From: Chloroflexota bacterium
GTDB lineage: Bacteria > Chloroflexota > Limnocylindria > Limnocylindrales > CSP1-4
Assembly (NCBI GenBank): GCA_003153755.1
Contig: PMBG01000138.1
Location: 18,139-68,234 of the forward strand
Length of the DNA stretch: 50,096 nt
Direction: 5' to 3'
Shown here piece after piece: positions 1 through 50,096 of this stretch; position 1 is the first letter of the stretch; each line of letters opens with the position of its first letter. Position numbers and translations under genes: made by a program. The notes under the pieces were generated by a model. The model was not told where the DNA came from, ran no database searches, and worked only from the letters and a program-made list of their open reading frames with translations.

Positions 1-672
1 CCGCACGGCGGCGGCGGTCCGGGCGCCGGGCCGGTTGGAGTGGGGGAGCGGTTGCTGCCGTTCCTCCCGTCCCCGCGGGTGCTGCGCGAGCGTGACGGAC
101 GCGGATTCCGGCTGGAGCGGCCGCATGAGCGGCCGTCGAGCATCGGCCGTGTCAGAGGCTTCGCGGGCAGCACCGGCGTCCTCGTCCGCGCCTACGCGTA
201 CATCAGGGCGCACGGTGCCGCAGGTCTGTGCGAGGTGAGCGACGACGCGGTTCTCGCGGCCAACTACATGAAGGCACGGATCGGCGGGCTGCTCGACGTT
301 CCCTTCACGCGGCCGTGCATGCATGAGTTCGTGGCGTCCTCGACGACGCTCAAGGCCGAGACCGGGATAAGGACGCTGGATGTCGCCAAGCGCCTCATCG
401 ACTACGGATATCACCCGCCCACGATCTACTTCCCGCTCACGGTCGACGAGGCGCTACTCATCGAGCCTACAGAGACGGAGTCGCGCGAAGTGATGGATGC
501 CTTCGTCGAGGCGCTGGGGCAGGTCGTAGCCGAGGCGCACACCGATCCCGAATTGCTCCATTCGGCTCCTCACGGAACCCCCGTCCGTCGATTGGATGAG
601 GCAACCGCGGCACGGCAGCCCAACCTCCGGTGGCGTGCCATGACCGGCAGCCAGACGCCCTGTCCGGACTGA
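1..672 (+). CDS. gcvPB: Glycine dehydrogenase (decarboxylating) subunit 2, P-protein C-terminal part (5' end outside window)
   Basis: The frame is open from base 1, so this is the last 223 residues of a protein that starts upstream; the family is usually about 480-500 residues. The first visible residues (PHGGGGPGAGPVGV) are the glycine-rich stretch just after the PLP-binding lysine of GcvP, so that lysine lies a few residues outside the window. Further on are the family blocks DYGYHPPTIYFPL and EPTETES. The P-protein decarboxylates glycine with PLP and passes the aminomethyl group to the lipoyl H-protein in the cytoplasm. A separate subunit 2 implies gcvPA upstream. The stop codon lies just before the promoter of the next gene, so this ends an upstream transcription unit. 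Confidence 0.93.
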   Translation, partial: PHGGGGPGAGPVGVGERLLPFLPSPRVLRERDGRGFRLERPHERPSSIGRVRGFAGSTGVLVRAYAYIRAHGAAGLCEVSDDAVLAANYMKARIGGLLDVPFTRPCMHEFVASSTTLKAETGIRTLDVAKRLIDYGYHPPTIYFPLTVDEALLIEPTETESREVMDAFVEALGQVVAEAHTDPELLHSAPHGTPVRRLDEATAARQPNLRWRAMTGSQTPCPD

Positions 673-682
673 GTTGGAGCGT

Positions 683-713
683 TTGACACCCCGACAGTGC
701 CTGGGCCTATAGT
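683..713 (+). promoter_or_regulatory. Sigma-70-type promoter of the first receptor gene
   Basis: TTGACA at 683-688 and TATAGT at 708-713 are separated by 19 bases; CTATAG at 707-712 would give 18. The block is closely related to the one at 3070-3098 upstream of the paralogous receptor gene: both share TTTGACACC, GTGCCTGGGC, ATAGTA and a following GCAGCC. The conservation, more than the spacing, supports a real promoter duplicated with the gene. Confidence 0.6.
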
Positions 714-844
714 AGAGCCGGTGGCAGCCGGGACCGCCCGTGGCCGTTCCAGGAAAGCGTCGATTGCCGAGCACTCCTGCTGGACGGCGATGCCGCAAGC
801 GCCAGCTTCGGGCGCTGGCTCTTTCTCTGCATGGAGGCGTGTCG

Positions 845-2650
845 GTGACTAGACGTCTGGTCGGCCTGGTGGCTGCGGTTTGCCTGGTCGTCGGCGCATG
901 CTCACCTTCGACCGCCACGCCCCGACCTACCGGATTGACTGTCCCGACGATCGGCCCGGCCGCGTCCGATGGGACCGTCAGCTCGTCGCCCGCAGTCACT
1001 CATGCCCAGCTGACCGGGACCTCCTACAAGGCCGTCGCCCCGACCAAGACGGGCGGGACGGTCACTCTTGCAGAATGGCGCTACCCCTCGACGGTCAACC
1101 CGTACTTCGCGCTGAACGCGTGGGAGGCGGAGATCAACGCGAGTATGTTCGACGGCCTTGTCCGCGTGAGCCCCGACCTCAAGTACGTCCCGGATCTCGC
1201 CAACAGTGTTCCGACGCTCGAGAACGGCGGCGTCGTTCCCAACGGCCCCGGAATGGACGTCACCTGGCAGCTGCGCCTCGGAATGAAATGGTCCGACGGC
1301 CAGCCCATCAACTGCGACGACCTGAAGGCGACGTGGCTTTGGATCATGGATCCGGGCACCACGCGGCTTACCAACGGGACTGTTGGGTGGCGAGACGTCA
1401 GCGGGATCGATGGCGGCACGGGCAACGTGTGCGTGATGCACTTCAGCCACATCTACGAGGGATACCTCACGCTGGTTTCGGCAGTGTTGCCGGCGCACTA
1501 CCTGTCCACGGCCGCTCCAAAGGACGCGGCGGCGAAGCTCTATCCGATGACCAATCCCGCCGCCGGCGTATACAGCGGCCCTTACATTCCGGCGAGCGCC
1601 AAGCCGGCAACTTCCATAACGTTGAAGCCAAATCCGAACTGGTCGACGATCAGCGGCCACCTGCCATATCTCGACGGGATCAACTGGAAGTTCTACGGCG
1701 CCGCGGACACGCTCATCGCCGGTTTCAAGACCGGCGACTTCGACCTGGGGCAAGGACTCACGAATCTCGACATCCCGGCGGTATCGAGCCTCGACCAGAA
1801 CCAGGTCTCGATCAAGAGCTCACTCACGTACGAGTTGCAGGCCTTCAATAACGCGTCGTTCAAGACCAAGTTCGGTGCCGACGCGAGAACGATCATTCGG
1901 GCCGTCATGACGGCCACCGATCGGAAGCAGATCGCGAACGGCCCTCTCGCGGGAAATGTGACCGTCGACGGCAACTTCGTGTCCCCTCTGGCGTGGTTCT
2001 ACAAGTCCGAAGCGGACACGACTACGCCGGATAGCGTCACGGCCTCCACGGTCCTGGCGAATGCCGGATTTGCCCGGAACAAGGACGGTTTCCTCGAGAA
2101 GAACGGCAAGACTCTCGAGCTCAACTACTGCACCACCACTCGACAGCTCCGAGTCGACGTTCTCAAGCTCGTCCAGTCCCAGCTTCACGACATCGGGATC
2201 AAGGTAAACATCTACCCGAAGCCGCCGACCGACGTGTTTAGCGCAGCCGGGGCGCTGAAGCCGCTGACGCCATGCAGCCTGTACCAGGGCAACTACGACG
2301 TGGCGGAGTTCTCGCTCGTCTCCCCGATCGATCCGCTGAGCGGCTACTCCACCTACCACTCGAGCGAAACGCCCGAGGTCGACTCGCGAGCCGGCCAGAA
2401 TGTCACCCGGGTGAACCTGGCGCCGTTGGACGCCGCGTACGACGGGGTCCGGTCGAGCGTTGATTTCGACAGCGTCCGCGACGCGATGTACAAGGTTCAG
2501 GACCTATACAGCTCGGACCAGAACAGTTACGAGCTCCCGCTGTACTTCCTCAAGGACGTCTGGCTGGTAGCTCCGAGACTGCACAACTTCACCGGCAACC
2601 CGACCGCGGCGGGCGCCGAATGGAACATCGGCGACTGGTGGGTGGGCTGA
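845..2650 (+). CDS. Extracellular solute-binding lipoprotein, family 5 (peptide/nickel ABC receptor), copy 1
   Basis: This 601-residue SBP_bac_5-type receptor should capture a peptide or similar ligand outside the membrane for an Opp/Dpp-type importer. GTG at 845 is chosen because GGAGG at 833-837 lies 7 bases upstream and it begins a compact signal peptide with lipobox VGAC (Cys19); in-frame GTG at 839 and starts further upstream (740) are less likely. A Ser/Thr/Pro-rich linker follows, then the mature domain opening with GGTVTLAEW and containing GMKWSDGQPINCDD. The product has the same length as the next gene's product and aligns with it throughout. It has its own promoter and no adjacent permease, so it may be a second receptor for the downstream importer. 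The ligand cannot be told from sequence. Confidence 0.88.
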   Translation: MTRRLVGLVAAVCLVVGACSPSTATPRPTGLTVPTIGPAASDGTVSSSPAVTHAQLTGTSYKAVAPTKTGGTVTLAEWRYPSTVNPYFALNAWEAEINASMFDGLVRVSPDLKYVPDLANSVPTLENGGVVPNGPGMDVTWQLRLGMKWSDGQPINCDDLKATWLWIMDPGTTRLTNGTVGWRDVSGIDGGTGNVCVMHFSHIYEGYLTLVSAVLPAHYLSTAAPKDAAAKLYPMTNPAAGVYSGPYIPASAKPATSITLKPNPNWSTISGHLPYLDGINWKFYGAADTLIAGFKTGDFDLGQGLTNLDIPAVSSLDQNQVSIKSSLTYELQAFNNASFKTKFGADARTIIRAVMTATDRKQIANGPLAGNVTVDGNFVSPLAWFYKSEADTTTPDSVTASTVLANAGFARNKDGFLEKNGKTLELNYCTTTRQLRVDVLKLVQSQLHDIGIKVNIYPKPPTDVFSAAGALKPLTPCSLYQGNYDVAEFSLVSPIDPLSGYSTYHSSETPEVDSRAGQNVTRVNLAPLDAAYDGVRSSVDFDSVRDAMYKVQDLYSSDQNSYELPLYFLKDVWLVAPRLHNFTGNPTAAGAEWNIGDWWVG

Positions 2651-3053
2651 CACAGGTCGGCATCCGAGCGCGGCGCCCGCCTTCCAACCCCAAGATCCAG
2701 AGGAAGCCGTGGACCGCCCCCCCGGCGCGGAATGCGCCTCCCATCGCCCCTGCCCGATAGGCCGGTGGAATTCGGCCGGGCTCGGCCTGGTGCTTCGCGG
2801 GTCTGACGCCCGGCACGCCCCCAGCCGGCCGTCTCGCACGGGCTCTCCAGCAATCGCACGATGAGCGACTGTCAAGTTCGGCTGAGCGACTGATTCGTGG
2901 CGAGAATCGAACGAATTGGCGTAATTTCGGCGGGAAACAATGCGTTAACGCTTCCGCAGGGCTCAGATTGGGAAACTAACCGCAGGATGGAACTTCTATG
3001 CACTCCGGGACGTTTAGCCGGTCGTTGATCTGATAGGCCTGGGGAAACGAATA

Positions 3054-3065
3054 GCCCTATAGGGC
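3054..3065. promoter_or_regulatory. 12-base perfect palindrome just upstream of the -35 box (operator candidate)
   Basis: GCCCTATAGGGC is a perfect inverted repeat ending 4 bases before the TTGACA of the second receptor promoter. Such a position suits a dimeric transcription factor. No equivalent palindrome lies at the same place upstream of the first receptor gene, so the two promoters may be regulated differently. A regulatory role is inferred from position and symmetry only. Confidence 0.4.
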
Positions 3066-3069
3066 ACGT

Positions 3070-3098
3070 TTGACACCCTGCCGGTGCCTGGGCATAGT
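3070..3098 (+). promoter_or_regulatory. Sigma-70-type promoter of the second receptor gene
   Basis: TTGACA at 3070-3075 and CATAGT at 3093-3098 are separated by the optimal 17 bases. The block is homologous to 683-713, and the similarity runs into the transcribed leader (GCAGCC and a later GCCCGT). The shorter spacer compared with copy 1 may make this the stronger of the two. Confidence 0.65.
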
Positions 3099-3233
3099 AA
3101 AGGTCAGTAGCAGCCCAACAAATGCCCGTAGCCCAGTGCGTATCGATTCGATGGACCGGCTTTTCGTTGGAGGGCGACATGTCGAAGGCCCCAGCCTCGG
3201 CAGTTGGGTTGTACTCGTTAGGGAGGCGATTTC

Positions 3234-5039
3234 ATGAGTAAACGTCTGCTCGGTCTGTTCTCAGTTGCCGTGCTGATTGCCGGCGCGTGCTCGTCGTCGT
3301 CGACGACCGCTTCGCCGGCTGCCAGCACAGGGCCGGTTGTGACGCCCGTCCCGACTCCGGTCGCGTCGCCCACGGGCCTTTCCGTTGCCCTCACCGGCAG
3401 CACTTACAAGGCCACCACCCCCACCAAGACGGGTGGCACGCTTGTTCTCGCCGAGTGGCAGTTCCCCGACACGGTCAACCCGTACTACGCGCAGGCCGAG
3501 ACCGACATCGAAGTCTCCGGCAGCATGTTCGACAGCCTGCTTAACGTGACCCAGGACCTCAAGTACGTCCCGAACCTCGCCACGAACATCCCGACCGTTG
3601 AGAACGGCGGAGTTGTCATCAAGGGCGCCGGCATGGACGTGACCTGGAACCTCAAGCCGGGCATGAAGTGGTCCGATGGCCAGCCCATCAACTGCGATGA
3701 CATCAAGGCGACGTGGACATGGATCATGGACAAGGACAACACCGGCCTCGCGGGCGGCACCATCGGCTGGGAAGACATCACCGGCGTTGACGGCGGTACC
3801 GGCACGAACTGCGTGATGCACTTCTCCAAGCCGTACGAGGGCTACCTGAACCTCGTTGCCCCGCTCCTTCCGGCTCACTACCTCACCACCGTCCCGGTCA
3901 AGGACGCGGTGACCAAGCTGTACCCGCTCGACAACCTCAAGAGCGGCGTCTACAGCGGCTCGTACATCCCGGACAGCCTGACCACCGACGCGCAGGTCAC
4001 CCTGCTGCCGAACGCCAACTGGGCCACCATCGGCGGGCATGCCCCGTATCTGGACAAGCTCGTTTGGAAGTACTACGGCAGCGCCGAAGCCATGATCGCC
4101 GGCTTCAAGGCGGGCGAGTATGACCTGGGCCAGGACATGAACGACGCCGACATCCCGGCTCTCGCTGCCATCGATCAGTCGCAGGTCGCGGCTCACGACT
4201 CGCTGCAGTACGAGCTCCACGCCTTCAACAACGCCGCCTTCACCTCCAAGTTCGGTGCTGTCGACGCTGTCACAGTCATCAAGGCCATCAAGATGGCGAC
4301 CGACCGCAAGGCCATCGCCAACGGTCCCCTCGCCGGCAACGTCACGGTCAGCAACAACTTCATCTCGCCGCTGACCTGGTACTACAAGAAGCCGGTCAGT
4401 GCCACCACTGACGCCGATCCGGCCGGGGCCCTCAAGCTCCTCACCGACGCCGGCTGGGTCAAGGGCTCCGACGGCTTCCTCGCCAAGAACGGCAAGACCC
4501 TCGAGATCAACTACTGCACCACCACTCGAGCAGTTCGCGTGGATACCCTCAAGATCGTCGCCGGCCAGCTCAAGGCGATCGGCATCAAGGCCAACGTCGC
4601 CTCCAAGCCGTCCTCGGACGTCTTTGGTGGCTGGAACGACACCAAGGCCGACACTCAGTGCAACCTCCAGCACGGCAACTTCGACGTTGCTGAGTTCGCG
4701 TACGTCTCCCCGCTCGATCCGCTCGGTGGCTACAACGTGTACCACTCCAGCGGCATCCCGGATCTGCCGCCTCACAACGGCCAGAACGTGACGCGAATCA
4801 ACCTCTCCACCATCGACCAGGCCTACGACACCGTCCTGCATAGCGTCGACTTCGTCGCCGTGCGCGACGCCATGTGGACCATCCAGGACATCTACACCTC
4901 GTCCGCGAACACCTACGAGCTGCCGCTGTACAACCGCAAGGACGTGTGGCTCGTCAGCCCGAAGGTTCAGAACTTCACCGGCAACCCCACAACCTCAGCC
5001 GCCGAATGGAACATCGGCGACTTCTGGATCAAGGGGTAG
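3234..5039 (+). CDS. Extracellular solute-binding lipoprotein, family 5, copy 2
   Basis: This 601-residue receptor is paralogous to the product of 845-2650, with long shared blocks such as GMKWSDGQPINCDD, LPAHYL and AEWNIGD. ATG at 3234 follows GGGAGG and starts a signal peptide with lipobox AGAC (Cys19), so the mature protein should be lipid-anchored outside the membrane. Codon choice is more uniform and more strongly C-ending than in copy 1, suggesting high expression. It is followed by a strong hairpin and then the permease genes, so it is the likely main receptor of this importer. The ligand is unknown; peptides are the default for the family. Confidence 0.9.
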   Translation: MSKRLLGLFSVAVLIAGACSSSSTTASPAASTGPVVTPVPTPVASPTGLSVALTGSTYKATTPTKTGGTLVLAEWQFPDTVNPYYAQAETDIEVSGSMFDSLLNVTQDLKYVPNLATNIPTVENGGVVIKGAGMDVTWNLKPGMKWSDGQPINCDDIKATWTWIMDKDNTGLAGGTIGWEDITGVDGGTGTNCVMHFSKPYEGYLNLVAPLLPAHYLTTVPVKDAVTKLYPLDNLKSGVYSGSYIPDSLTTDAQVTLLPNANWATIGGHAPYLDKLVWKYYGSAEAMIAGFKAGEYDLGQDMNDADIPALAAIDQSQVAAHDSLQYELHAFNNAAFTSKFGAVDAVTVIKAIKMATDRKAIANGPLAGNVTVSNNFISPLTWYYKKPVSATTDADPAGALKLLTDAGWVKGSDGFLAKNGKTLEINYCTTTRAVRVDTLKIVAGQLKAIGIKANVASKPSSDVFGGWNDTKADTQCNLQHGNFDVAEFAYVSPLDPLGGYNVYHSSGIPDLPPHNGQNVTRINLSTIDQAYDTVLHSVDFVAVRDAMWTIQDIYTSSANTYELPLYNRKDVWLVSPKVQNFTGNPTTSAAEWNIGDFWIKG

Positions 5040-5090
5040 TACAACAACGGCTGATCTGACGATCGGTCGCTGTAACTAGGTCGCCAATTC

Positions 5091-5123
5091 GAGGGCGACG
5101 AGCCCACGTGGCTCGTCGCCCTC
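5091..5123 (+). terminator. 14-bp perfect stem-loop between receptor and permease genes
   Basis: Bases 5091-5104 (GAGGGCGACGAGCC) pair perfectly with 5110-5123 around the 5-base loop CACGT. No run of T follows, so it is more likely a partial terminator or mRNA-stabilising element than a full stop. This placement is typical where the receptor must outnumber the membrane complex. Similar elements follow the other two receptor genes (11584-11612 and 19952-19984). Confidence 0.6.
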
Positions 5124-5144
5124 TTGCACACACGGGCGAGATTG

Positions 5145-6245
5145 ATGATCAAGTACATAGTCCGGCGGCTCATACAGGCGATCCCTGTTCTGATAGGGAT
5201 CACCGTGATTGTCTTCGTTCTGATGCATCTGCAGGCGGGAAACCCCACCGACAGATTCGCCCAGAACCCTAGGGTCACCGTCGAACAGATCGAAGCCTTC
5301 AAGCATCGTTGGGGACTCGACGACCCGCTCTGGCTTCAGTACTTCAAATGGCTGGGCGTATGGGGCGACAAGGGCATCCTCAACTTCCTCCCGGGCGGCA
5401 CGCTGAACATATTCGGTCTGGCCCTCAATCTGCCAGGCGGCGACAACGGCATGCTCCACGGTGACCTTGGGTTCTCGATCACCGACGGCCGGACCGTGAC
5501 GACTGTCATCTCCGAGCGCGTCCTGCCGACTGCCATCCTCGCGGGGACGGCTTACGTCATATGGATCACGATTGCGTTCCTGGCCGGGATCTATGCGGCA
5601 GTGAAGCGGTACGGCTTCTTCGACTCGGCGCTGACCGTCTTCAATTACATCTTCTTTTCGATGCCCACCTTCTGGCTGGGGCTTCTGCTCATCACTTTCT
5701 TCACGCAGGGGGATCCACTGAAATGGTTCCCGGTCGGAGGAATGTGGGACACGCGCACGGTGCCGGAGTTCGCATCGGGCAGCTACTGGGCATTTGCGGG
5801 GTCCCATCCGATCGACGCGCTTCTCGATCTTTCGCGTCATCTAGCCCTGCCGGTGCTCACGCTGGTCCTTGTTAGTGTCGCCGGCGACTCGAGATTTATC
5901 CGGTCGAGCATGCTGGACTCACTGAATCAGGACTACGTCAAGACGGCTCGCGCAAAGGGTGTGTCGGAGCGGCGAGTCGTTCTGCACCACGCTCTCCGCA
6001 ACGCACTTCTTCCGGTCGTGACGAATGTCGCCCTGGAGATTCCGATCATATTTGGTGGCGCCATCGCCACCGAGACCGTCTTCTCGTGGCCCGGCATGGG
6101 GCGCCTGTTCATCGAGGCGGTGGGGCACGCCGACTATCCGGTGTTGATGGGTATTCTGCTCATCACATCGCTGCTGGTGGTTCTGGCCAACCTGCTCGCC
6201 GATATCCTGTACGCGGTGGTCGACCCCCGCGTGAAGTACGACTGA
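5145..6245 (+). CDS. ABC importer permease, DppB/OppB type
   Basis: This 366-residue inner-membrane permease forms half of the membrane channel of the first importer. ATG at 5145 gives MIKYIVRRLIQAIPVL, the usual start of DppB proteins with the first membrane helix at about residues 9-29; an in-frame TTG at 5124 is less likely because it falls directly after the hairpin. The loop after helix 1 is long, as in the family. The cytoplasmic coupling motif (EAA loop) is DYVKTARAKGVSERRV near residues 263-278. No strong ribosome binding site is seen. It is followed after 10 bases by its DppC-type partner. Confidence 0.92.
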   Translation: MIKYIVRRLIQAIPVLIGITVIVFVLMHLQAGNPTDRFAQNPRVTVEQIEAFKHRWGLDDPLWLQYFKWLGVWGDKGILNFLPGGTLNIFGLALNLPGGDNGMLHGDLGFSITDGRTVTTVISERVLPTAILAGTAYVIWITIAFLAGIYAAVKRYGFFDSALTVFNYIFFSMPTFWLGLLLITFFTQGDPLKWFPVGGMWDTRTVPEFASGSYWAFAGSHPIDALLDLSRHLALPVLTLVLVSVAGDSRFIRSSMLDSLNQDYVKTARAKGVSERRVVLHHALRNALLPVVTNVALEIPIIFGGAIATETVFSWPGMGRLFIEAVGHADYPVLMGILLITSLLVVLANLLADILYAVVDPRVKYD

Positions 6246-6255
6246 GGACCTGCGC

Positions 6256-7227
6256 GTGGACCCCCGCATTGAAGACGTCGAGTTGCCGCCGCCGGGCGGC
6301 CCGACCGCAGACTACGAGGTAGCGCTGGTTTCACTCAACCAGTGGCAGCTCGCGTGGCGGCGATTCAAGAAGCACAAGCTGGCGTTGTTTGGAGCCGCCT
6401 TGTTCCTGGCGATGATTGTCATCGCGATCGTCGGGCCGCTGTTTCTCCCGTACGATCCATCGTTCGTGCCGTCGTTCGATTCGCCGTTTTGCGAAGGAAG
6501 TCAGACGGTGAAGGCCTTCAGCGGTTGTCCGCCGCTGACCCCGGGCCACCCTCTGGGCACCACCGGCCGTCTGAGGCTTGATCTGCTGGTCCTCGTTGTG
6601 AACGGGGCGCGTGTGTCGCTGATCGTCGGTATCGGCGCGGCCCTCATCTCGACAATCATCGGCACGATCGTGGGAGCCGTTGCAGGCTTCTTCGGCGGTC
6701 TGGTCGACAACCTGCTCATGCGCGTCGTGGACGTGATCCTGAGCATCCCGCTTCTCTTCGTAGTGATCTGGCTGTCAAAGGTGGTCGGCAACGGGGACTG
6801 GCGAGTCATCCTGCTGGTCTTCTCGTTCCTGGGATGGGCCGGCCTCGCGCGGCTTGTCCGGAGCCTCTTCTTGAGCCTGCGAACCGAAGTCTTCGTGGAT
6901 GCGGCCAGGGCAGTCGGCGTCAGCGATACCCGGATAATCTTCCGGCACATCCTCCCGAACGCCATGAGCCCGATCATCGTGTCCACGACACTGGCCGTTG
7001 CCGGTTTCATCATCACCGAGGCTTTCGTGAGCTTCGTGGGCTACGGCGTCGACCCGGCGGTGACGCCCACGTGGGGCAACATCCTCACGGGCGGCCAGGA
7101 ATTCGTCGGCCAGGGCAACTGGTGGTGGACCTTCTTCCCGGGCGTAGCCATCGTCATCACAGTTCTCGGCATCAACTTCATGGGCGACGGACTCCGTGAC
7201 GCCCTCGACCCGAGGAGCCGCGAGTGA
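6256..7227 (+). CDS. ABC importer permease, DppC/OppC type
   Basis: This 323-residue protein is the second permease of the first importer. It starts with GTG after GAGG. It has the N-terminal cytoplasmic segment and first helix of DppC proteins, followed by an extracytoplasmic loop and the HPLGT block. The EAA coupling motif is FVDAARAVGVSDTRI near residues 212-226. The loop carries two cysteines (CEGSQTVKAFSGC) that could form a disulfide. The usual GTDxxGRD sequence is altered to GTTGRLRLD. Its stop overlaps the next start (GTGA at 7224). Confidence 0.92.
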   Translation: MDPRIEDVELPPPGGPTADYEVALVSLNQWQLAWRRFKKHKLALFGAALFLAMIVIAIVGPLFLPYDPSFVPSFDSPFCEGSQTVKAFSGCPPLTPGHPLGTTGRLRLDLLVLVVNGARVSLIVGIGAALISTIIGTIVGAVAGFFGGLVDNLLMRVVDVILSIPLLFVVIWLSKVVGNGDWRVILLVFSFLGWAGLARLVRSLFLSLRTEVFVDAARAVGVSDTRIIFRHILPNAMSPIIVSTTLAVAGFIITEAFVSFVGYGVDPAVTPTWGNILTGGQEFVGQGNWWWTFFPGVAIVITVLGINFMGDGLRDALDPRSRE

Positions 7228-8309
7228 CCACCCAGAACATGACCAACATCGGGGGAGCGCCGGCCCAGCAGGCCGATGAGCCGCTTCTCGACGTGCGCGG
7301 TTTGCGCACCTACTTCCACGTGATGGACGGCACCGTGAAGGCCGTTGACGGGGTGGACTTCTCCATTCCGCGGGGCGGCACGGTGGGCCTGGTGGGTGAG
7401 TCGGGATGCGGAAAGAGCGTCACGGCACACTCGATCATGCGCCTCATCGATATTCCGCCCGGCGAGATCGCCGGCGGGCAGATCATGTTCGACGGCCGTG
7501 ACTTGCTTCAGCTTCCGATGAAGGAGATGCGCAAGGTACGTGGCGGCGAGATCGCGATGATCTTCCAGGAGCCGATGACGAGCCTGAACCCGGTCTTCAC
7601 GATCGGCGACCAGATCTCCGAAGCCGTGTCGCTGCACAGCGACGTGAGCAAGAAGGAGGCTCGCAACCGGGCAGTCGAGGCGTTGACGCTGGTGGGCGTC
7701 TCGGCGCCCGAGCGGCGTGTCAAGCAGTATCCGCACGAGCTTTCGGGCGGCATGAGGCAGCGCGCGATGATCGCCATGGCGCTCTCGTGCAATCCGAAGC
7801 TCCTGATCGCGGACGAGCCGACCACGGCACTCGACGTGACGATCCAGGCCCAGATCCTCGAGCTGATCAAGGAGCTTCAGGCCCGAACCGGCACGGCGCT
7901 TCTCCTGATCACCCACGACCTGGCGGTCGTCGCCGAGACTGTCGAGACGATCGCCGTGATGTACGCGGGCCGTATCGTGGAGACCGGCAAGGTGGACCAG
8001 GTTCTACTCTCGCCTCAACACCCGTACACGCAAGGACTGCTGAGTTCGATCCCCGGCGTGAAGAAGCGAGGCGAGGCCCTGTCCGTCATCAAGGGCGTGG
8101 TGCCGAACCCGTTCCGGATGCCACCCGGCTGCAAGTTCGAGCCTCGATGCCCGTACTCCTGGGACAAATGCGCGTTGAGCGAGCCGGACTTGCTGCCCGC
8201 CGCCAGCGGCGCCGTGTCCCGCTGCTTCCTGCACGCACCAGAAGGAGCCTCACGCCGCCTTGAGTTCGAGAAGGCAGTGGCGGCGACAATGGAAGGCATG
8301 GTCGGCTGA
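7224..8309 (+). CDS. ABC importer ATP-binding protein, DppD/OppD type
   Basis: This 361-residue cytoplasmic ATPase powers the first importer together with the next gene product. It has Walker A GESGCGKS near residue 57, signature LSGGMRQRAMIAMAL near 173, Walker [13 protein letters not shown] near 193 and a switch histidine in LLITHDLAVV. The C-terminal oligopeptide-transporter extension is present, with its conserved cysteines (CKFEPRCPYSWDKC and a later RCFLHAP). The GTG start overlaps the permease stop by 4 bases, so translation is coupled. Confidence 0.94.
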   Translation: MTTQNMTNIGGAPAQQADEPLLDVRGLRTYFHVMDGTVKAVDGVDFSIPRGGTVGLVGESGCGKSVTAHSIMRLIDIPPGEIAGGQIMFDGRDLLQLPMKEMRKVRGGEIAMIFQEPMTSLNPVFTIGDQISEAVSLHSDVSKKEARNRAVEALTLVGVSAPERRVKQYPHELSGGMRQRAMIAMALSCNPKLLIADEPTTALDVTIQAQILELIKELQARTGTALLLITHDLAVVAETVETIAVMYAGRIVETGKVDQVLLSPQHPYTQGLLSSIPGVKKRGEALSVIKGVVPNPFRMPPGCKFEPRCPYSWDKCALSEPDLLPAASGAVSRCFLHAPEGASRRLEFEKAVAATMEGMVG

Positions 8310-8310
8310 G

Positions 8311-9465
8311 GTGAGCGAAGCGTTGAACCAGACCAATCGTGCCGTGCCACAGCAGGCCGGCTCCGCAATTCCGGCGACCGCTCACGTCGATGCCACATCT
8401 CGCGAACTCCTGCTCGGCGCATACAACGTCAAGAAGTACTTCCCGATCATGGGCGGTTTCCTGCGTCACCAGATCGGCAGCGTCTACGCCGTCGACGACG
8501 TGTCGCTCGAGGTCTTCCGGGGTGAGAAGTTCGGTCTCGTGGGTGAATCCGGCTGCGGCAAGACCACGTTCGGCCGGACGATCTTGCGCCTCGAGAAGGC
8601 GACTGCCGGGAAGGTCGTCATGGCCGGCCAGGATGTCCTGGCCCTTCAGGGCGACGACCTGAAGAAGATGCGACGGCGGATGCAGATCATCTTCCAGGAT
8701 CCATACGGCTCGCTGAATCCGCGCATGCCCATCAGCGACATCATCGGCGAGGGTCTCGTTGCCCAGGCCGACAAGTTCAACGGCTGGGCCAAGCGCGACA
8801 TCCGCGACAAGCGGGTGGGCGACTACCTCGAGGCCGTGGGCCTCCGGCGCGACTACTCGCGTCGGTACCCGCACGAGTTCTCCGGTGGTCAGCGTCAAAG
8901 AATCGGTATTGCACGGGCACTGGTTCTCGATCCCGAACTTGTGGTCTGCGACGAGCCGGTGTCGGCGCTCGACGTGTCGATCCAGTCGCAGATCCTCAAC
9001 CTGCTATCGGACCTGCGCGCCCAATTCAACCTCACGTACCTGTTCATCGCGCACAACCTGTCGGTGGTGCAGTACTTCTGCGAGCGCATCGGGGTCATGT
9101 ATCTGGGCAAGCTCGTTGAAGTGGCGGACACCGACGACTTGTACGCGGGGCCGCTGCATCCGTACTCCGTCGCCCTCTTGTCGGCGATCCCGCTGCCCGA
9201 CCCGCGCGTCCGGAAGAAGCGCCTCGTCCTCAAGGGCGACGTGCCATCTCCCGCCAACCCGCCCACAGGCTGCCGGTTCCACACTCGGTGCTGGCTGCGC
9301 GATCGGCTCGGCAATCCGGCTGAGTGTGCGACTACCGAGCCGGTCCTGCGGTCACTCGGAGGAACTCGCCAGGTTGCCTGTCACTTCGCCGAGAAGGTCA
9401 CGGCGGAAGCGGTGCAAGCCACAGTCGCTACTCAGGATGTGATCGAAACGGCAACGGACGACTGA
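8311..9465 (+). CDS. ABC importer ATP-binding protein, DppF/OppF type
   Basis: This 384-residue protein is the second ATPase of the first importer. GTG at 8311 lies one base after the preceding TGA and is preferred to the in-frame start at 8260 inside the upstream gene. About 30 poorly conserved residues precede the ABC domain. Walker A is GESGCGKTT, the signature is [15 protein letters not shown], and Walker B is [12 protein letters not shown]. The switch region reads IAHNLSVV, with Asn where Asp is common; this is tolerated in OppF proteins. The Cys-containing C-terminal block (GCRFHTRCW) is present. It ends the operon. Confidence 0.94.
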
Positions 9466-9774
9466 CGGTCGGCGGAGTCGAGGATTCGCCTTCGGGCAGA
9501 CTCGACGGCCACCGGCCCGCTTCTCGCGGGTTGCCGTTTCGTTGCAGGATCCACGCACCAAAGCGATCAGTGTCCGCTCCCTCGGACAGTGAGGTTAGGA
9601 TGGGTGGGTACACGGATGCGCCGCACGTGCCATAGCGGCGCCAGATAGACCCGGTTGCGCGCTCCCTAGGCGCGGGTGACCCGGGAGTCCAGGACGCCCA
9701 AGGGATTCGACCCAGAGTCGCAGTCCGGTCCTGGCAAGTGGCCACGAAGGCCCAACGTGAAGGTAGGAGTGGAC
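9466..9774. other. 309-base intergenic region between two peptide-importer operons
   Basis: There is no gene here that I can support. The region holds a terminator-like hairpin (9513-9536), a perfect 6-bp inverted repeat TGTCCG-CTCCCT-CGGACA (9571-9588) followed by a weak -10-like TAGGAT (9596-9601), and the ribosome binding site AGGAG (9765-9769) of the next gene. The inverted repeat may be an operator overlapping the promoter, but no good -35 box is visible. Confidence 0.5.
9513..9540 (+). terminator. Terminator-like hairpin after the first importer operon
   Basis: CCCGC (9516-9520) pairs with GCGGG (9526-9530) around TTCTC, and CGG (9513-9515) can add to CCG (9534-9536). The T-rich segment TTTCGTT follows. 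The position at the end of an operon fits an intrinsic terminator; the stem is short. Confidence 0.45.
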
Positions 9775-11493
9775 ATGAAGAAGAGGCTATTCTCATTGCT
9801 GGCCGTCGCGATCCTCGCGGCATCGGCCTGCACCTCGAGCAGCACATCGCCGTCGGCGGCAGCGCCCGGGACTACCGGTCCGGCCGTTGCCACGCCGGTC
9901 GTTACCCCGGCCGTGACCCCCGCGGCTGCCGGTGGAACCATCGTCGTCGGTCTCGACGGCGACATGGTGTTTGCCGATCCCGCTCTGACGAGCGACGGCA
10001 ACTCGCTCTACGTGGCGGCGCAGGTCATCCAGGGCCTGGTAGGTCTCAAGCCCGGAACGATCAGCGAGATCATCCCGGTACTCGCGGCCGCCCTGCCCAC
10101 CGTCAGCACCGACGGCAAGGTCTACACTTTCAAGCTGCGCACCGGTGTGAAGTTCCACGACGGTACGACCTTCGACGCGGCGGCGGTCAAGTTCAACTAC
10201 GACCGCTGGAAGGCGTTCCCCAAGGGCGACCTGCAGGACAACGCCTACTACTACGGAGCGGTCTTCGGCGGCTTCGGCGCGGACTCCAACCTCGTTTCGG
10301 TTGACGCTCCGGATGCCACCACCGTTGTCTTCACCTTCAAGACGCCGCAGTCGAACTTCCTGATCAGCCAGACCCTCCAGGTCTTCGGCATCGAGAGCCC
10401 CGCGGCCCTCCAGAAGGACAAGGCCGACACGACGCCCCTCAAGGACAACAAGTACGCCCAGGGCCAGGGCGAGAGCATGGTCGGCACCGGGCCGTTCAAG
10501 TTCTCCGAATGGGTCCCCGGCGACCACATCACGCTCGTCAAGAACCCCGACTACTACGATGCGGCCGGCATGGCCAAGCTCGACAAGATCACCTTCAAGC
10601 CGATGGGTGACTCGACGGCCAAGCTGCAGGCGCTTCAGTCCGGCAGCATCGACCTCGCCGAGACCATCTCCCCGGCAGACGTAGCGACCGCCAAGAGCTC
10701 AGGTCTCACGATCCTGGACCGCGGCCAGTCCTGCAACCTGGGCTACCTCGGACTCAACCAGTCCGTCGGCGGCAAGGCCACCATCTACGCGAACAAGAAC
10801 GTCCGCCTGGCGATCGCCCAGGCCGTCAACAAGCAGGGTTACATCGACGCCTTCTACGCCGGTCAGGGCAAGGTGCCGCAGAGCTGGCTCCCGGCCGCGA
10901 CCACCGGTTACAAGGCCGAGACGATGCCCACCTACGACGTCACCAAGGCCAAGGCCAGCCTGACCGCCGCGGGCCTCACCGCGGACAAGCTCAAGGTTGA
11001 CCTGTACTACCCGTCCAACGTAGTTCGCCCGTACATGCCCGATCCCAAGGCTCTTGCCACGGCCATCGCCGGCGACCTTACGGCCGTCGGATTCACCGTG
11101 ACCCTCAAGAGCGAGGACTGGCACGGCGGTTACGTGAAGGACGCCACCAACGGCAACCTGTCGATGTTCCTCTTCGGATGGACCTGCGACTGGGCCGGCG
11201 CCGACAACTTCCTCTACACCGCCTGGTTCGGATACCAGGGCGGCAAGCCGAACCTTCAGTTCGGGTGGAAGAACGACGCGGCCAACGCGCTGATGCTGAA
11301 GGCTCTGTCCGAGCCGACCGTTGACGCCGCAAACGCCGACTGGGGCCAGGTCCAGGACATGCTCGCCACCGACATGCCCACCGTTCCGATCGTCAACTCC
11401 ACGCCTCCGGGCGCCTACACCAGCAAGGTGCAGGGGTTCGTCGGCTCCGGTAACGCGATCGAGTACTTCAACACAGTCTCCCTCTCAAAGTAG
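9775..11493 (+). CDS. Extracellular solute-binding lipoprotein, family 5 (receptor of the second importer)
   Basis: This 572-residue SBP_bac_5 receptor is only distantly related to the two upstream ones. ATG at 9775 follows AGGAG by 5 bases and begins MKKRLFSLLAVAILAASAC, with the lipobox cysteine at residue 19. The family block VYTFKLRTGVKFHDGTTFDAA is the classic signature of peptide-binding receptors, so peptides are a more secure guess here than for the first system. Codon use is strongly C-ending, which suggests high expression. A G+C-rich hairpin separates it from its permease genes. Confidence 0.93.
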   Translation: MKKRLFSLLAVAILAASACTSSSTSPSAAAPGTTGPAVATPVVTPAVTPAAAGGTIVVGLDGDMVFADPALTSDGNSLYVAAQVIQGLVGLKPGTISEIIPVLAAALPTVSTDGKVYTFKLRTGVKFHDGTTFDAAAVKFNYDRWKAFPKGDLQDNAYYYGAVFGGFGADSNLVSVDAPDATTVVFTFKTPQSNFLISQTLQVFGIESPAALQKDKADTTPLKDNKYAQGQGESMVGTGPFKFSEWVPGDHITLVKNPDYYDAAGMAKLDKITFKPMGDSTAKLQALQSGSIDLAETISPADVATAKSSGLTILDRGQSCNLGYLGLNQSVGGKATIYANKNVRLAIAQAVNKQGYIDAFYAGQGKVPQSWLPAATTGYKAETMPTYDVTKAKASLTAAGLTADKLKVDLYYPSNVVRPYMPDPKALATAIAGDLTAVGFTVTLKSEDWHGGYVKDATNGNLSMFLFGWTCDWAGADNFLYTAWFGYQGGKPNLQFGWKNDAANALMLKALSEPTVDAANADWGQVQDMLATDMPTVPIVNSTPPGAYTSKVQGFVGSGNAIEYFNTVSLSK

Positions 11494-11583
11494 CCTCGCT
11501 CGAGCTCATGCTCGCGTGAGAACGCCGCCCGCGGCAGGATCAGCGATCCGGCTCCACCGGGCGTAGTATTCGGCGCAACCAGT

Positions 11584-11612
11584 CCCCCCGGGGTCCAAAA
11601 GGCCCCGGGGGG
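11584..11612 (+). terminator. Strong stem-loop between receptor and permease genes of the second importer
   Basis: CCCCCCGGGG (11584-11593) pairs with CCCCGGGGGG (11603-11612); CC and GG continue the stem across a single unpaired T, leaving the loop AAAA. No T-run follows. It occupies the same position as the hairpin at 5091-5123 and probably limits read-through into the permease genes or protects the receptor mRNA. Confidence 0.6.
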
Positions 11613-11641
11613 CCTCTACAAGCGGAGGGATCTTCCAGCTC

Positions 11642-12646
11642 GTGCTGAGGTTCATCGTCCGAAGGGTGCTCGGGGCCGTTCCCGTGCTGCTCGGACTCTC
11701 TATCATCCTGTTCCTCTTCCTCCGGCTATTGCCCGGTGGAGGACCAGCCGAGGCGATCCTCGGTCAGCACGCCACGCCCGAGCTGGTCGCCCAGATCAAC
11801 CACACCCAGGGATTCGACCAGCCCCTCTACGTCCAGTACTTCGCCTACCTGGGGCGCTTGCTCCACGGGGATCTTGGCTCGAGTGTTATTGACGGTCGGT
11901 CGGTCGTCGACACGTTCCTCGTGCGCTTCCCCGGGACCATCGAACTCACGATAGGGGCTCTCATCTTTGCCGTCGGGATCGGCATCCCTCTCGGCAGGCT
12001 GGCCGCCCGACACCCGAACAGCTGGATCGACGGCATCGTGACCGTGATCTCGCTCTTCGGTATTTCGATCCCGGTCTTCGTGCTCGGCTATTCGATGGCC
12101 TTCGTCTTCTCCGTGGAGCTGCACTGGCTGCCGCAGGTTGGGCAGCTGGATCCGCGGCTCGACATACCCGTAGTCACCAACTTCTCGGTCATCGACGCCA
12201 TCCTGTCCGGCAACTGGCACATCGTCGACGCACTGGCGCATCTCATCCTGCCGTCTATCGCTCTCGGTTCGATTCCGCTGGCCGTGATCACCCGGATCAC
12301 CCGCGCCGCGGTCATCGACGTCAGCAACGAGGACTATGTCAGGACCGCGCGCGCCAAGGGCCTCACCGACAGCCGAGTGAACGATCGCCACATCATGCGC
12401 AACGCCTGGTTGCCGGTCACGACCGTCATCGGTCTGCAGGTGGGCCAGCTGCTTGCCGGCGCTGTGCTCACCGAGACTGTGTTCACCTGGAACGGCGTGG
12501 GGTCCTGGGTGGTCAAGTCGATTCAGGACCATGACTTCATCGTGGTCCAGTCACTCATCCTGATCTTCGCGGTGATCTTCCTGACCGTGAACCTGATAGT
12601 CGACGTGGGCTACGCGTTCCTGAATCCGCGGATCAGGTACAGCTGA
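11642..12646 (+). CDS. ABC importer permease, DppB/OppB type (second importer)
   Basis: This 334-residue inner-membrane permease starts with GTG at 11642 and reads MLRFIVRRVLGAVPVLLGLS, a typical DppB start with helix 1 at about residues 9-28. GGAGGG at 11624-11629 is 12 bases upstream, somewhat far. The EAA motif is DYVRTARAKGLTDSRV near residues 231-246. It forms the channel with the product of the next gene, whose start overlaps its stop. Confidence 0.93.
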   Translation: MLRFIVRRVLGAVPVLLGLSIILFLFLRLLPGGGPAEAILGQHATPELVAQINHTQGFDQPLYVQYFAYLGRLLHGDLGSSVIDGRSVVDTFLVRFPGTIELTIGALIFAVGIGIPLGRLAARHPNSWIDGIVTVISLFGISIPVFVLGYSMAFVFSVELHWLPQVGQLDPRLDIPVVTNFSVIDAILSGNWHIVDALAHLILPSIALGSIPLAVITRITRAAVIDVSNEDYVRTARAKGLTDSRVNDRHIMRNAWLPVTTVIGLQVGQLLAGAVLTETVFTWNGVGSWVVKSIQDHDFIVVQSLILIFAVIFLTVNLIVDVGYAFLNPRIRYS

Positions 12647-13542
12647 TGACCGCCTCAACGGCTGCCGTCCGAACCGGCGCATCCAAGCGCGCGAGCCGCG
12701 GTCTCTGGCACGACGCCTTCTCGCGTCTGATGCGCAACAAGCCCGCGCTCGTGGGGCTCGGCCTGATCGCGTTCTTCGTGATCTGCGCCATCCTGGCGCC
12801 GGTCATCGCACCGTACGACCCCGCCCCGGCCGGCCAAACGGCCTTCGCCAGGCACGCCCCGGATCTGACGCACATCATGGGCACGGACAAGCAGGGCTGG
12901 GACGAGTACACCCGAATCCTGTACGGCGCGCGCATCAGCCTCACCGTCGGTGTCGTGGCGGTGCTATTCGGACTCATCGGCGGAACACTGATCGGGGCCA
13001 TCGCAGGCGGTGCCGGCGGGATGGTGGACAGCATCCTCATGCGCGTCACGGACATCCTGCTCGCGGTCCCCGGCATCCTGCTCGCAATCGGCATCGTCGC
13101 GTGGCTCGGCCAGGGCCAGATCCAGATCATGCTGGCGGTCGGCATCGCGTACTCGCCGATGTTCGCCCGGCTTCTGCGGGGCAGTCTGCTTGCTCTGCGG
13201 GAGTCGGATTACGTCATGGCCGCTCGCTCGATGGGGGCGTCACCGCGGCGCATCCTCGTGCGCCACATGCTGCCCAACGCGCTGACGCCGCTCATCGTCC
13301 AGGCGACGCTGGCAGCAGCCACCGCGATCATCGATGTTGCAGGCCTCGGCTTCCTGGGTCTCGGCCCCGGTGACCCCAGAGTGGCCGAGTGGGGCGAAAT
13401 GCTCACCGACTCAAAGGGCTTCCTCCAGAACGCCCCGTGGCTGATCTTCTTCCCGGGCGCCGCGATCGTCATCAGCGCAATCGGGTTCAACCTGCTCGGC
13501 GACGGCCTCCGCGAGGCTCTCGATCCGCGGCTGAAGCGGTAG
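12646..13542 (+). CDS. ABC importer permease, DppC/OppC type (second importer)
   Basis: This 298-residue protein is the partner permease of the second importer. Its ATG shares one base with the preceding stop (TGATG). It has the cytoplasmic N-terminus, first helix, and the family block IMGTDKQGWDEYTRILYGARISL. The EAA motif is DYVMAARSMGASPRRI. The last residues EALDPRLKR match the usual C-terminus of DppC proteins, so the frame is complete. Confidence 0.94.
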   Translation: MTASTAAVRTGASKRASRGLWHDAFSRLMRNKPALVGLGLIAFFVICAILAPVIAPYDPAPAGQTAFARHAPDLTHIMGTDKQGWDEYTRILYGARISLTVGVVAVLFGLIGGTLIGAIAGGAGGMVDSILMRVTDILLAVPGILLAIGIVAWLGQGQIQIMLAVGIAYSPMFARLLRGSLLALRESDYVMAARSMGASPRRILVRHMLPNALTPLIVQATLAAATAIIDVAGLGFLGLGPGDPRVAEWGEMLTDSKGFLQNAPWLIFFPGAAIVISAIGFNLLGDGLREALDPRLKR

Positions 13543-13550
13543 TGGCTTCC

Positions 13551-14627
13551 ATGCACCTGCTTTCCATCACCGACCTGATCGTGCGTTTCCGTACGCATGA
13601 CGGGACAGTCCATGCCGTGAACGGCGTGTCGTTCGACCTCGACGAGGGCGAGACGCTCGGCCTGGTTGGTGAATCCGGCTGCGGCAAGTCGGTCACCAAT
13701 CTGGCGGTCATGCGGCTGCTCCCGAAACCGGCGGGAAAGATCGAAGGCGGCCAGGTCTTCTTCGAGGGCCGCGACCTCCTCGAGATCGACGAGTCGGAGA
13801 TGCGGGATCTGCGCGGCCGTGAGATCGCGATGATCTTCCAGGACCCGATGACGAGCCTGAACCCGGTCCTCACTATCGAAGAGCAGATGATCGAGACGAT
13901 ACGGGCTCACCGTAAGGTGACCAGGAAGGAGGCACGGGCAAAGACGCTCGAGCTTCTCCAGATGGTGGGCATTCCCCAGCCCGAGACAAGGCTCCGCAAC
14001 TTCCCGCACCAGTTCAGCGGCGGCATGCGGCAGCGCGTGATGATCGCCATGGCGCTGGCGCTGGAGCCCAAGTTGCTCATCGCCGACGAACCGACGACCG
14101 CGCTCGACGTCACGATCCAGGCCCAGGTGCTGGACCTGCTTTCGCGTCTTGCCGCGGAACTTGGGACGGCCGTGATCCTGATAACCCACGACCTCGGCGT
14201 CGTGGCGGGCATGACCAAGCGCACCAACGTCATGTACGCGGGCTTCGTCGTGGAGAGCGCAACTACCGGCGATCTCTTCGCGCGTCCGCGCCACCCGTAC
14301 ACGGTGGGCCTGCTCCACTCGATGCCACGCCTTGATGCGCAGCCGGGTGAGCCTCTGATCCCCATCGAGGGGACCCCGCCGGATCTACGGTTCGCTCCCG
14401 TGGGCTGCCCGTTCGCGCCGCGCTGCGCCTGGCGGGTCGATCGCTGCTGGACGGAGATGCCCACCCTGGACGCGATCGATCCAACGCCCGAAATCGTGAC
14501 TACCGGCCCCGGCGCCACCCATCGCGTGGCGTGCTGGAACCCGGCCACCCCCGACGAGGGAGTCGCCGCGAAGCCGATCCGCGCCGGCTTCGTGCCGGCC
14601 GCTCCTCCAGCCGAGGCCGCGTCATGA
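13551..14627 (+). CDS. ABC importer ATP-binding protein, DppD/OppD type (second importer)
   Basis: This 358-residue cytoplasmic ATPase has Walker A GESGCGKS, signature [15 protein letters not shown], Walker [13 protein letters not shown] and switch ITHDLGVV. The C-terminal block has the expected cysteines ([16 protein letters not shown]). ATG at 13551 is favoured because the domain begins at once ([13 protein letters not shown]). GTG at 13542, overlapping the previous stop by one base, is an alternative that adds three residues. Confidence 0.94.
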
Positions 14628-15847
14628 CAACCCCGATCGAACCTGGGGCCGCCGTGACCGGCGCCTACTCGCGCCCGCTGCTGCAGGTCGAGGACCTGCG
14701 CATGTATTTCCCGATCACCAGCGGCACGCTGATCAGCCGCCACGTCGGCGACGTGAAGGCCGTGGACGGGGTTTCGCTGTCCATCAAGAAGGGCGAGACC
14801 GTGGGTCTCGTCGGTGAATCCGGCTGCGGCAAGAGCACGGTCGGCCGGACGATCCTGCGCCTGTACGAGCCCACCGGCGGGCGAATCGTCGTGGACGGCC
14901 AGGACATCACCCACGCCGGCGGCAAGCAGCTGCGGGCCGCGCGGCGCCAGATGCAGATGATCTTCCAGGATCCGTACGCGAGCCTCAACCCGCGCATGAC
15001 CGCCGCGGGCATCGTGTCCGAGCCGCTCGAGATCCACGGGGTGGGGGAGCCTCGGGCGCGTCGAGAGCGCGTGCGCGATCTGCTGGGCATCGTGGGCCTC
15101 GATCCCGACTACGGCGACCGCTTCCCGCACGAGTTCAGCGGCGGCCAGCGCCAGCGCATCGGCGTCGCCCGCGCCCTGGCGCTCCATCCGGACTTGATCG
15201 TCGCCGACGAGCCGATCAGCGCCCTGGACGTGTCGATCCAGGCCCAGATCATCAACCTGCTCGAGAAGCTCCAGGACGAGTTCAAGCTGACATACCTGTT
15301 CATAGCTCACGACCTCTCGGTGGTGCGCCACATCAGCGACCGGATCGCCGTGATGTACCTGGGCCGCCTGGTGGAGGTGACAACCGCCCGCGCCCTGTAC
15401 GAGCGGCCGCTCCATCCGTACACGGTCGCGCTGCTCTCCGCAGTGCCGATCCCGGATCCGGTCATCGAGAACCGGCGCCAGCGGATCATCCTCGCCGGCG
15501 ACGTCCCCAGTCCGTCCAATCCTCCGTCGGGGTGCCACTTCCACACGAGATGCTGGCTGCGAACCCGGCTCGGCAACCCGGAGCGGTGCGTGGCCGAGGC
15601 CCCGGTTCTCCGAACCATGGGCACCGGACACGAAGTCGCGTGCCATTTCGCCGAAGAGGTGGATGGTTCCCCCGAACAGGGCCTGCAGGTCAAGGGCGCC
15701 GGCCCCGCTCCCACTTCGGCCACTGGCGGGGGCTCGGGCTCGGGAAGCGCGGCCGCCGGACCGGTCCCTGGCGGAGCCGCCGTATCGGCCGTCAACCCGC
15801 CCGCCGCACCTCCGGCACGGTCATCGCGGAAGCGCGAGCGGAGCTAG
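14624..15847 (+). CDS. ABC importer ATP-binding protein, DppF/OppF type, with low-complexity C-terminal tail
   Basis: This 407-residue ATPase overlaps the preceding gene by ATGA. Walker A is GESGCGKST, the signature is [15 protein letters not shown], Walker B is [12 protein letters not shown], and the switch is IAHDLSVV. The Cys-containing end of the family ([11 protein letters not shown], then VACHFAEEV) is followed by about 65 extra residues rich in Gly, Ala, Pro and Ser ending in a basic patch (SSRKRERS). The paralogue at 8311-9465 has only a short end after the same block. The tail has no recognisable domain. Confidence 0.94.
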
Positions 15848-15856
15848 ACTCGCGTC

Positions 15857-16786
15857 GTGAAGCCTCTTCGCATAGCCCTGGCTCAGCTGGCTCCGCGCCT
15901 CGGCGGCCTCGACGAGAACCTTGCCCGTCACCGCGCTCTGATCGGTGAAGCCCGGACCGGCGGGGCCGGACTCGTCGTCTTTCCCGAACTGGGCCTGACC
16001 GGCTACCAGCTGCAGGATCTCGCGGCCGAAGTGGCGATGACCGCCGACGATCCGCGGCTGCAGGGCCTTGCCGCCGAGACCCGGGACATCTCCGCCGTAG
16101 TGTCCTTCGTCGAAGAGTCGCCGGACCACCGGCTCTTCATAAGCGCCGCGCTGCTCGAGGATGGCGAGGTCCGCTTCATCCACCGGAAGCTGTTCCTGCC
16201 CACATACGGGCTGTTCGACGAGCGGCGCTTCTTCGCGGCGGGCGACCGGCTGCGAACCGTCGACTCGCGCCTGGGCGTGCGTCTTGGGCTGGCGGTGTGT
16301 GAGGACTTCTGGCACATGGCGGTACCCGAGACGCTCGCCCTGGACGGCGCGCAGATGATCATCAATGTCTCGTCGTCGCCCGGCCGGGATCTTGCGGCGG
16401 TGCACGAGGTGGGTCTCGGAACCGCGGCATCGTGGCGGAATCTGCTGCGCACCTATGCGCAACTGACGACCACGTTTGCGATCTTCTGCAACCGCGTGGG
16501 CATGGACGAGACGATCAGCTTCTGGGGCGGGTCGGAGGTCATAGGCCCGAGCGGCGAGGCCGTCTTCAGCGCGCCTCTGTTCGACGAGGGGTTGTATTTC
16601 GTGGACGTTGAACTCGGCGACGTGCGGCGCGAGCGCATCGGCCTGCCGCTCCTGCGGGACGAACGGCCGGAACTTCATCTGCGCGAACTCCGGCGCGTGC
16701 TCGCGGAGCGCACGGAGACCGATCTCGGCGACGCCGGCGAGACATCCCCGCAGAGACCGGATCACGGCAGGGCGGAGCGCGACTGA
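15857..16786 (+). CDS. Carbon-nitrogen hydrolase, probable glutaminase partner of NAD synthetase
   Basis: This 309-residue nitrilase-superfamily protein begins MKPLRIALAQLAP (GTG start). The catalytic Glu-Lys-Cys triad is visible as FPELGLTGYQ, HRKLFLPTYG and LAVCEDFWH. In most glutamine-dependent NAD synthetases this amidase is the N-terminal domain; here it is a separate protein whose TGA overlaps the nadE start by one base (TGATG). It should release ammonia from glutamine for the next gene product. Another C-N hydrolase role cannot be excluded, but context and the YGLFDERRFF block support this one. Confidence 0.82.
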   Translation: MKPLRIALAQLAPRLGGLDENLARHRALIGEARTGGAGLVVFPELGLTGYQLQDLAAEVAMTADDPRLQGLAAETRDISAVVSFVEESPDHRLFISAALLEDGEVRFIHRKLFLPTYGLFDERRFFAAGDRLRTVDSRLGVRLGLAVCEDFWHMAVPETLALDGAQMIINVSSSPGRDLAAVHEVGLGTAASWRNLLRTYAQLTTTFAIFCNRVGMDETISFWGGSEVIGPSGEAVFSAPLFDEGLYFVDVELGDVRRERIGLPLLRDERPELHLRELRRVLAERTETDLGDAGETSPQRPDHGRAERD

Positions 16787-17706
16787 TGCCGCCCGGTGAG
16801 CCCCGTCCAGACGGTGAGCACGGCGCGCCCCTGTTCGAACTCCCCCCCGAACTCGCGATCGACACCGATGTCGCCCGCCGGGTAACGGTGGACTTCATCC
16901 GTAACCAGCTCCGGCAGGCGGGTTTTACGAAGGGTCTGCTCGGCCTGTCCGGCGGCATCGATTCGGCGCTGGTCGCGTACCTTGCGGCCGAGGCGGTTGG
17001 CCCCGAGAACCTTCTGTGCGTGATGATGCCGTACCGGACGTCGTCGCCGGAATCGGAGGATCACGCGCGCCTGGTCGTCGATCGGCTCGGTTGCCGCAGC
17101 GATCTGGTGGACATCAGCCCGATCGTGGACGGGTACTTCGGACACGACGGGCAAGCCGGTTCCGGCGGAGAGGGCGCGCTCGAAGCTGGTTCTCTGCGGC
17201 GTGGCAACTTCATGGCCCGCGCCCGGATGTGCACGCTCTACGACCGATCCGTGGTCTGGGGCGGGCTCGTCGTTGGGACCGGCAACAAGACCGAGTCGCT
17301 GATCGGCTACACGACTCTCTTCGGCGATTCGGCCTGCGCATTCAACCCCATCGGCGACCTGTACAAGAGCCAGGTGCGCCAGGTCGCGGTCGCCGTGGGC
17401 GTGCCCGAGGAGATCATTCGCAAGGCGCCCTCCGCGGACCTGTGGCCCGGCCAGACCGACGAACTCGAAGGCGGCTTCACCTACCCGCAACTCGATCGAA
17501 TGCTCTTCTGGATGATCGACAAGCGACGATCGGACGAGGAGTTGCTGGCGATGGGCTTCGCCGAGGCGGCGGTAGCGCGCGTCAAGCGGCTGGTTGCCGT
17601 TTCGGAGTTCAAGCGACAGGTGCCGCCGGTGGCAAAGCTCGGTCCGAGGACCACCGGCGTCGACTACCTGTATCCGAGGCGCCGTCCCGGCTCGGCAAAG
17701 CGATGA
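16786..17706 (+). CDS. nadE: NAD+ synthase
   Basis: This 306-residue enzyme adenylates and amidates nicotinate adenine dinucleotide to NAD+ in the cytoplasm. The PP-loop ATP motif LGLSGGIDSALVAYLAAE starts near residue 50, and TGNKTES and the PSADLWPGQTDE block confirm NadE. It lacks the fused amidase domain, which is encoded just upstream with a one-base overlap, so the pair probably acts as a glutamine-dependent complex. Its TGA overlaps the rsmI start. Confidence 0.95.
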   Translation: MPPGEPRPDGEHGAPLFELPPELAIDTDVARRVTVDFIRNQLRQAGFTKGLLGLSGGIDSALVAYLAAEAVGPENLLCVMMPYRTSSPESEDHARLVVDRLGCRSDLVDISPIVDGYFGHDGQAGSGGEGALEAGSLRRGNFMARARMCTLYDRSVVWGGLVVGTGNKTESLIGYTTLFGDSACAFNPIGDLYKSQVRQVAVAVGVPEEIIRKAPSADLWPGQTDELEGGFTYPQLDRMLFWMIDKRRSDEELLAMGFAEAAVARVKRLVAVSEFKRQVPPVAKLGPRTTGVDYLYPRRRPGSAKR

Positions 17707-18593
17707 GCGGCGGCAGCGCCGCCAGTGCGGCGGCCGACTCCGGCGCACCGGGCCGGCTGTTCATCGTGGCAACACCCATCGGCAATCTCGGCGACGTCAC
17801 GTTCCGGGCCATCGAAGTCCTGAAGGCCGTGCCGCTTGCCGCCGCGGAGGACACGCGTCTCACCCGGCGCCTGTTCGCGCGCTACGAGGTCACGACTCAT
17901 CTCGTGAGCTACCACGCGCAGAGCGGGCAGGCCCGCGAGGATGAGCTGCTCGCGCATCTGCGATCCGGGCGGGACCTGGCCCTGGTCACCGATGCGGGCA
18001 CTCCTCTGGTGAGCGACCCCGGTGCGGAGCTCACAAGGGCGTGGGCGGCCGAGGGCGGCGTGGTCGTGCCGATACCCGGAGCCTCCGCCGTGCTCGCGGC
18101 ACTGGTTGCGAGCGGCCTGTCCGTGGCGCGCTGGACGTTCGAGGGTTTCCTGCCGCGCAGCGGCAAGGAGCGGCGAGAGCGGCTGGCGCGAATCGCGTCG
18201 GACGAGCGGGCATGCGTCGTCTACGAGGCACCGTCGCGTGTTCCGCATACCCTCGCGGATCTGGCGGAAGCCGCCGGATCGGACCGCCGCGCCGCCGTGT
18301 GCCGGGAGCTGACCAAGCTCCACGAAGAAGTGGTGCGCGGCACACTGGGCGAGCTGGCGGCGCGAGGCTCGGCCGGCGACATCACTCTGCGCGGGGAGTT
18401 CGCGCTCGTCCTCGAGGCCCTCGTCGACGGGCGCTCCGCGACCGTCCCCGGCGCGCCCGAGACGCCAACCGTGGAGACAGCTCGCGCGGAGATCGCGCGC
18501 CTGGTCGCCGCGGGTACACGGCACTCCGAGGCCGTGCGCCAGGTTGCGGCGGCCACCGGGCTCAACCGCAGGGATCTCTACCGAACCTCCTGA
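17703..18593 (+). CDS. rsmI: 16S rRNA (cytidine-1402 2'-O) methyltransferase
   Basis: This 296-residue SAM-dependent enzyme of the tetrapyrrole-methylase fold methylates the ribose of C1402 in the decoding centre. Typical blocks are LFIVATPIGNLGDVTFRAI, AAEDTR, the glycine-rich VTDAGTPLVSDPG and PIPGASAV. ATG at 17703 overlaps the nadE stop (ATGA) and gives about 15 Gly/Ala/Ser residues before the conserved start; the frame is open further upstream but only within nadE. Co-transcription with nadE is probably a matter of gene packing. Confidence 0.95.
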   Translation: MSGGSAASAAADSGAPGRLFIVATPIGNLGDVTFRAIEVLKAVPLAAAEDTRLTRRLFARYEVTTHLVSYHAQSGQAREDELLAHLRSGRDLALVTDAGTPLVSDPGAELTRAWAAEGGVVVPIPGASAVLAALVASGLSVARWTFEGFLPRSGKERRERLARIASDERACVVYEAPSRVPHTLADLAEAAGSDRRAAVCRELTKLHEEVVRGTLGELAARGSAGDITLRGEFALVLEALVDGRSATVPGAPETPTVETARAEIARLVAAGTRHSEAVRQVAAATGLNRRDLYRTS

Positions 18594-18687
18594 TTCTGGG
18601 GCGTCCGGCGGTCCCGCCGAGTCCTCGCCTTCCGAACGAGAGCACGCCCGTCCCGTTCCGTTTTCGTGTGCTTATCTGGGGCGGGGA

Positions 18688-18725
18688 TACAATCTGAACA
18701 CCGAGGTCCGCCCTAGAAGACCTCG
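18688..18725 (+). promoter_or_regulatory. Promoter -10 region and leader hairpin of the BMP receptor gene
   Basis: TACAAT at 18688-18693 is a good -10 box; the -35 region is poor. About ten bases downstream, CGAGGTC (18702-18708) and GACCTCG (18719-18725) form a perfect 7-bp inverted repeat around a 10-base loop. It sits at the expected transcription start, so it may act as an operator or as a 5' mRNA hairpin. The ribosome binding site AGGGAG follows at 18738-18743. Confidence 0.45.
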
Positions 18726-18750
18726 ACGATGGACGGTAGGGAGAAACTAG

Positions 18751-19932
18751 ATGACGTTCAAGCACCGTAACGTGCTCGCGCTGCTAGCGGCCACAGCCCT
18801 CGTGGCGTCGGCCTGCTCGAGCTCGGCCGCAACGGCCAGCCCTGTGGTCACTCCGAGCCCCGTGGTCACCGAGGCGGCTTCGGCCACCGCGGCCCCCTCG
18901 GCCCCGAGCGCCACGGCCACCCCGCTGGCTCTGAAGATCGGCGTCGTCACCGACGTGGGACGCGTCGACGACAAGAACTTCAACCAGTATTCGTACGAAG
19001 GCGCCAAGGCAGCCGCCACGGCACTCGGCACCACCGCTGAGTACGTCGTTCCGAAGGATGCCTCTGACTACACGAAGGACATCCAGAGCTTCATCGATCA
19101 GAAGTACAACGTCATCGTGACCGTTGGCTTCAACCTCGGCGACGCGACGATCAAGGCCGCCAAGGCCAACCCGAACGTGTGGTTCATCGCCGTCGACGTG
19201 GCTCCGTGCGTCGACGCGACCGGCGCCCCGGACAGCACCTTCAAGTGCGCGGGCGATGCCTCCAAGCTGCTTCCGCACCTGATCGGCGTCACGTTCCAGG
19301 AAGACCAGGCCGGCTACCTCGCAGGTATCGTCGCCGCCTCCGTCAGCAAGACCGGCAACATCGGACAGCTCGGCGGGATCAACAACAACCCGGCCGTCGT
19401 CCGGTACCTGCAGGGCTACCAGCTCGGCGCCGCCTCCTACAAGGCGAGCACCAAGGTCCAGACCGACTTCTTCTCGACCGGCGACCTGGGCAAGGCCTAC
19501 GGCGACCCGGTCTTCGGCAAGACCTTCAGCACCCAGTTCATCAAGCAGAAGGGCGTTGACGTCCTCTTCCAGGTCGCAGGCGGCACCGGCAACGGCGCCC
19601 TCGACGCGGCATGCGCAGCCAACATCCTCGCCATCGGCGTGGACGTCGACGAGTACCTCAGCTACCCCACGGCCGATAAGTGCATCGTCACCTCGGCCGA
19701 GAAGCACCTGTCCAGCGCTGTGAATCAGACGATCACGGCCATCTCCAAGGGCACCGCCGCCGGCGGCGTCTCCAAGTTCAACGCGGCCAACGATGGCATC
19801 GGCATCTCGCCGTTCCACAACACCGCGATCACCATCCCCGCCGACGTCCAGGGCAAGCTGGACACGGCCCTCGCCGCCATGAAGGCCGGCACGCTCAAGA
19901 CGTGCCCCGACACCTGCGGCACCTGGAAGTAA
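18751..19932 (+). CDS. BMP-family nucleoside-binding lipoprotein
   Basis: This 393-residue basic membrane protein-type receptor (Bmp/Med family) has ATG at 18751, 7 bases after AGGGAG. The signal peptide ends with lipobox ASAC (Cys22), and an Ala/Thr/Pro linker of about 35 residues follows. The domain starts KIGVVTDVGRVDDKNFNQ and contains GFNLGDATIKAAKANPNVWF, GVTFQEDQAGYLAGI and a cysteine pair near the end (CPDTC). Family members bind purine or other nucleosides for the ABC complex encoded next. The salvage genes at 23915-30648 support nucleosides as the ligand. Confidence 0.9.
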   Translation: MTFKHRNVLALLAATALVASACSSSAATASPVVTPSPVVTEAASATAAPSAPSATATPLALKIGVVTDVGRVDDKNFNQYSYEGAKAAATALGTTAEYVVPKDASDYTKDIQSFIDQKYNVIVTVGFNLGDATIKAAKANPNVWFIAVDVAPCVDATGAPDSTFKCAGDASKLLPHLIGVTFQEDQAGYLAGIVAASVSKTGNIGQLGGINNNPAVVRYLQGYQLGAASYKASTKVQTDFFSTGDLGKAYGDPVFGKTFSTQFIKQKGVDVLFQVAGGTGNGALDAACAANILAIGVDVDEYLSYPTADKCIVTSAEKHLSSAVNQTITAISKGTAAGGVSKFNAANDGIGISPFHNTAITIPADVQGKLDTALAAMKAGTLKTCPDTCGTWK

Positions 19933-19951
19933 CCGCCATCTCGTAGTCTTT

Positions 19952-19984
19952 CGAGCGGGTCGCGCCTTCGGGCCGGCCCGCTCG
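19952..19984 (+). terminator. Stem-loop with UUCG tetraloop between receptor and ATPase genes
   Basis: CGAGCGGG (19952-19959) pairs with CCCGCTCG (19977-19984). The stem continues inward with one bulged C to a C-UUCG-G tetraloop (19966-19971), one of the most stable loop types. TTGC follows, without a T-run. It matches the hairpins after the other receptor genes at 5091 and 11584 in position and likely function. Confidence 0.6.
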
Positions 19985-20016
19985 TTGCATCAGGCTCCCG
20001 CGCCAGTGAGGAAGTC

Positions 20017-21573
20017 GTGACTGGAGAGTTGGCGTCCGTCCCCGCGCTCGAAATGCGCGGCATCACCAAGCGCTATCCCGGTGTCGTGGCCAACGATCAC
20101 ATCGATCTCGATGTGCGACGTGGAGAGATCCACGCCCTGCTGGGCGAGAACGGCGCCGGCAAGACGACCTTGATGAACATCCTTTACGGGCTGGCGCGCC
20201 CGAATGAAGGCGAAATCCTTCTCGACGGCAAGACGGTCCAGATAGCGGACCCGTCCGACGCGATCAGTCGCGGCATCAGCATGGTCCATCAGCACTTCAT
20301 GCTGGTGCCCGTTCTGTCGGTGGCCGAGAACGTGGTCCTCGGCGCGGAGACGATGGCCCGCGGACCGTTCCTCGACCGGCGTGAAGCGAGCAAGCGTATT
20401 GCCGCCCTGGCCGCTCAATTCGGTTTCGAGCTGGACCCGGACGCCAGAGTGGGCTCACTGTCCGTGGGACAGCAGCAGCGAGTCGAGATCCTCAAGGCGC
20501 TCTATCGCGACGCCCAGATACTCGTGCTCGACGAACCTACCGCCGTACTCACGCCCCAGGAGACCGACGAGATCTTCGTGCTGCTGCGCCGGCTCGCCGA
20601 CGACGGCCGGTCGATCATCTTCATCAGCCACAAGCTCTACGAAGTGCTGGCGATCGCCGACCGGATAACGGTGATCAGGCGCGGCCGGGTCATCGGAGAC
20701 CGCAAGCCCGGCGAGACAACCGAGGCCGAACTGGCCGAGTTGATGGTCGGACGCGAGGTGGAACTCACAGTCGATCGGGGGGCGTCGCACGTTGGAGGCC
20801 CCATGCTCCACGTGGAAGGGCTGCGCGTCACGGACGAGCGCAAGCACGAGATCGTCCCAGGTGTGAGCCTCGACATCCGCGCCGGCGAGATTCTCGGCAT
20901 CGCGGGCGTGGCCGGAAACGGTCAGGACGAGCTGATCGAGGCGCTGATAGGCCTGCGCAAACCCAGCGGCGGCAAGGTCAGCCTGGACGGCCGAGACATC
21001 ACCGGCTGTTCGCCGCGCGACATGAACAGGGCCGGGGTGGGCTACGTGCCTGGAGACCGTCACAGATTCGGGTTGATCCTGAGCTTCCCCGTCTACGACA
21101 ACCTGATACTCACCAGCTACTACCGTGAGCCCTATTCCCATGGTCCGCTACGCGATGGCGCCGCGGTCGCCGAGTCTGCGGATGCGCAGGTGGCGCGGTT
21201 CGACATCCGGGTGCCCTCATCCAACGTGGCTACCTCCACGCTGTCGGGCGGCAATCAACAGAAGGTCATCGTCGCGCGCGAGTTCGAACGCCCGCTCAAG
21301 CTGCTGATACTCGACCAACCGACGCGCGGCCTGGACGTGGGCAGTATCGAGTTCATCCACAAGCAGATCATCGCCAAGCGTGATGCCGGCACGGCCGTGC
21401 TGCTCGTGTCGGCCGAACTCGACGAAGTGATGGAGATCTCCGATCGCATCGCCGTGATCTATCGCGGCCGGATCGTCGCCGAACTGGACGGACGGACGGC
21501 CGACAAGAGCGCGGTTGGTCTGCTTATGGCCACGGGCGGAGAGGCAAACCCGGCAGAGGAGGCGACCGCATGA
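20017..21573 (+). CDS. Nucleoside ABC importer ATP-binding protein (two fused ABC domains)
   Basis: This 518-residue protein has two ABC modules, as in sugar and nucleoside importers of the RbsA/NupA type. Module 1 has Walker A GENGAGKTT, signature LSVGQQQRVEI and Walker B ILVLDEPTAVL. Module 2 has the family's degenerate P-loop GVAGNGQDE, signature LSGGNQQKVIVAREF and Walker B LLILDQPTRGLDVG. Degenerate module 2 sites are normal for the family. GTG at 20017 is preceded by GAGGA. Its end overlaps the next gene by ATGA. Confidence 0.94.
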   Translation: MTGELASVPALEMRGITKRYPGVVANDHIDLDVRRGEIHALLGENGAGKTTLMNILYGLARPNEGEILLDGKTVQIADPSDAISRGISMVHQHFMLVPVLSVAENVVLGAETMARGPFLDRREASKRIAALAAQFGFELDPDARVGSLSVGQQQRVEILKALYRDAQILVLDEPTAVLTPQETDEIFVLLRRLADDGRSIIFISHKLYEVLAIADRITVIRRGRVIGDRKPGETTEAELAELMVGREVELTVDRGASHVGGPMLHVEGLRVTDERKHEIVPGVSLDIRAGEILGIAGVAGNGQDELIEALIGLRKPSGGKVSLDGRDITGCSPRDMNRAGVGYVPGDRHRFGLILSFPVYDNLILTSYYREPYSHGPLRDGAAVAESADAQVARFDIRVPSSNVATSTLSGGNQQKVIVAREFERPLKLLILDQPTRGLDVGSIEFIHKQIIAKRDAGTAVLLVSAELDEVMEISDRIAVIYRGRIVAELDGRTADKSAVGLLMATGGEANPAEEATA

Positions 21574-22796
21574 GCGCGCCGGCAGGCACGGCAGGATCGG
21601 GTTTCTCGCTCCGAGACTGGGGCTCGAGTCTCTTCTGGACACTCGCGGAATCCGTCACTGCGATCCTGCTGGCGGTCGTGGTCGGCGGAATCGGTATCAC
21701 CCTGTTCAGTGGATTCCTGCCGAACAACCACCCGGCGTTCGATGTGGGCCTGCCCTTTGCCGCCTACGGAGCGCTCTGGTCCGGGGCGGTAGGCTCGATC
21801 AACGGAATCGGCTCCACGCTCTCGTACGCGACGCCGCTTGCCCTCGCGGGTCTGGGCGTTGGCCTTGGGTTCAAGGCCGGTCTGTTCAACATCGGCGGGC
21901 GCGGGCAGTTCCTTATGGGATCCGTGGGCGCAATGGCCGTGGTGACGGTGATGGGCCCCAGCCAGAACGGGCTGATCACGGTTCCGCTTGCTCTGATCGT
22001 CGGCGGTCTATTCGGCGCGTTCGCCGGCTTCATTCCCGGAGCCCTGAAGGCGACGTCGGGAGCCCATGAAGTGGTCACGACGATCATGCTCAACTACATC
22101 TTCGTCTTCGCCACGTACTGGGCGATCAGCGGGCCGCTGCGCTTGCCCAATTCGCCGCAAGCGATCACCGCGGACGCCAGTGCCTGGGGCGCGGCGCTGC
22201 CCACGATCCACATCCCTGAAGTCGACATCCTGGGACTCCACCTCTTCGGAGCAGACGTCCTGGGACGCGACGCCCACTACGGGATCCTGCTCGCAGTCTT
22301 GGCCCTGCCCGTGATCTGGTTCCTCCTGTTCCGAACGACGCTCGGGTTCGAGATCCGCGCCGCCGGCGCCAACTCGGACGCGGCCCGCTACGCGGGCATG
22401 AAGACAAAGCAGCTCGTTGTGCTGACGATGTCGATGGCCGGCGGCCTCTGCGGCCTTGCCGGCGCAACCACCCTGCTCGGCGTCGTTCATCAGATGGCGC
22501 CGGGGTACGACACGACCATCGGCTTCGACGCGATCACCGTCGCTCTGGTGGGCCGGTCCAACCCGGTGGGTATCGGACTCGCGGCGCTGCTCTTTGGCGG
22601 CATGCGGGCGGGCGCTCAGACGATGCAGATAAGTCCGGGCGTGCCGGGAGAACTCGTCGACGCGCTGCAGATGTTCATCCTGCTGTTCCTGGTGATCAAC
22701 ATCCTGCGGCGATGGATGGCCAAGCGACCCACGGGAGGCTCGGCACTGACGACGGGGGCCGAAGTGGCGCCATTGGCGGCGGAGGTGTCGAAGTGA
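21570..22796 (+). CDS. Nucleoside ABC importer permease 1 (BPD_transp_2 family)
   Basis: This 408-residue multi-helix permease has family blocks TPLALAGLGVGLGFKAGLFNIGGRGQFLMG and GAHEVVTTIMLNYI; FNIGxxGQ is characteristic of nucleoside and simple-sugar permeases. It should pair with the next gene product in the membrane. The ATG start overlaps the ATPase stop. The C-terminal 30 residues after RRWMAKR are polar and probably cytoplasmic. Confidence 0.92.
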   Translation: MSAPAGTAGSGFSLRDWGSSLFWTLAESVTAILLAVVVGGIGITLFSGFLPNNHPAFDVGLPFAAYGALWSGAVGSINGIGSTLSYATPLALAGLGVGLGFKAGLFNIGGRGQFLMGSVGAMAVVTVMGPSQNGLITVPLALIVGGLFGAFAGFIPGALKATSGAHEVVTTIMLNYIFVFATYWAISGPLRLPNSPQAITADASAWGAALPTIHIPEVDILGLHLFGADVLGRDAHYGILLAVLALPVIWFLLFRTTLGFEIRAAGANSDAARYAGMKTKQLVVLTMSMAGGLCGLAGATTLLGVVHQMAPGYDTTIGFDAITVALVGRSNPVGIGLAALLFGGMRAGAQTMQISPGVPGELVDALQMFILLFLVINILRRWMAKRPTGGSALTTGAEVAPLAAEVSK

Positions 22797-23872
22797 GCGG
22801 CATTCCGGATGCGCTCAACGCGATCCCGGTCCTGGGTATCGTCTTCCAGCTCGTCGGCTACCTGTTGGCCAACCTCGACTCGATCTCCAACACCACGGTG
22901 GCGATCGCCGTTCCGATCACGCTCGCCGCGCTGTGCGGCGTCCTATGCGAGCGATCCGGCGTGGTCAACATCGGCCTCGAAGGGATCATGCTGACGGCGG
23001 CCTTCGTCGGCTGGTTCGCCGCTGCCGCGGCGGCCGGGGCAATCGGAACCGGCACGCCGTCGCCCTTCTTCGGAGCCACGCTACCGCTGATCATCGGAGT
23101 CGCGGCTGCGGTCGTCGCGGGGATGCTGGTGTCGCTGCTGCACGCCTGGCTCTCCATCTCGCTCCGCGTGGACCAGATCATCAGCGGCACGATCATCAAC
23201 ATCGGTGCCGCCGGCATCACGGGCTACATGTACAGCCTGATCTCGGCGCAGTCGCTGGTTGGTGCCGGTCAGTTCGAAAAGTACGTCGTGCCACAGGGCG
23301 TCGTGGACCTCCCGATCGTCGGCTGGCTCATCAACGCAGTGCTGAGTCAGGGACCGGTAGGGCTGCTCACGATCGCGATCGTGATCTTCCTCCAGGTGAT
23401 GCTGTTCAGGTCGCGCTGGGGGCTTCGGACCCGCGCCTCCGGCGAGCATCCGCGCGCTGCCGAGACGGTAGGGATCGACGTCATCTGGCTGCGCTACAGA
23501 AACGTCGTGGCCTCCGGCGCCCTGGCGGCACTCGGCGGGGTGTGGCTGAGCATGGAGCAGACGGGTAACTTCAACGCCGGCATGACGCAGGGACGCGGGT
23601 TCATCGGGCTCGCCGCGATGATCGTGGGCCGCTGGACCCCGCTCGGTGCTTTCGGCGCCGCGTTGCTCTTCGCGTCCGTCGGCGGATTCAGCCAATCGTT
23701 GACGATCTCCCATCCAACCGGCAACCTGGGCGATCTCATCAACCTTGTCCCGGGCGAGTTCTGGGAAGCGCTGCCATACATCATCACGATCGTGGTGCTG
23801 GCGGGCTTCATCGGACGGAGCATCGCTCCCGCCGCCGACGGCGTGCCGTACGAGCGCGAGTCGGCGAGCTAG
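22793..23872 (+). CDS. Nucleoside ABC importer permease 2 (BPD_transp_2 family)
   Basis: This 359-residue permease is the partner of the preceding one. GTG at 22793 overlaps the upstream TGA (GTGA). It contains TLAALCGVLCERSGVVNIGLEGIMLTAAF, the usual N-terminal signature of the second nucleoside permease, and GLRTRASGEHPRAAETVGIDV in the cytoplasmic loop. It ends the importer operon and converges with the phosphorylase gene on the other strand. Confidence 0.93.
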   Translation: MSGIPDALNAIPVLGIVFQLVGYLLANLDSISNTTVAIAVPITLAALCGVLCERSGVVNIGLEGIMLTAAFVGWFAAAAAAGAIGTGTPSPFFGATLPLIIGVAAAVVAGMLVSLLHAWLSISLRVDQIISGTIINIGAAGITGYMYSLISAQSLVGAGQFEKYVVPQGVVDLPIVGWLINAVLSQGPVGLLTIAIVIFLQVMLFRSRWGLRTRASGEHPRAAETVGIDVIWLRYRNVVASGALAALGGVWLSMEQTGNFNAGMTQGRGFIGLAAMIVGRWTPLGAFGAALLFASVGGFSQSLTISHPTGNLGDLINLVPGEFWEALPYIITIVVLAGFIGRSIAPAADGVPYERESAS

Positions 23873-23914
23873 ACGGACGCCCGGTCTGGATCGGGCAGGA
23901 AGGTGCTTGGCCGG

Positions 23915-24787
23915 CTAGCGATCTGCGACCAAGGACGGGAAGAAGATCGATTTTCCGGCCGCTGCCTTGAGTTGCCGCCAGTCGGCGAGGATTGCCACGG
24001 CTTCGTTTGCCGCGTTGATCGCGCGCGACTCGGCCCCGTTGTCGCCGAACGCATTCGTCACGCGGTTGGCCACCGCGCCCAGAACCGCGCCGCTCCGCAT
24101 CCCAAAGAGCCGGGCAAGCACGAAGAGCGCGGAGCACTCCATCTCCAGGCAAACGACGCCGGCCCTGGCGAGGTCGTCTATGAGTCCGTCGGCCGACGAC
24201 TGCCAGAATCCGCTCTTGACCGGGCGTTCCTGGCCCATGTAGAAGGAGCCGACACTGCACGCGATTCCGGTGTGGTAGCGGTACCCAAGCCGCTCGCACG
24301 CCTCGACGAGCGCCATGTAGACCTCGGGATCGGCGAAGGCCGGATGGTCCAACGGCACGTAGCGCTCGGAGGTGCCGTCGCGTCGTACCGCGGCGACCGG
24401 AACGATGAGGTCGCCGGGCGCGATATCGGCACGCAGCGCCCCGCAGGTCCCCACGCGGATGATCGTCTCGCCCCCGATCGTGGCGAATTCCTGCGTCGCG
24501 ATCTCCAGGCTCGGGGCGCCGATCCCGCTCGAGATCGCGCCGATGGGCACTCCCTTGTAGGTTCCGCGGGCCGAGCGGTATCCGCGGTGGAATGCCAGCT
24601 CTTCGGATTCCTCCCAGGTGGCGGCCATGCGGAGCACGCGGTCCGGATCGCCGGGCATCAGGACGGTCGCGGGCATCTGTCCGGCCGAAAGATGCAGGTG
24701 GTACTGTGCTCCCGCCTCGTTGGTGGGGGCGTCGGCGCGACGCGGTTCCGGGCCGGCCTGGGATTCGTTCCGTTCGCCAGTCGCCAT
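23915..24787 (-). CDS. Nucleoside phosphorylase, uridine phosphorylase-like
   Basis: This 290-residue member of the hexameric PNP/UDP family cleaves a nucleoside with phosphate to base and (deoxy)ribose 1-phosphate. Visible motifs are VLMPGDPDRVLRMA (phosphate site), GIGAPSLEI, RVGTCGALR and CLEMECSAL (sugar-binding Glu block). The QERPVKSGFW block is reminiscent of uridine phosphorylases, but substrate choice between uridine and purine nucleosides is not secure. Its ATG is preceded by GGAGG on the minus strand. It is divergent from cdd, with 92 bases between the start codons. Confidence 0.85.
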   Translation of the reverse strand: MATGERNESQAGPEPRRADAPTNEAGAQYHLHLSAGQMPATVLMPGDPDRVLRMAATWEESEELAFHRGYRSARGTYKGVPIGAISSGIGAPSLEIATQEFATIGGETIIRVGTCGALRADIAPGDLIVPVAAVRRDGTSERYVPLDHPAFADPEVYMALVEACERLGYRYHTGIACSVGSFYMGQERPVKSGFWQSSADGLIDDLARAGVVCLEMECSALFVLARLFGMRSGAVLGAVANRVTNAFGDNGAESRAINAANEAVAILADWRQLKAAAGKSIFFPSLVADR

Positions 24788-24879
24788 CGGTCCTCCACTT
24801 GATCCGTCGCTTGCGGGGTCGCAGCCACAGACGCTATCACTACCACCAATACGTGCCGAATTCGCATGGAGGAAGCGCC

Positions 24880-25338
24880 GTGAACGCGGGGATCGAGCTC
24901 ATCAACAGGGCATCCGCCGCGCACCGTCTGGCCGAGTTTCCGGCGATGCTCGACCTGGCGCTCCGCGCTCAGGCGCACGCTCGAGCCCCGTACTCCGGGT
25001 TCCACGTCGGGGCGGCCGTGCTCACCGGCAGCGGCGCGCTTCATGGGGGCTGCAACGTCGAATCCGCTTCGTACGGGGCCACGATCTGCGCGGAGAGAAG
25101 CGCCGTCGTTGGGGCTGTGAGTGCCGGCGAATCGGTGTTGAGGGCCGTGGTGGTAGTCACTCCAACTCCCGAGCCGTCGAGCCCGTGCGGGATCTGCCGC
25201 CAGTTGCTCGCCGAGTTCGGCGCGGAGGTTCTCGTTTTCGCGGCTTCGAGCGTCTCGGACGCCGTATTTGCGACAACGCTCGGCGATCTCCTGCCGCTCG
25301 GTTTCTACGCCGCGAAGCTTGACGAGGCGGTCCGATGA
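24880..25338 (+). CDS. cdd: Cytidine deaminase
   Basis: This 152-residue zinc enzyme deaminates cytidine and deoxycytidine to uridine and deoxyuridine. The zinc and catalytic motifs are CAERSA (Cys and catalytic Glu) and PCGICRQ (two Cys). The substrate block NVESASYG precedes them. GTG at 24880 follows GGAGG by 7-8 bases; the frame is open much further upstream but that part overlaps the divergent gene's promoter. Its stop overlaps the punA start by ATGA. Its product feeds the uridine phosphorylase-like enzyme encoded next door. Confidence 0.94.
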   Translation: MNAGIELINRASAAHRLAEFPAMLDLALRAQAHARAPYSGFHVGAAVLTGSGALHGGCNVESASYGATICAERSAVVGAVSAGESVLRAVVVVTPTPEPSSPCGICRQLLAEFGAEVLVFAASSVSDAVFATTLGDLLPLGFYAAKLDEAVR

Positions 25339-26210
25339 ATGGGGCAGGGGAGCCGTTCGTCCTGGGCCGGGAGATTCTCCCTGCAGAGCAGCCGGCCAGA
25401 CTGGCGGCCCTGGAAGCGGCGGTGCGCGCCCACACGACCCTTCGACCGAAGATCGGGCTCGTGCTGGGCTCCGGTCTCGGCGGACTCGCGGATGCCGTAA
25501 GTGTCGAGGTCGCGGTTCCGTTCGGCGATCTGCCGGGCTGGCCGGCCGCAACTGCGCCCGGTCACGCGGGGCGGCTCCTCTTCGGCCGGCTTCGTGGAGT
25601 GCCCGTTGTAGTCCAGCAGGGCCGATTTCACCTCTACGAGGGCCACTCCGCCGGGTTCGTCGTGCAGCCGGTGCTTCTCATGCGCCGGCTCGGCGCGGAG
25701 ATCGCGATCATCACGAATGCCGCCGGGGGCCTGAACCGCGACTTCGCCGCCGGCACGCTCATGGCTATCACGGACCACATCAACCTGACGGGCCGTCATC
25801 CACTGATAGGCCCGAACGCGGACGCGATAGGACCCCGTTTCCCGGACATGACCACGGTCTGGGACGAGGCCCTGCGCGAGCGGCTACTTGCCGCGGCTGC
25901 AGCCGAAGGTGTCCCGATGGTTGAGGGCGTCTACGCCTGCCTCACCGGGCCCAGCTACGAAACCCCGGCCGAGGTGCGAATGCTTCGGACACTGGGCGGC
26001 GACGCAGTGGGCATGTCCACCGCGCTCGAGGCTGTGGCCGCGCACTGGGCAGGCCTCCGAGTATGCGGAGTGTCGCTCGTGACCAATCCGGGGGCCGGCC
26101 TGACCGCGGCGCAGCTCAGCCACACCGAGGTTCTTGCCGCCGCGGCAGAGGCCGGTCCGAGACTCGCCCGCGTTGTAGCAAGGTTCGTGGCCGGTTTCGA
26201 GGCTTCGTAG
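25335..26210 (+). CDS. punA: Purine-nucleoside phosphorylase, trimeric class
   Basis: This 291-residue enzyme splits inosine and guanosine (and deoxy forms) with phosphate. Motifs are GLVLGSGLGGLA (phosphate loop), GRFHLYEGHS, NAAGGLN, TGPSYETPAEVRMLR, VGMSTALEA and SLVTNPGAG, whose Asn contacts the 6-oxopurine. It is coupled to cdd by a 4-base overlap. The last 95 bases are overlapped on the opposite strand by the extended reading frame of ssb. Confidence 0.95.
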   Translation: MNGAGEPFVLGREILPAEQPARLAALEAAVRAHTTLRPKIGLVLGSGLGGLADAVSVEVAVPFGDLPGWPAATAPGHAGRLLFGRLRGVPVVVQQGRFHLYEGHSAGFVVQPVLLMRRLGAEIAIITNAAGGLNRDFAAGTLMAITDHINLTGRHPLIGPNADAIGPRFPDMTTVWDEALRERLLAAAAAEGVPMVEGVYACLTGPSYETPAEVRMLRTLGGDAVGMSTALEAVAAHWAGLRVCGVSLVTNPGAGLTAAQLSHTEVLAAAAEAGPRLARVVARFVAGFEAS

Positions 26211-26742
26211 AAGGAGACGGGGCGCCGCCTTTGTGGGGAGGACCGACGACGCCCCGGGAAGGTTTCTGGGCCAGAACGAGGGTCTGCTCGTCCTCGGTGG
26301 TGAGTACGCGCTCGGCGTCGTCGGCGGGTTCCTCGGCGGAGGATCCGTCGCCGGACTTGCCCGCGGCATCGTCCTCTCCGGATGTCGACGCGGCCTGGCT
26401 CGCAAGCGACTCCGCCTCGTAGTCGCGCTTGCGGCGCCCGGAGAGCATCTCGACCGTCGTGGCCACTACCTCCGTCTTCCAGTGGCGCACGCCGCGGTCG
26501 TCTTCCCATTGCCTCGTCTGCAGCCGTCCCTCGACGGCGACCTGCTGGCCCTTGCCGAGGTACTGGCCGCACACGGTGGCGAGACGGTCCCAAACGACGA
26601 CGTTGTGATACTCCGCGTGCTCCTTGCCGTTGCCCCGGAATTCGTTCGTGGCGACGCTGAACGTGGCGACGGACGAGCCGTTTGCCAGAGCCCGAAGCTC
26701 CGGATCTCGGGTCAGACGACCCGTAAGCAGGACCTTGTTCAC
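26116..26742 (-). CDS. ssb: Single-stranded DNA-binding protein with unusual C-terminus
   Basis: The N-terminal 105 residues form a typical SSB OB-fold ([59 protein letters not shown]). GTG at 26742 is preceded by GAGGAGA. An acidic region follows ([23 protein letters not shown]), but the protein does not end in the usual acidic DDDIPF-like peptide. Instead the frame continues through a basic, Pro-rich stretch and overlaps punA by 95 bases, for 208 residues in all. The other two frames give no DIPF-like end either. The gene stands alone rather than between rpsF and rpsR, so it may be a secondary SSB. Confidence 0.85.
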
Positions 26743-26986
26743 GGTCCCAATCTCCTCTACCGGCGCCGCCCTGCGGCAACGCCCTATCTTTGACGGCGGT
26801 GATCAAGACCCTAGCGGGCGCCGCTCACCGCGGACTTATCGGCGGCTTATGCGGCTTGCGGCCGGGGCGCAAATTGGGCCGCACGACATGCGTCACGCGA
26901 CCGGTGGTCGAAGCCGTCCATACTTGGAATGCCGGTGTTGCCCAGCCGCGGAGTTGTCGGGTGCCGGAGAAGTGAGGCGATTGCCG

Positions 26987-28594
26987 ATGTCGCGACATGT
27001 GGATATGCCGGCCGGGCGCCGGGCACCGGGTGCCGGACTTGCCCGGATCGCCACTGTTGCCATGCTCGCCCTCGCGTCTTCGGGGATCGTCGTGGCCTGG
27101 GCGGGGCCGCTTGCCGCACCGGTATCGGCGGCCGCGGTTTCGGGCAAGGTCGTAGGCTGGGGTGCCAACAACGCACATCAGATCGACATTCCGGCGGCCG
27201 CTCAATCAGGCGTGGTCGCGGTCTCAGCCGGCTGCAACCACAGCCTGGCGCTGAAATCGACGGGTGAGGTCGTCGCCTGGGGAGACGACACCTACCATCA
27301 GACTGAAGTCCCGGCGGCAGCCAAGTCCGGCGTCGTGACGATATCGGCGGGCTGCAACTACAACCTGGCTCTGAAATCCACTGGCGCGCTGGTCGCCTGG
27401 GGTGACAACACATACGGGCAGATCAGCCTGCCGACCCTGGCGTCGGGCTTCGCCTGGTATGCGGCCGGAGCCGGGGAGCGTTTCAGTGTGGCGCTCGCCT
27501 ACAACAAGTCCACCAAGCAAACCTCGGTCTACAACTGGGGTGACAGCGCACCCGCCACCACGAACACGTACACATACGGGGTCAAGGACGTCGAGGTCGG
27601 CCAGTACGCCTGGGTCCTCCTTCTCACCGATGGGACTCTGGCACCCGACGGCGGCTCGCCCCCGAGTCTTCTCGTAGCACCGGCAGGCGTGGCCAACGCA
27701 ACCGCAGTGGACGTGGGGCGTGAGCACGCAATTGCCCTGCGGTCGAACGGGACGGTCATAACCTGGGGCCAGAACGAGTACAACCAGAGTGCCGTGCCGG
27801 CCGGCCTCGCCGGTGTCACTGCCGTCGCTGCCGGCGGATTCCACAACCTGGCGCTCAAGTCCGACGGCTCGATCGTGGGCTGGGGTCGCAACGATGAGGG
27901 CCAGGCGGCGGTTCCGGCCGTACCTGCCGGCAGCCACTACATCGCTATCGCCGGCGGAATGCTTCACAGCCTTGCGATCGCCGCCCCCAACCTCCCCGGT
28001 GCGCCCACGGCGGTGACGGCGACGGCCTACGACGGTGCCGCAACGGTCATCTGGACGGCCCCGGCGAGCGACGGCGGCAACGCGATCACGGGATATACGG
28101 TTACCTCCAAGCCCGACGGCAAGACCTGCGACACGACCGGCGTTCGGGCGTGCACCGTCACAGGCCTGACCAACGGGACTGCCTACACGTTCACAGTGGT
28201 CGCGAAGAATGGCGGTGGCGCGAGCACGCCGTCGGCGGCTTCGACCGCGGTCACGCCGGTGGGCCCTACGCCGTCGCCTGCGCCGCCCACTCCAACTCCG
28301 GCACCGAGCACCGGTAAGCCCTCGGCGACGCCGGTCCTCTCTCCTTCTGCGATGGCGAGCGCGACCGCGAGCCTTCTCTCGTCGCCAGCCCGGCCTTCCG
28401 CCGGGGCCACCGGCGGCAACTCCGACGGCCCGCTGCTCGCATTCCTCGTGCTCCTCCTTGTCCTGTGCATATCCCTGGGGCTCTTCGCTTCGTACCAGGC
28501 GTTCGTGAAGCCGAACAACCGCCGAACGCATCGATCCGCGCGCCCGCGAGTCGATCCGGATCGCTACGACGACCCGGACTACCCGTCCTTCTGA
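26987..28594 (+). CDS. Exported RCC1-type seven-repeat propeller protein with FN3 domain and C-terminal membrane anchor
   Basis: This protein has 535 residues. ATG at 26987 follows GAGG by 9 bases and starts an export signal (hydrophobic about residues 20-43, ending PVSAAA). Seven RCC1-like repeats of about 38-46 residues follow, of the form VVAWGxNxxxQ...VPAxxxxVxxxxAGxxHxLALKSxG; repeats 3-5 are degenerate. Then come one fibronectin type III domain (about residues 342-425), a Pro/Ser/Thr linker, a transmembrane helix ([19 protein letters not shown]) and a basic tail with many Arg. The propeller should therefore face outward, anchored by the C-terminus. The function is unknown; secreted RCC1 proteins are generally uncharacterised. 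Confidence 0.85.
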
Positions 28595-28713
28595 GGTCCG
28601 CCCCGCACACAGCGTGCCCCTGCCGATGGCAGAACCGGCAGATGGGACTAAGCTGCTGGTGTCGCGCGACCCGCCCAGCGGAGCGGTGGGCTAGAACGGG
28701 GAGGATGCACGGA

Positions 28714-29826
28714 ATGATCGCGAGAAGCACCGTTCGCTCTCGGAACACCCTGGTGGCGCTTCTGAGCCTGACGATGTTGGCCGCCGCTGCGTGCGGGTCC
28801 GGGAATTCGACGCCGTCCCCCGCTGGTTCCCCGGGAAGCCAGGCGGCTTCGATCGTTCCGCCGGCGACGGGCACGCCCGTGTCTTCTTCGCCCCTGTCCT
28901 CCTCGCCCTTGTCATCGGTACTGCCGACTGCCGGCCCCACTGTCACGCCCGCTCCGGTATCGGCGACGCCCGTTGCGTCCACCTCCGGCATCGTGGTCGC
29001 GTGGGGTCGTGACGATGAGGGCCAGACCAACGTTCCTGCCGGTCTAGCAGGAGTCGTGGCCGTCGCCGCGGGCGACACCTTCAGTGTGGCGCTCAAGTCG
29101 GACGGTACCGTGGTCGCCTGGGGCGCCTCCGACTCCGGTCAGACCAAGGTCCCGGCGAGCGCCACCGGAATCACGGCCATTGCCGCGGGCAGCTCGCATG
29201 CGATCGCGCTCAAGGCCAACGGTACCGTGATCGGCTGGGGCGCCAACACGTACGGGCAGGCGCAATCGGCCGCCGGGCTGTCCGGCGTTGTTCAGATCTC
29301 CGCCGGCGGTGACCACGACCTTGCGCTGAAATCGGACGGCACGGTGGTTGCGTGGGGCAGCGATGCCAACGGCGAGACCGAGGTGCCTGCCGGCTTGAAG
29401 AATGTCGTCCAGGTTTCCGCAGGCTACGACTACAGCCTGGCGCTGCTGAAGGACGGCACCGTCGTTGGCTGGGGCGACAAATACCCAACGGACACCTCGA
29501 TCCATGTGGCCAAGGTGCCCGCGGGACTGTCGGGTGTGTCGGCTGTGGACGCCGGCTACTTCCACAATCTGGTCCTCAAGAGCGACGGCACCGTCCTCGC
29601 CTGGGGCCAGAACGCGGATGGTCAGACCACGGTCCCGGCAGGGCTGGCGAATGTCCGGTCTGTCGCGGCCGGCGGCAGCTTCAGCCTCGTGCTCAAGACC
29701 GATGGGACGGTGGCTGCGTGGGGTCGCCTTGGCGACGGCACGACGGCCATTCCATCGGGCGTGATGAACGTGATAGGTATCGCTGTTGGCGGCGACCATG
29801 CACTGGCTATCGTGGGCCAGCCCTAG
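28714..29826 (+). CDS. RCC1-type seven-repeat propeller lipoprotein
   Basis: This protein has 370 residues. ATG at 28714 is chosen over ATG 28705 because GGGGAGG (28698-28704) abuts 28705 but lies 9 bases before 28714. The signal peptide has lipobox AAAC (Cys27), then a Ser/Thr/Pro linker of about 60 residues, then seven repeats of about 38-44 residues with the consensus VVAWGxxxxGQTxVPAGLxxVxxVAAGxxHxLALKSDGT. Seven repeats match a complete propeller. The repeats resemble those of the preceding gene product, suggesting duplication with a change of anchor. The last repeat ends four residues before the stop, so nothing follows the propeller. Confidence 0.87.
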   Translation: MIARSTVRSRNTLVALLSLTMLAAAACGSGNSTPSPAGSPGSQAASIVPPATGTPVSSSPLSSSPLSSVLPTAGPTVTPAPVSATPVASTSGIVVAWGRDDEGQTNVPAGLAGVVAVAAGDTFSVALKSDGTVVAWGASDSGQTKVPASATGITAIAAGSSHAIALKANGTVIGWGANTYGQAQSAAGLSGVVQISAGGDHDLALKSDGTVVAWGSDANGETEVPAGLKNVVQVSAGYDYSLALLKDGTVVGWGDKYPTDTSIHVAKVPAGLSGVSAVDAGYFHNLVLKSDGTVLAWGQNADGQTTVPAGLANVRSVAAGGSFSLVLKTDGTVAAWGRLGDGTTAIPSGVMNVIGIAVGGDHALAIVGQP

Positions 29827-29853
29827 TCATCAGAACCTGAAGGAGCGGCACGG

Positions 29854-30648
29854 ATGACCATGAAGGATCGACTCGCCAATAGGGCGCCGCTGGACCTGGC
29901 CGGGCTGGACGAGGCCGCCCTGATGGGCGTCATAGACCACTCGATCTTGCGGCCCGAAGTCACCAGAGCGGAAGTCGAGGCGGCCATCGACGTGGCCATC
30001 GAATGGAATACGGCCACGATCTGCTGCCGCCCGGCGGACCTGGAGCTCGTAGTCAAGCGGCTCCGCGGCACCGAAGTGGGGCCCACCACGGTGATCGGGT
30101 TCCCGCACGGGGCGCATACGACGCAGATCAAGGAGCGCGAGGCCGTTCTCGCGGTGGACCAGGGCGCCGTTGAGATTGACGTGGTGGTGAACATCGGCGC
30201 GCTGCGCGGTGGTGACCTCGGTTACGCACGAGACGAGCTTGCGAGCATCTGCTACGCCGTGGCTCCCACACCGGTGAAGGTGATCCTCGAGACCGCGTAC
30301 CTGACCCCGGAGCAGGTCGAGGCCGGCTGTCGGATCGTTGTCGAGGCTCGCGCCGCGTTCGTCAAGAACGGTACCGGATACTCGCCGCGTGGCGCGGAGC
30401 CCGGTGAGATCGCGCTGATGCGCCGGGTCGTCGGCAATTCCTTTGGCGTCAAGGCGGCCGGCGGAGTTCGGACGCTCGATGCGCTGCTCGCGGTCCTGGC
30501 AGCGGGCGCATGCCGTTGCGGCGCCACGGCCACGGCAGCGATCGCGGCCGAGTGGCGGACACGAGGCCCGGAAGCGGTTGCGGCGGCCATCGCGGCACGT
30601 CCCGCAGCGAAGACCGCGACGGGCCCCGCGGCCAGCGAGGAAGAGTAG
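29854..30648 (+). CDS. deoC: Deoxyribose-phosphate aldolase
   Basis: This 264-residue cytoplasmic enzyme splits 2-deoxyribose 5-phosphate into glyceraldehyde 3-phosphate and acetaldehyde. Family blocks are IDHSILRPE, VIGFPHGAHTTQIKE, EIDVVVNIGAL, FVKNGTGYSPRGA (with the Schiff-base lysine) and VKAAGGVRT (with the second lysine). ATG at 29854 follows AAGGAG by 7 bases. The C-terminal 20 residues are Ala-rich and acidic. It completes the deoxynucleoside salvage route with the two phosphorylases; a phosphopentomutase is not in the window. Confidence 0.95.
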   Translation: MTMKDRLANRAPLDLAGLDEAALMGVIDHSILRPEVTRAEVEAAIDVAIEWNTATICCRPADLELVVKRLRGTEVGPTTVIGFPHGAHTTQIKEREAVLAVDQGAVEIDVVVNIGALRGGDLGYARDELASICYAVAPTPVKVILETAYLTPEQVEAGCRIVVEARAAFVKNGTGYSPRGAEPGEIALMRRVVGNSFGVKAAGGVRTLDALLAVLAAGACRCGATATAAIAAEWRTRGPEAVAAAIAARPAAKTATGPAASEEE

Positions 30649-30765
30649 AGGAGCGGCAACCGCGGGGCGGCAGTAAGGGGCCGGCACGGCCGGCAGCGTC
30701 ATCGCGAGGCCGGCAGGGCGAGCTCCGCCACGCCGGCCGCGAGCCCTCGAAGGAGCTCCCGGTCC

Positions 30766-30774
30766 TGCTATACT
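30766..30774 (+). promoter_or_regulatory. Extended -10 promoter upstream of the purine operon leader
   Basis: TGC-TATACT at 30766-30774 is an extended -10 element; TATACT itself is 30769-30774. No good -35 box lies 17 bases upstream, as is usual for extended -10 promoters. The predicted start is about base 30781, giving a leader of about 230 bases before purA. Confidence 0.55.
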
Positions 30775-30780
30775 CCGCGT

Positions 30781-31010
30781 GCCTGCTGCCGGGCGGCCGC
30801 GGGTCCACCAGACCATTTCGAGGAGTCTATGTTGCCTGTTGAAGGCGCTTGGTACGCCCCGTGAGACGGACCACCACCTTCGCTCCTGGAGGAGCCGCAG
30901 CTCCAATGGAGGGGCAGTCTACCCAGGTCCCCGGCCCGAAGGCCGAGGGCTTTTTCATTTCCCGCGCAACGTCCGGGGCGTGCCGGGTTCAGCTGCGAGG
31001 GGAGAAGTAG
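30781..31010 (+). promoter_or_regulatory. Structured purA leader with competing helix and terminator (candidate riboswitch or attenuator)
   Basis: A long-range helix can join 30795-30813 to 30917-30936: GGCCG, GGG, CC and AGAC pair with GUCU, GG, CCC and CGGCC, 14 pairs with small interruptions. Its 3' strand includes the 5' arm of the terminator at 30929-30955, so the two folds exclude each other. The 5' strand GGCCGCGGG and the terminator 3' arm GGCCGAGGG are near copies. The enclosed 103 bases hold further hairpins (for example GCCT/AGGC at 30834-30846 and CUCC/GGAG near 30874). No promoter is visible between the terminator and purA, so the operon would be read through it. I recognise no known riboswitch class. 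Confidence 0.55.
30929..30955 (+). terminator. Intrinsic terminator inside the purA leader
   Basis: CCC-CGGCC (30929-30936) pairs with GGCCG-GGG (30941-30949, A30946 bulged) around loop CGAA, followed by C and TTTTT (30951-30955). This is the clearest intrinsic terminator in the window, yet it lies 55 bases before purA rather than after a gene. Confidence 0.7.
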
Positions 31011-32366
31011 ATGCCTGCCACCGTGATCGTCGGCCTCCAGTGGGGCGATGAAGGCAAGGGCAAGACCACGGACTTCCTCGCCGAGGACGTCACGGCGGTC
31101 GTGCGATATCAGGGCGGAGACAACGCCGGACATACGATCATGCTCGGCGAGGAGGTCTTCAAGCTCCACCTCGTTCCGTCCGGCGTTCTCTACCCGCACA
31201 TCACTCCGATCATCGGCAACGGCGTTGTGGTCAACCCGGCCACTCTGATATCCGAGATCGAGATGCTTTCCGCGCGTGGCATCGCGACCGACAGGATCCG
31301 CGTAAGCAAGCACGCCCACGTGATCATGCCGTACCACATTGCGCTGGACGGGGCGATGGAGGCGCGGCTGGCCAGCGCGGCCGTGGGGACCACTCGGCGC
31401 GGCATCGGCCCCGCCTACGCGGACAGGGCCTGGCGCATCGGCATCCGGATGGAGGATCTGCTGGACGGCGCCGCGCTTCGTGGAAAGCTCGCCCGGATCC
31501 TGCCGGAGAAGAATGCGACTCTCCAGCGCCAGCACAGGGTGGACGGCTTCGATCTCGACGAGCTGGTTGCTCTCGCGGTCGGGTGGGGCCGCCGCCTGGA
31601 GAATCACCTGGCCGACACGACTCAGCTGGTCCAGGAGCGGATGGCCCGCGGCGAGCACCTGCTCTTCGAAGGCGCGCAGGGGACCCTGCTCGATCTGGAT
31701 CACGGCAGCTATCCGTTCGTTACCTCCTCCAATCCAATCGCCGGCGGCGCGTGCACGGGCGGCGGCATCGGCCCGCTGCAGGTCACCGAGGTCCTGGGCG
31801 TCATGAAGGCCTACGCCACGCGCGTAGGGGCGGGTCCGTTCCCCACGGAACTCACAGACGAGATCGGCGAGGGCATCATCGACCGGGGACGCGAGTTCGG
31901 TACCACCACCGGGCGCCGCCGCCGCGTGGGCTGGTTCGATGCCGTGCCGCTTCGCTATGCCGTGGCCGTCAATAGTGTCAGCTCGATAATGCTCAACAAG
32001 ATCGACATCCTCTCGGGCCTCGACGAGGTGTTGATCTGCATGGCATACGAAGTCGACGGCAAGCGCATCGACTGGTGGCCGTCGGACGCCGACGTGCTGG
32101 CCCGGGCGAAGCCGATCTACGAGCGATTCCCGGGCTGGAAGGAGCCGATCCACGGCTGCCGCTCCATGAGCGACCTGCCCGAGAACGCCCGGCGTTACGT
32201 GGATGCGGTGGAACGCCTCTCCGGCGCCCAGATCTGCCTCGTTTCGGTGGGCCCGGAGCGGAATCAGACGATCGAACGTCTCCCGCGGCTGCAGCGGCCC
32301 ACGACTGCCTCGGCCCTGGGCTCGGCCGCGACGCGGGCCGGATCTGAGGCTACGGCCGAGCGATGA
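31011..32366 (+). CDS. purA: Adenylosuccinate synthetase
   Basis: This 451-residue GTP-dependent enzyme condenses IMP with aspartate on the way to AMP. It starts MPATVIVGLQWGDEGKGKTTDF, with the catalytic Asp in the GDEGKGK loop and catalytic His in GGDNAGHT. TTRRGIGPAYADR, FEGAQGTLLDLDHG and TTTGRRRRVGW are the usual blocks. ATG follows GGGGAG. About 25 residues after the conserved end (QTIERLPRL) are low-complexity Ala/Thr/Ser. It is the first gene of the purine operon, behind the structured leader, and overlaps purD by ATGA. Confidence 0.96.
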   Translation: MPATVIVGLQWGDEGKGKTTDFLAEDVTAVVRYQGGDNAGHTIMLGEEVFKLHLVPSGVLYPHITPIIGNGVVVNPATLISEIEMLSARGIATDRIRVSKHAHVIMPYHIALDGAMEARLASAAVGTTRRGIGPAYADRAWRIGIRMEDLLDGAALRGKLARILPEKNATLQRQHRVDGFDLDELVALAVGWGRRLENHLADTTQLVQERMARGEHLLFEGAQGTLLDLDHGSYPFVTSSNPIAGGACTGGGIGPLQVTEVLGVMKAYATRVGAGPFPTELTDEIGEGIIDRGREFGTTTGRRRRVGWFDAVPLRYAVAVNSVSSIMLNKIDILSGLDEVLICMAYEVDGKRIDWWPSDADVLARAKPIYERFPGWKEPIHGCRSMSDLPENARRYVDAVERLSGAQICLVSVGPERNQTIERLPRLQRPTTASALGSAATRAGSEATAER

Positions 32367-33856
32367 TCCATCAGGCGCCGTCCAGCGAGGCTCAAGGCTC
32401 CGGTCCTGCCCGCCTGCTCGTGGTCGGCAGCGGTGGGCGCGAGCATGCTCTCGTCTGGAGCCTGGCACGCGAGGCCGCCGTCGAGGCGGTTCTCGTGGCG
32501 CCCGGGAGCGACGCCATCGGTGCGGAGCCCAAGGTGCACTGTTTCCCGGATGTGTCCGCAATGGATCCGGCCGCGATCACCGAGCTGGCCGTGGCCGAGA
32601 GAGTGGACCTCGTGATCGTTGGTCCGGAGGCGCCGCTCTCGGTTGGTGTCGCCGATGCGCTGTTCGCCGCCGGAGTGCCGGTCTTCGGTCCCACCCGCGC
32701 CGCGGCTCGCATCGAATGGAGCAAGTCATTCTGCCGCGAGGTGGCTGCCGCCGCCGGCGTCCGCATGGCGCTCGGCGCCCAGTTCGCCGAACTCGAGCCG
32801 GCACTCGAGTTTGCCCGCGAGCTCGCCGGTGCGCCGCGATCAAACGGGCTGGTGGTAAAGGCCGACGGCCTCGCAGCCGGCAAGGGCGTGACGGTCTGCG
32901 ACGACTTCGCCTCGGCCGAGGCCGCGCTTCGAGCGCTGTTCGCCGGCGTCACGGACGGTGCCGCGCCGACGGCCCCGGAACCTTCTCAGCCGGTTGTTGT
33001 TCTGGAGGAGCGTCTTTCGGGCGAGGAAGCCAGTCTCATCGCCATCTGCGACGGCCGCGCCGCGCTGGCGCTTCCGCCGGCACGTGACCACAAGCGACTG
33101 CGGGACGGCGACGCAGGGCCGAACACCGGCGGCATGGGTGCGTACAGCCCCGTACCGGATCTGCCTGAGAGCCTCTGTGCGACTCTCATCGACGTGGTCC
33201 ATCTCCCCGTCCTGGCCGAACTGGCGCGACGCGGAACGCCTTTCCGGGGTGCGCTGTATGCGGGCTTGATGCTGACGCCCGAAGGCCCGGTTCTAATCGA
33301 ATTCAATGCCCGCTTCGGCGATCCCGAAGTACAGGCGCTCCTTCCTCGCCTCGCCGTTCCGCTGGGGCCACTTCTCCTGGGCGCCGCACAGGGCAACCTG
33401 GCTGCCGCCGTCGCCGAACTCGGTCTCCCCGGCCGGGTCCTGCCTACTACCGGCGACGCGGCCGTTGCCGTGGTCCTGGCCGCCGGCAACTACCCCGAAA
33501 CTCCGCGCAAGGGCGATGCGATCACGGGCCTCGACGAGGCGGCCGCTACCGGCGCCCGCGTCTTCCATGCGGGAACGATCCGCGGTGCCGACGGTCAGTT
33601 CCGCACCAACGGCGGCCGCGTGCTTGCGGTCGTGGGCCTCGGCTCGTCGATCGCTTCGGCTCGCGCTACGGCCGAACGCGCCGCGGATTGCCTCCGCTGG
33701 GACGGGATGCAGCGCCGCCACGACATCGCCCAGCGGCTGCCCGGAGTAGCAGGGCGCGGTTCCGCGGGGGCGTCCCGAGCGCCCGTGTCGGCCGCGGACT
33801 GGGAGGATCCGGCCGGCAGGACTCCGAGCGGACCGAGCGAGGTGGCCGGATCATGA
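32363..33856 (+). CDS. purD: Phosphoribosylamine-glycine ligase
   Basis: This 497-residue ATP-grasp enzyme makes glycinamide ribonucleotide (step 2). It shows LLVVGSGGREHALVW, GPEAPLSVGVADAL, LVVKADGLAAGKGVTV, NTGGMGAYSP and EFNARFGDPEVQ. The family is usually about 420-430 residues. About 15 residues at the start (MIHQAPSSEAQGSGP) and some 45 at the end, rich in Ala, Gly, Pro and Ser, are extra. Its start overlaps purA and its end overlaps purB, each by 4 bases. Confidence 0.95.
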   Translation: MIHQAPSSEAQGSGPARLLVVGSGGREHALVWSLAREAAVEAVLVAPGSDAIGAEPKVHCFPDVSAMDPAAITELAVAERVDLVIVGPEAPLSVGVADALFAAGVPVFGPTRAAARIEWSKSFCREVAAAAGVRMALGAQFAELEPALEFARELAGAPRSNGLVVKADGLAAGKGVTVCDDFASAEAALRALFAGVTDGAAPTAPEPSQPVVVLEERLSGEEASLIAICDGRAALALPPARDHKRLRDGDAGPNTGGMGAYSPVPDLPESLCATLIDVVHLPVLAELARRGTPFRGALYAGLMLTPEGPVLIEFNARFGDPEVQALLPRLAVPLGPLLLGAAQGNLAAAVAELGLPGRVLPTTGDAAVAVVLAAGNYPETPRKGDAITGLDEAAATGARVFHAGTIRGADGQFRTNGGRVLAVVGLGSSIASARATAERAADCLRWDGMQRRHDIAQRLPGVAGRGSAGASRAPVSAADWEDPAGRTPSGPSEVAGS

Positions 33857-35184
33857 TCCCTCGATATACGCTTCCCGAAATGGGCGCCGTCTGGACGGAC
33901 CAGGCGCGATTCGAACAGATGCTCCGCGTCGAGATCGCGGTGGCACGCGCCGAGGTTTCGCGCGGCATGGTGCCGGCAGAGGCGGTTCGCGCGATCGAAT
34001 CTCGGGCTCGGGTGGATGTCGTCCGCATCGCCGAGATCGAGAAGACCACCGATCACGACGTCATCGCGTTCGTGAGCCAGGTGGCCGAGACAGTGGGGGA
34101 CGAAGGCCGCTACCTGCATCTCGGCCTGACCAGCAGCGACGTCGTGGACACCGGGCTCGCCCTCCAGCTCCAGGCGGCCGGACGGCGATTGGTCGAGGAC
34201 TGCGATGGCCTCGTCGAGACGCTTGTTGCCCGTGCCCGAGCCGAGGTCGGCACGGTGATGATGGGCCGGACACATTCGGTCCACGCCGAACCCACGACGA
34301 TGGGAATGAAGATCGCCGGTTGGGCATTCGAGATTGCCCGGGACCGCGTCCGCCTGGCCGCTGCCGTGGACGAAGCCGCCACCGGCAAGATATCGGGGCC
34401 GGTGGGTACGTACAGCCATCTCGAGCCGGACCTCGAGGAAGAGGTGCTGGCTGCGCTCGGCCTGCGCCGCGACCCAATCTCTACGCAGATCGTCCAGCGG
34501 GACCGCCACGCGGCGTTGATCGCCGCCATCGCCATCACGGGCGGTTCGCTCGAGCGCATCGCGACCGAAGTGCGCAACCTCCAGCACACCGAGATCGGCG
34601 AGCTGATGGAGCCGTTCCGCGCCGGGCAGAAGGGGAGTTCGGCGATGCCGCACAAGCGCAACCCCATCCTCTCCGAGCGCATCGCGGGCATGGCGCGGCT
34701 CCTGCGCGGCTATGCCGCCACGGCTTTCGAGAACCAGCCGCTCTGGCACGAGCGCGATATCAGCCACTCGTCGGCGGAGCGGGTGCTGCTTCCCGACGCC
34801 ACGATCCTGCTCGACTACATGCTGGTGAAGACGCGAGGGCTCGTGGAGCGGCTGGTCGTGCGGCCGGAGCGCATGCGCGAGAACATCGAGCGAGGCCTGG
34901 GTCTTCACTGCAGCAGCCGCGTCCTCCTCGCGCTCGTCGAGGAAGCGGGCATGTCGCGCGAGGACGCCTATGCCGTGGTTCAGCGCAACGCGCTTCGGGC
35001 GGCCGACGAACGCCGCCAGCTCCGGGAGTTGCTCATCGCGGATCCGGACGTGGCCGCGCGCCTGTCGGACGGGGCGTTGGACGCATGCTTCGACGAACGC
35101 TACTTCCTGCGCAACGTCGCCACCGCGATCGCTCGCCTCGACCAACTGGTTCCCGCTCGAAAGGAGGCCGCCGATGTCCACTGA
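33853..35184 (+). CDS. purB: Adenylosuccinate lyase
   Basis: This 443-residue enzyme catalyses both the SAICAR to AICAR step and adenylosuccinate to AMP. It begins MIPRYTLPEMGAVWTDQARF. TSSDVVDTGLAL, GRTHSVHAEPTT and the signature loop GSSAMPHKRNP are present. ATG at 33853 overlaps the purD stop. Its 3' end contains AAAGGAGG, the ribosome binding site for purC, which starts 11 bases before the purB stop ends. Confidence 0.96.
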   Translation: MIPRYTLPEMGAVWTDQARFEQMLRVEIAVARAEVSRGMVPAEAVRAIESRARVDVVRIAEIEKTTDHDVIAFVSQVAETVGDEGRYLHLGLTSSDVVDTGLALQLQAAGRRLVEDCDGLVETLVARARAEVGTVMMGRTHSVHAEPTTMGMKIAGWAFEIARDRVRLAAAVDEAATGKISGPVGTYSHLEPDLEEEVLAALGLRRDPISTQIVQRDRHAALIAAIAITGGSLERIATEVRNLQHTEIGELMEPFRAGQKGSSAMPHKRNPILSERIAGMARLLRGYAATAFENQPLWHERDISHSSAERVLLPDATILLDYMLVKTRGLVERLVVRPERMRENIERGLGLHCSSRVLLALVEEAGMSREDAYAVVQRNALRAADERRQLRELLIADPDVAARLSDGALDACFDERYFLRNVATAIARLDQLVPARKEAADVH

Positions 35185-36220
35185 GACCATCGATCCGCGA
35201 GACCCGCGCGCGGCCGGCGGCACGCACGCCGCGGGCTTCGTGCGTTCGGGGAAGGTCCGCGACCTCTTCGAGATCGGAGATCGCCTGCTGCTGGTTGCCA
35301 GCGACCGACTCTCGGCGTTCGACGTGGTGCTACCAACTCTGATCCCGGACAAAGGCCGCGTGCTGACCGGTATCTCGCGCTTCTGGTTCGACCAGACGAC
35401 GGACATCATCCCGAATCACCTGCTGGGGACGAGCCCGGACGACCTGCCGGCTTGGTACTTGGACGGGACGAGTGGCGCCGAAGGCGCCACCAATGGCGCC
35501 CGACCTGACGTCGACCCAGCACGTGCGGAGGGGCGCCTCGCGGACGAGGCGGCCCGACGCGAACTCCGTGGCCGGATGATGCTGTGCCGCCGTGCCAGGG
35601 TCCTCCCGATCGAAGTCATCGTCCGCGGCTTCGTCGCCGGCTCGGGCTGGAAGGACTACAAGCGCACCGGGCAGATCTGCGGCATCAAGCTGCCCGACGG
35701 CCTGCGGGAGTCAGACCGACTGCCCGAGCCCATCTTCACGCCCTCCACCAAGGCCGAAGTGGGGCACGACGAGAACATCGGCTTCGACGCCGCAGTCGAA
35801 CTCGTCGGCGCGGAGATGGCGGAGAAGGTCCGCGACATCGCTCTGCGGCTCTACCGCCGAGGTTCGGAGATAGCCGAAAAGGCCGGCATCATGCTGGCGG
35901 ACACGAAGTTCGAGCTGGGCGTGGTTCCTGGCGCGGACGGAGCGGCCGACGAGGTGATCTTGATAGACGAGGTCATGACGCCCGACTCCAGCCGTTTCTG
36001 GGACGCCTCGCTGTACGAGCCGGGTCGCCCGCAAGACTCCTTCGACAAGCAGCCGGTCCGTGATTGGCTCGAAACCCAACCGTGGAACAAGACCTACCCC
36101 GGGCCGGAACTACCGGCCGAAATCGTCGCCGATACGCGCCGCCGCTACGTAACCGCCTTCGAGCGGATCACCGGAGCGAGCTTCGAGCGCTACCTGCAGG
36201 AGGATCAGATCGCCCGATGA
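35174..36220 (+). CDS. purC: SAICAR synthase
   Basis: This 348-residue ligase joins CAIR and aspartate (step 7). Motifs are SGKVRDLFEIGDRLLLVASDRLSAFDVV, IPIEV-type LPIEVIVRGFVAGSGWKDY and LIDEVMTPDSSRFWD. ATG at 35174 has an excellent site (AAAGGAGG, spacing 6). Length matches the long, yeast-like class rather than the 240-residue class. A linker of about 30 residues (near 85-115) contains three GGCGCC hexamers in its DNA (about 35473-35500) and is rich in Gly, Ala and Asp. It overlaps purS by ATGA. Confidence 0.95.
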   Translation: MSTETIDPRDPRAAGGTHAAGFVRSGKVRDLFEIGDRLLLVASDRLSAFDVVLPTLIPDKGRVLTGISRFWFDQTTDIIPNHLLGTSPDDLPAWYLDGTSGAEGATNGARPDVDPARAEGRLADEAARRELRGRMMLCRRARVLPIEVIVRGFVAGSGWKDYKRTGQICGIKLPDGLRESDRLPEPIFTPSTKAEVGHDENIGFDAAVELVGAEMAEKVRDIALRLYRRGSEIAEKAGIMLADTKFELGVVPGADGAADEVILIDEVMTPDSSRFWDASLYEPGRPQDSFDKQPVRDWLETQPWNKTYPGPELPAEIVADTRRRYVTAFERITGASFERYLQEDQIAR

Positions 36221-36477
36221 GTGAGTTCCGGTATGCCGTCAACGTCGTCCCCAAGCCCGGCATCCTCGACCCGCAGGGCCGGGCCGTCGAGCTGAGCCTC
36301 CCGCACCTCAACATCACCACCGTCTCGCGGGTTCGTGTCGGGCGGCGGGTGGAGCTTACCGTGGCCGCGGACACGGAGGCGCTGGCGCTCGGCGTCGTGG
36401 ACGGTCTCGCGAAGGAGATGCTCAGCAACCCGCTGATCGAGGCTTACACGATCGAGCTGCTGGTGTCGGCGCTGTGA
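36217..36477 (+). CDS. purS: Phosphoribosylformylglycinamidine synthase subunit PurS
   Basis: This 86-residue small subunit bridges PurL and PurQ in the FGAM synthase complex (step 4). It has the typical start [21 protein letters not shown] and end LLSNP-type [14 protein letters not shown]. It overlaps both neighbours by 4 bases, which fits fixed stoichiometry of the complex. Confidence 0.95.
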
Positions 36478-37220
36478 GAATCGGCGTCGTCACCTTTCCC
36501 GGCTCCAACTCGGACGTGGATGCGCAGAACGCGCTCTCCGTTGCGGGCGTGGAACCGGTCATGCTGTGGCACGAATCGCCGGATCTGGCCGGTGTCTCCG
36601 CCGTGGTCCTGCCCGGCGGATTTGCCTACGGCGACTACATCCGGGCCGGCGTGATCGCAAGGTTCTCGCCGGTGATGCGAGGTATCTCCGACTTCGCGGC
36701 CAAGGGCGGACTCGTACTTGGTATCTGCAACGGGTTCCAGGTCCTTGCGGAATCGCGGCTGGTGCCAGGGGCTCTGCTCCGCAACAGGTCGCTCCGCTTC
36801 GCCAGCAAGATCGTGGCGATCAAGCCGCAGCGGCTCGACTCCCCCTTCACGCACGCGATGGACGGAAACCCGATCCACATTCCGATCGCCCACGGCGAGG
36901 GCTGCTACTACGCGGACGAGGCCACGCTGAACGAGATCGAGCGCAACGGCCAGATCCTCTGGCGCTACGTCCACGAGGACGGCACGCCGGCCCTGGATCC
37001 GGACGATCCGTCGAATCCGAACGGCTCGCTGCGCGCGATCGCCGGCGTGTCCAATGCCGCGGGGAACGTGGCAGGGCTGATGCCGCATCCGGAGCGAATG
37101 TCGGAAGGCATCCTGGGTACGGACGAGGGGATGCAACTGATCCGCTCTCTGGTCGAAAGCGCGAAGTCATGGGAAGCGGCCGGCCGGCCCGTCCCCACCA
37201 AGGCGGAGGCCGTAAAGTGA
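36474..37220 (+). CDS. purQ: Phosphoribosylformylglycinamidine synthase glutaminase subunit PurQ
   Basis: This 248-residue class I glutamine amidotransferase supplies ammonia to PurL. The start is [16 protein letters not shown]. The nucleophile Cys lies in LGICNGFQ; the His-Glu pair is in [13 protein letters not shown] at 36474 overlaps the purS stop; its own TGA overlaps the GTG of purL. Confidence 0.96.
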
Positions 37221-39748
37221 CCGATCATCTGCGACCCGACGGCGCCACCGAGCATCTGCGATCAGACGGCGCCGCCGAGCATCTGCGATCAGACGGCGCC
37301 GCCGAGCAAATGGCACCCGCATCTTCGGCGTCCGCCGAAGATGCCAGGGCGATGGCGCCAGAGGCGCCAGTCGCCACGGCGCCAGAGGCGCCAGTCGCCC
37401 CTCTTCACCGCAGGCTCGGCGTCACGGACGAAGAACTCGAGCTGATCAAGGTCAAGCTCGGGCGCGAACCAAACCACACGGAGCTGGCGATGTTCAGCGT
37501 CATGTGGAGCGAGCACTGCGCGTACAAGAGCTCAAAGCCGCTTCTCAAGACGCTCCCGACCCGCGGCAACGGCGTCATGGCGGGTCCCGGCGACAACGCG
37601 GGCGTCGTCCGCATCGGCGACGGTCTCGCGGTGGCGTTCAAGATCGAGAGTCACAATCACCCGTCCGCGGTCGAGCCGTATCAGGGCGCCGCGACCGGCG
37701 TCGGCGGAATTCTGCGCGACATCTTCACAATGGGTGCCCGGCCGATCGCCGTCCTCGACGCTCTCCGTTTCGGCGACCCGGCGGACCCGCGGACGCGCCA
37801 CCTCGTAGACGGCATCGTCCGCGGCGTCGGCGGCTACGGCAACTGTGTCGGCGTTCCAACCGTGGGCGGCGAGCTCGTCTTCGACCCCAGCTATCAGGGC
37901 AACCCGCTCGTCAACGTGATGGCCATCGGCCTGCTCGAGGAGAAGAACCTCATCCTTGCCGAAGCGCCCGGCGTGGGCAACTACGTCGTCCTGTTCGGCT
38001 CGCGGACCGGCCGCGACGGCATCGGCGGCGCGAGTGTTCTCGCGTCGGCGACTTTCGCGGACGATGACCCGAACAAGCGCCCCACCGTGCAGGTCGGCGA
38101 CCCGTTCGCCGAGAAGCTCCTGATCGAGGCGAGCCTGGAACTCATCGACCGGCGTCTCGTCCTTGGCATCCAGGATCTCGGCGCGGCCGGCATCAGCTGC
38201 GCGACCTCCGAATCGGCGGACAAGGCCGGCACCGGCATCCTTCTCGACCTTGACGCCATCCCGCGGCGCGAGCCCGGCATGGAGCCCTGGGAAGTGATGA
38301 TCTCCGAGTCCCAGGAACGAATGCTCGCTACATGCCTGCCGGAGCAGTTCCCCGACGTGCGCGAAGTCTGCGAGCGCTGGGGCATCCAGATCGCGCTTGT
38401 GGGTCGAGTGGCCGAGGACGGCGACATCACACTCATCGAGGGCGGACTCGGGGCCGACGGCACGCCAAATCCCGGGGCCAGGGAAATCGCCCGCATCCCC
38501 GCGAAGGCGCTCACCAGCGAGGCGGTTGTCCACTACCGCCTGGCCACGCCGCCCACGCGACGCCGCTCGGCGCCCGCGCCCGGCATCCCGCTCACGGCCC
38601 AGGACGGGCTTCCCGAACGAGGAATGGATCCTGCCGCGGTGCTGGTAGCGCTGCTCGGTAGCCCCAACCTTTCGAGCCGCCGCTGGGTGTACGAGCAGTA
38701 CGACGCGTGCGTCCAGAGCAACACCGTCGAATGGCCCGGCCACGGCGCGGCCGTCCTGCGGGTGAAGGGCACGCGCAAGGGTCTCGTTGCCACGACGGAC
38801 GGAAACCAGACTGTCAGCGCCCTCGATCCACATCTCGGCGCGCAGCTCTCGGTAGCCGAGGCCACACGGAACGTGAGCATCACCGGCGCGCGGCCGCTCG
38901 GTATAACGAACTGCCTCAACTACGGCAATCCCGAGAGGCCCGAAGCGTTCTGGCAACTTCAGGAGGCCGTACGAGGAATGGGCGACGCGTGCCGTGCCCT
39001 GGGCGTTCCGGTCACGGGCGGGAATGTGTCGCTGTACAACGAATACCCGGGCGGCGCCATTGCGCCGACGCCGGAGATCGGCGTCGTGGGGCTGATCGAC
39101 GACATCTCGATGCTCGTCCGTCCGCCGTTCACCACCGAAGGCGACGCGGTTCTTCTTATCGGCGAGTCCACTCCGGGCATGGCCGGTTCCGCCTACGCGG
39201 CCCTCGCCGGCCTCTCGGCTGAGGATTCGCCGCCTACGCTCGACCTCGAACGAGAGGCGGCGTTGCAGTCGTTCATCCGCGAGGCGATCGGGCGCGGTCT
39301 CGTCGCATCGGCCCAGGACGTTTCCGGCGGCGGCCTCGCGGTCGCCATCGCGGAGTGCTGCATGTGGGGCGGTCTCGGCGCGACGCTTCGTCTGGGCGTT
39401 TCGGGATCGCCCGCGATCGAACTGTTCGGTGAGAGCCCCACGCGGCTGGTGCTCTCATCACGCCAGCGCCATGCACCCGCGCTGGAGCTTCTCGCCCGAC
39501 AGTTCGGGCTTCATGCCGAGACGCTCGGGGTCGTGGGCGGCGACAGGCTGCGCATCGACCTCACCGGCCAGGGGGCTACTGGCGCGGCCGAGGAGCGCGG
39601 TTCTCGCGTTGCCGACGCACTGGATGTCTCGATCGCCGACCTTCGCCACACGTGGGATCACGGCCTGGCCCGCGCCCTCGGCGTGGAAACCGGACACGGT
39701 CACGGTCCGGGTCCGGTTGTGGCCGCGACTCCGGGCGAAGGAGCCTAG
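37217..39748 (+). CDS. purL: Phosphoribosylformylglycinamidine synthase subunit PurL
   Basis: This 843-residue ATP-dependent large subunit is longer than the usual 720-750. It contains [41 protein letters not shown] and [13 protein letters not shown]. The first 65 or so residues are an added low-complexity segment made of three 9-residue units (EHLRSDGAA) and two 8-residue units (APEAPVAT), followed by the normal [15 protein letters not shown] at 37217 overlaps the purQ stop; no later start with a good ribosome binding site precedes the conserved domain. Confidence 0.95.
37223..37303 (+). repeat. Three tandem 27-base repeats at the start of purL
   Basis: Copies at 37223-37249, 37250-37276 and 37277-37303 encode a 9-residue unit each; copies 2 and 3 are identical and copy 1 differs at several positions. 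Each contains a GGCGCC palindrome. The in-frame unit and identical copies point to recent slippage. Confidence 0.9.
37355..37402 (+). repeat. Two tandem 24-base repeats in purL
   Basis: 37355-37378 and 37379-37402 encode APEAPVA plus Thr or Pro. They differ only in the last codon, and each contains the shorter internal repeat GCGCCAGAGGCGCCAG. Together with the 27-base repeats they form most of the PurL N-terminal extension. Confidence 0.85.
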
Positions 39749-39750
39749 CG

Positions 39751-41229
39751 ATGTGCGGCATCTTCGGCGCGGTGACCCCGGGCACGGATGCCGCGGGGAT
39801 CGCTGCACTCGGCGTCTTTTCGCTGCAGCACCGCGGGCAGGAGTCGGCCGGAATCGCCGTCAGCGACGGCGACCAGCTGATGCTGTACAAGGACCTGGGC
39901 CTGATAGCGCAGGTCCTCGACGAGCGTAAGCTGCCGAGCCTGCGCGGGCCTCTGGCGATCGCCCACTGCCGATACTCGACGACCGGCTCGACGATCTGGG
40001 AGAACGCGCAGCCGACCTTCCGCATGAGCCGCGGCAAGGCTCTCGCAGTCGGGCACAACGGCAACCTGGTGAATACTCGCGAGCTGCTCGCGCGGCTCGA
40101 GGGCGGCAAGACCCGCCTGCCGGCCACCACGGATACGGAACTGCTGACGGCGTTACTCGCCGACGATCCGTCCGGCGATACCGTGCAGGCGCTTCTGAAC
40201 GTCCTGCCGCACGTCAAGGGCGCCTACTCGCTGGCGATCCTCGACGACAAGCGCGTTATCGGCGTGCGCGATCCTTTCGGGTTTCGGCCGCTCGTGCTCG
40301 GTCGGATCGAGCCGCATGACGACGACCCGGAGGGCAAGCGCTCCGGCGCATGGATGATCAGTTCCGAATCCGCGGCGATCGACGTTGCGGGCGGTACCGT
40401 CGTCCGCGACATCGCCCCGGGCGAAATCGTGATCCTCGAAGAGGGCAAGGAGCCGGTCTCGATCCAGTTCGCGCCCGGCAACGAGAAGCTCTGCGTCTTC
40501 GAGCTGATCTACTTCGGGCGGCCGGACTCGTACATGCTCGGCCGGAACCTCTACGAATCGCGTCGACGGATGGGCGTGGCACTTGCCGCCGAATCGCCCG
40601 TGGCCGCGGACATGGTGATGCCGGTTCCCGACACGGGTGCACCGGCCGCGGCCGGGTACGCCGAGGGCTCCGGCCTGCACTACCGCGAGGGCATGGTTCG
40701 CAACCGCTATAGCGGACGGACCTTCATCCAGCCGAGCCAGCACATGCGGCAGCGCGGAGTGACCGTCAAGCTGAGCCCGCTTCGGGAAGTCGTCGCCGGC
40801 AAGCGCCTCGTCGTGGTTGACGACTCCATCGTCCGCGGGACGACCACCCGGCAGATCGTCGCCTTGCTGCGCAAGGCAGGCGCCACCGAGGTGCACCTGC
40901 GCATATCGTCGCCGCCCATCCATCACCCGTGCTTCTACGGCATCGATACCCAGATCGAGACGGAACTGATCGCGTCGACACACTCGGTTGACGAGATCCG
41001 CGACTTCGTTGGCGCCGACTCGCTGTCCTTCCTCTCGATCGCGGGCGTGCTCCAGGCGCTCGATCTGCCGTACGACAAGTTCTGCTTCGCCTGTTTCGAC
41101 GGCAACTACCCGGTTCCCGTCCCGTACGACACGGCCCGGCACAAGTTCGTGCTGGAGGATCCCGACGGGGAGCCGGTCTCGCGCGGCGAACTTCGGGCCG
41201 CGGCCCCGACGGAGGTGCCTCATGCCTGA
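39751..41229 (+). CDS. purF: Amidophosphoribosyltransferase
   Basis: This 492-residue enzyme catalyses the committed step, PRPP plus glutamine to phosphoribosylamine. The N-terminal nucleophile Cys2 (MCGIFGAV) is followed by [12 protein letters not shown], and the PRPP loop is [15 protein letters not shown]. Cysteines at about 248 (LCVFE), 394 (PCFYGID), 445 and 448 (CFAC) sit where the 4Fe-4S ligands of the Bacillus-type enzyme lie. ATG at 39751 follows AAGGAG by 8 bases, so no propeptide is predicted, only Met removal. It overlaps purM by 8 bases. Confidence 0.96.
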
Positions 41230-42361
41230 GGGTGGAGCCTTCTCTCGCGGCGCGAAGCAGGGCGGGACGTGGGACGCCTACCGCGAGGCCGGCGTCGACA
41301 TAGATGCGGGCGAGAAGGCCGTCGAGTTGATGCGCGCGGCCGTGGCGTCCACGCGCCGGCCCGAAGTTATCGGCGGGCTCGGCGGCTTCGCCTCGGCGAT
41401 GTCGCTGCCGTCGGGAATGCGCGACCCGATCCTCGTCAGCTCGACCGACGGCGTCGGCACCAAGACGGCGATCGCGATCGCGCTCGGACGATACGACACC
41501 ATCGGCCACGACCTCGTGGCGATGTGTGCGGATGATCTCGTCTGCGCCGGCGCGGAGCCGCTCTTCTTCCTCGACTACGTCGCGGTCGGCCGCCTTTATC
41601 CGGAAACCGTCGCGAAGATCGTGGGTTCGGTCGCGGAAGGTTGCCGCCTGGCCGGCTGCTCGCTGATCGGCGGCGAGACGGCCGAGCATCCGGGACTCAT
41701 GGAGAACGACGAGTTCGACCTCGCCGGGTTCTGCGTCGGCATCGTTGAGCGAGACCGCCTGCTGGACGGTACGGCGGCAGCGGCCGGCGACGCGCTCATC
41801 GGCATCGCATCGTCGGGGCTTCACTCCAACGGCTTCTCGCTGGTGCGGCGCATCGTCGCCACCGAGGGCATCGACTACGGCGAAGGCTACGCCAACCTCC
41901 TGATGCGGATCCTGGGACCGGAGACGCCCCCGGAGCCCGAGCTGGCCGGGCGGACGATAGGCGAAGTGCTGCTGACCCCGACGCGCATCTACGCAAAGGC
42001 GATCCTCGCCCTGCGGACGCGGTTGGACGCCGCGGGTTACTCGTTGCGCGGTGTCTCGCACATCACGGGCGGAGGTCTGCCCGGCAACGTGCCGCGGGTA
42101 TTGCCCGACGGACTCGGCGCCGTGGTCCATCCGCGCGAATGGCCGATGCCGTCCGTGATGAAGTTGCTCGGCGCGCTCGGGTCAATGTCGGAGGCCGAGT
42201 TGCGCTCCACGTTCAACGGCGGGCTCGGCATGGTTTGCGTAGTGCCGGCCGGTGCGGTCGACACCGCGATCGCGAGCCTGACGTCGGACGGCCTGACGGC
42301 CTGGCATATCGGCGAGGTCCTGGCGGTCGACGCGCCGGAGGCGCGGTACTCGGAGTCCTAG
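41222..42361 (+). CDS. purM: Phosphoribosylformylglycinamidine cyclo-ligase
   Basis: This 379-residue AIR synthetase (step 5) belongs to the PurM/PurL ATP-binding fold. Blocks: YREAGVDIDAGEKAVELM, VSSTDGVGTKTAIA, DLVAMCADDLVCAGAEPLFFLDY, LIGGETAEHPGLM and HITGGGLPGNVPRVLP. ATG at 41222 lies 6 bases after GGAGG. The frame is complete. It is followed after 30 bases by the purN-purH fusion. Confidence 0.96.
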   Translation: MPEGGAFSRGAKQGGTWDAYREAGVDIDAGEKAVELMRAAVASTRRPEVIGGLGGFASAMSLPSGMRDPILVSSTDGVGTKTAIAIALGRYDTIGHDLVAMCADDLVCAGAEPLFFLDYVAVGRLYPETVAKIVGSVAEGCRLAGCSLIGGETAEHPGLMENDEFDLAGFCVGIVERDRLLDGTAAAAGDALIGIASSGLHSNGFSLVRRIVATEGIDYGEGYANLLMRILGPETPPEPELAGRTIGEVLLTPTRIYAKAILALRTRLDAAGYSLRGVSHITGGGLPGNVPRVLPDGLGAVVHPREWPMPSVMKLLGALGSMSEAELRSTFNGGLGMVCVVPAGAVDTAIASLTSDGLTAWHIGEVLAVDAPEARYSES

Positions 42362-42391
42362 ACACCCCCGGAGTCATCGAGGAGGAGCGGC

Positions 42392-44668
42392 GTGGCACAT
42401 CGGATCGCGGTCGGCGTTTCCGGAAACGGCAGCAATCTCAAGGCCCTGCACGCCGCGTCGTCGCGTGGCTCGCTGGACGCGGAGATAGTGCTCGTCTTTG
42501 CCGATCGCGAGTGCGCGGCGCTGGATTGGGCCGTCAACGAGGGAATCGAGACGTTGCTCGTGCCCGCGGCGGCTCGGGGCGACGGCGTGGCCCGCGCCGC
42601 GGAGGATCGAGTTCTCGCCGAGACGATCGCCGCGGTGGATCCCGAATTCGTTGTTCTGGCCGGCTATATGCGGATCGTCGGGCCGGCCATGCTGAAGGCA
42701 TTCGCCGGCCGGATGATCAACCTGCATCCCGCGTTGCTGCCGTCTTTCCCCGGCGCGCATGCCGTTCGCGACGCGCTGGCGGCCGGCGTCAAAGTGACCG
42801 GCGTGACAGTCCATTTCGTGACCGACTCGCTGGACGGTGGCCCGATCATCGCCCAGGACTCGGTTGCCGTTCTCGACGGCGACACCGAGCAAACGCTATT
42901 CGAGCGGATTCACGCGGTGGAGCACAGGCTGCTTCCGCGCGCCGTCGGGCTCGGACTGGCAGGCGCACTGGCGATCGAACGCGACGGTGCCGCCGTGCGG
43001 ATCGACGCGGCCCGGGCCGCGGAGGCGATGCCCGTTGCACGACGCGCGCTCCTGTCGGTCTCCGACAAGACCGGCCTCGCCGAATTCGGCGCCGGCCTGG
43101 TGCGCCTCGGGTTCGAACTCGTCTCCACAGGCGGTACTGCCAGGGCGCTCCGGAGCGCCGGCCTTCCGGTTACGGACGTTGCCGCGGTGACCGGTTTCCC
43201 CGAGATGCTCGACGGCCGCGTGAAGACACTCCACCCGCGCGTCCACGGGGGACTGCTTGCCGATCGCCGGCTCGCCTCGCACCGCGAGCAGCTTGCCGCG
43301 GCGGCCATCGAGCCGTTCGACCTGGTCGTGGTCAATCTCTATCCGTTCGCCGAGGCGGCGTCGCGGCCCGGTATCAGCTTCGACGCTCTCGTCGAGGAGA
43401 TCGACATCGGCGGTCCATCCATGGTTCGAGCCGCGGCCAAGAACCATGCGTCGGTGGCGATCGTCACTTCGCCCGCTCGCTACGCCACGATCCTCGCCGA
43501 GCTGGAGGAGCACGGCCGGGTAGGGGACGGGCTGCGATCCGCACTGGCCGTCGAGGCGTTCCGGCACACCGGCGCATACGACGCCCGCATTGCCGCCGAA
43601 TTGCCGGCACGCATGGTCGCCGCGGGAATCGCCCTGCCCGACGAGCCTGGTCTTCCCGGCTCTACGGATCCATACCCACCGACGCTGGTCGTGGGGCTGG
43701 AGAAGATCGAGACGCTTCGATACGGCGAGAACCCGCACCAGCGGGCCGCCCGCTACGTCCGGCCCGGCACCGACTTGTGGGCCGGTCCGTTCGCTCTGGG
43801 CGGGCGCACGCTGCAGGGAAAGGCGCTCTCCTACAACAACGTCCTGGACGCATCCGGTGCAGACGCGATAGCCCGCCAGCTGCGCCGCGACCCGGGGGCC
43901 GCTTGCGTCATCGTCAAGCACACCAACCCGTGCGGAGCCGCGATCCGCCCGTCGCTGCTCGAGGCGTGGCAGGCGGCACTGGCCGGGGATCCTGTTTCCG
44001 CCTACGGCGGCGTGGTCGCCCTCACCCGGGAAGTGGACGCTGCCACGGCCGAAGCGATGGCCGCGATCTTCCTGGAAGTGATGGTGGCGCCCTCCTACTC
44101 GCCGGAGGCGCTCGCCATCCTCTCGAAGAAGACCAACCTGCGCGTCATCGAGGATCCAATCCTGGGTTCGGCCCTTGCCGCGCCGGACCCCGATCCGCTG
44201 GGCTCTCTCCGCGTGGCCGGGGGCGCGGTGCTGGTCACTGCCGCCGATGTGATCCCGGACGATCCGTCGACGTGGAAGCCTGCGACGTCGCGCAAGCCAA
44301 CGGAAGTGGAGCTCCGCGACCTGGAACTGGCCTGGCGCCTCTGTCGCAGCACGACATCGAACGCCATCGTGCTCGTGCGGAACGGCATGGAGATCGGTTT
44401 GGGCTCGGGGCAGGTGAGCCGCGTCGACGCCGCCCGCCAGGCGGTCGCCAAGGCGATCGCATTCCAGGGCGAGGAGGCGCTCCGCGGCGCGGTCTGCGCG
44501 TCGGACGCGTTCTACCCGTTCGCCGACGCGGTACAGGTTTGCCTGGAAGCCGGCGTGACGGCATTCGCCCAGCCCGGCGGGTCCATCCACGACGCCGAGG
44601 TGATCGAACTGGCCGAGAAGGCCGGTGCGTCGATGGTTATCACGGGCGTGCGGCACTTCCGGCACTAG
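42392..44668 (+). CDS. Fused GAR transformylase and AICAR transformylase/IMP cyclohydrolase (PurN-PurH)
   Basis: This 758-residue protein has two enzymes in one frame. Residues 1 to about 205 are PurN: AVGVSGNGSNLKAL, INLHPALLPSFPGAHA with catalytic Asn and His, and DSLDGGPIIAQ with catalytic Asp. From about residue 217 (ARRALLSVSDKTGLAEF) the rest is complete PurH: TLHPRVHGGLL, YGENPHQRAA, the transformylase KHTNPCG and a normal end GVRHFRH. It would carry out steps 3, 9 and 10 and hold both 10-formyltetrahydrofolate-dependent transformylases. GTG follows GGAGGAG. No stop, ribosome binding site or frameshift is seen at the junction. Confidence 0.94.
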   Translation: MAHRIAVGVSGNGSNLKALHAASSRGSLDAEIVLVFADRECAALDWAVNEGIETLLVPAAARGDGVARAAEDRVLAETIAAVDPEFVVLAGYMRIVGPAMLKAFAGRMINLHPALLPSFPGAHAVRDALAAGVKVTGVTVHFVTDSLDGGPIIAQDSVAVLDGDTEQTLFERIHAVEHRLLPRAVGLGLAGALAIERDGAAVRIDAARAAEAMPVARRALLSVSDKTGLAEFGAGLVRLGFELVSTGGTARALRSAGLPVTDVAAVTGFPEMLDGRVKTLHPRVHGGLLADRRLASHREQLAAAAIEPFDLVVVNLYPFAEAASRPGISFDALVEEIDIGGPSMVRAAAKNHASVAIVTSPARYATILAELEEHGRVGDGLRSALAVEAFRHTGAYDARIAAELPARMVAAGIALPDEPGLPGSTDPYPPTLVVGLEKIETLRYGENPHQRAARYVRPGTDLWAGPFALGGRTLQGKALSYNNVLDASGADAIARQLRRDPGAACVIVKHTNPCGAAIRPSLLEAWQAALAGDPVSAYGGVVALTREVDAATAEAMAAIFLEVMVAPSYSPEALAILSKKTNLRVIEDPILGSALAAPDPDPLGSLRVAGGAVLVTAADVIPDDPSTWKPATSRKPTEVELRDLELAWRLCRSTTSNAIVLVRNGMEIGLGSGQVSRVDAARQAVAKAIAFQGEEALRGAVCASDAFYPFADAVQVCLEAGVTAFAQPGGSIHDAEVIELAEKAGASMVITGVRHFRH

Positions 44669-44673
44669 GCTCG

Positions 44674-44693
44674 CGGCGCCCGACGGGGCGTCG
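44674..44693 (+). terminator. Hairpin after the purine operon
   Basis: CGGCGCCC (44674-44681) pairs with GGGCGTCG (44686-44693), with one G-T pair, around loop GACG, 6 bases after the purH stop. There is no T-run, so termination is uncertain. Confidence 0.35.
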
Positions 44694-44764
44694 ACGCGCG
44701 CCGCGCCCTCGTGCCGACCGGGACCTCTCGACGTCCGGGCCGGATTTCCCTCAAGCTAGCGTCG

Positions 44765-45577
44765 ATGTTCCGCCTCGAACTCGACCTGTATTCGTTCGCC
44801 GACCTGCGCCGGCCCAGGGTGCTAGCCCGGGTGGGGCGTGCCTTCGACGAGGACCCGCGCCTCCGGCCGGAACGCATCGATGTCCGCGAGCCGGTTCGGA
44901 ACACCGTCGCCAGTGCCGAGGCCTATCTCTCGGACGCCGCCCACTTTCTCGCCAACGGCGACATCCTCTTCGAGCGCCGTCGCGACCCGAACCTGGCCGG
45001 CGAGCTCTCCGCTCCGTCATATCACCAGGACGAGCCTGCCGATTCGCCGCACAGGCTGCATTCGGACACCGGCGACGGTGACGAAGCCTGGTTCCGCGAC
45101 GCCGCCAATCTCGAGGCATTCGCGCGGTTGTTCGTGCGGCTCGCGGGAGCGTTCGACGGCTCGTACGGGTTCGTGGCCGATCATCAGATGGCGCGGCAGC
45201 AGGCCGGCGAGTTCGTCCGAACGCGGATGGCGAAGCGTTTCGCGCCGGCGCCGCCGGGTCCCGAGAGCGATCTCCATTCGGTGCGCGACGTGTACTGGCT
45301 CAACTACTTCGGGCCGGCATACGTCGAGTTGTGGGGCGGACGGTTGAGCGGCCTGGGATTCCGGCAGGAGCAGACCGCCAACGGTGGCGTCGTTGTCTGG
45401 GCCACCGAGACCCCGTTCGTCTTCGACGACGCCATAGGCTCGGTCACCGAGTACCAGTGGAAGAAGCCCTTCTACGACGCCCTGGGCATGGAGACGTTCG
45501 TCAACGCGCTGAAGACGTCCTGGGACCGCCGCGTCCCGACGCGCTCCGACCACATCCGGTTGTCGAGCGCCTCCTAG
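44765..45577 (+). CDS. Uncharacterised protein
   Basis: This is a 270-residue soluble protein that I do not recognise. It has no signal peptide or membrane helix. It starts MFRLELDLYSFADLRRPRV if ATG 44765 is used; GTG at 44711 adds 18 basic residues, and neither has a good ribosome binding site. The most distinctive part is near residues 175-235: VYWLNYFGPAYVELWGGRL followed by ATETPFVFDD and QWKKPFYDALG, rich in aromatic residues. Such YFGP and ELWG segments recall some polymorphic-toxin immunity proteins, but that is a weak impression. Codon use matches the neighbours. Confidence 0.7.
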   Translation: MFRLELDLYSFADLRRPRVLARVGRAFDEDPRLRPERIDVREPVRNTVASAEAYLSDAAHFLANGDILFERRRDPNLAGELSAPSYHQDEPADSPHRLHSDTGDGDEAWFRDAANLEAFARLFVRLAGAFDGSYGFVADHQMARQQAGEFVRTRMAKRFAPAPPGPESDLHSVRDVYWLNYFGPAYVELWGGRLSGLGFRQEQTANGGVVVWATETPFVFDDAIGSVTEYQWKKPFYDALGMETFVNALKTSWDRRVPTRSDHIRLSSAS

Positions 45578-45592
45578 GGACCCGGGCCGACT

Positions 45593-45718
45593 CACCTCTC
45601 CGGTGCAAGACGGTCCTACCCGCCGCCAATTGGTACTGGCCCGAACCCGCCCTCGGGTAGGCATGACCCTGACCCTCGGCAGCCGATCGTGGGTGTGCGC
45701 TCGCGCACCGCCATCGGC
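45593..45718 (+). promoter_or_regulatory. Structured RNA element upstream of the exported-protein cassette
   Basis: Several paired segments are visible. CACC/GGTG closes a 5-base loop (45593-45605). CCTACCCG (45615-45622) is perfectly complementary to CGGGTAGG (45654-45661), but TACC (45617-45620) could instead pair with GGTA (45632-45635), so two folds compete. GCCGAT (45682-45687) and ATCGGC (45713-45718) close a hairpin with an inner 7-bp stem (45692-45698 with 45703-45709). A strong ribosome binding site follows 17 bases later. No known riboswitch class can be assigned. Confidence 0.4.
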
Positions 45719-45746
45719 AGGGAAACGTTGATTCAGGAGGTTACGA

Positions 45747-45947
45747 ATGTACCAGCAGTGCACACATATAGGTCCGGTTGCGTATGGCCCAACTCGATCG
45801 TTACATGGGACCACGGCGTCGAGCAGACGTACGAACGGCGGTGCCACAGCGCACACCACCTACGTCGTTCCTCGCAGCCCCGCCAGTCCGGAGACCCGGC
45901 TCCGCTTGGCAGGGAAGTCCAGTTCGCGTAACCACGGCTACATCTGA
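45747..45947 (+). CDS. Possible short leader ORF
   Basis: ATG at 45747 is preceded by AGGAGG at optimal spacing (6 bases), the strongest ribosome binding site in this region. The 66-residue product starts MYQQCTHIGPVAYGP and is rich in Ser, Thr, Arg and His, without a hydrophobic segment. It ends 25 bases before the next gene. It could be a leader peptide coupling translation to the cassette or an unrelated small protein; the amino-acid content looks random, so coding is doubtful despite the site. Confidence 0.3.
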   Translation: MYQQCTHIGPVAYGPTRSLHGTTASSRRTNGGATAHTTYVVPRSPASPETRLRLAGKSSSRNHGYI

Positions 45948-45972
45948 CCGGCAAACGATGAGGAGATATGCG

Positions 45973-46440
45973 ATGAAGATCAGCTTCAGGAAGCGTCGAC
46001 TTGTTCCCGTGGGGCTCGCGTTCCTGGCACTCGCCCTGGCCAGCGGCGTCGCCTTCGCGTACTGGACGGCCGGCGGAACCGGCACCGGAAATGGGGGAGC
46101 CGCCGCCGGCGTCAGCAACCTGACAATCACTCAGGTTGGCTCGCTCACGGCCATGTACCCGGGCGACGGCGCCCAAACGATCCACGTCACGATTGCCAAC
46201 GGCTCGACGCAGTCGGTTCACGTAACGAGCGTGTCGGCGTCCGTCACCTCGACCAGCAACGTGGGCTGCACCTCGGCCGATTTCACCGTCGGTGCGGCAG
46301 CGGCTCTCAACATCGACATCGCGGCCGGCGCCAGCGCCGTCAATGTCACTGGTCCAACGATCCACTTCTTCAACGACCCGGCCCGCAACCAGGACGCCTG
46401 CAAGGGCGTGACCGTGAACCTCGCGTACGCCATCCCGTAA
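45973..46440 (+). CDS. Small exported protein with SipW/TasA-like signal region
   Basis: This 155-residue protein has ATG at 45973 following AGGAGA by 6 bases. After basic residues (FRKRRLVP) comes a hydrophobic helix (about 12-29) ending in the motif AYWTAGGTGTGNGG at residues 29-42. A Tyr-Trp at this place followed by Gly/Thr-rich sequence is characteristic of SipW-dependent TasA/camelysin-like secreted proteins. The mature part is Ser/Thr/Val-rich, beta-type, with Cys in VGCTSADF and NQDACKG. The C-terminal part is related to the next gene product. A surface or matrix protein is likely; no sipW is in the window. Confidence 0.75.
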   Translation: MKISFRKRRLVPVGLAFLALALASGVAFAYWTAGGTGTGNGGAAAGVSNLTITQVGSLTAMYPGDGAQTIHVTIANGSTQSVHVTSVSASVTSTSNVGCTSADFTVGAAAALNIDIAAGASAVNVTGPTIHFFNDPARNQDACKGVTVNLAYAIP

Positions 46441-46523
46441 CGGTCGTGCGGAGTGGGGGCGGCTCCAGAAGCGGGCCGCCCCGAAGGGGGTAGGTACAGA
46501 CAAACCGAGAGGATCCAGCTAAG

Positions 46524-47165
46524 TTGATCGGCGAGCGGTACGGCGGAAGTCCCCAACGGGAGAAGCGGCGGCGCCGCGGCTTCCTGCTGCTACTCATGCT
46601 TCCGCTCGTGCTCACCGCCTTCGCGTTGGGTGGAGTAACCGGCGCATGGCTGCACGGCGACTCGCACCCCGTCGCCACAGGTAGCGCTCCCGTGCCTACC
46701 GTGGAGCCCTCGGCCCGCGCCACCGGAACCGAGTCGGTCCGCGGTGTTGAGATCGTTGCGTCGCCCACGCCGGCGGGGACCGGCGACGGCAGTGCCACGG
46801 CTCAGGCCGGCGGGGCGAACTTCACGATCACCGGCGGCGCGGGGCATCTTGCACCCGGCGTACGCGTGCCTCTGCTGCTCAAATTGACCAACCCAAACGG
46901 CGTGGCGATCCAGGTGACGGCCTTGAGCGTCGCGATCTCGGCGGACAGCACCCCGCCGGGCTGCACCAGCGCGGCAAATATCCGCCTGACGCAGTCAAAC
47001 GCCTCGAGCGCCAACCCGATCACGGTCCCCGCCGGGGGCAGCGTGACCCTGACGAGTACGCCTCGAGCGCCCCAGATCGAACTGATCAACCTGCCCGACG
47101 TGAACCAGGACGTATGCAAGGGCAAGACGTTCACCCTGACGTACAGCGGGAGCGCACACTCGTGA
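46524..47165 (+). CDS. Membrane-anchored exported protein related to its upstream neighbour
   Basis: This 213-residue protein starts with TTG at 46524, with GAGAGGA about 10 bases upstream; no ATG lies before the hydrophobic segment. A basic stretch (QREKRRRRG) precedes a helix (about 19-41) ending TGAWLHG, so the N-terminus is inside and the rest outside, either anchored or cleaved. A Thr/Pro/Ala-rich linker follows. The final 110 residues form a beta-rich domain with two cysteines, one in PPGCTSAANIRL and one in NQDVCKGKTFTLTY. The same pattern (GCTSAxF, NQDACKG) ends the upstream product. Its stop overlaps the next start by GTGA. Confidence 0.72.
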   Translation: MIGERYGGSPQREKRRRRGFLLLLMLPLVLTAFALGGVTGAWLHGDSHPVATGSAPVPTVEPSARATGTESVRGVEIVASPTPAGTGDGSATAQAGGANFTITGGAGHLAPGVRVPLLLKLTNPNGVAIQVTALSVAISADSTPPGCTSAANIRLTQSNASSANPITVPAGGSVTLTSTPRAPQIELINLPDVNQDVCKGKTFTLTYSGSAHS

Positions 47166-49795
47166 TCGCGACGGCCACCACTCGGAACCCCCGGCCGCGT
47201 TTCGCGAGACGCTTGAGGGTTTCTGTGCTCGGCGGCATGGTCGCGGCGATTGCCGTTGCGGGCACCGCCGGCGCTTACTGGGGCACGATCGGGACCGGCA
47301 GCGGCACCGCGCCCGTCGCGACGCTTGCAGGGCCGACCCTGACGGGCAGCGCGGGCGCCGGCACGGCGACCCTCACGTGGACCGTGGTGGCACCGCTCGG
47401 GTCGGGCACCGTCTCGTATTTCGTGAAGCGAAACGGCGGAGCTCCGGCCGGCGACTGCCCGACCCAGGCGGCCCCGAGCGCCGTCCTGACCTGTACCGAC
47501 AGCGGATTGACCCGGGGCGTCTATTCGTACACTGCGACGGCCGTCGTCAATTCCTGGACGGCCGCAAGCTCGTCGTTGCCGGTGACGCTCGCATCGGGAG
47601 TCTTGGATCACCTGGTGCTGGCGGCGGCCACCACGACTCCGGCCGCGGGTGCCGCCGACAGCCTTACGATCACGGCCGCGGACGCGGCCGGGAACACGGT
47701 GGCGGCCTACACCGGCTCGCACTACATGACGTTCTCGGGCGCGGGCGCCAACGGGTCCTACCTGCCGACGGTGTCCAGCTCCTCCGGAACGGCGACCACC
47801 TTCGGGACTGCCACACCACTCAGCTTCACGAACGGCGTGGCCGCCGTGAGCGGCGCGTCCAACGGCGTGATGAGGTTGTACAAGGTCGAGACGGTGAACA
47901 TAGTCGTCGGCGACGGCAGCGGCCACACCAACGGAACTGGTCTGGCGGTCACGGTAGTCGCCGGACCTCTCGCTTCCTTCGCGATACCGACTCCGGCCGG
48001 CCAGGTCGCCGGTGTGGCGTTCTCCGTCTCGATCACCGCCAGGGACGCATACGGCAGCACCGCCACCGGGTATACGGGAGTCCACTGTCTCGCGTTCTCC
48101 GGTGCGGCCGCGAGCCCCGGCGGCACGGCGCCCGCCTATCCGGCCCAGGGATCCTGTGCGGCCGGCCAGAGCGCCGTAACGTTCGCGAGCGGCGTCGCGG
48201 CCAGCGTTCCCGTCACCCTCTACAACGCCTCGGCCGCAACCACGCTGACCGTCACCGACGGATCGCTGTCGGCGTCAACGGGCTCCTTCGCCGTGACGGG
48301 GGCCGCGATCTCGAGGCTGTCCCTTACTGCCGCAACTACGACGCCCGCCGCCGGCGCCCCGAACAACCTCACGATCAGGGCGATCGACGCCTTTGGCAAC
48401 GTCGCGACCGGCTATACCGGCTCGCACTCGATGGCATTTACGGGCGCGACGGCCGTTCCCAACTCGCCCTTCGGGCCGACAGTGACCAACGCTGCCGGTA
48501 CGGCTCAGGCATTCGGGGCTGCCGTGGCCATCACGTTCGTGAATGGCGTCGCGACGGTGTCCGGGTCATCGAACGGCGTCATGCGCCTCTACCGGGGCGG
48601 TGCGTTCTCGATCCTGGTGGGCGACGGGACCTACACGAATGGGCCCGGGCTTGCGCTCACGGTCACGGTAGTGGCCACCGCTGTCAGCGCCGGAGCGTTC
48701 CACACGTGCGCGGTCCTCTCCTACGGTGGAATCGAGTGCTGGGGGATCAACAACTACGGACAGCTGGGCAACGGCACGGTCGTGAACAGCTCCACGCCGG
48801 TAGCGGTCAGCGGGATCACGAACGCCATTGCGGTCAGCGCCGGCAGATACCAGACCTGCGCGCTTCTCTCCGACTCGACCGTCCGGTGCTGGGGCCGCAA
48901 CAACTTCGGACAGCTCGGCGACGGAACGACCACCCAGCGCAATGCTCCGGTCCAGGTTCTGGCCGTGGGCGGCGCAGGGGGTCTGAGCGCGGCGACCGCG
49001 ATCAGCGCCGGAGGGGACCATACGTGTGCCCTGATCTCCGGTGGCGGCGTGGATTGCTGGGGCCGCAATAACTACGGACAGCTCGGGGACGGAACGACCA
49101 CCCAGCGCACGACGCCGGTCCAAGTGCACGGCGTAGGTGGCGTCGGCAACCTCACCGGGATCTCGGTTGTCAGCTCCGGAATGTCGCACACCTGCGCGGT
49201 GGTTACGGACGGAACGGCCAGATGCTGGGGCTACAACGGATACGGACAGCTCGGGGACGCAACGACCACCCAGCGCACGACGCCGGTCCAGGTGCACGGA
49301 GTGGGCGGCGCCGGCAACCTCACCGGCGTCGCCACGATCAGCGGCGGCATGTACCACACGTGCGTGGCGGACACGGACGGCACGGTCGAGTGCTGGGGCC
49401 GCAACAACGACGGACAGTTGGGCGACGGCTCCACGACTCAGCGTACGAGTCCGGTCGCGGTCTCCGGAATAGCCACCGCCACCGGCGTGAGTGCCGGCAT
49501 GTACCACACCTGCGCGCGGCTCGCGAACGGCACCGCCGGCTGCTGGGGCTTCAACGGCGAGGGTCAGCTCGGCGACGGCACTCTCACTCTGCGAACCGCG
49601 CCGGTCCAGGTCAGCGGTCTTGCGAACGCGACTCAGGTGAGCTCCGGTGGAGGAACGGGCAACGGGACGCACGAACACACAGCCGCGCTGCGCGCAGACG
49701 GTTCGGTCGTCTGCTGGGGCGACAACACCTACGGCCAGCTGGGGAATGGGACGAATACGGACAGCCCGACCGCCGTAACCGCGAACCTCCAGTAG
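47162..49795 (+). CDS. Large exported protein: FN3-like and Ig-like domains plus seven-repeat RCC1 propeller
   Basis: This protein has 877 residues; GTG at 47162 overlaps the previous stop. The N-terminal helix ends GAYWGTIGTGSG (Tyr39-Trp40), the same signal type as the 45973 product. Domains: FN3-like at about 50-140; three Ig-like/filamin-like repeats at about 148-266, 267-379 and 380-504, the first and third closely alike (AATTTPAAGA, YTGSH, NGVMRLY); then seven RCC1-type repeats from about 505 to the end with consensus HTCALxxxGxVxCWGxNxxGQLGDGT. Six repeats have a Cys pair and the seventh lacks the first Cys. There is no C-terminal anchor. It is probably a surface-exposed binding or adhesion protein; the ligand is unknown. 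Confidence 0.82.
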   Translation: MIATATTRNPRPRFARRLRVSVLGGMVAAIAVAGTAGAYWGTIGTGSGTAPVATLAGPTLTGSAGAGTATLTWTVVAPLGSGTVSYFVKRNGGAPAGDCPTQAAPSAVLTCTDSGLTRGVYSYTATAVVNSWTAASSSLPVTLASGVLDHLVLAAATTTPAAGAADSLTITAADAAGNTVAAYTGSHYMTFSGAGANGSYLPTVSSSSGTATTFGTATPLSFTNGVAAVSGASNGVMRLYKVETVNIVVGDGSGHTNGTGLAVTVVAGPLASFAIPTPAGQVAGVAFSVSITARDAYGSTATGYTGVHCLAFSGAAASPGGTAPAYPAQGSCAAGQSAVTFASGVAASVPVTLYNASAATTLTVTDGSLSASTGSFAVTGAAISRLSLTAATTTPAAGAPNNLTIRAIDAFGNVATGYTGSHSMAFTGATAVPNSPFGPTVTNAAGTAQAFGAAVAITFVNGVATVSGSSNGVMRLYRGGAFSILVGDGTYTNGPGLALTVTVVATAVSAGAFHTCAVLSYGGIECWGINNYGQLGNGTVVNSSTPVAVSGITNAIAVSAGRYQTCALLSDSTVRCWGRNNFGQLGDGTTTQRNAPVQVLAVGGAGGLSAATAISAGGDHTCALISGGGVDCWGRNNYGQLGDGTTTQRTTPVQVHGVGGVGNLTGISVVSSGMSHTCAVVTDGTARCWGYNGYGQLGDATTTQRTTPVQVHGVGGAGNLTGVATISGGMYHTCVADTDGTVECWGRNNDGQLGDGSTTQRTSPVAVSGIATATGVSAGMYHTCARLANGTAGCWGFNGEGQLGDGTLTLRTAPVQVSGLANATQVSSGGGTGNGTHEHTAALRADGSVVCWGDNTYGQLGNGTNTDSPTAVTANLQ
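49073..49326 (+). repeat. Near-identical 86-base direct repeats in adjacent propeller blades
   Basis: 49073-49158 and 49241-49326 match at 80 of 86 positions, 168 bases apart, encoding the end of blades 3 and 4 (GQLGDGTTTQRTTPVQVHGVGG). A shorter, weaker copy lies in blade 2. Recent blade duplication or gene conversion explains this. Confidence 0.85.
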
Positions 49796-49820
49796 CGCCG
49801 GCGGCCACGCCGCGGGCACC

Positions 49821-50096
49821 CTACGGCGCTATTGTCCGCAGGTCATCCTCAATCGGCTTTCGATCGTCTGCGTCCGTGACGGCGCTCAAGGCCGCATGCG
49901 CCATGTCCATCCAGCGGCGGGTTTCGGCCGCATCGCCGGCCACGTGACTGGCGCGCGCGAGGGCTTCGTAGGCGGCGGGCAGGTCCCAACTCTCGCCACC
50001 GCCACTCCCGGCGAGGACCTCCAGGCAGCGGTGAGCGTGCCAGAGGGCCGGTTCGGCTCGACCGAGCACCGCGTAGACCCGCGAGCACAGCCACTC
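49821..50096 (-). CDS. C-terminal part of an uncharacterised TPR-like protein (5' end outside window)
   Basis: The frame is open to the edge of the window, giving the last 91 residues. It contains ALWHAHRCLEVL, LPAAYEALARASHVAGD and RRWMDMAHAAL, helical hairpins of tetratricopeptide type. Similar conserved hypothetical proteins with a HAQRCLE...YEALARAH pattern are common in high-G+C bacteria; their role is not known. It converges with the propeller gene, with 25 bases between the stops. Confidence 0.75.
   Translation of the reverse strand, partial: EWLCSRVYAVLGRAEPALWHAHRCLEVLAGSGGGESWDLPAAYEALARASHVAGDAAETRRWMDMAHAALSAVTDADDRKPIEDDLRTIAP

Follow-up and report, generated by a model that had tools for sequence, protein, structure and literature searches.

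The de novo purine operon in the stretch of DNA analyzed here (the window, 50,096 nucleotides from a Limnocylindria-type MAG of the Chloroflexota) is preceded by a leader RNA that, in our best reading, represents a new orphan family of attenuator RNAs, riboswitch-like, lineage-specific, and so far undescribed. A folded RNA of ~150 bases ending in a terminator probably decides whether the purine genes are transcribed. We assign a probability of roughly 0.5 to the full proposal, namely, that this cis-regulatory leader controls the operon by transcription attenuation, likely as a metabolite-sensing OFF switch. The structured RNA family spans ~90 genomes, has a working covariance model, and sits on the entire purine operon in an uncultivated family of bacteria, in which no ZTP or purine riboswitch was detected (41 genomes). 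Because the gene context narrows the ligand to a short list, the question of sensing is directly testable in vitro. Direct sensing, if confirmed, would place the leader in a new riboswitch class related to purines. With an upstream open reading frame (uORF) as the sensor, the leader would instead exemplify control of a nucleotide pathway through a ribosome that halts within an RNA loop.

Gene context and distribution of the purA leader

The leader occupies ~230 nt between promoter and gene, and its elements, like the operon, lie on the plus strand. Both of the flanking signals named in the preliminary description are present. The extended -10 promoter TGCTATACT was found at 30766 to 30774, and TGNTATACT or a close variant precedes the element across the family, in ~50 of 81 relatives, with the remainder including loci with a short contig or upstream stretch. 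We infer a transcription start at about 30780 to 30782. In several genera (L126, L133, L176, L177, L178, and L148), a GTCCTCGA box lies just 3' of the -10 element, at the likely transcription start, and in many of those relatives it is complementary to CTCGAGGA before the first helix, P1. At the other end of the leader, the intrinsic terminator (30926 to 30955) consists of a hairpin (30926 to 30936 with 30941 to 30951; −17.1 kcal/mol) and a T-run, ending ~55 nt upstream of purA. This terminator is kept before the first operon gene and covaries across the family.

The first gene of the operon is purA (adenylosuccinate synthetase, 31011 to 32366; Pfam PF00709, E value of 9.7e-172), and the second is purD (32363 to 33856; Pfam GARS domains). 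The operon of a genome from a different genus (G024) has the same order, purA, purD, purB onward, as judged from ORF starts. In two members of the genus, L006 and L012 (G015 and G012), the purA start is apparently TTG. Upstream of the leader, a DeoC-family aldolase gene (29854 to 30648) and a purine nucleoside phosphorylase gene (25335 to 26210) flank two adjacent RCC1-repeat proteins (26624 to 29826), one of which has a fibronectin III domain. On the minus strand, an SSB-family frame (26116 to 26742) overlaps with the purine nucleoside phosphorylase frame at the end of the latter. Cotranscription from the upstream deoC could bypass the leader promoter, and this counts against our proposal.

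A promoter, a structured RNA, and a terminator are also the layout of a small RNA, which would end at its own terminator and not regulate purA, with purA being transcribed mainly from elsewhere. We consider this extremely unlikely. The synteny with purA is strict across the family wherever checked, and in some genera the purA start codon lies ~25 nt past the T-run, which leaves little room for another promoter. In addition, purA of the sister family (small genomes, ~1.1 Mb; L110 to L115 and L119), in which the element is absent, follows a short leader that carries a conserved TACGAT-type promoter-like box of its own, GGGTACGAT.

Searching with the leader DNA, we found matches in each of the other 20 members of the genus (21 of 21 in total), always with purA downstream. 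The genus alignment showed a variable 5' stretch followed by a highly conserved block running from AAGGAG to the T-run, and covariance model R1 was built from this block. With R1, the element was recovered from most of the family's genera, and the fetched loci had purA downstream wherever the contig was long enough; weak matches without an adjacent purA (L153, L154, and L169) were regarded as chance hairpin matches. Model R2, built from the 42-sequence family alignment A4, matched 91 of 107 family genomes. The element is essentially single copy in each genome and immediately precedes an operon of functionally related genes. There were zero R2 matches in the sister family, and the three weak matches found elsewhere in the class, outside the family, had no purA nearby. 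From a phylum sample of 400 genomes, R2 returned 29 matches, all in the family (33 members sampled) and none in the 367 others. Pattern scanning of the GTDB species genomes yielded 28 records, each a MAG of the Chloroflexi/Chloroflexota or “Candidatus Limnocylindrales”; fens were the source of many of them.

Searching the window against Rfam 15 gave no match, with nothing credible for the leader region even at permissive E values. No ZTP, purine, or other Rfam core is present, in agreement with the preliminary description, which saw no core of the ZTP, PRPP/ykkC-type, or purine riboswitches. For 14 relatives, no class rose above the gathering threshold for the leader. In three of these relatives, the search did find SAM riboswitches (RF00162; L177:742-854, L105:375-490, and L139:1-94), close upstream of the leader and on the strand opposite to purA. 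Neither ZTP (RF01750) nor purine (RF00167) riboswitches were found in 41 family genomes; control genomes gave matches. Among open-licence papers, we found no description of a purA leader in this lineage.

Covarying helices and an unpaired linker

Folded alone, the leader sequence of the window was no more stable than its shuffles (z score of 0.13), so comparison of relatives was needed. The conserved structure starts with P1, formed by GAAGG (30841 to 30845) and CCUUC (30877 to 30881). Within it lies P2, formed by UGGUACG (30850 to 30856) and CGGACCA (30867 to 30873), with the loop CCCCGUGAGA at 30857 to 30866. P3, a GGAGC-CGCA-GCUCC hairpin at 30891 to 30904, differs in length and sequence in other genera. 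It is followed by segment B (GGGGC, 30911 to 30915), which is complementary to both the P2 loop and the terminator 5' arm, and by an unpaired conserved linker, CAGUCUACCC (30915 to 30924), the family form of which is GUNUAYCC.

P1, P2, P3, and the terminator covary across the family. The P2 pairs, anchored on the loop, showed C-G/G-C, U-A/C-G, and G-C/A-U exchanges with pairing retained, and RNAalifold on A4 recovered P2 and the terminator unaided. When P1, P2, P3, the terminator, and the pairing of the P2 loop with B were taken together, 78.9% of cells in A4 were paired, compared to 72.7% when shuffled and 36 to 51% when slid, and double changes occurred in 22 of the 34 pairs. Permuting strand partners between species gave 0 of 2,000 permutations as good for each of P1, P2, P3, and the terminator. 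These helices also came out as the coherent ones when every column pair was scanned, and the other high entries were mostly G:U with the T-run. A GCCCC:GGGGC closing stem proposed by RNAalifold on a genus-only alignment was dropped after the family sequences revealed the P2 covariation. Partner permutation of other leader segments gave nothing convincing.

The duplex between the P2 loop and B reaches −12.1 kcal/mol in the window, with 73 of 2,000 partner permutations as good. As these covariation controls ignore phylogenetic relatedness, we regard the comparison as suggestive of a possible pseudoknot. Pairing of B with the terminator 5' arm as an antiterminator had no comparative support (1,601 of 2,000 permutations were as good).

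P1/P2 is capped by a near-invariant YCCC-GUGA-GR loop; of 81 genomes, 73 have GUGA here and 8 have AUGA. A GUGA with a closing C-G pair is a GNRA tetraloop sequence. The UGA of the loop is present in 42 of 42 sequences and stays constant even where the remaining loop became AUGA types. Between P3 and the terminator, A129 and C131 of the linker are each found in 42 of 42 sequences and the U columns are near-invariant, all of them unpaired. When the linker is read in the overlapping frame, conservation is highest at third codon positions; thus, the constraint on the linker acts on the RNA. The invariant unpaired positions (the loop UGA and the linker A and C) would suit a candidate binding site at the RNA level. 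One genus swaps GUCUAUCC in the linker for UUUGCAACC or similar in several species (L140, L158, L103, and L229 to L231), and this replacement is possibly a specificity variant.

A conserved hairpin loop next to a conserved single-stranded linker is also typical of a protein site. PurA itself, or another regulator, could bind the GUGA hairpin and the linker and in this way control the terminator. However, no candidate protein emerged, and essentially one site per genome, on one operon only, makes a protein-binding leader unlikely in our view.

The preliminary description had proposed a different switch, in which a 5' strand at 30795 to 30803 pairs with the terminator 5' arm as an antiterminator, making an ON switch. 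This complementarity is present in the window (30788 to 30806, 14 bp with interruptions, −26.9 kcal/mol), and in folds of the RNA cut off at the terminator loop, the closing helix accounts for ~48% of the ensemble. Even there it is not clearly above chance, with 13 of 200 composition shuffles pairing as well. The 5' strand belongs to a variable stretch (30782 to 30818) that is poorly conserved in the genus alignment, and no part of the leader is less conserved than the one where this strand lies. When 5' regions were shuffled before folding, the genus showed a mild excess of pairing between the 5' stretch and the terminator arm (0.59 versus 0.42), but the other genera showed none (0.29 versus 0.25), and in most relatives the helix was no better than shuffles. 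Its partners are neither conserved nor covarying, and the structure that is conserved lies outside it, in P1/P2, P3, and the linker. Since the closing helix was the only support for an ON switch, we now consider that mechanism very unlikely. As for the conserved alternative helices that had been sought, the closing helix is unconserved, while the terminator and the leader as a whole are conserved. What stands of the new regulator claimed for the purA leader is therefore a conserved leader with a conserved terminator and no Rfam match; what falls is its mechanism.

A uORF ending in the P2 loop

Upstream of P1 is a Shine-Dalgarno-like GAGGAG (30820 to 30825), which is AAGGAG in nearly all of the genus and AGGAG-type in the family. 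With a spacing of six nt, it is followed by a TTG that opens a uORF of 10 codons, (M)PVEGAWYAP* (30832 to 30864), ending at the UGA of the P2 loop. In the window, an in-frame ATG at 30829 also precedes this TTG. The TTG is retained in about three quarters of 81 genomes, and its distance to the TGA is 30 nt, or 24 nt in three genomes with an in-frame 6-nt deletion. About a quarter of the genomes lack the TTG (mostly having TCG) and retain the RNA structure; on inspection, most of these were without any other usual in-frame start. Codon-level selection on the peptide was not detected (z score of 0.22 in frame), although a peptide this short limits power. The uORF is plausibly an added input rather than the element's core.

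A GTG or ATG overlaps the stop codon of the uORF (GTGA/ATGA; 30861 to 31010, and in relatives). In 25 of 28 representatives, the frame that this GTG or ATG opens is in register with the linker. The resulting ORF runs through the terminator and was not accepted as coding because third positions were the most conserved. A third frame gave a z score of 2.95 in the linker; it has stops in one genus and was taken as chance among nine tests.

The uORF could nonetheless control the attenuator. A ribosome starting from AAGGAG-N6-UUG would translate 10 codons, reach the UGA in the P2 loop, and terminate there, opening P1 and P2, masking the loop, and altering the terminator. The signal would then be the speed of translation or termination (e.g., GTP supply) and not a ligand. 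The strong, well-spaced Shine-Dalgarno sequence, the retained TTG with its nearly fixed distance to the stop, the UGA that persists through loop changes, and an architecture like that of the fthC uORF motif (PMC11109978) all speak for such a design. However, the genomes without a TTG keep the RNA structure and mostly have no substitute start, the peptide shows no codon-level selection, its composition is unrelated to purines, and the invariant linker is left unexplained. We hold a uORF-controlled attenuator to be possible, if somewhat improbable.

Proposed mechanism and related systems

From the positions of the promoter, leader, and terminator, RNA polymerase would have to pass the terminator in order to transcribe purA and the rest of the operon. 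In our proposed attenuation mechanism, P1/P2, P3, and the linker would act as the sensor and the terminator as its output. With the sensor folded, the P2 loop (CCC) might hold segment B (GGG) in a pseudoknot, and the terminator would form (OFF). With the sensor unfolded, B or another partner might interfere with the terminator 5' arm.

In our view, the most likely trigger is direct sensing by the RNA of a purine or pathway metabolite, giving an end-product OFF switch; its ligand and direction, like its antiterminator, are presumed. We favor direct sensing on two grounds: in about a quarter of the genomes, the RNA persists although no usable uORF accompanies it, and the linker contains unpaired bases that are near-invariant. 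Since 41 family genomes contained no ZTP or purine riboswitch, the purA leader could fill that role. Two observations count against direct sensing: the in-frame uORF that ends in the P2 loop in three quarters of the genomes would be superfluous for a pure riboswitch, and a riboswitch class confined to a single family would have a narrow distribution. A bolder version, which we offer as doubtful, would be a riboswitch of a new class whose ligand is a purine nucleotide or an intermediate of the purine pathway and in which the loop of a GUGA-capped hairpin pairs with a downstream G-run and is overlaid by a uORF stop in most species. Ligand and ribosome would then compete for one loop.

Riboswitches for PRPP, ZTP, and purines (guanine/adenine) lie in 5' leaders of purine biosynthesis genes, where the output is often an intrinsic terminator. 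The purA leader shares this gene context and the terminator, but its structure differs, and the Rfam models for these classes do not match it. With classical leader-peptide attenuators (trp and ilvB type), it has in common a short ORF, candidate alternative pairings, and an intrinsic terminator. Unlike in those systems, the peptide of the purA uORF has no excess of a relevant amino acid and shows no codon-level selection, and the uORF is not universal.

The closest analogues are two published motifs. One is the fthC uORF motif of Streptococcus (uORFC-39-1), in which a hairpin, a Shine-Dalgarno-like stretch with a uORF start, a hairpin carrying the stop codon, and a terminator follow one another (PMC11109978). 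Judged by description, the purA leader shares this arrangement and is set apart by its gene and lineage, by an additional hairpin and near-invariant linker, and by the lack of a uORF start in about a quarter of cases. The other, the purS motif of Corynebacterium (WRC-75-1), with six representatives and proposed masking of the ribosome binding site, is likewise an orphan structured RNA before a de novo purine operon with a narrow host range (PMC11109978). By its description, it differs from the purA leader, which precedes purA, ends in a terminator, and is found in ~90 genomes.
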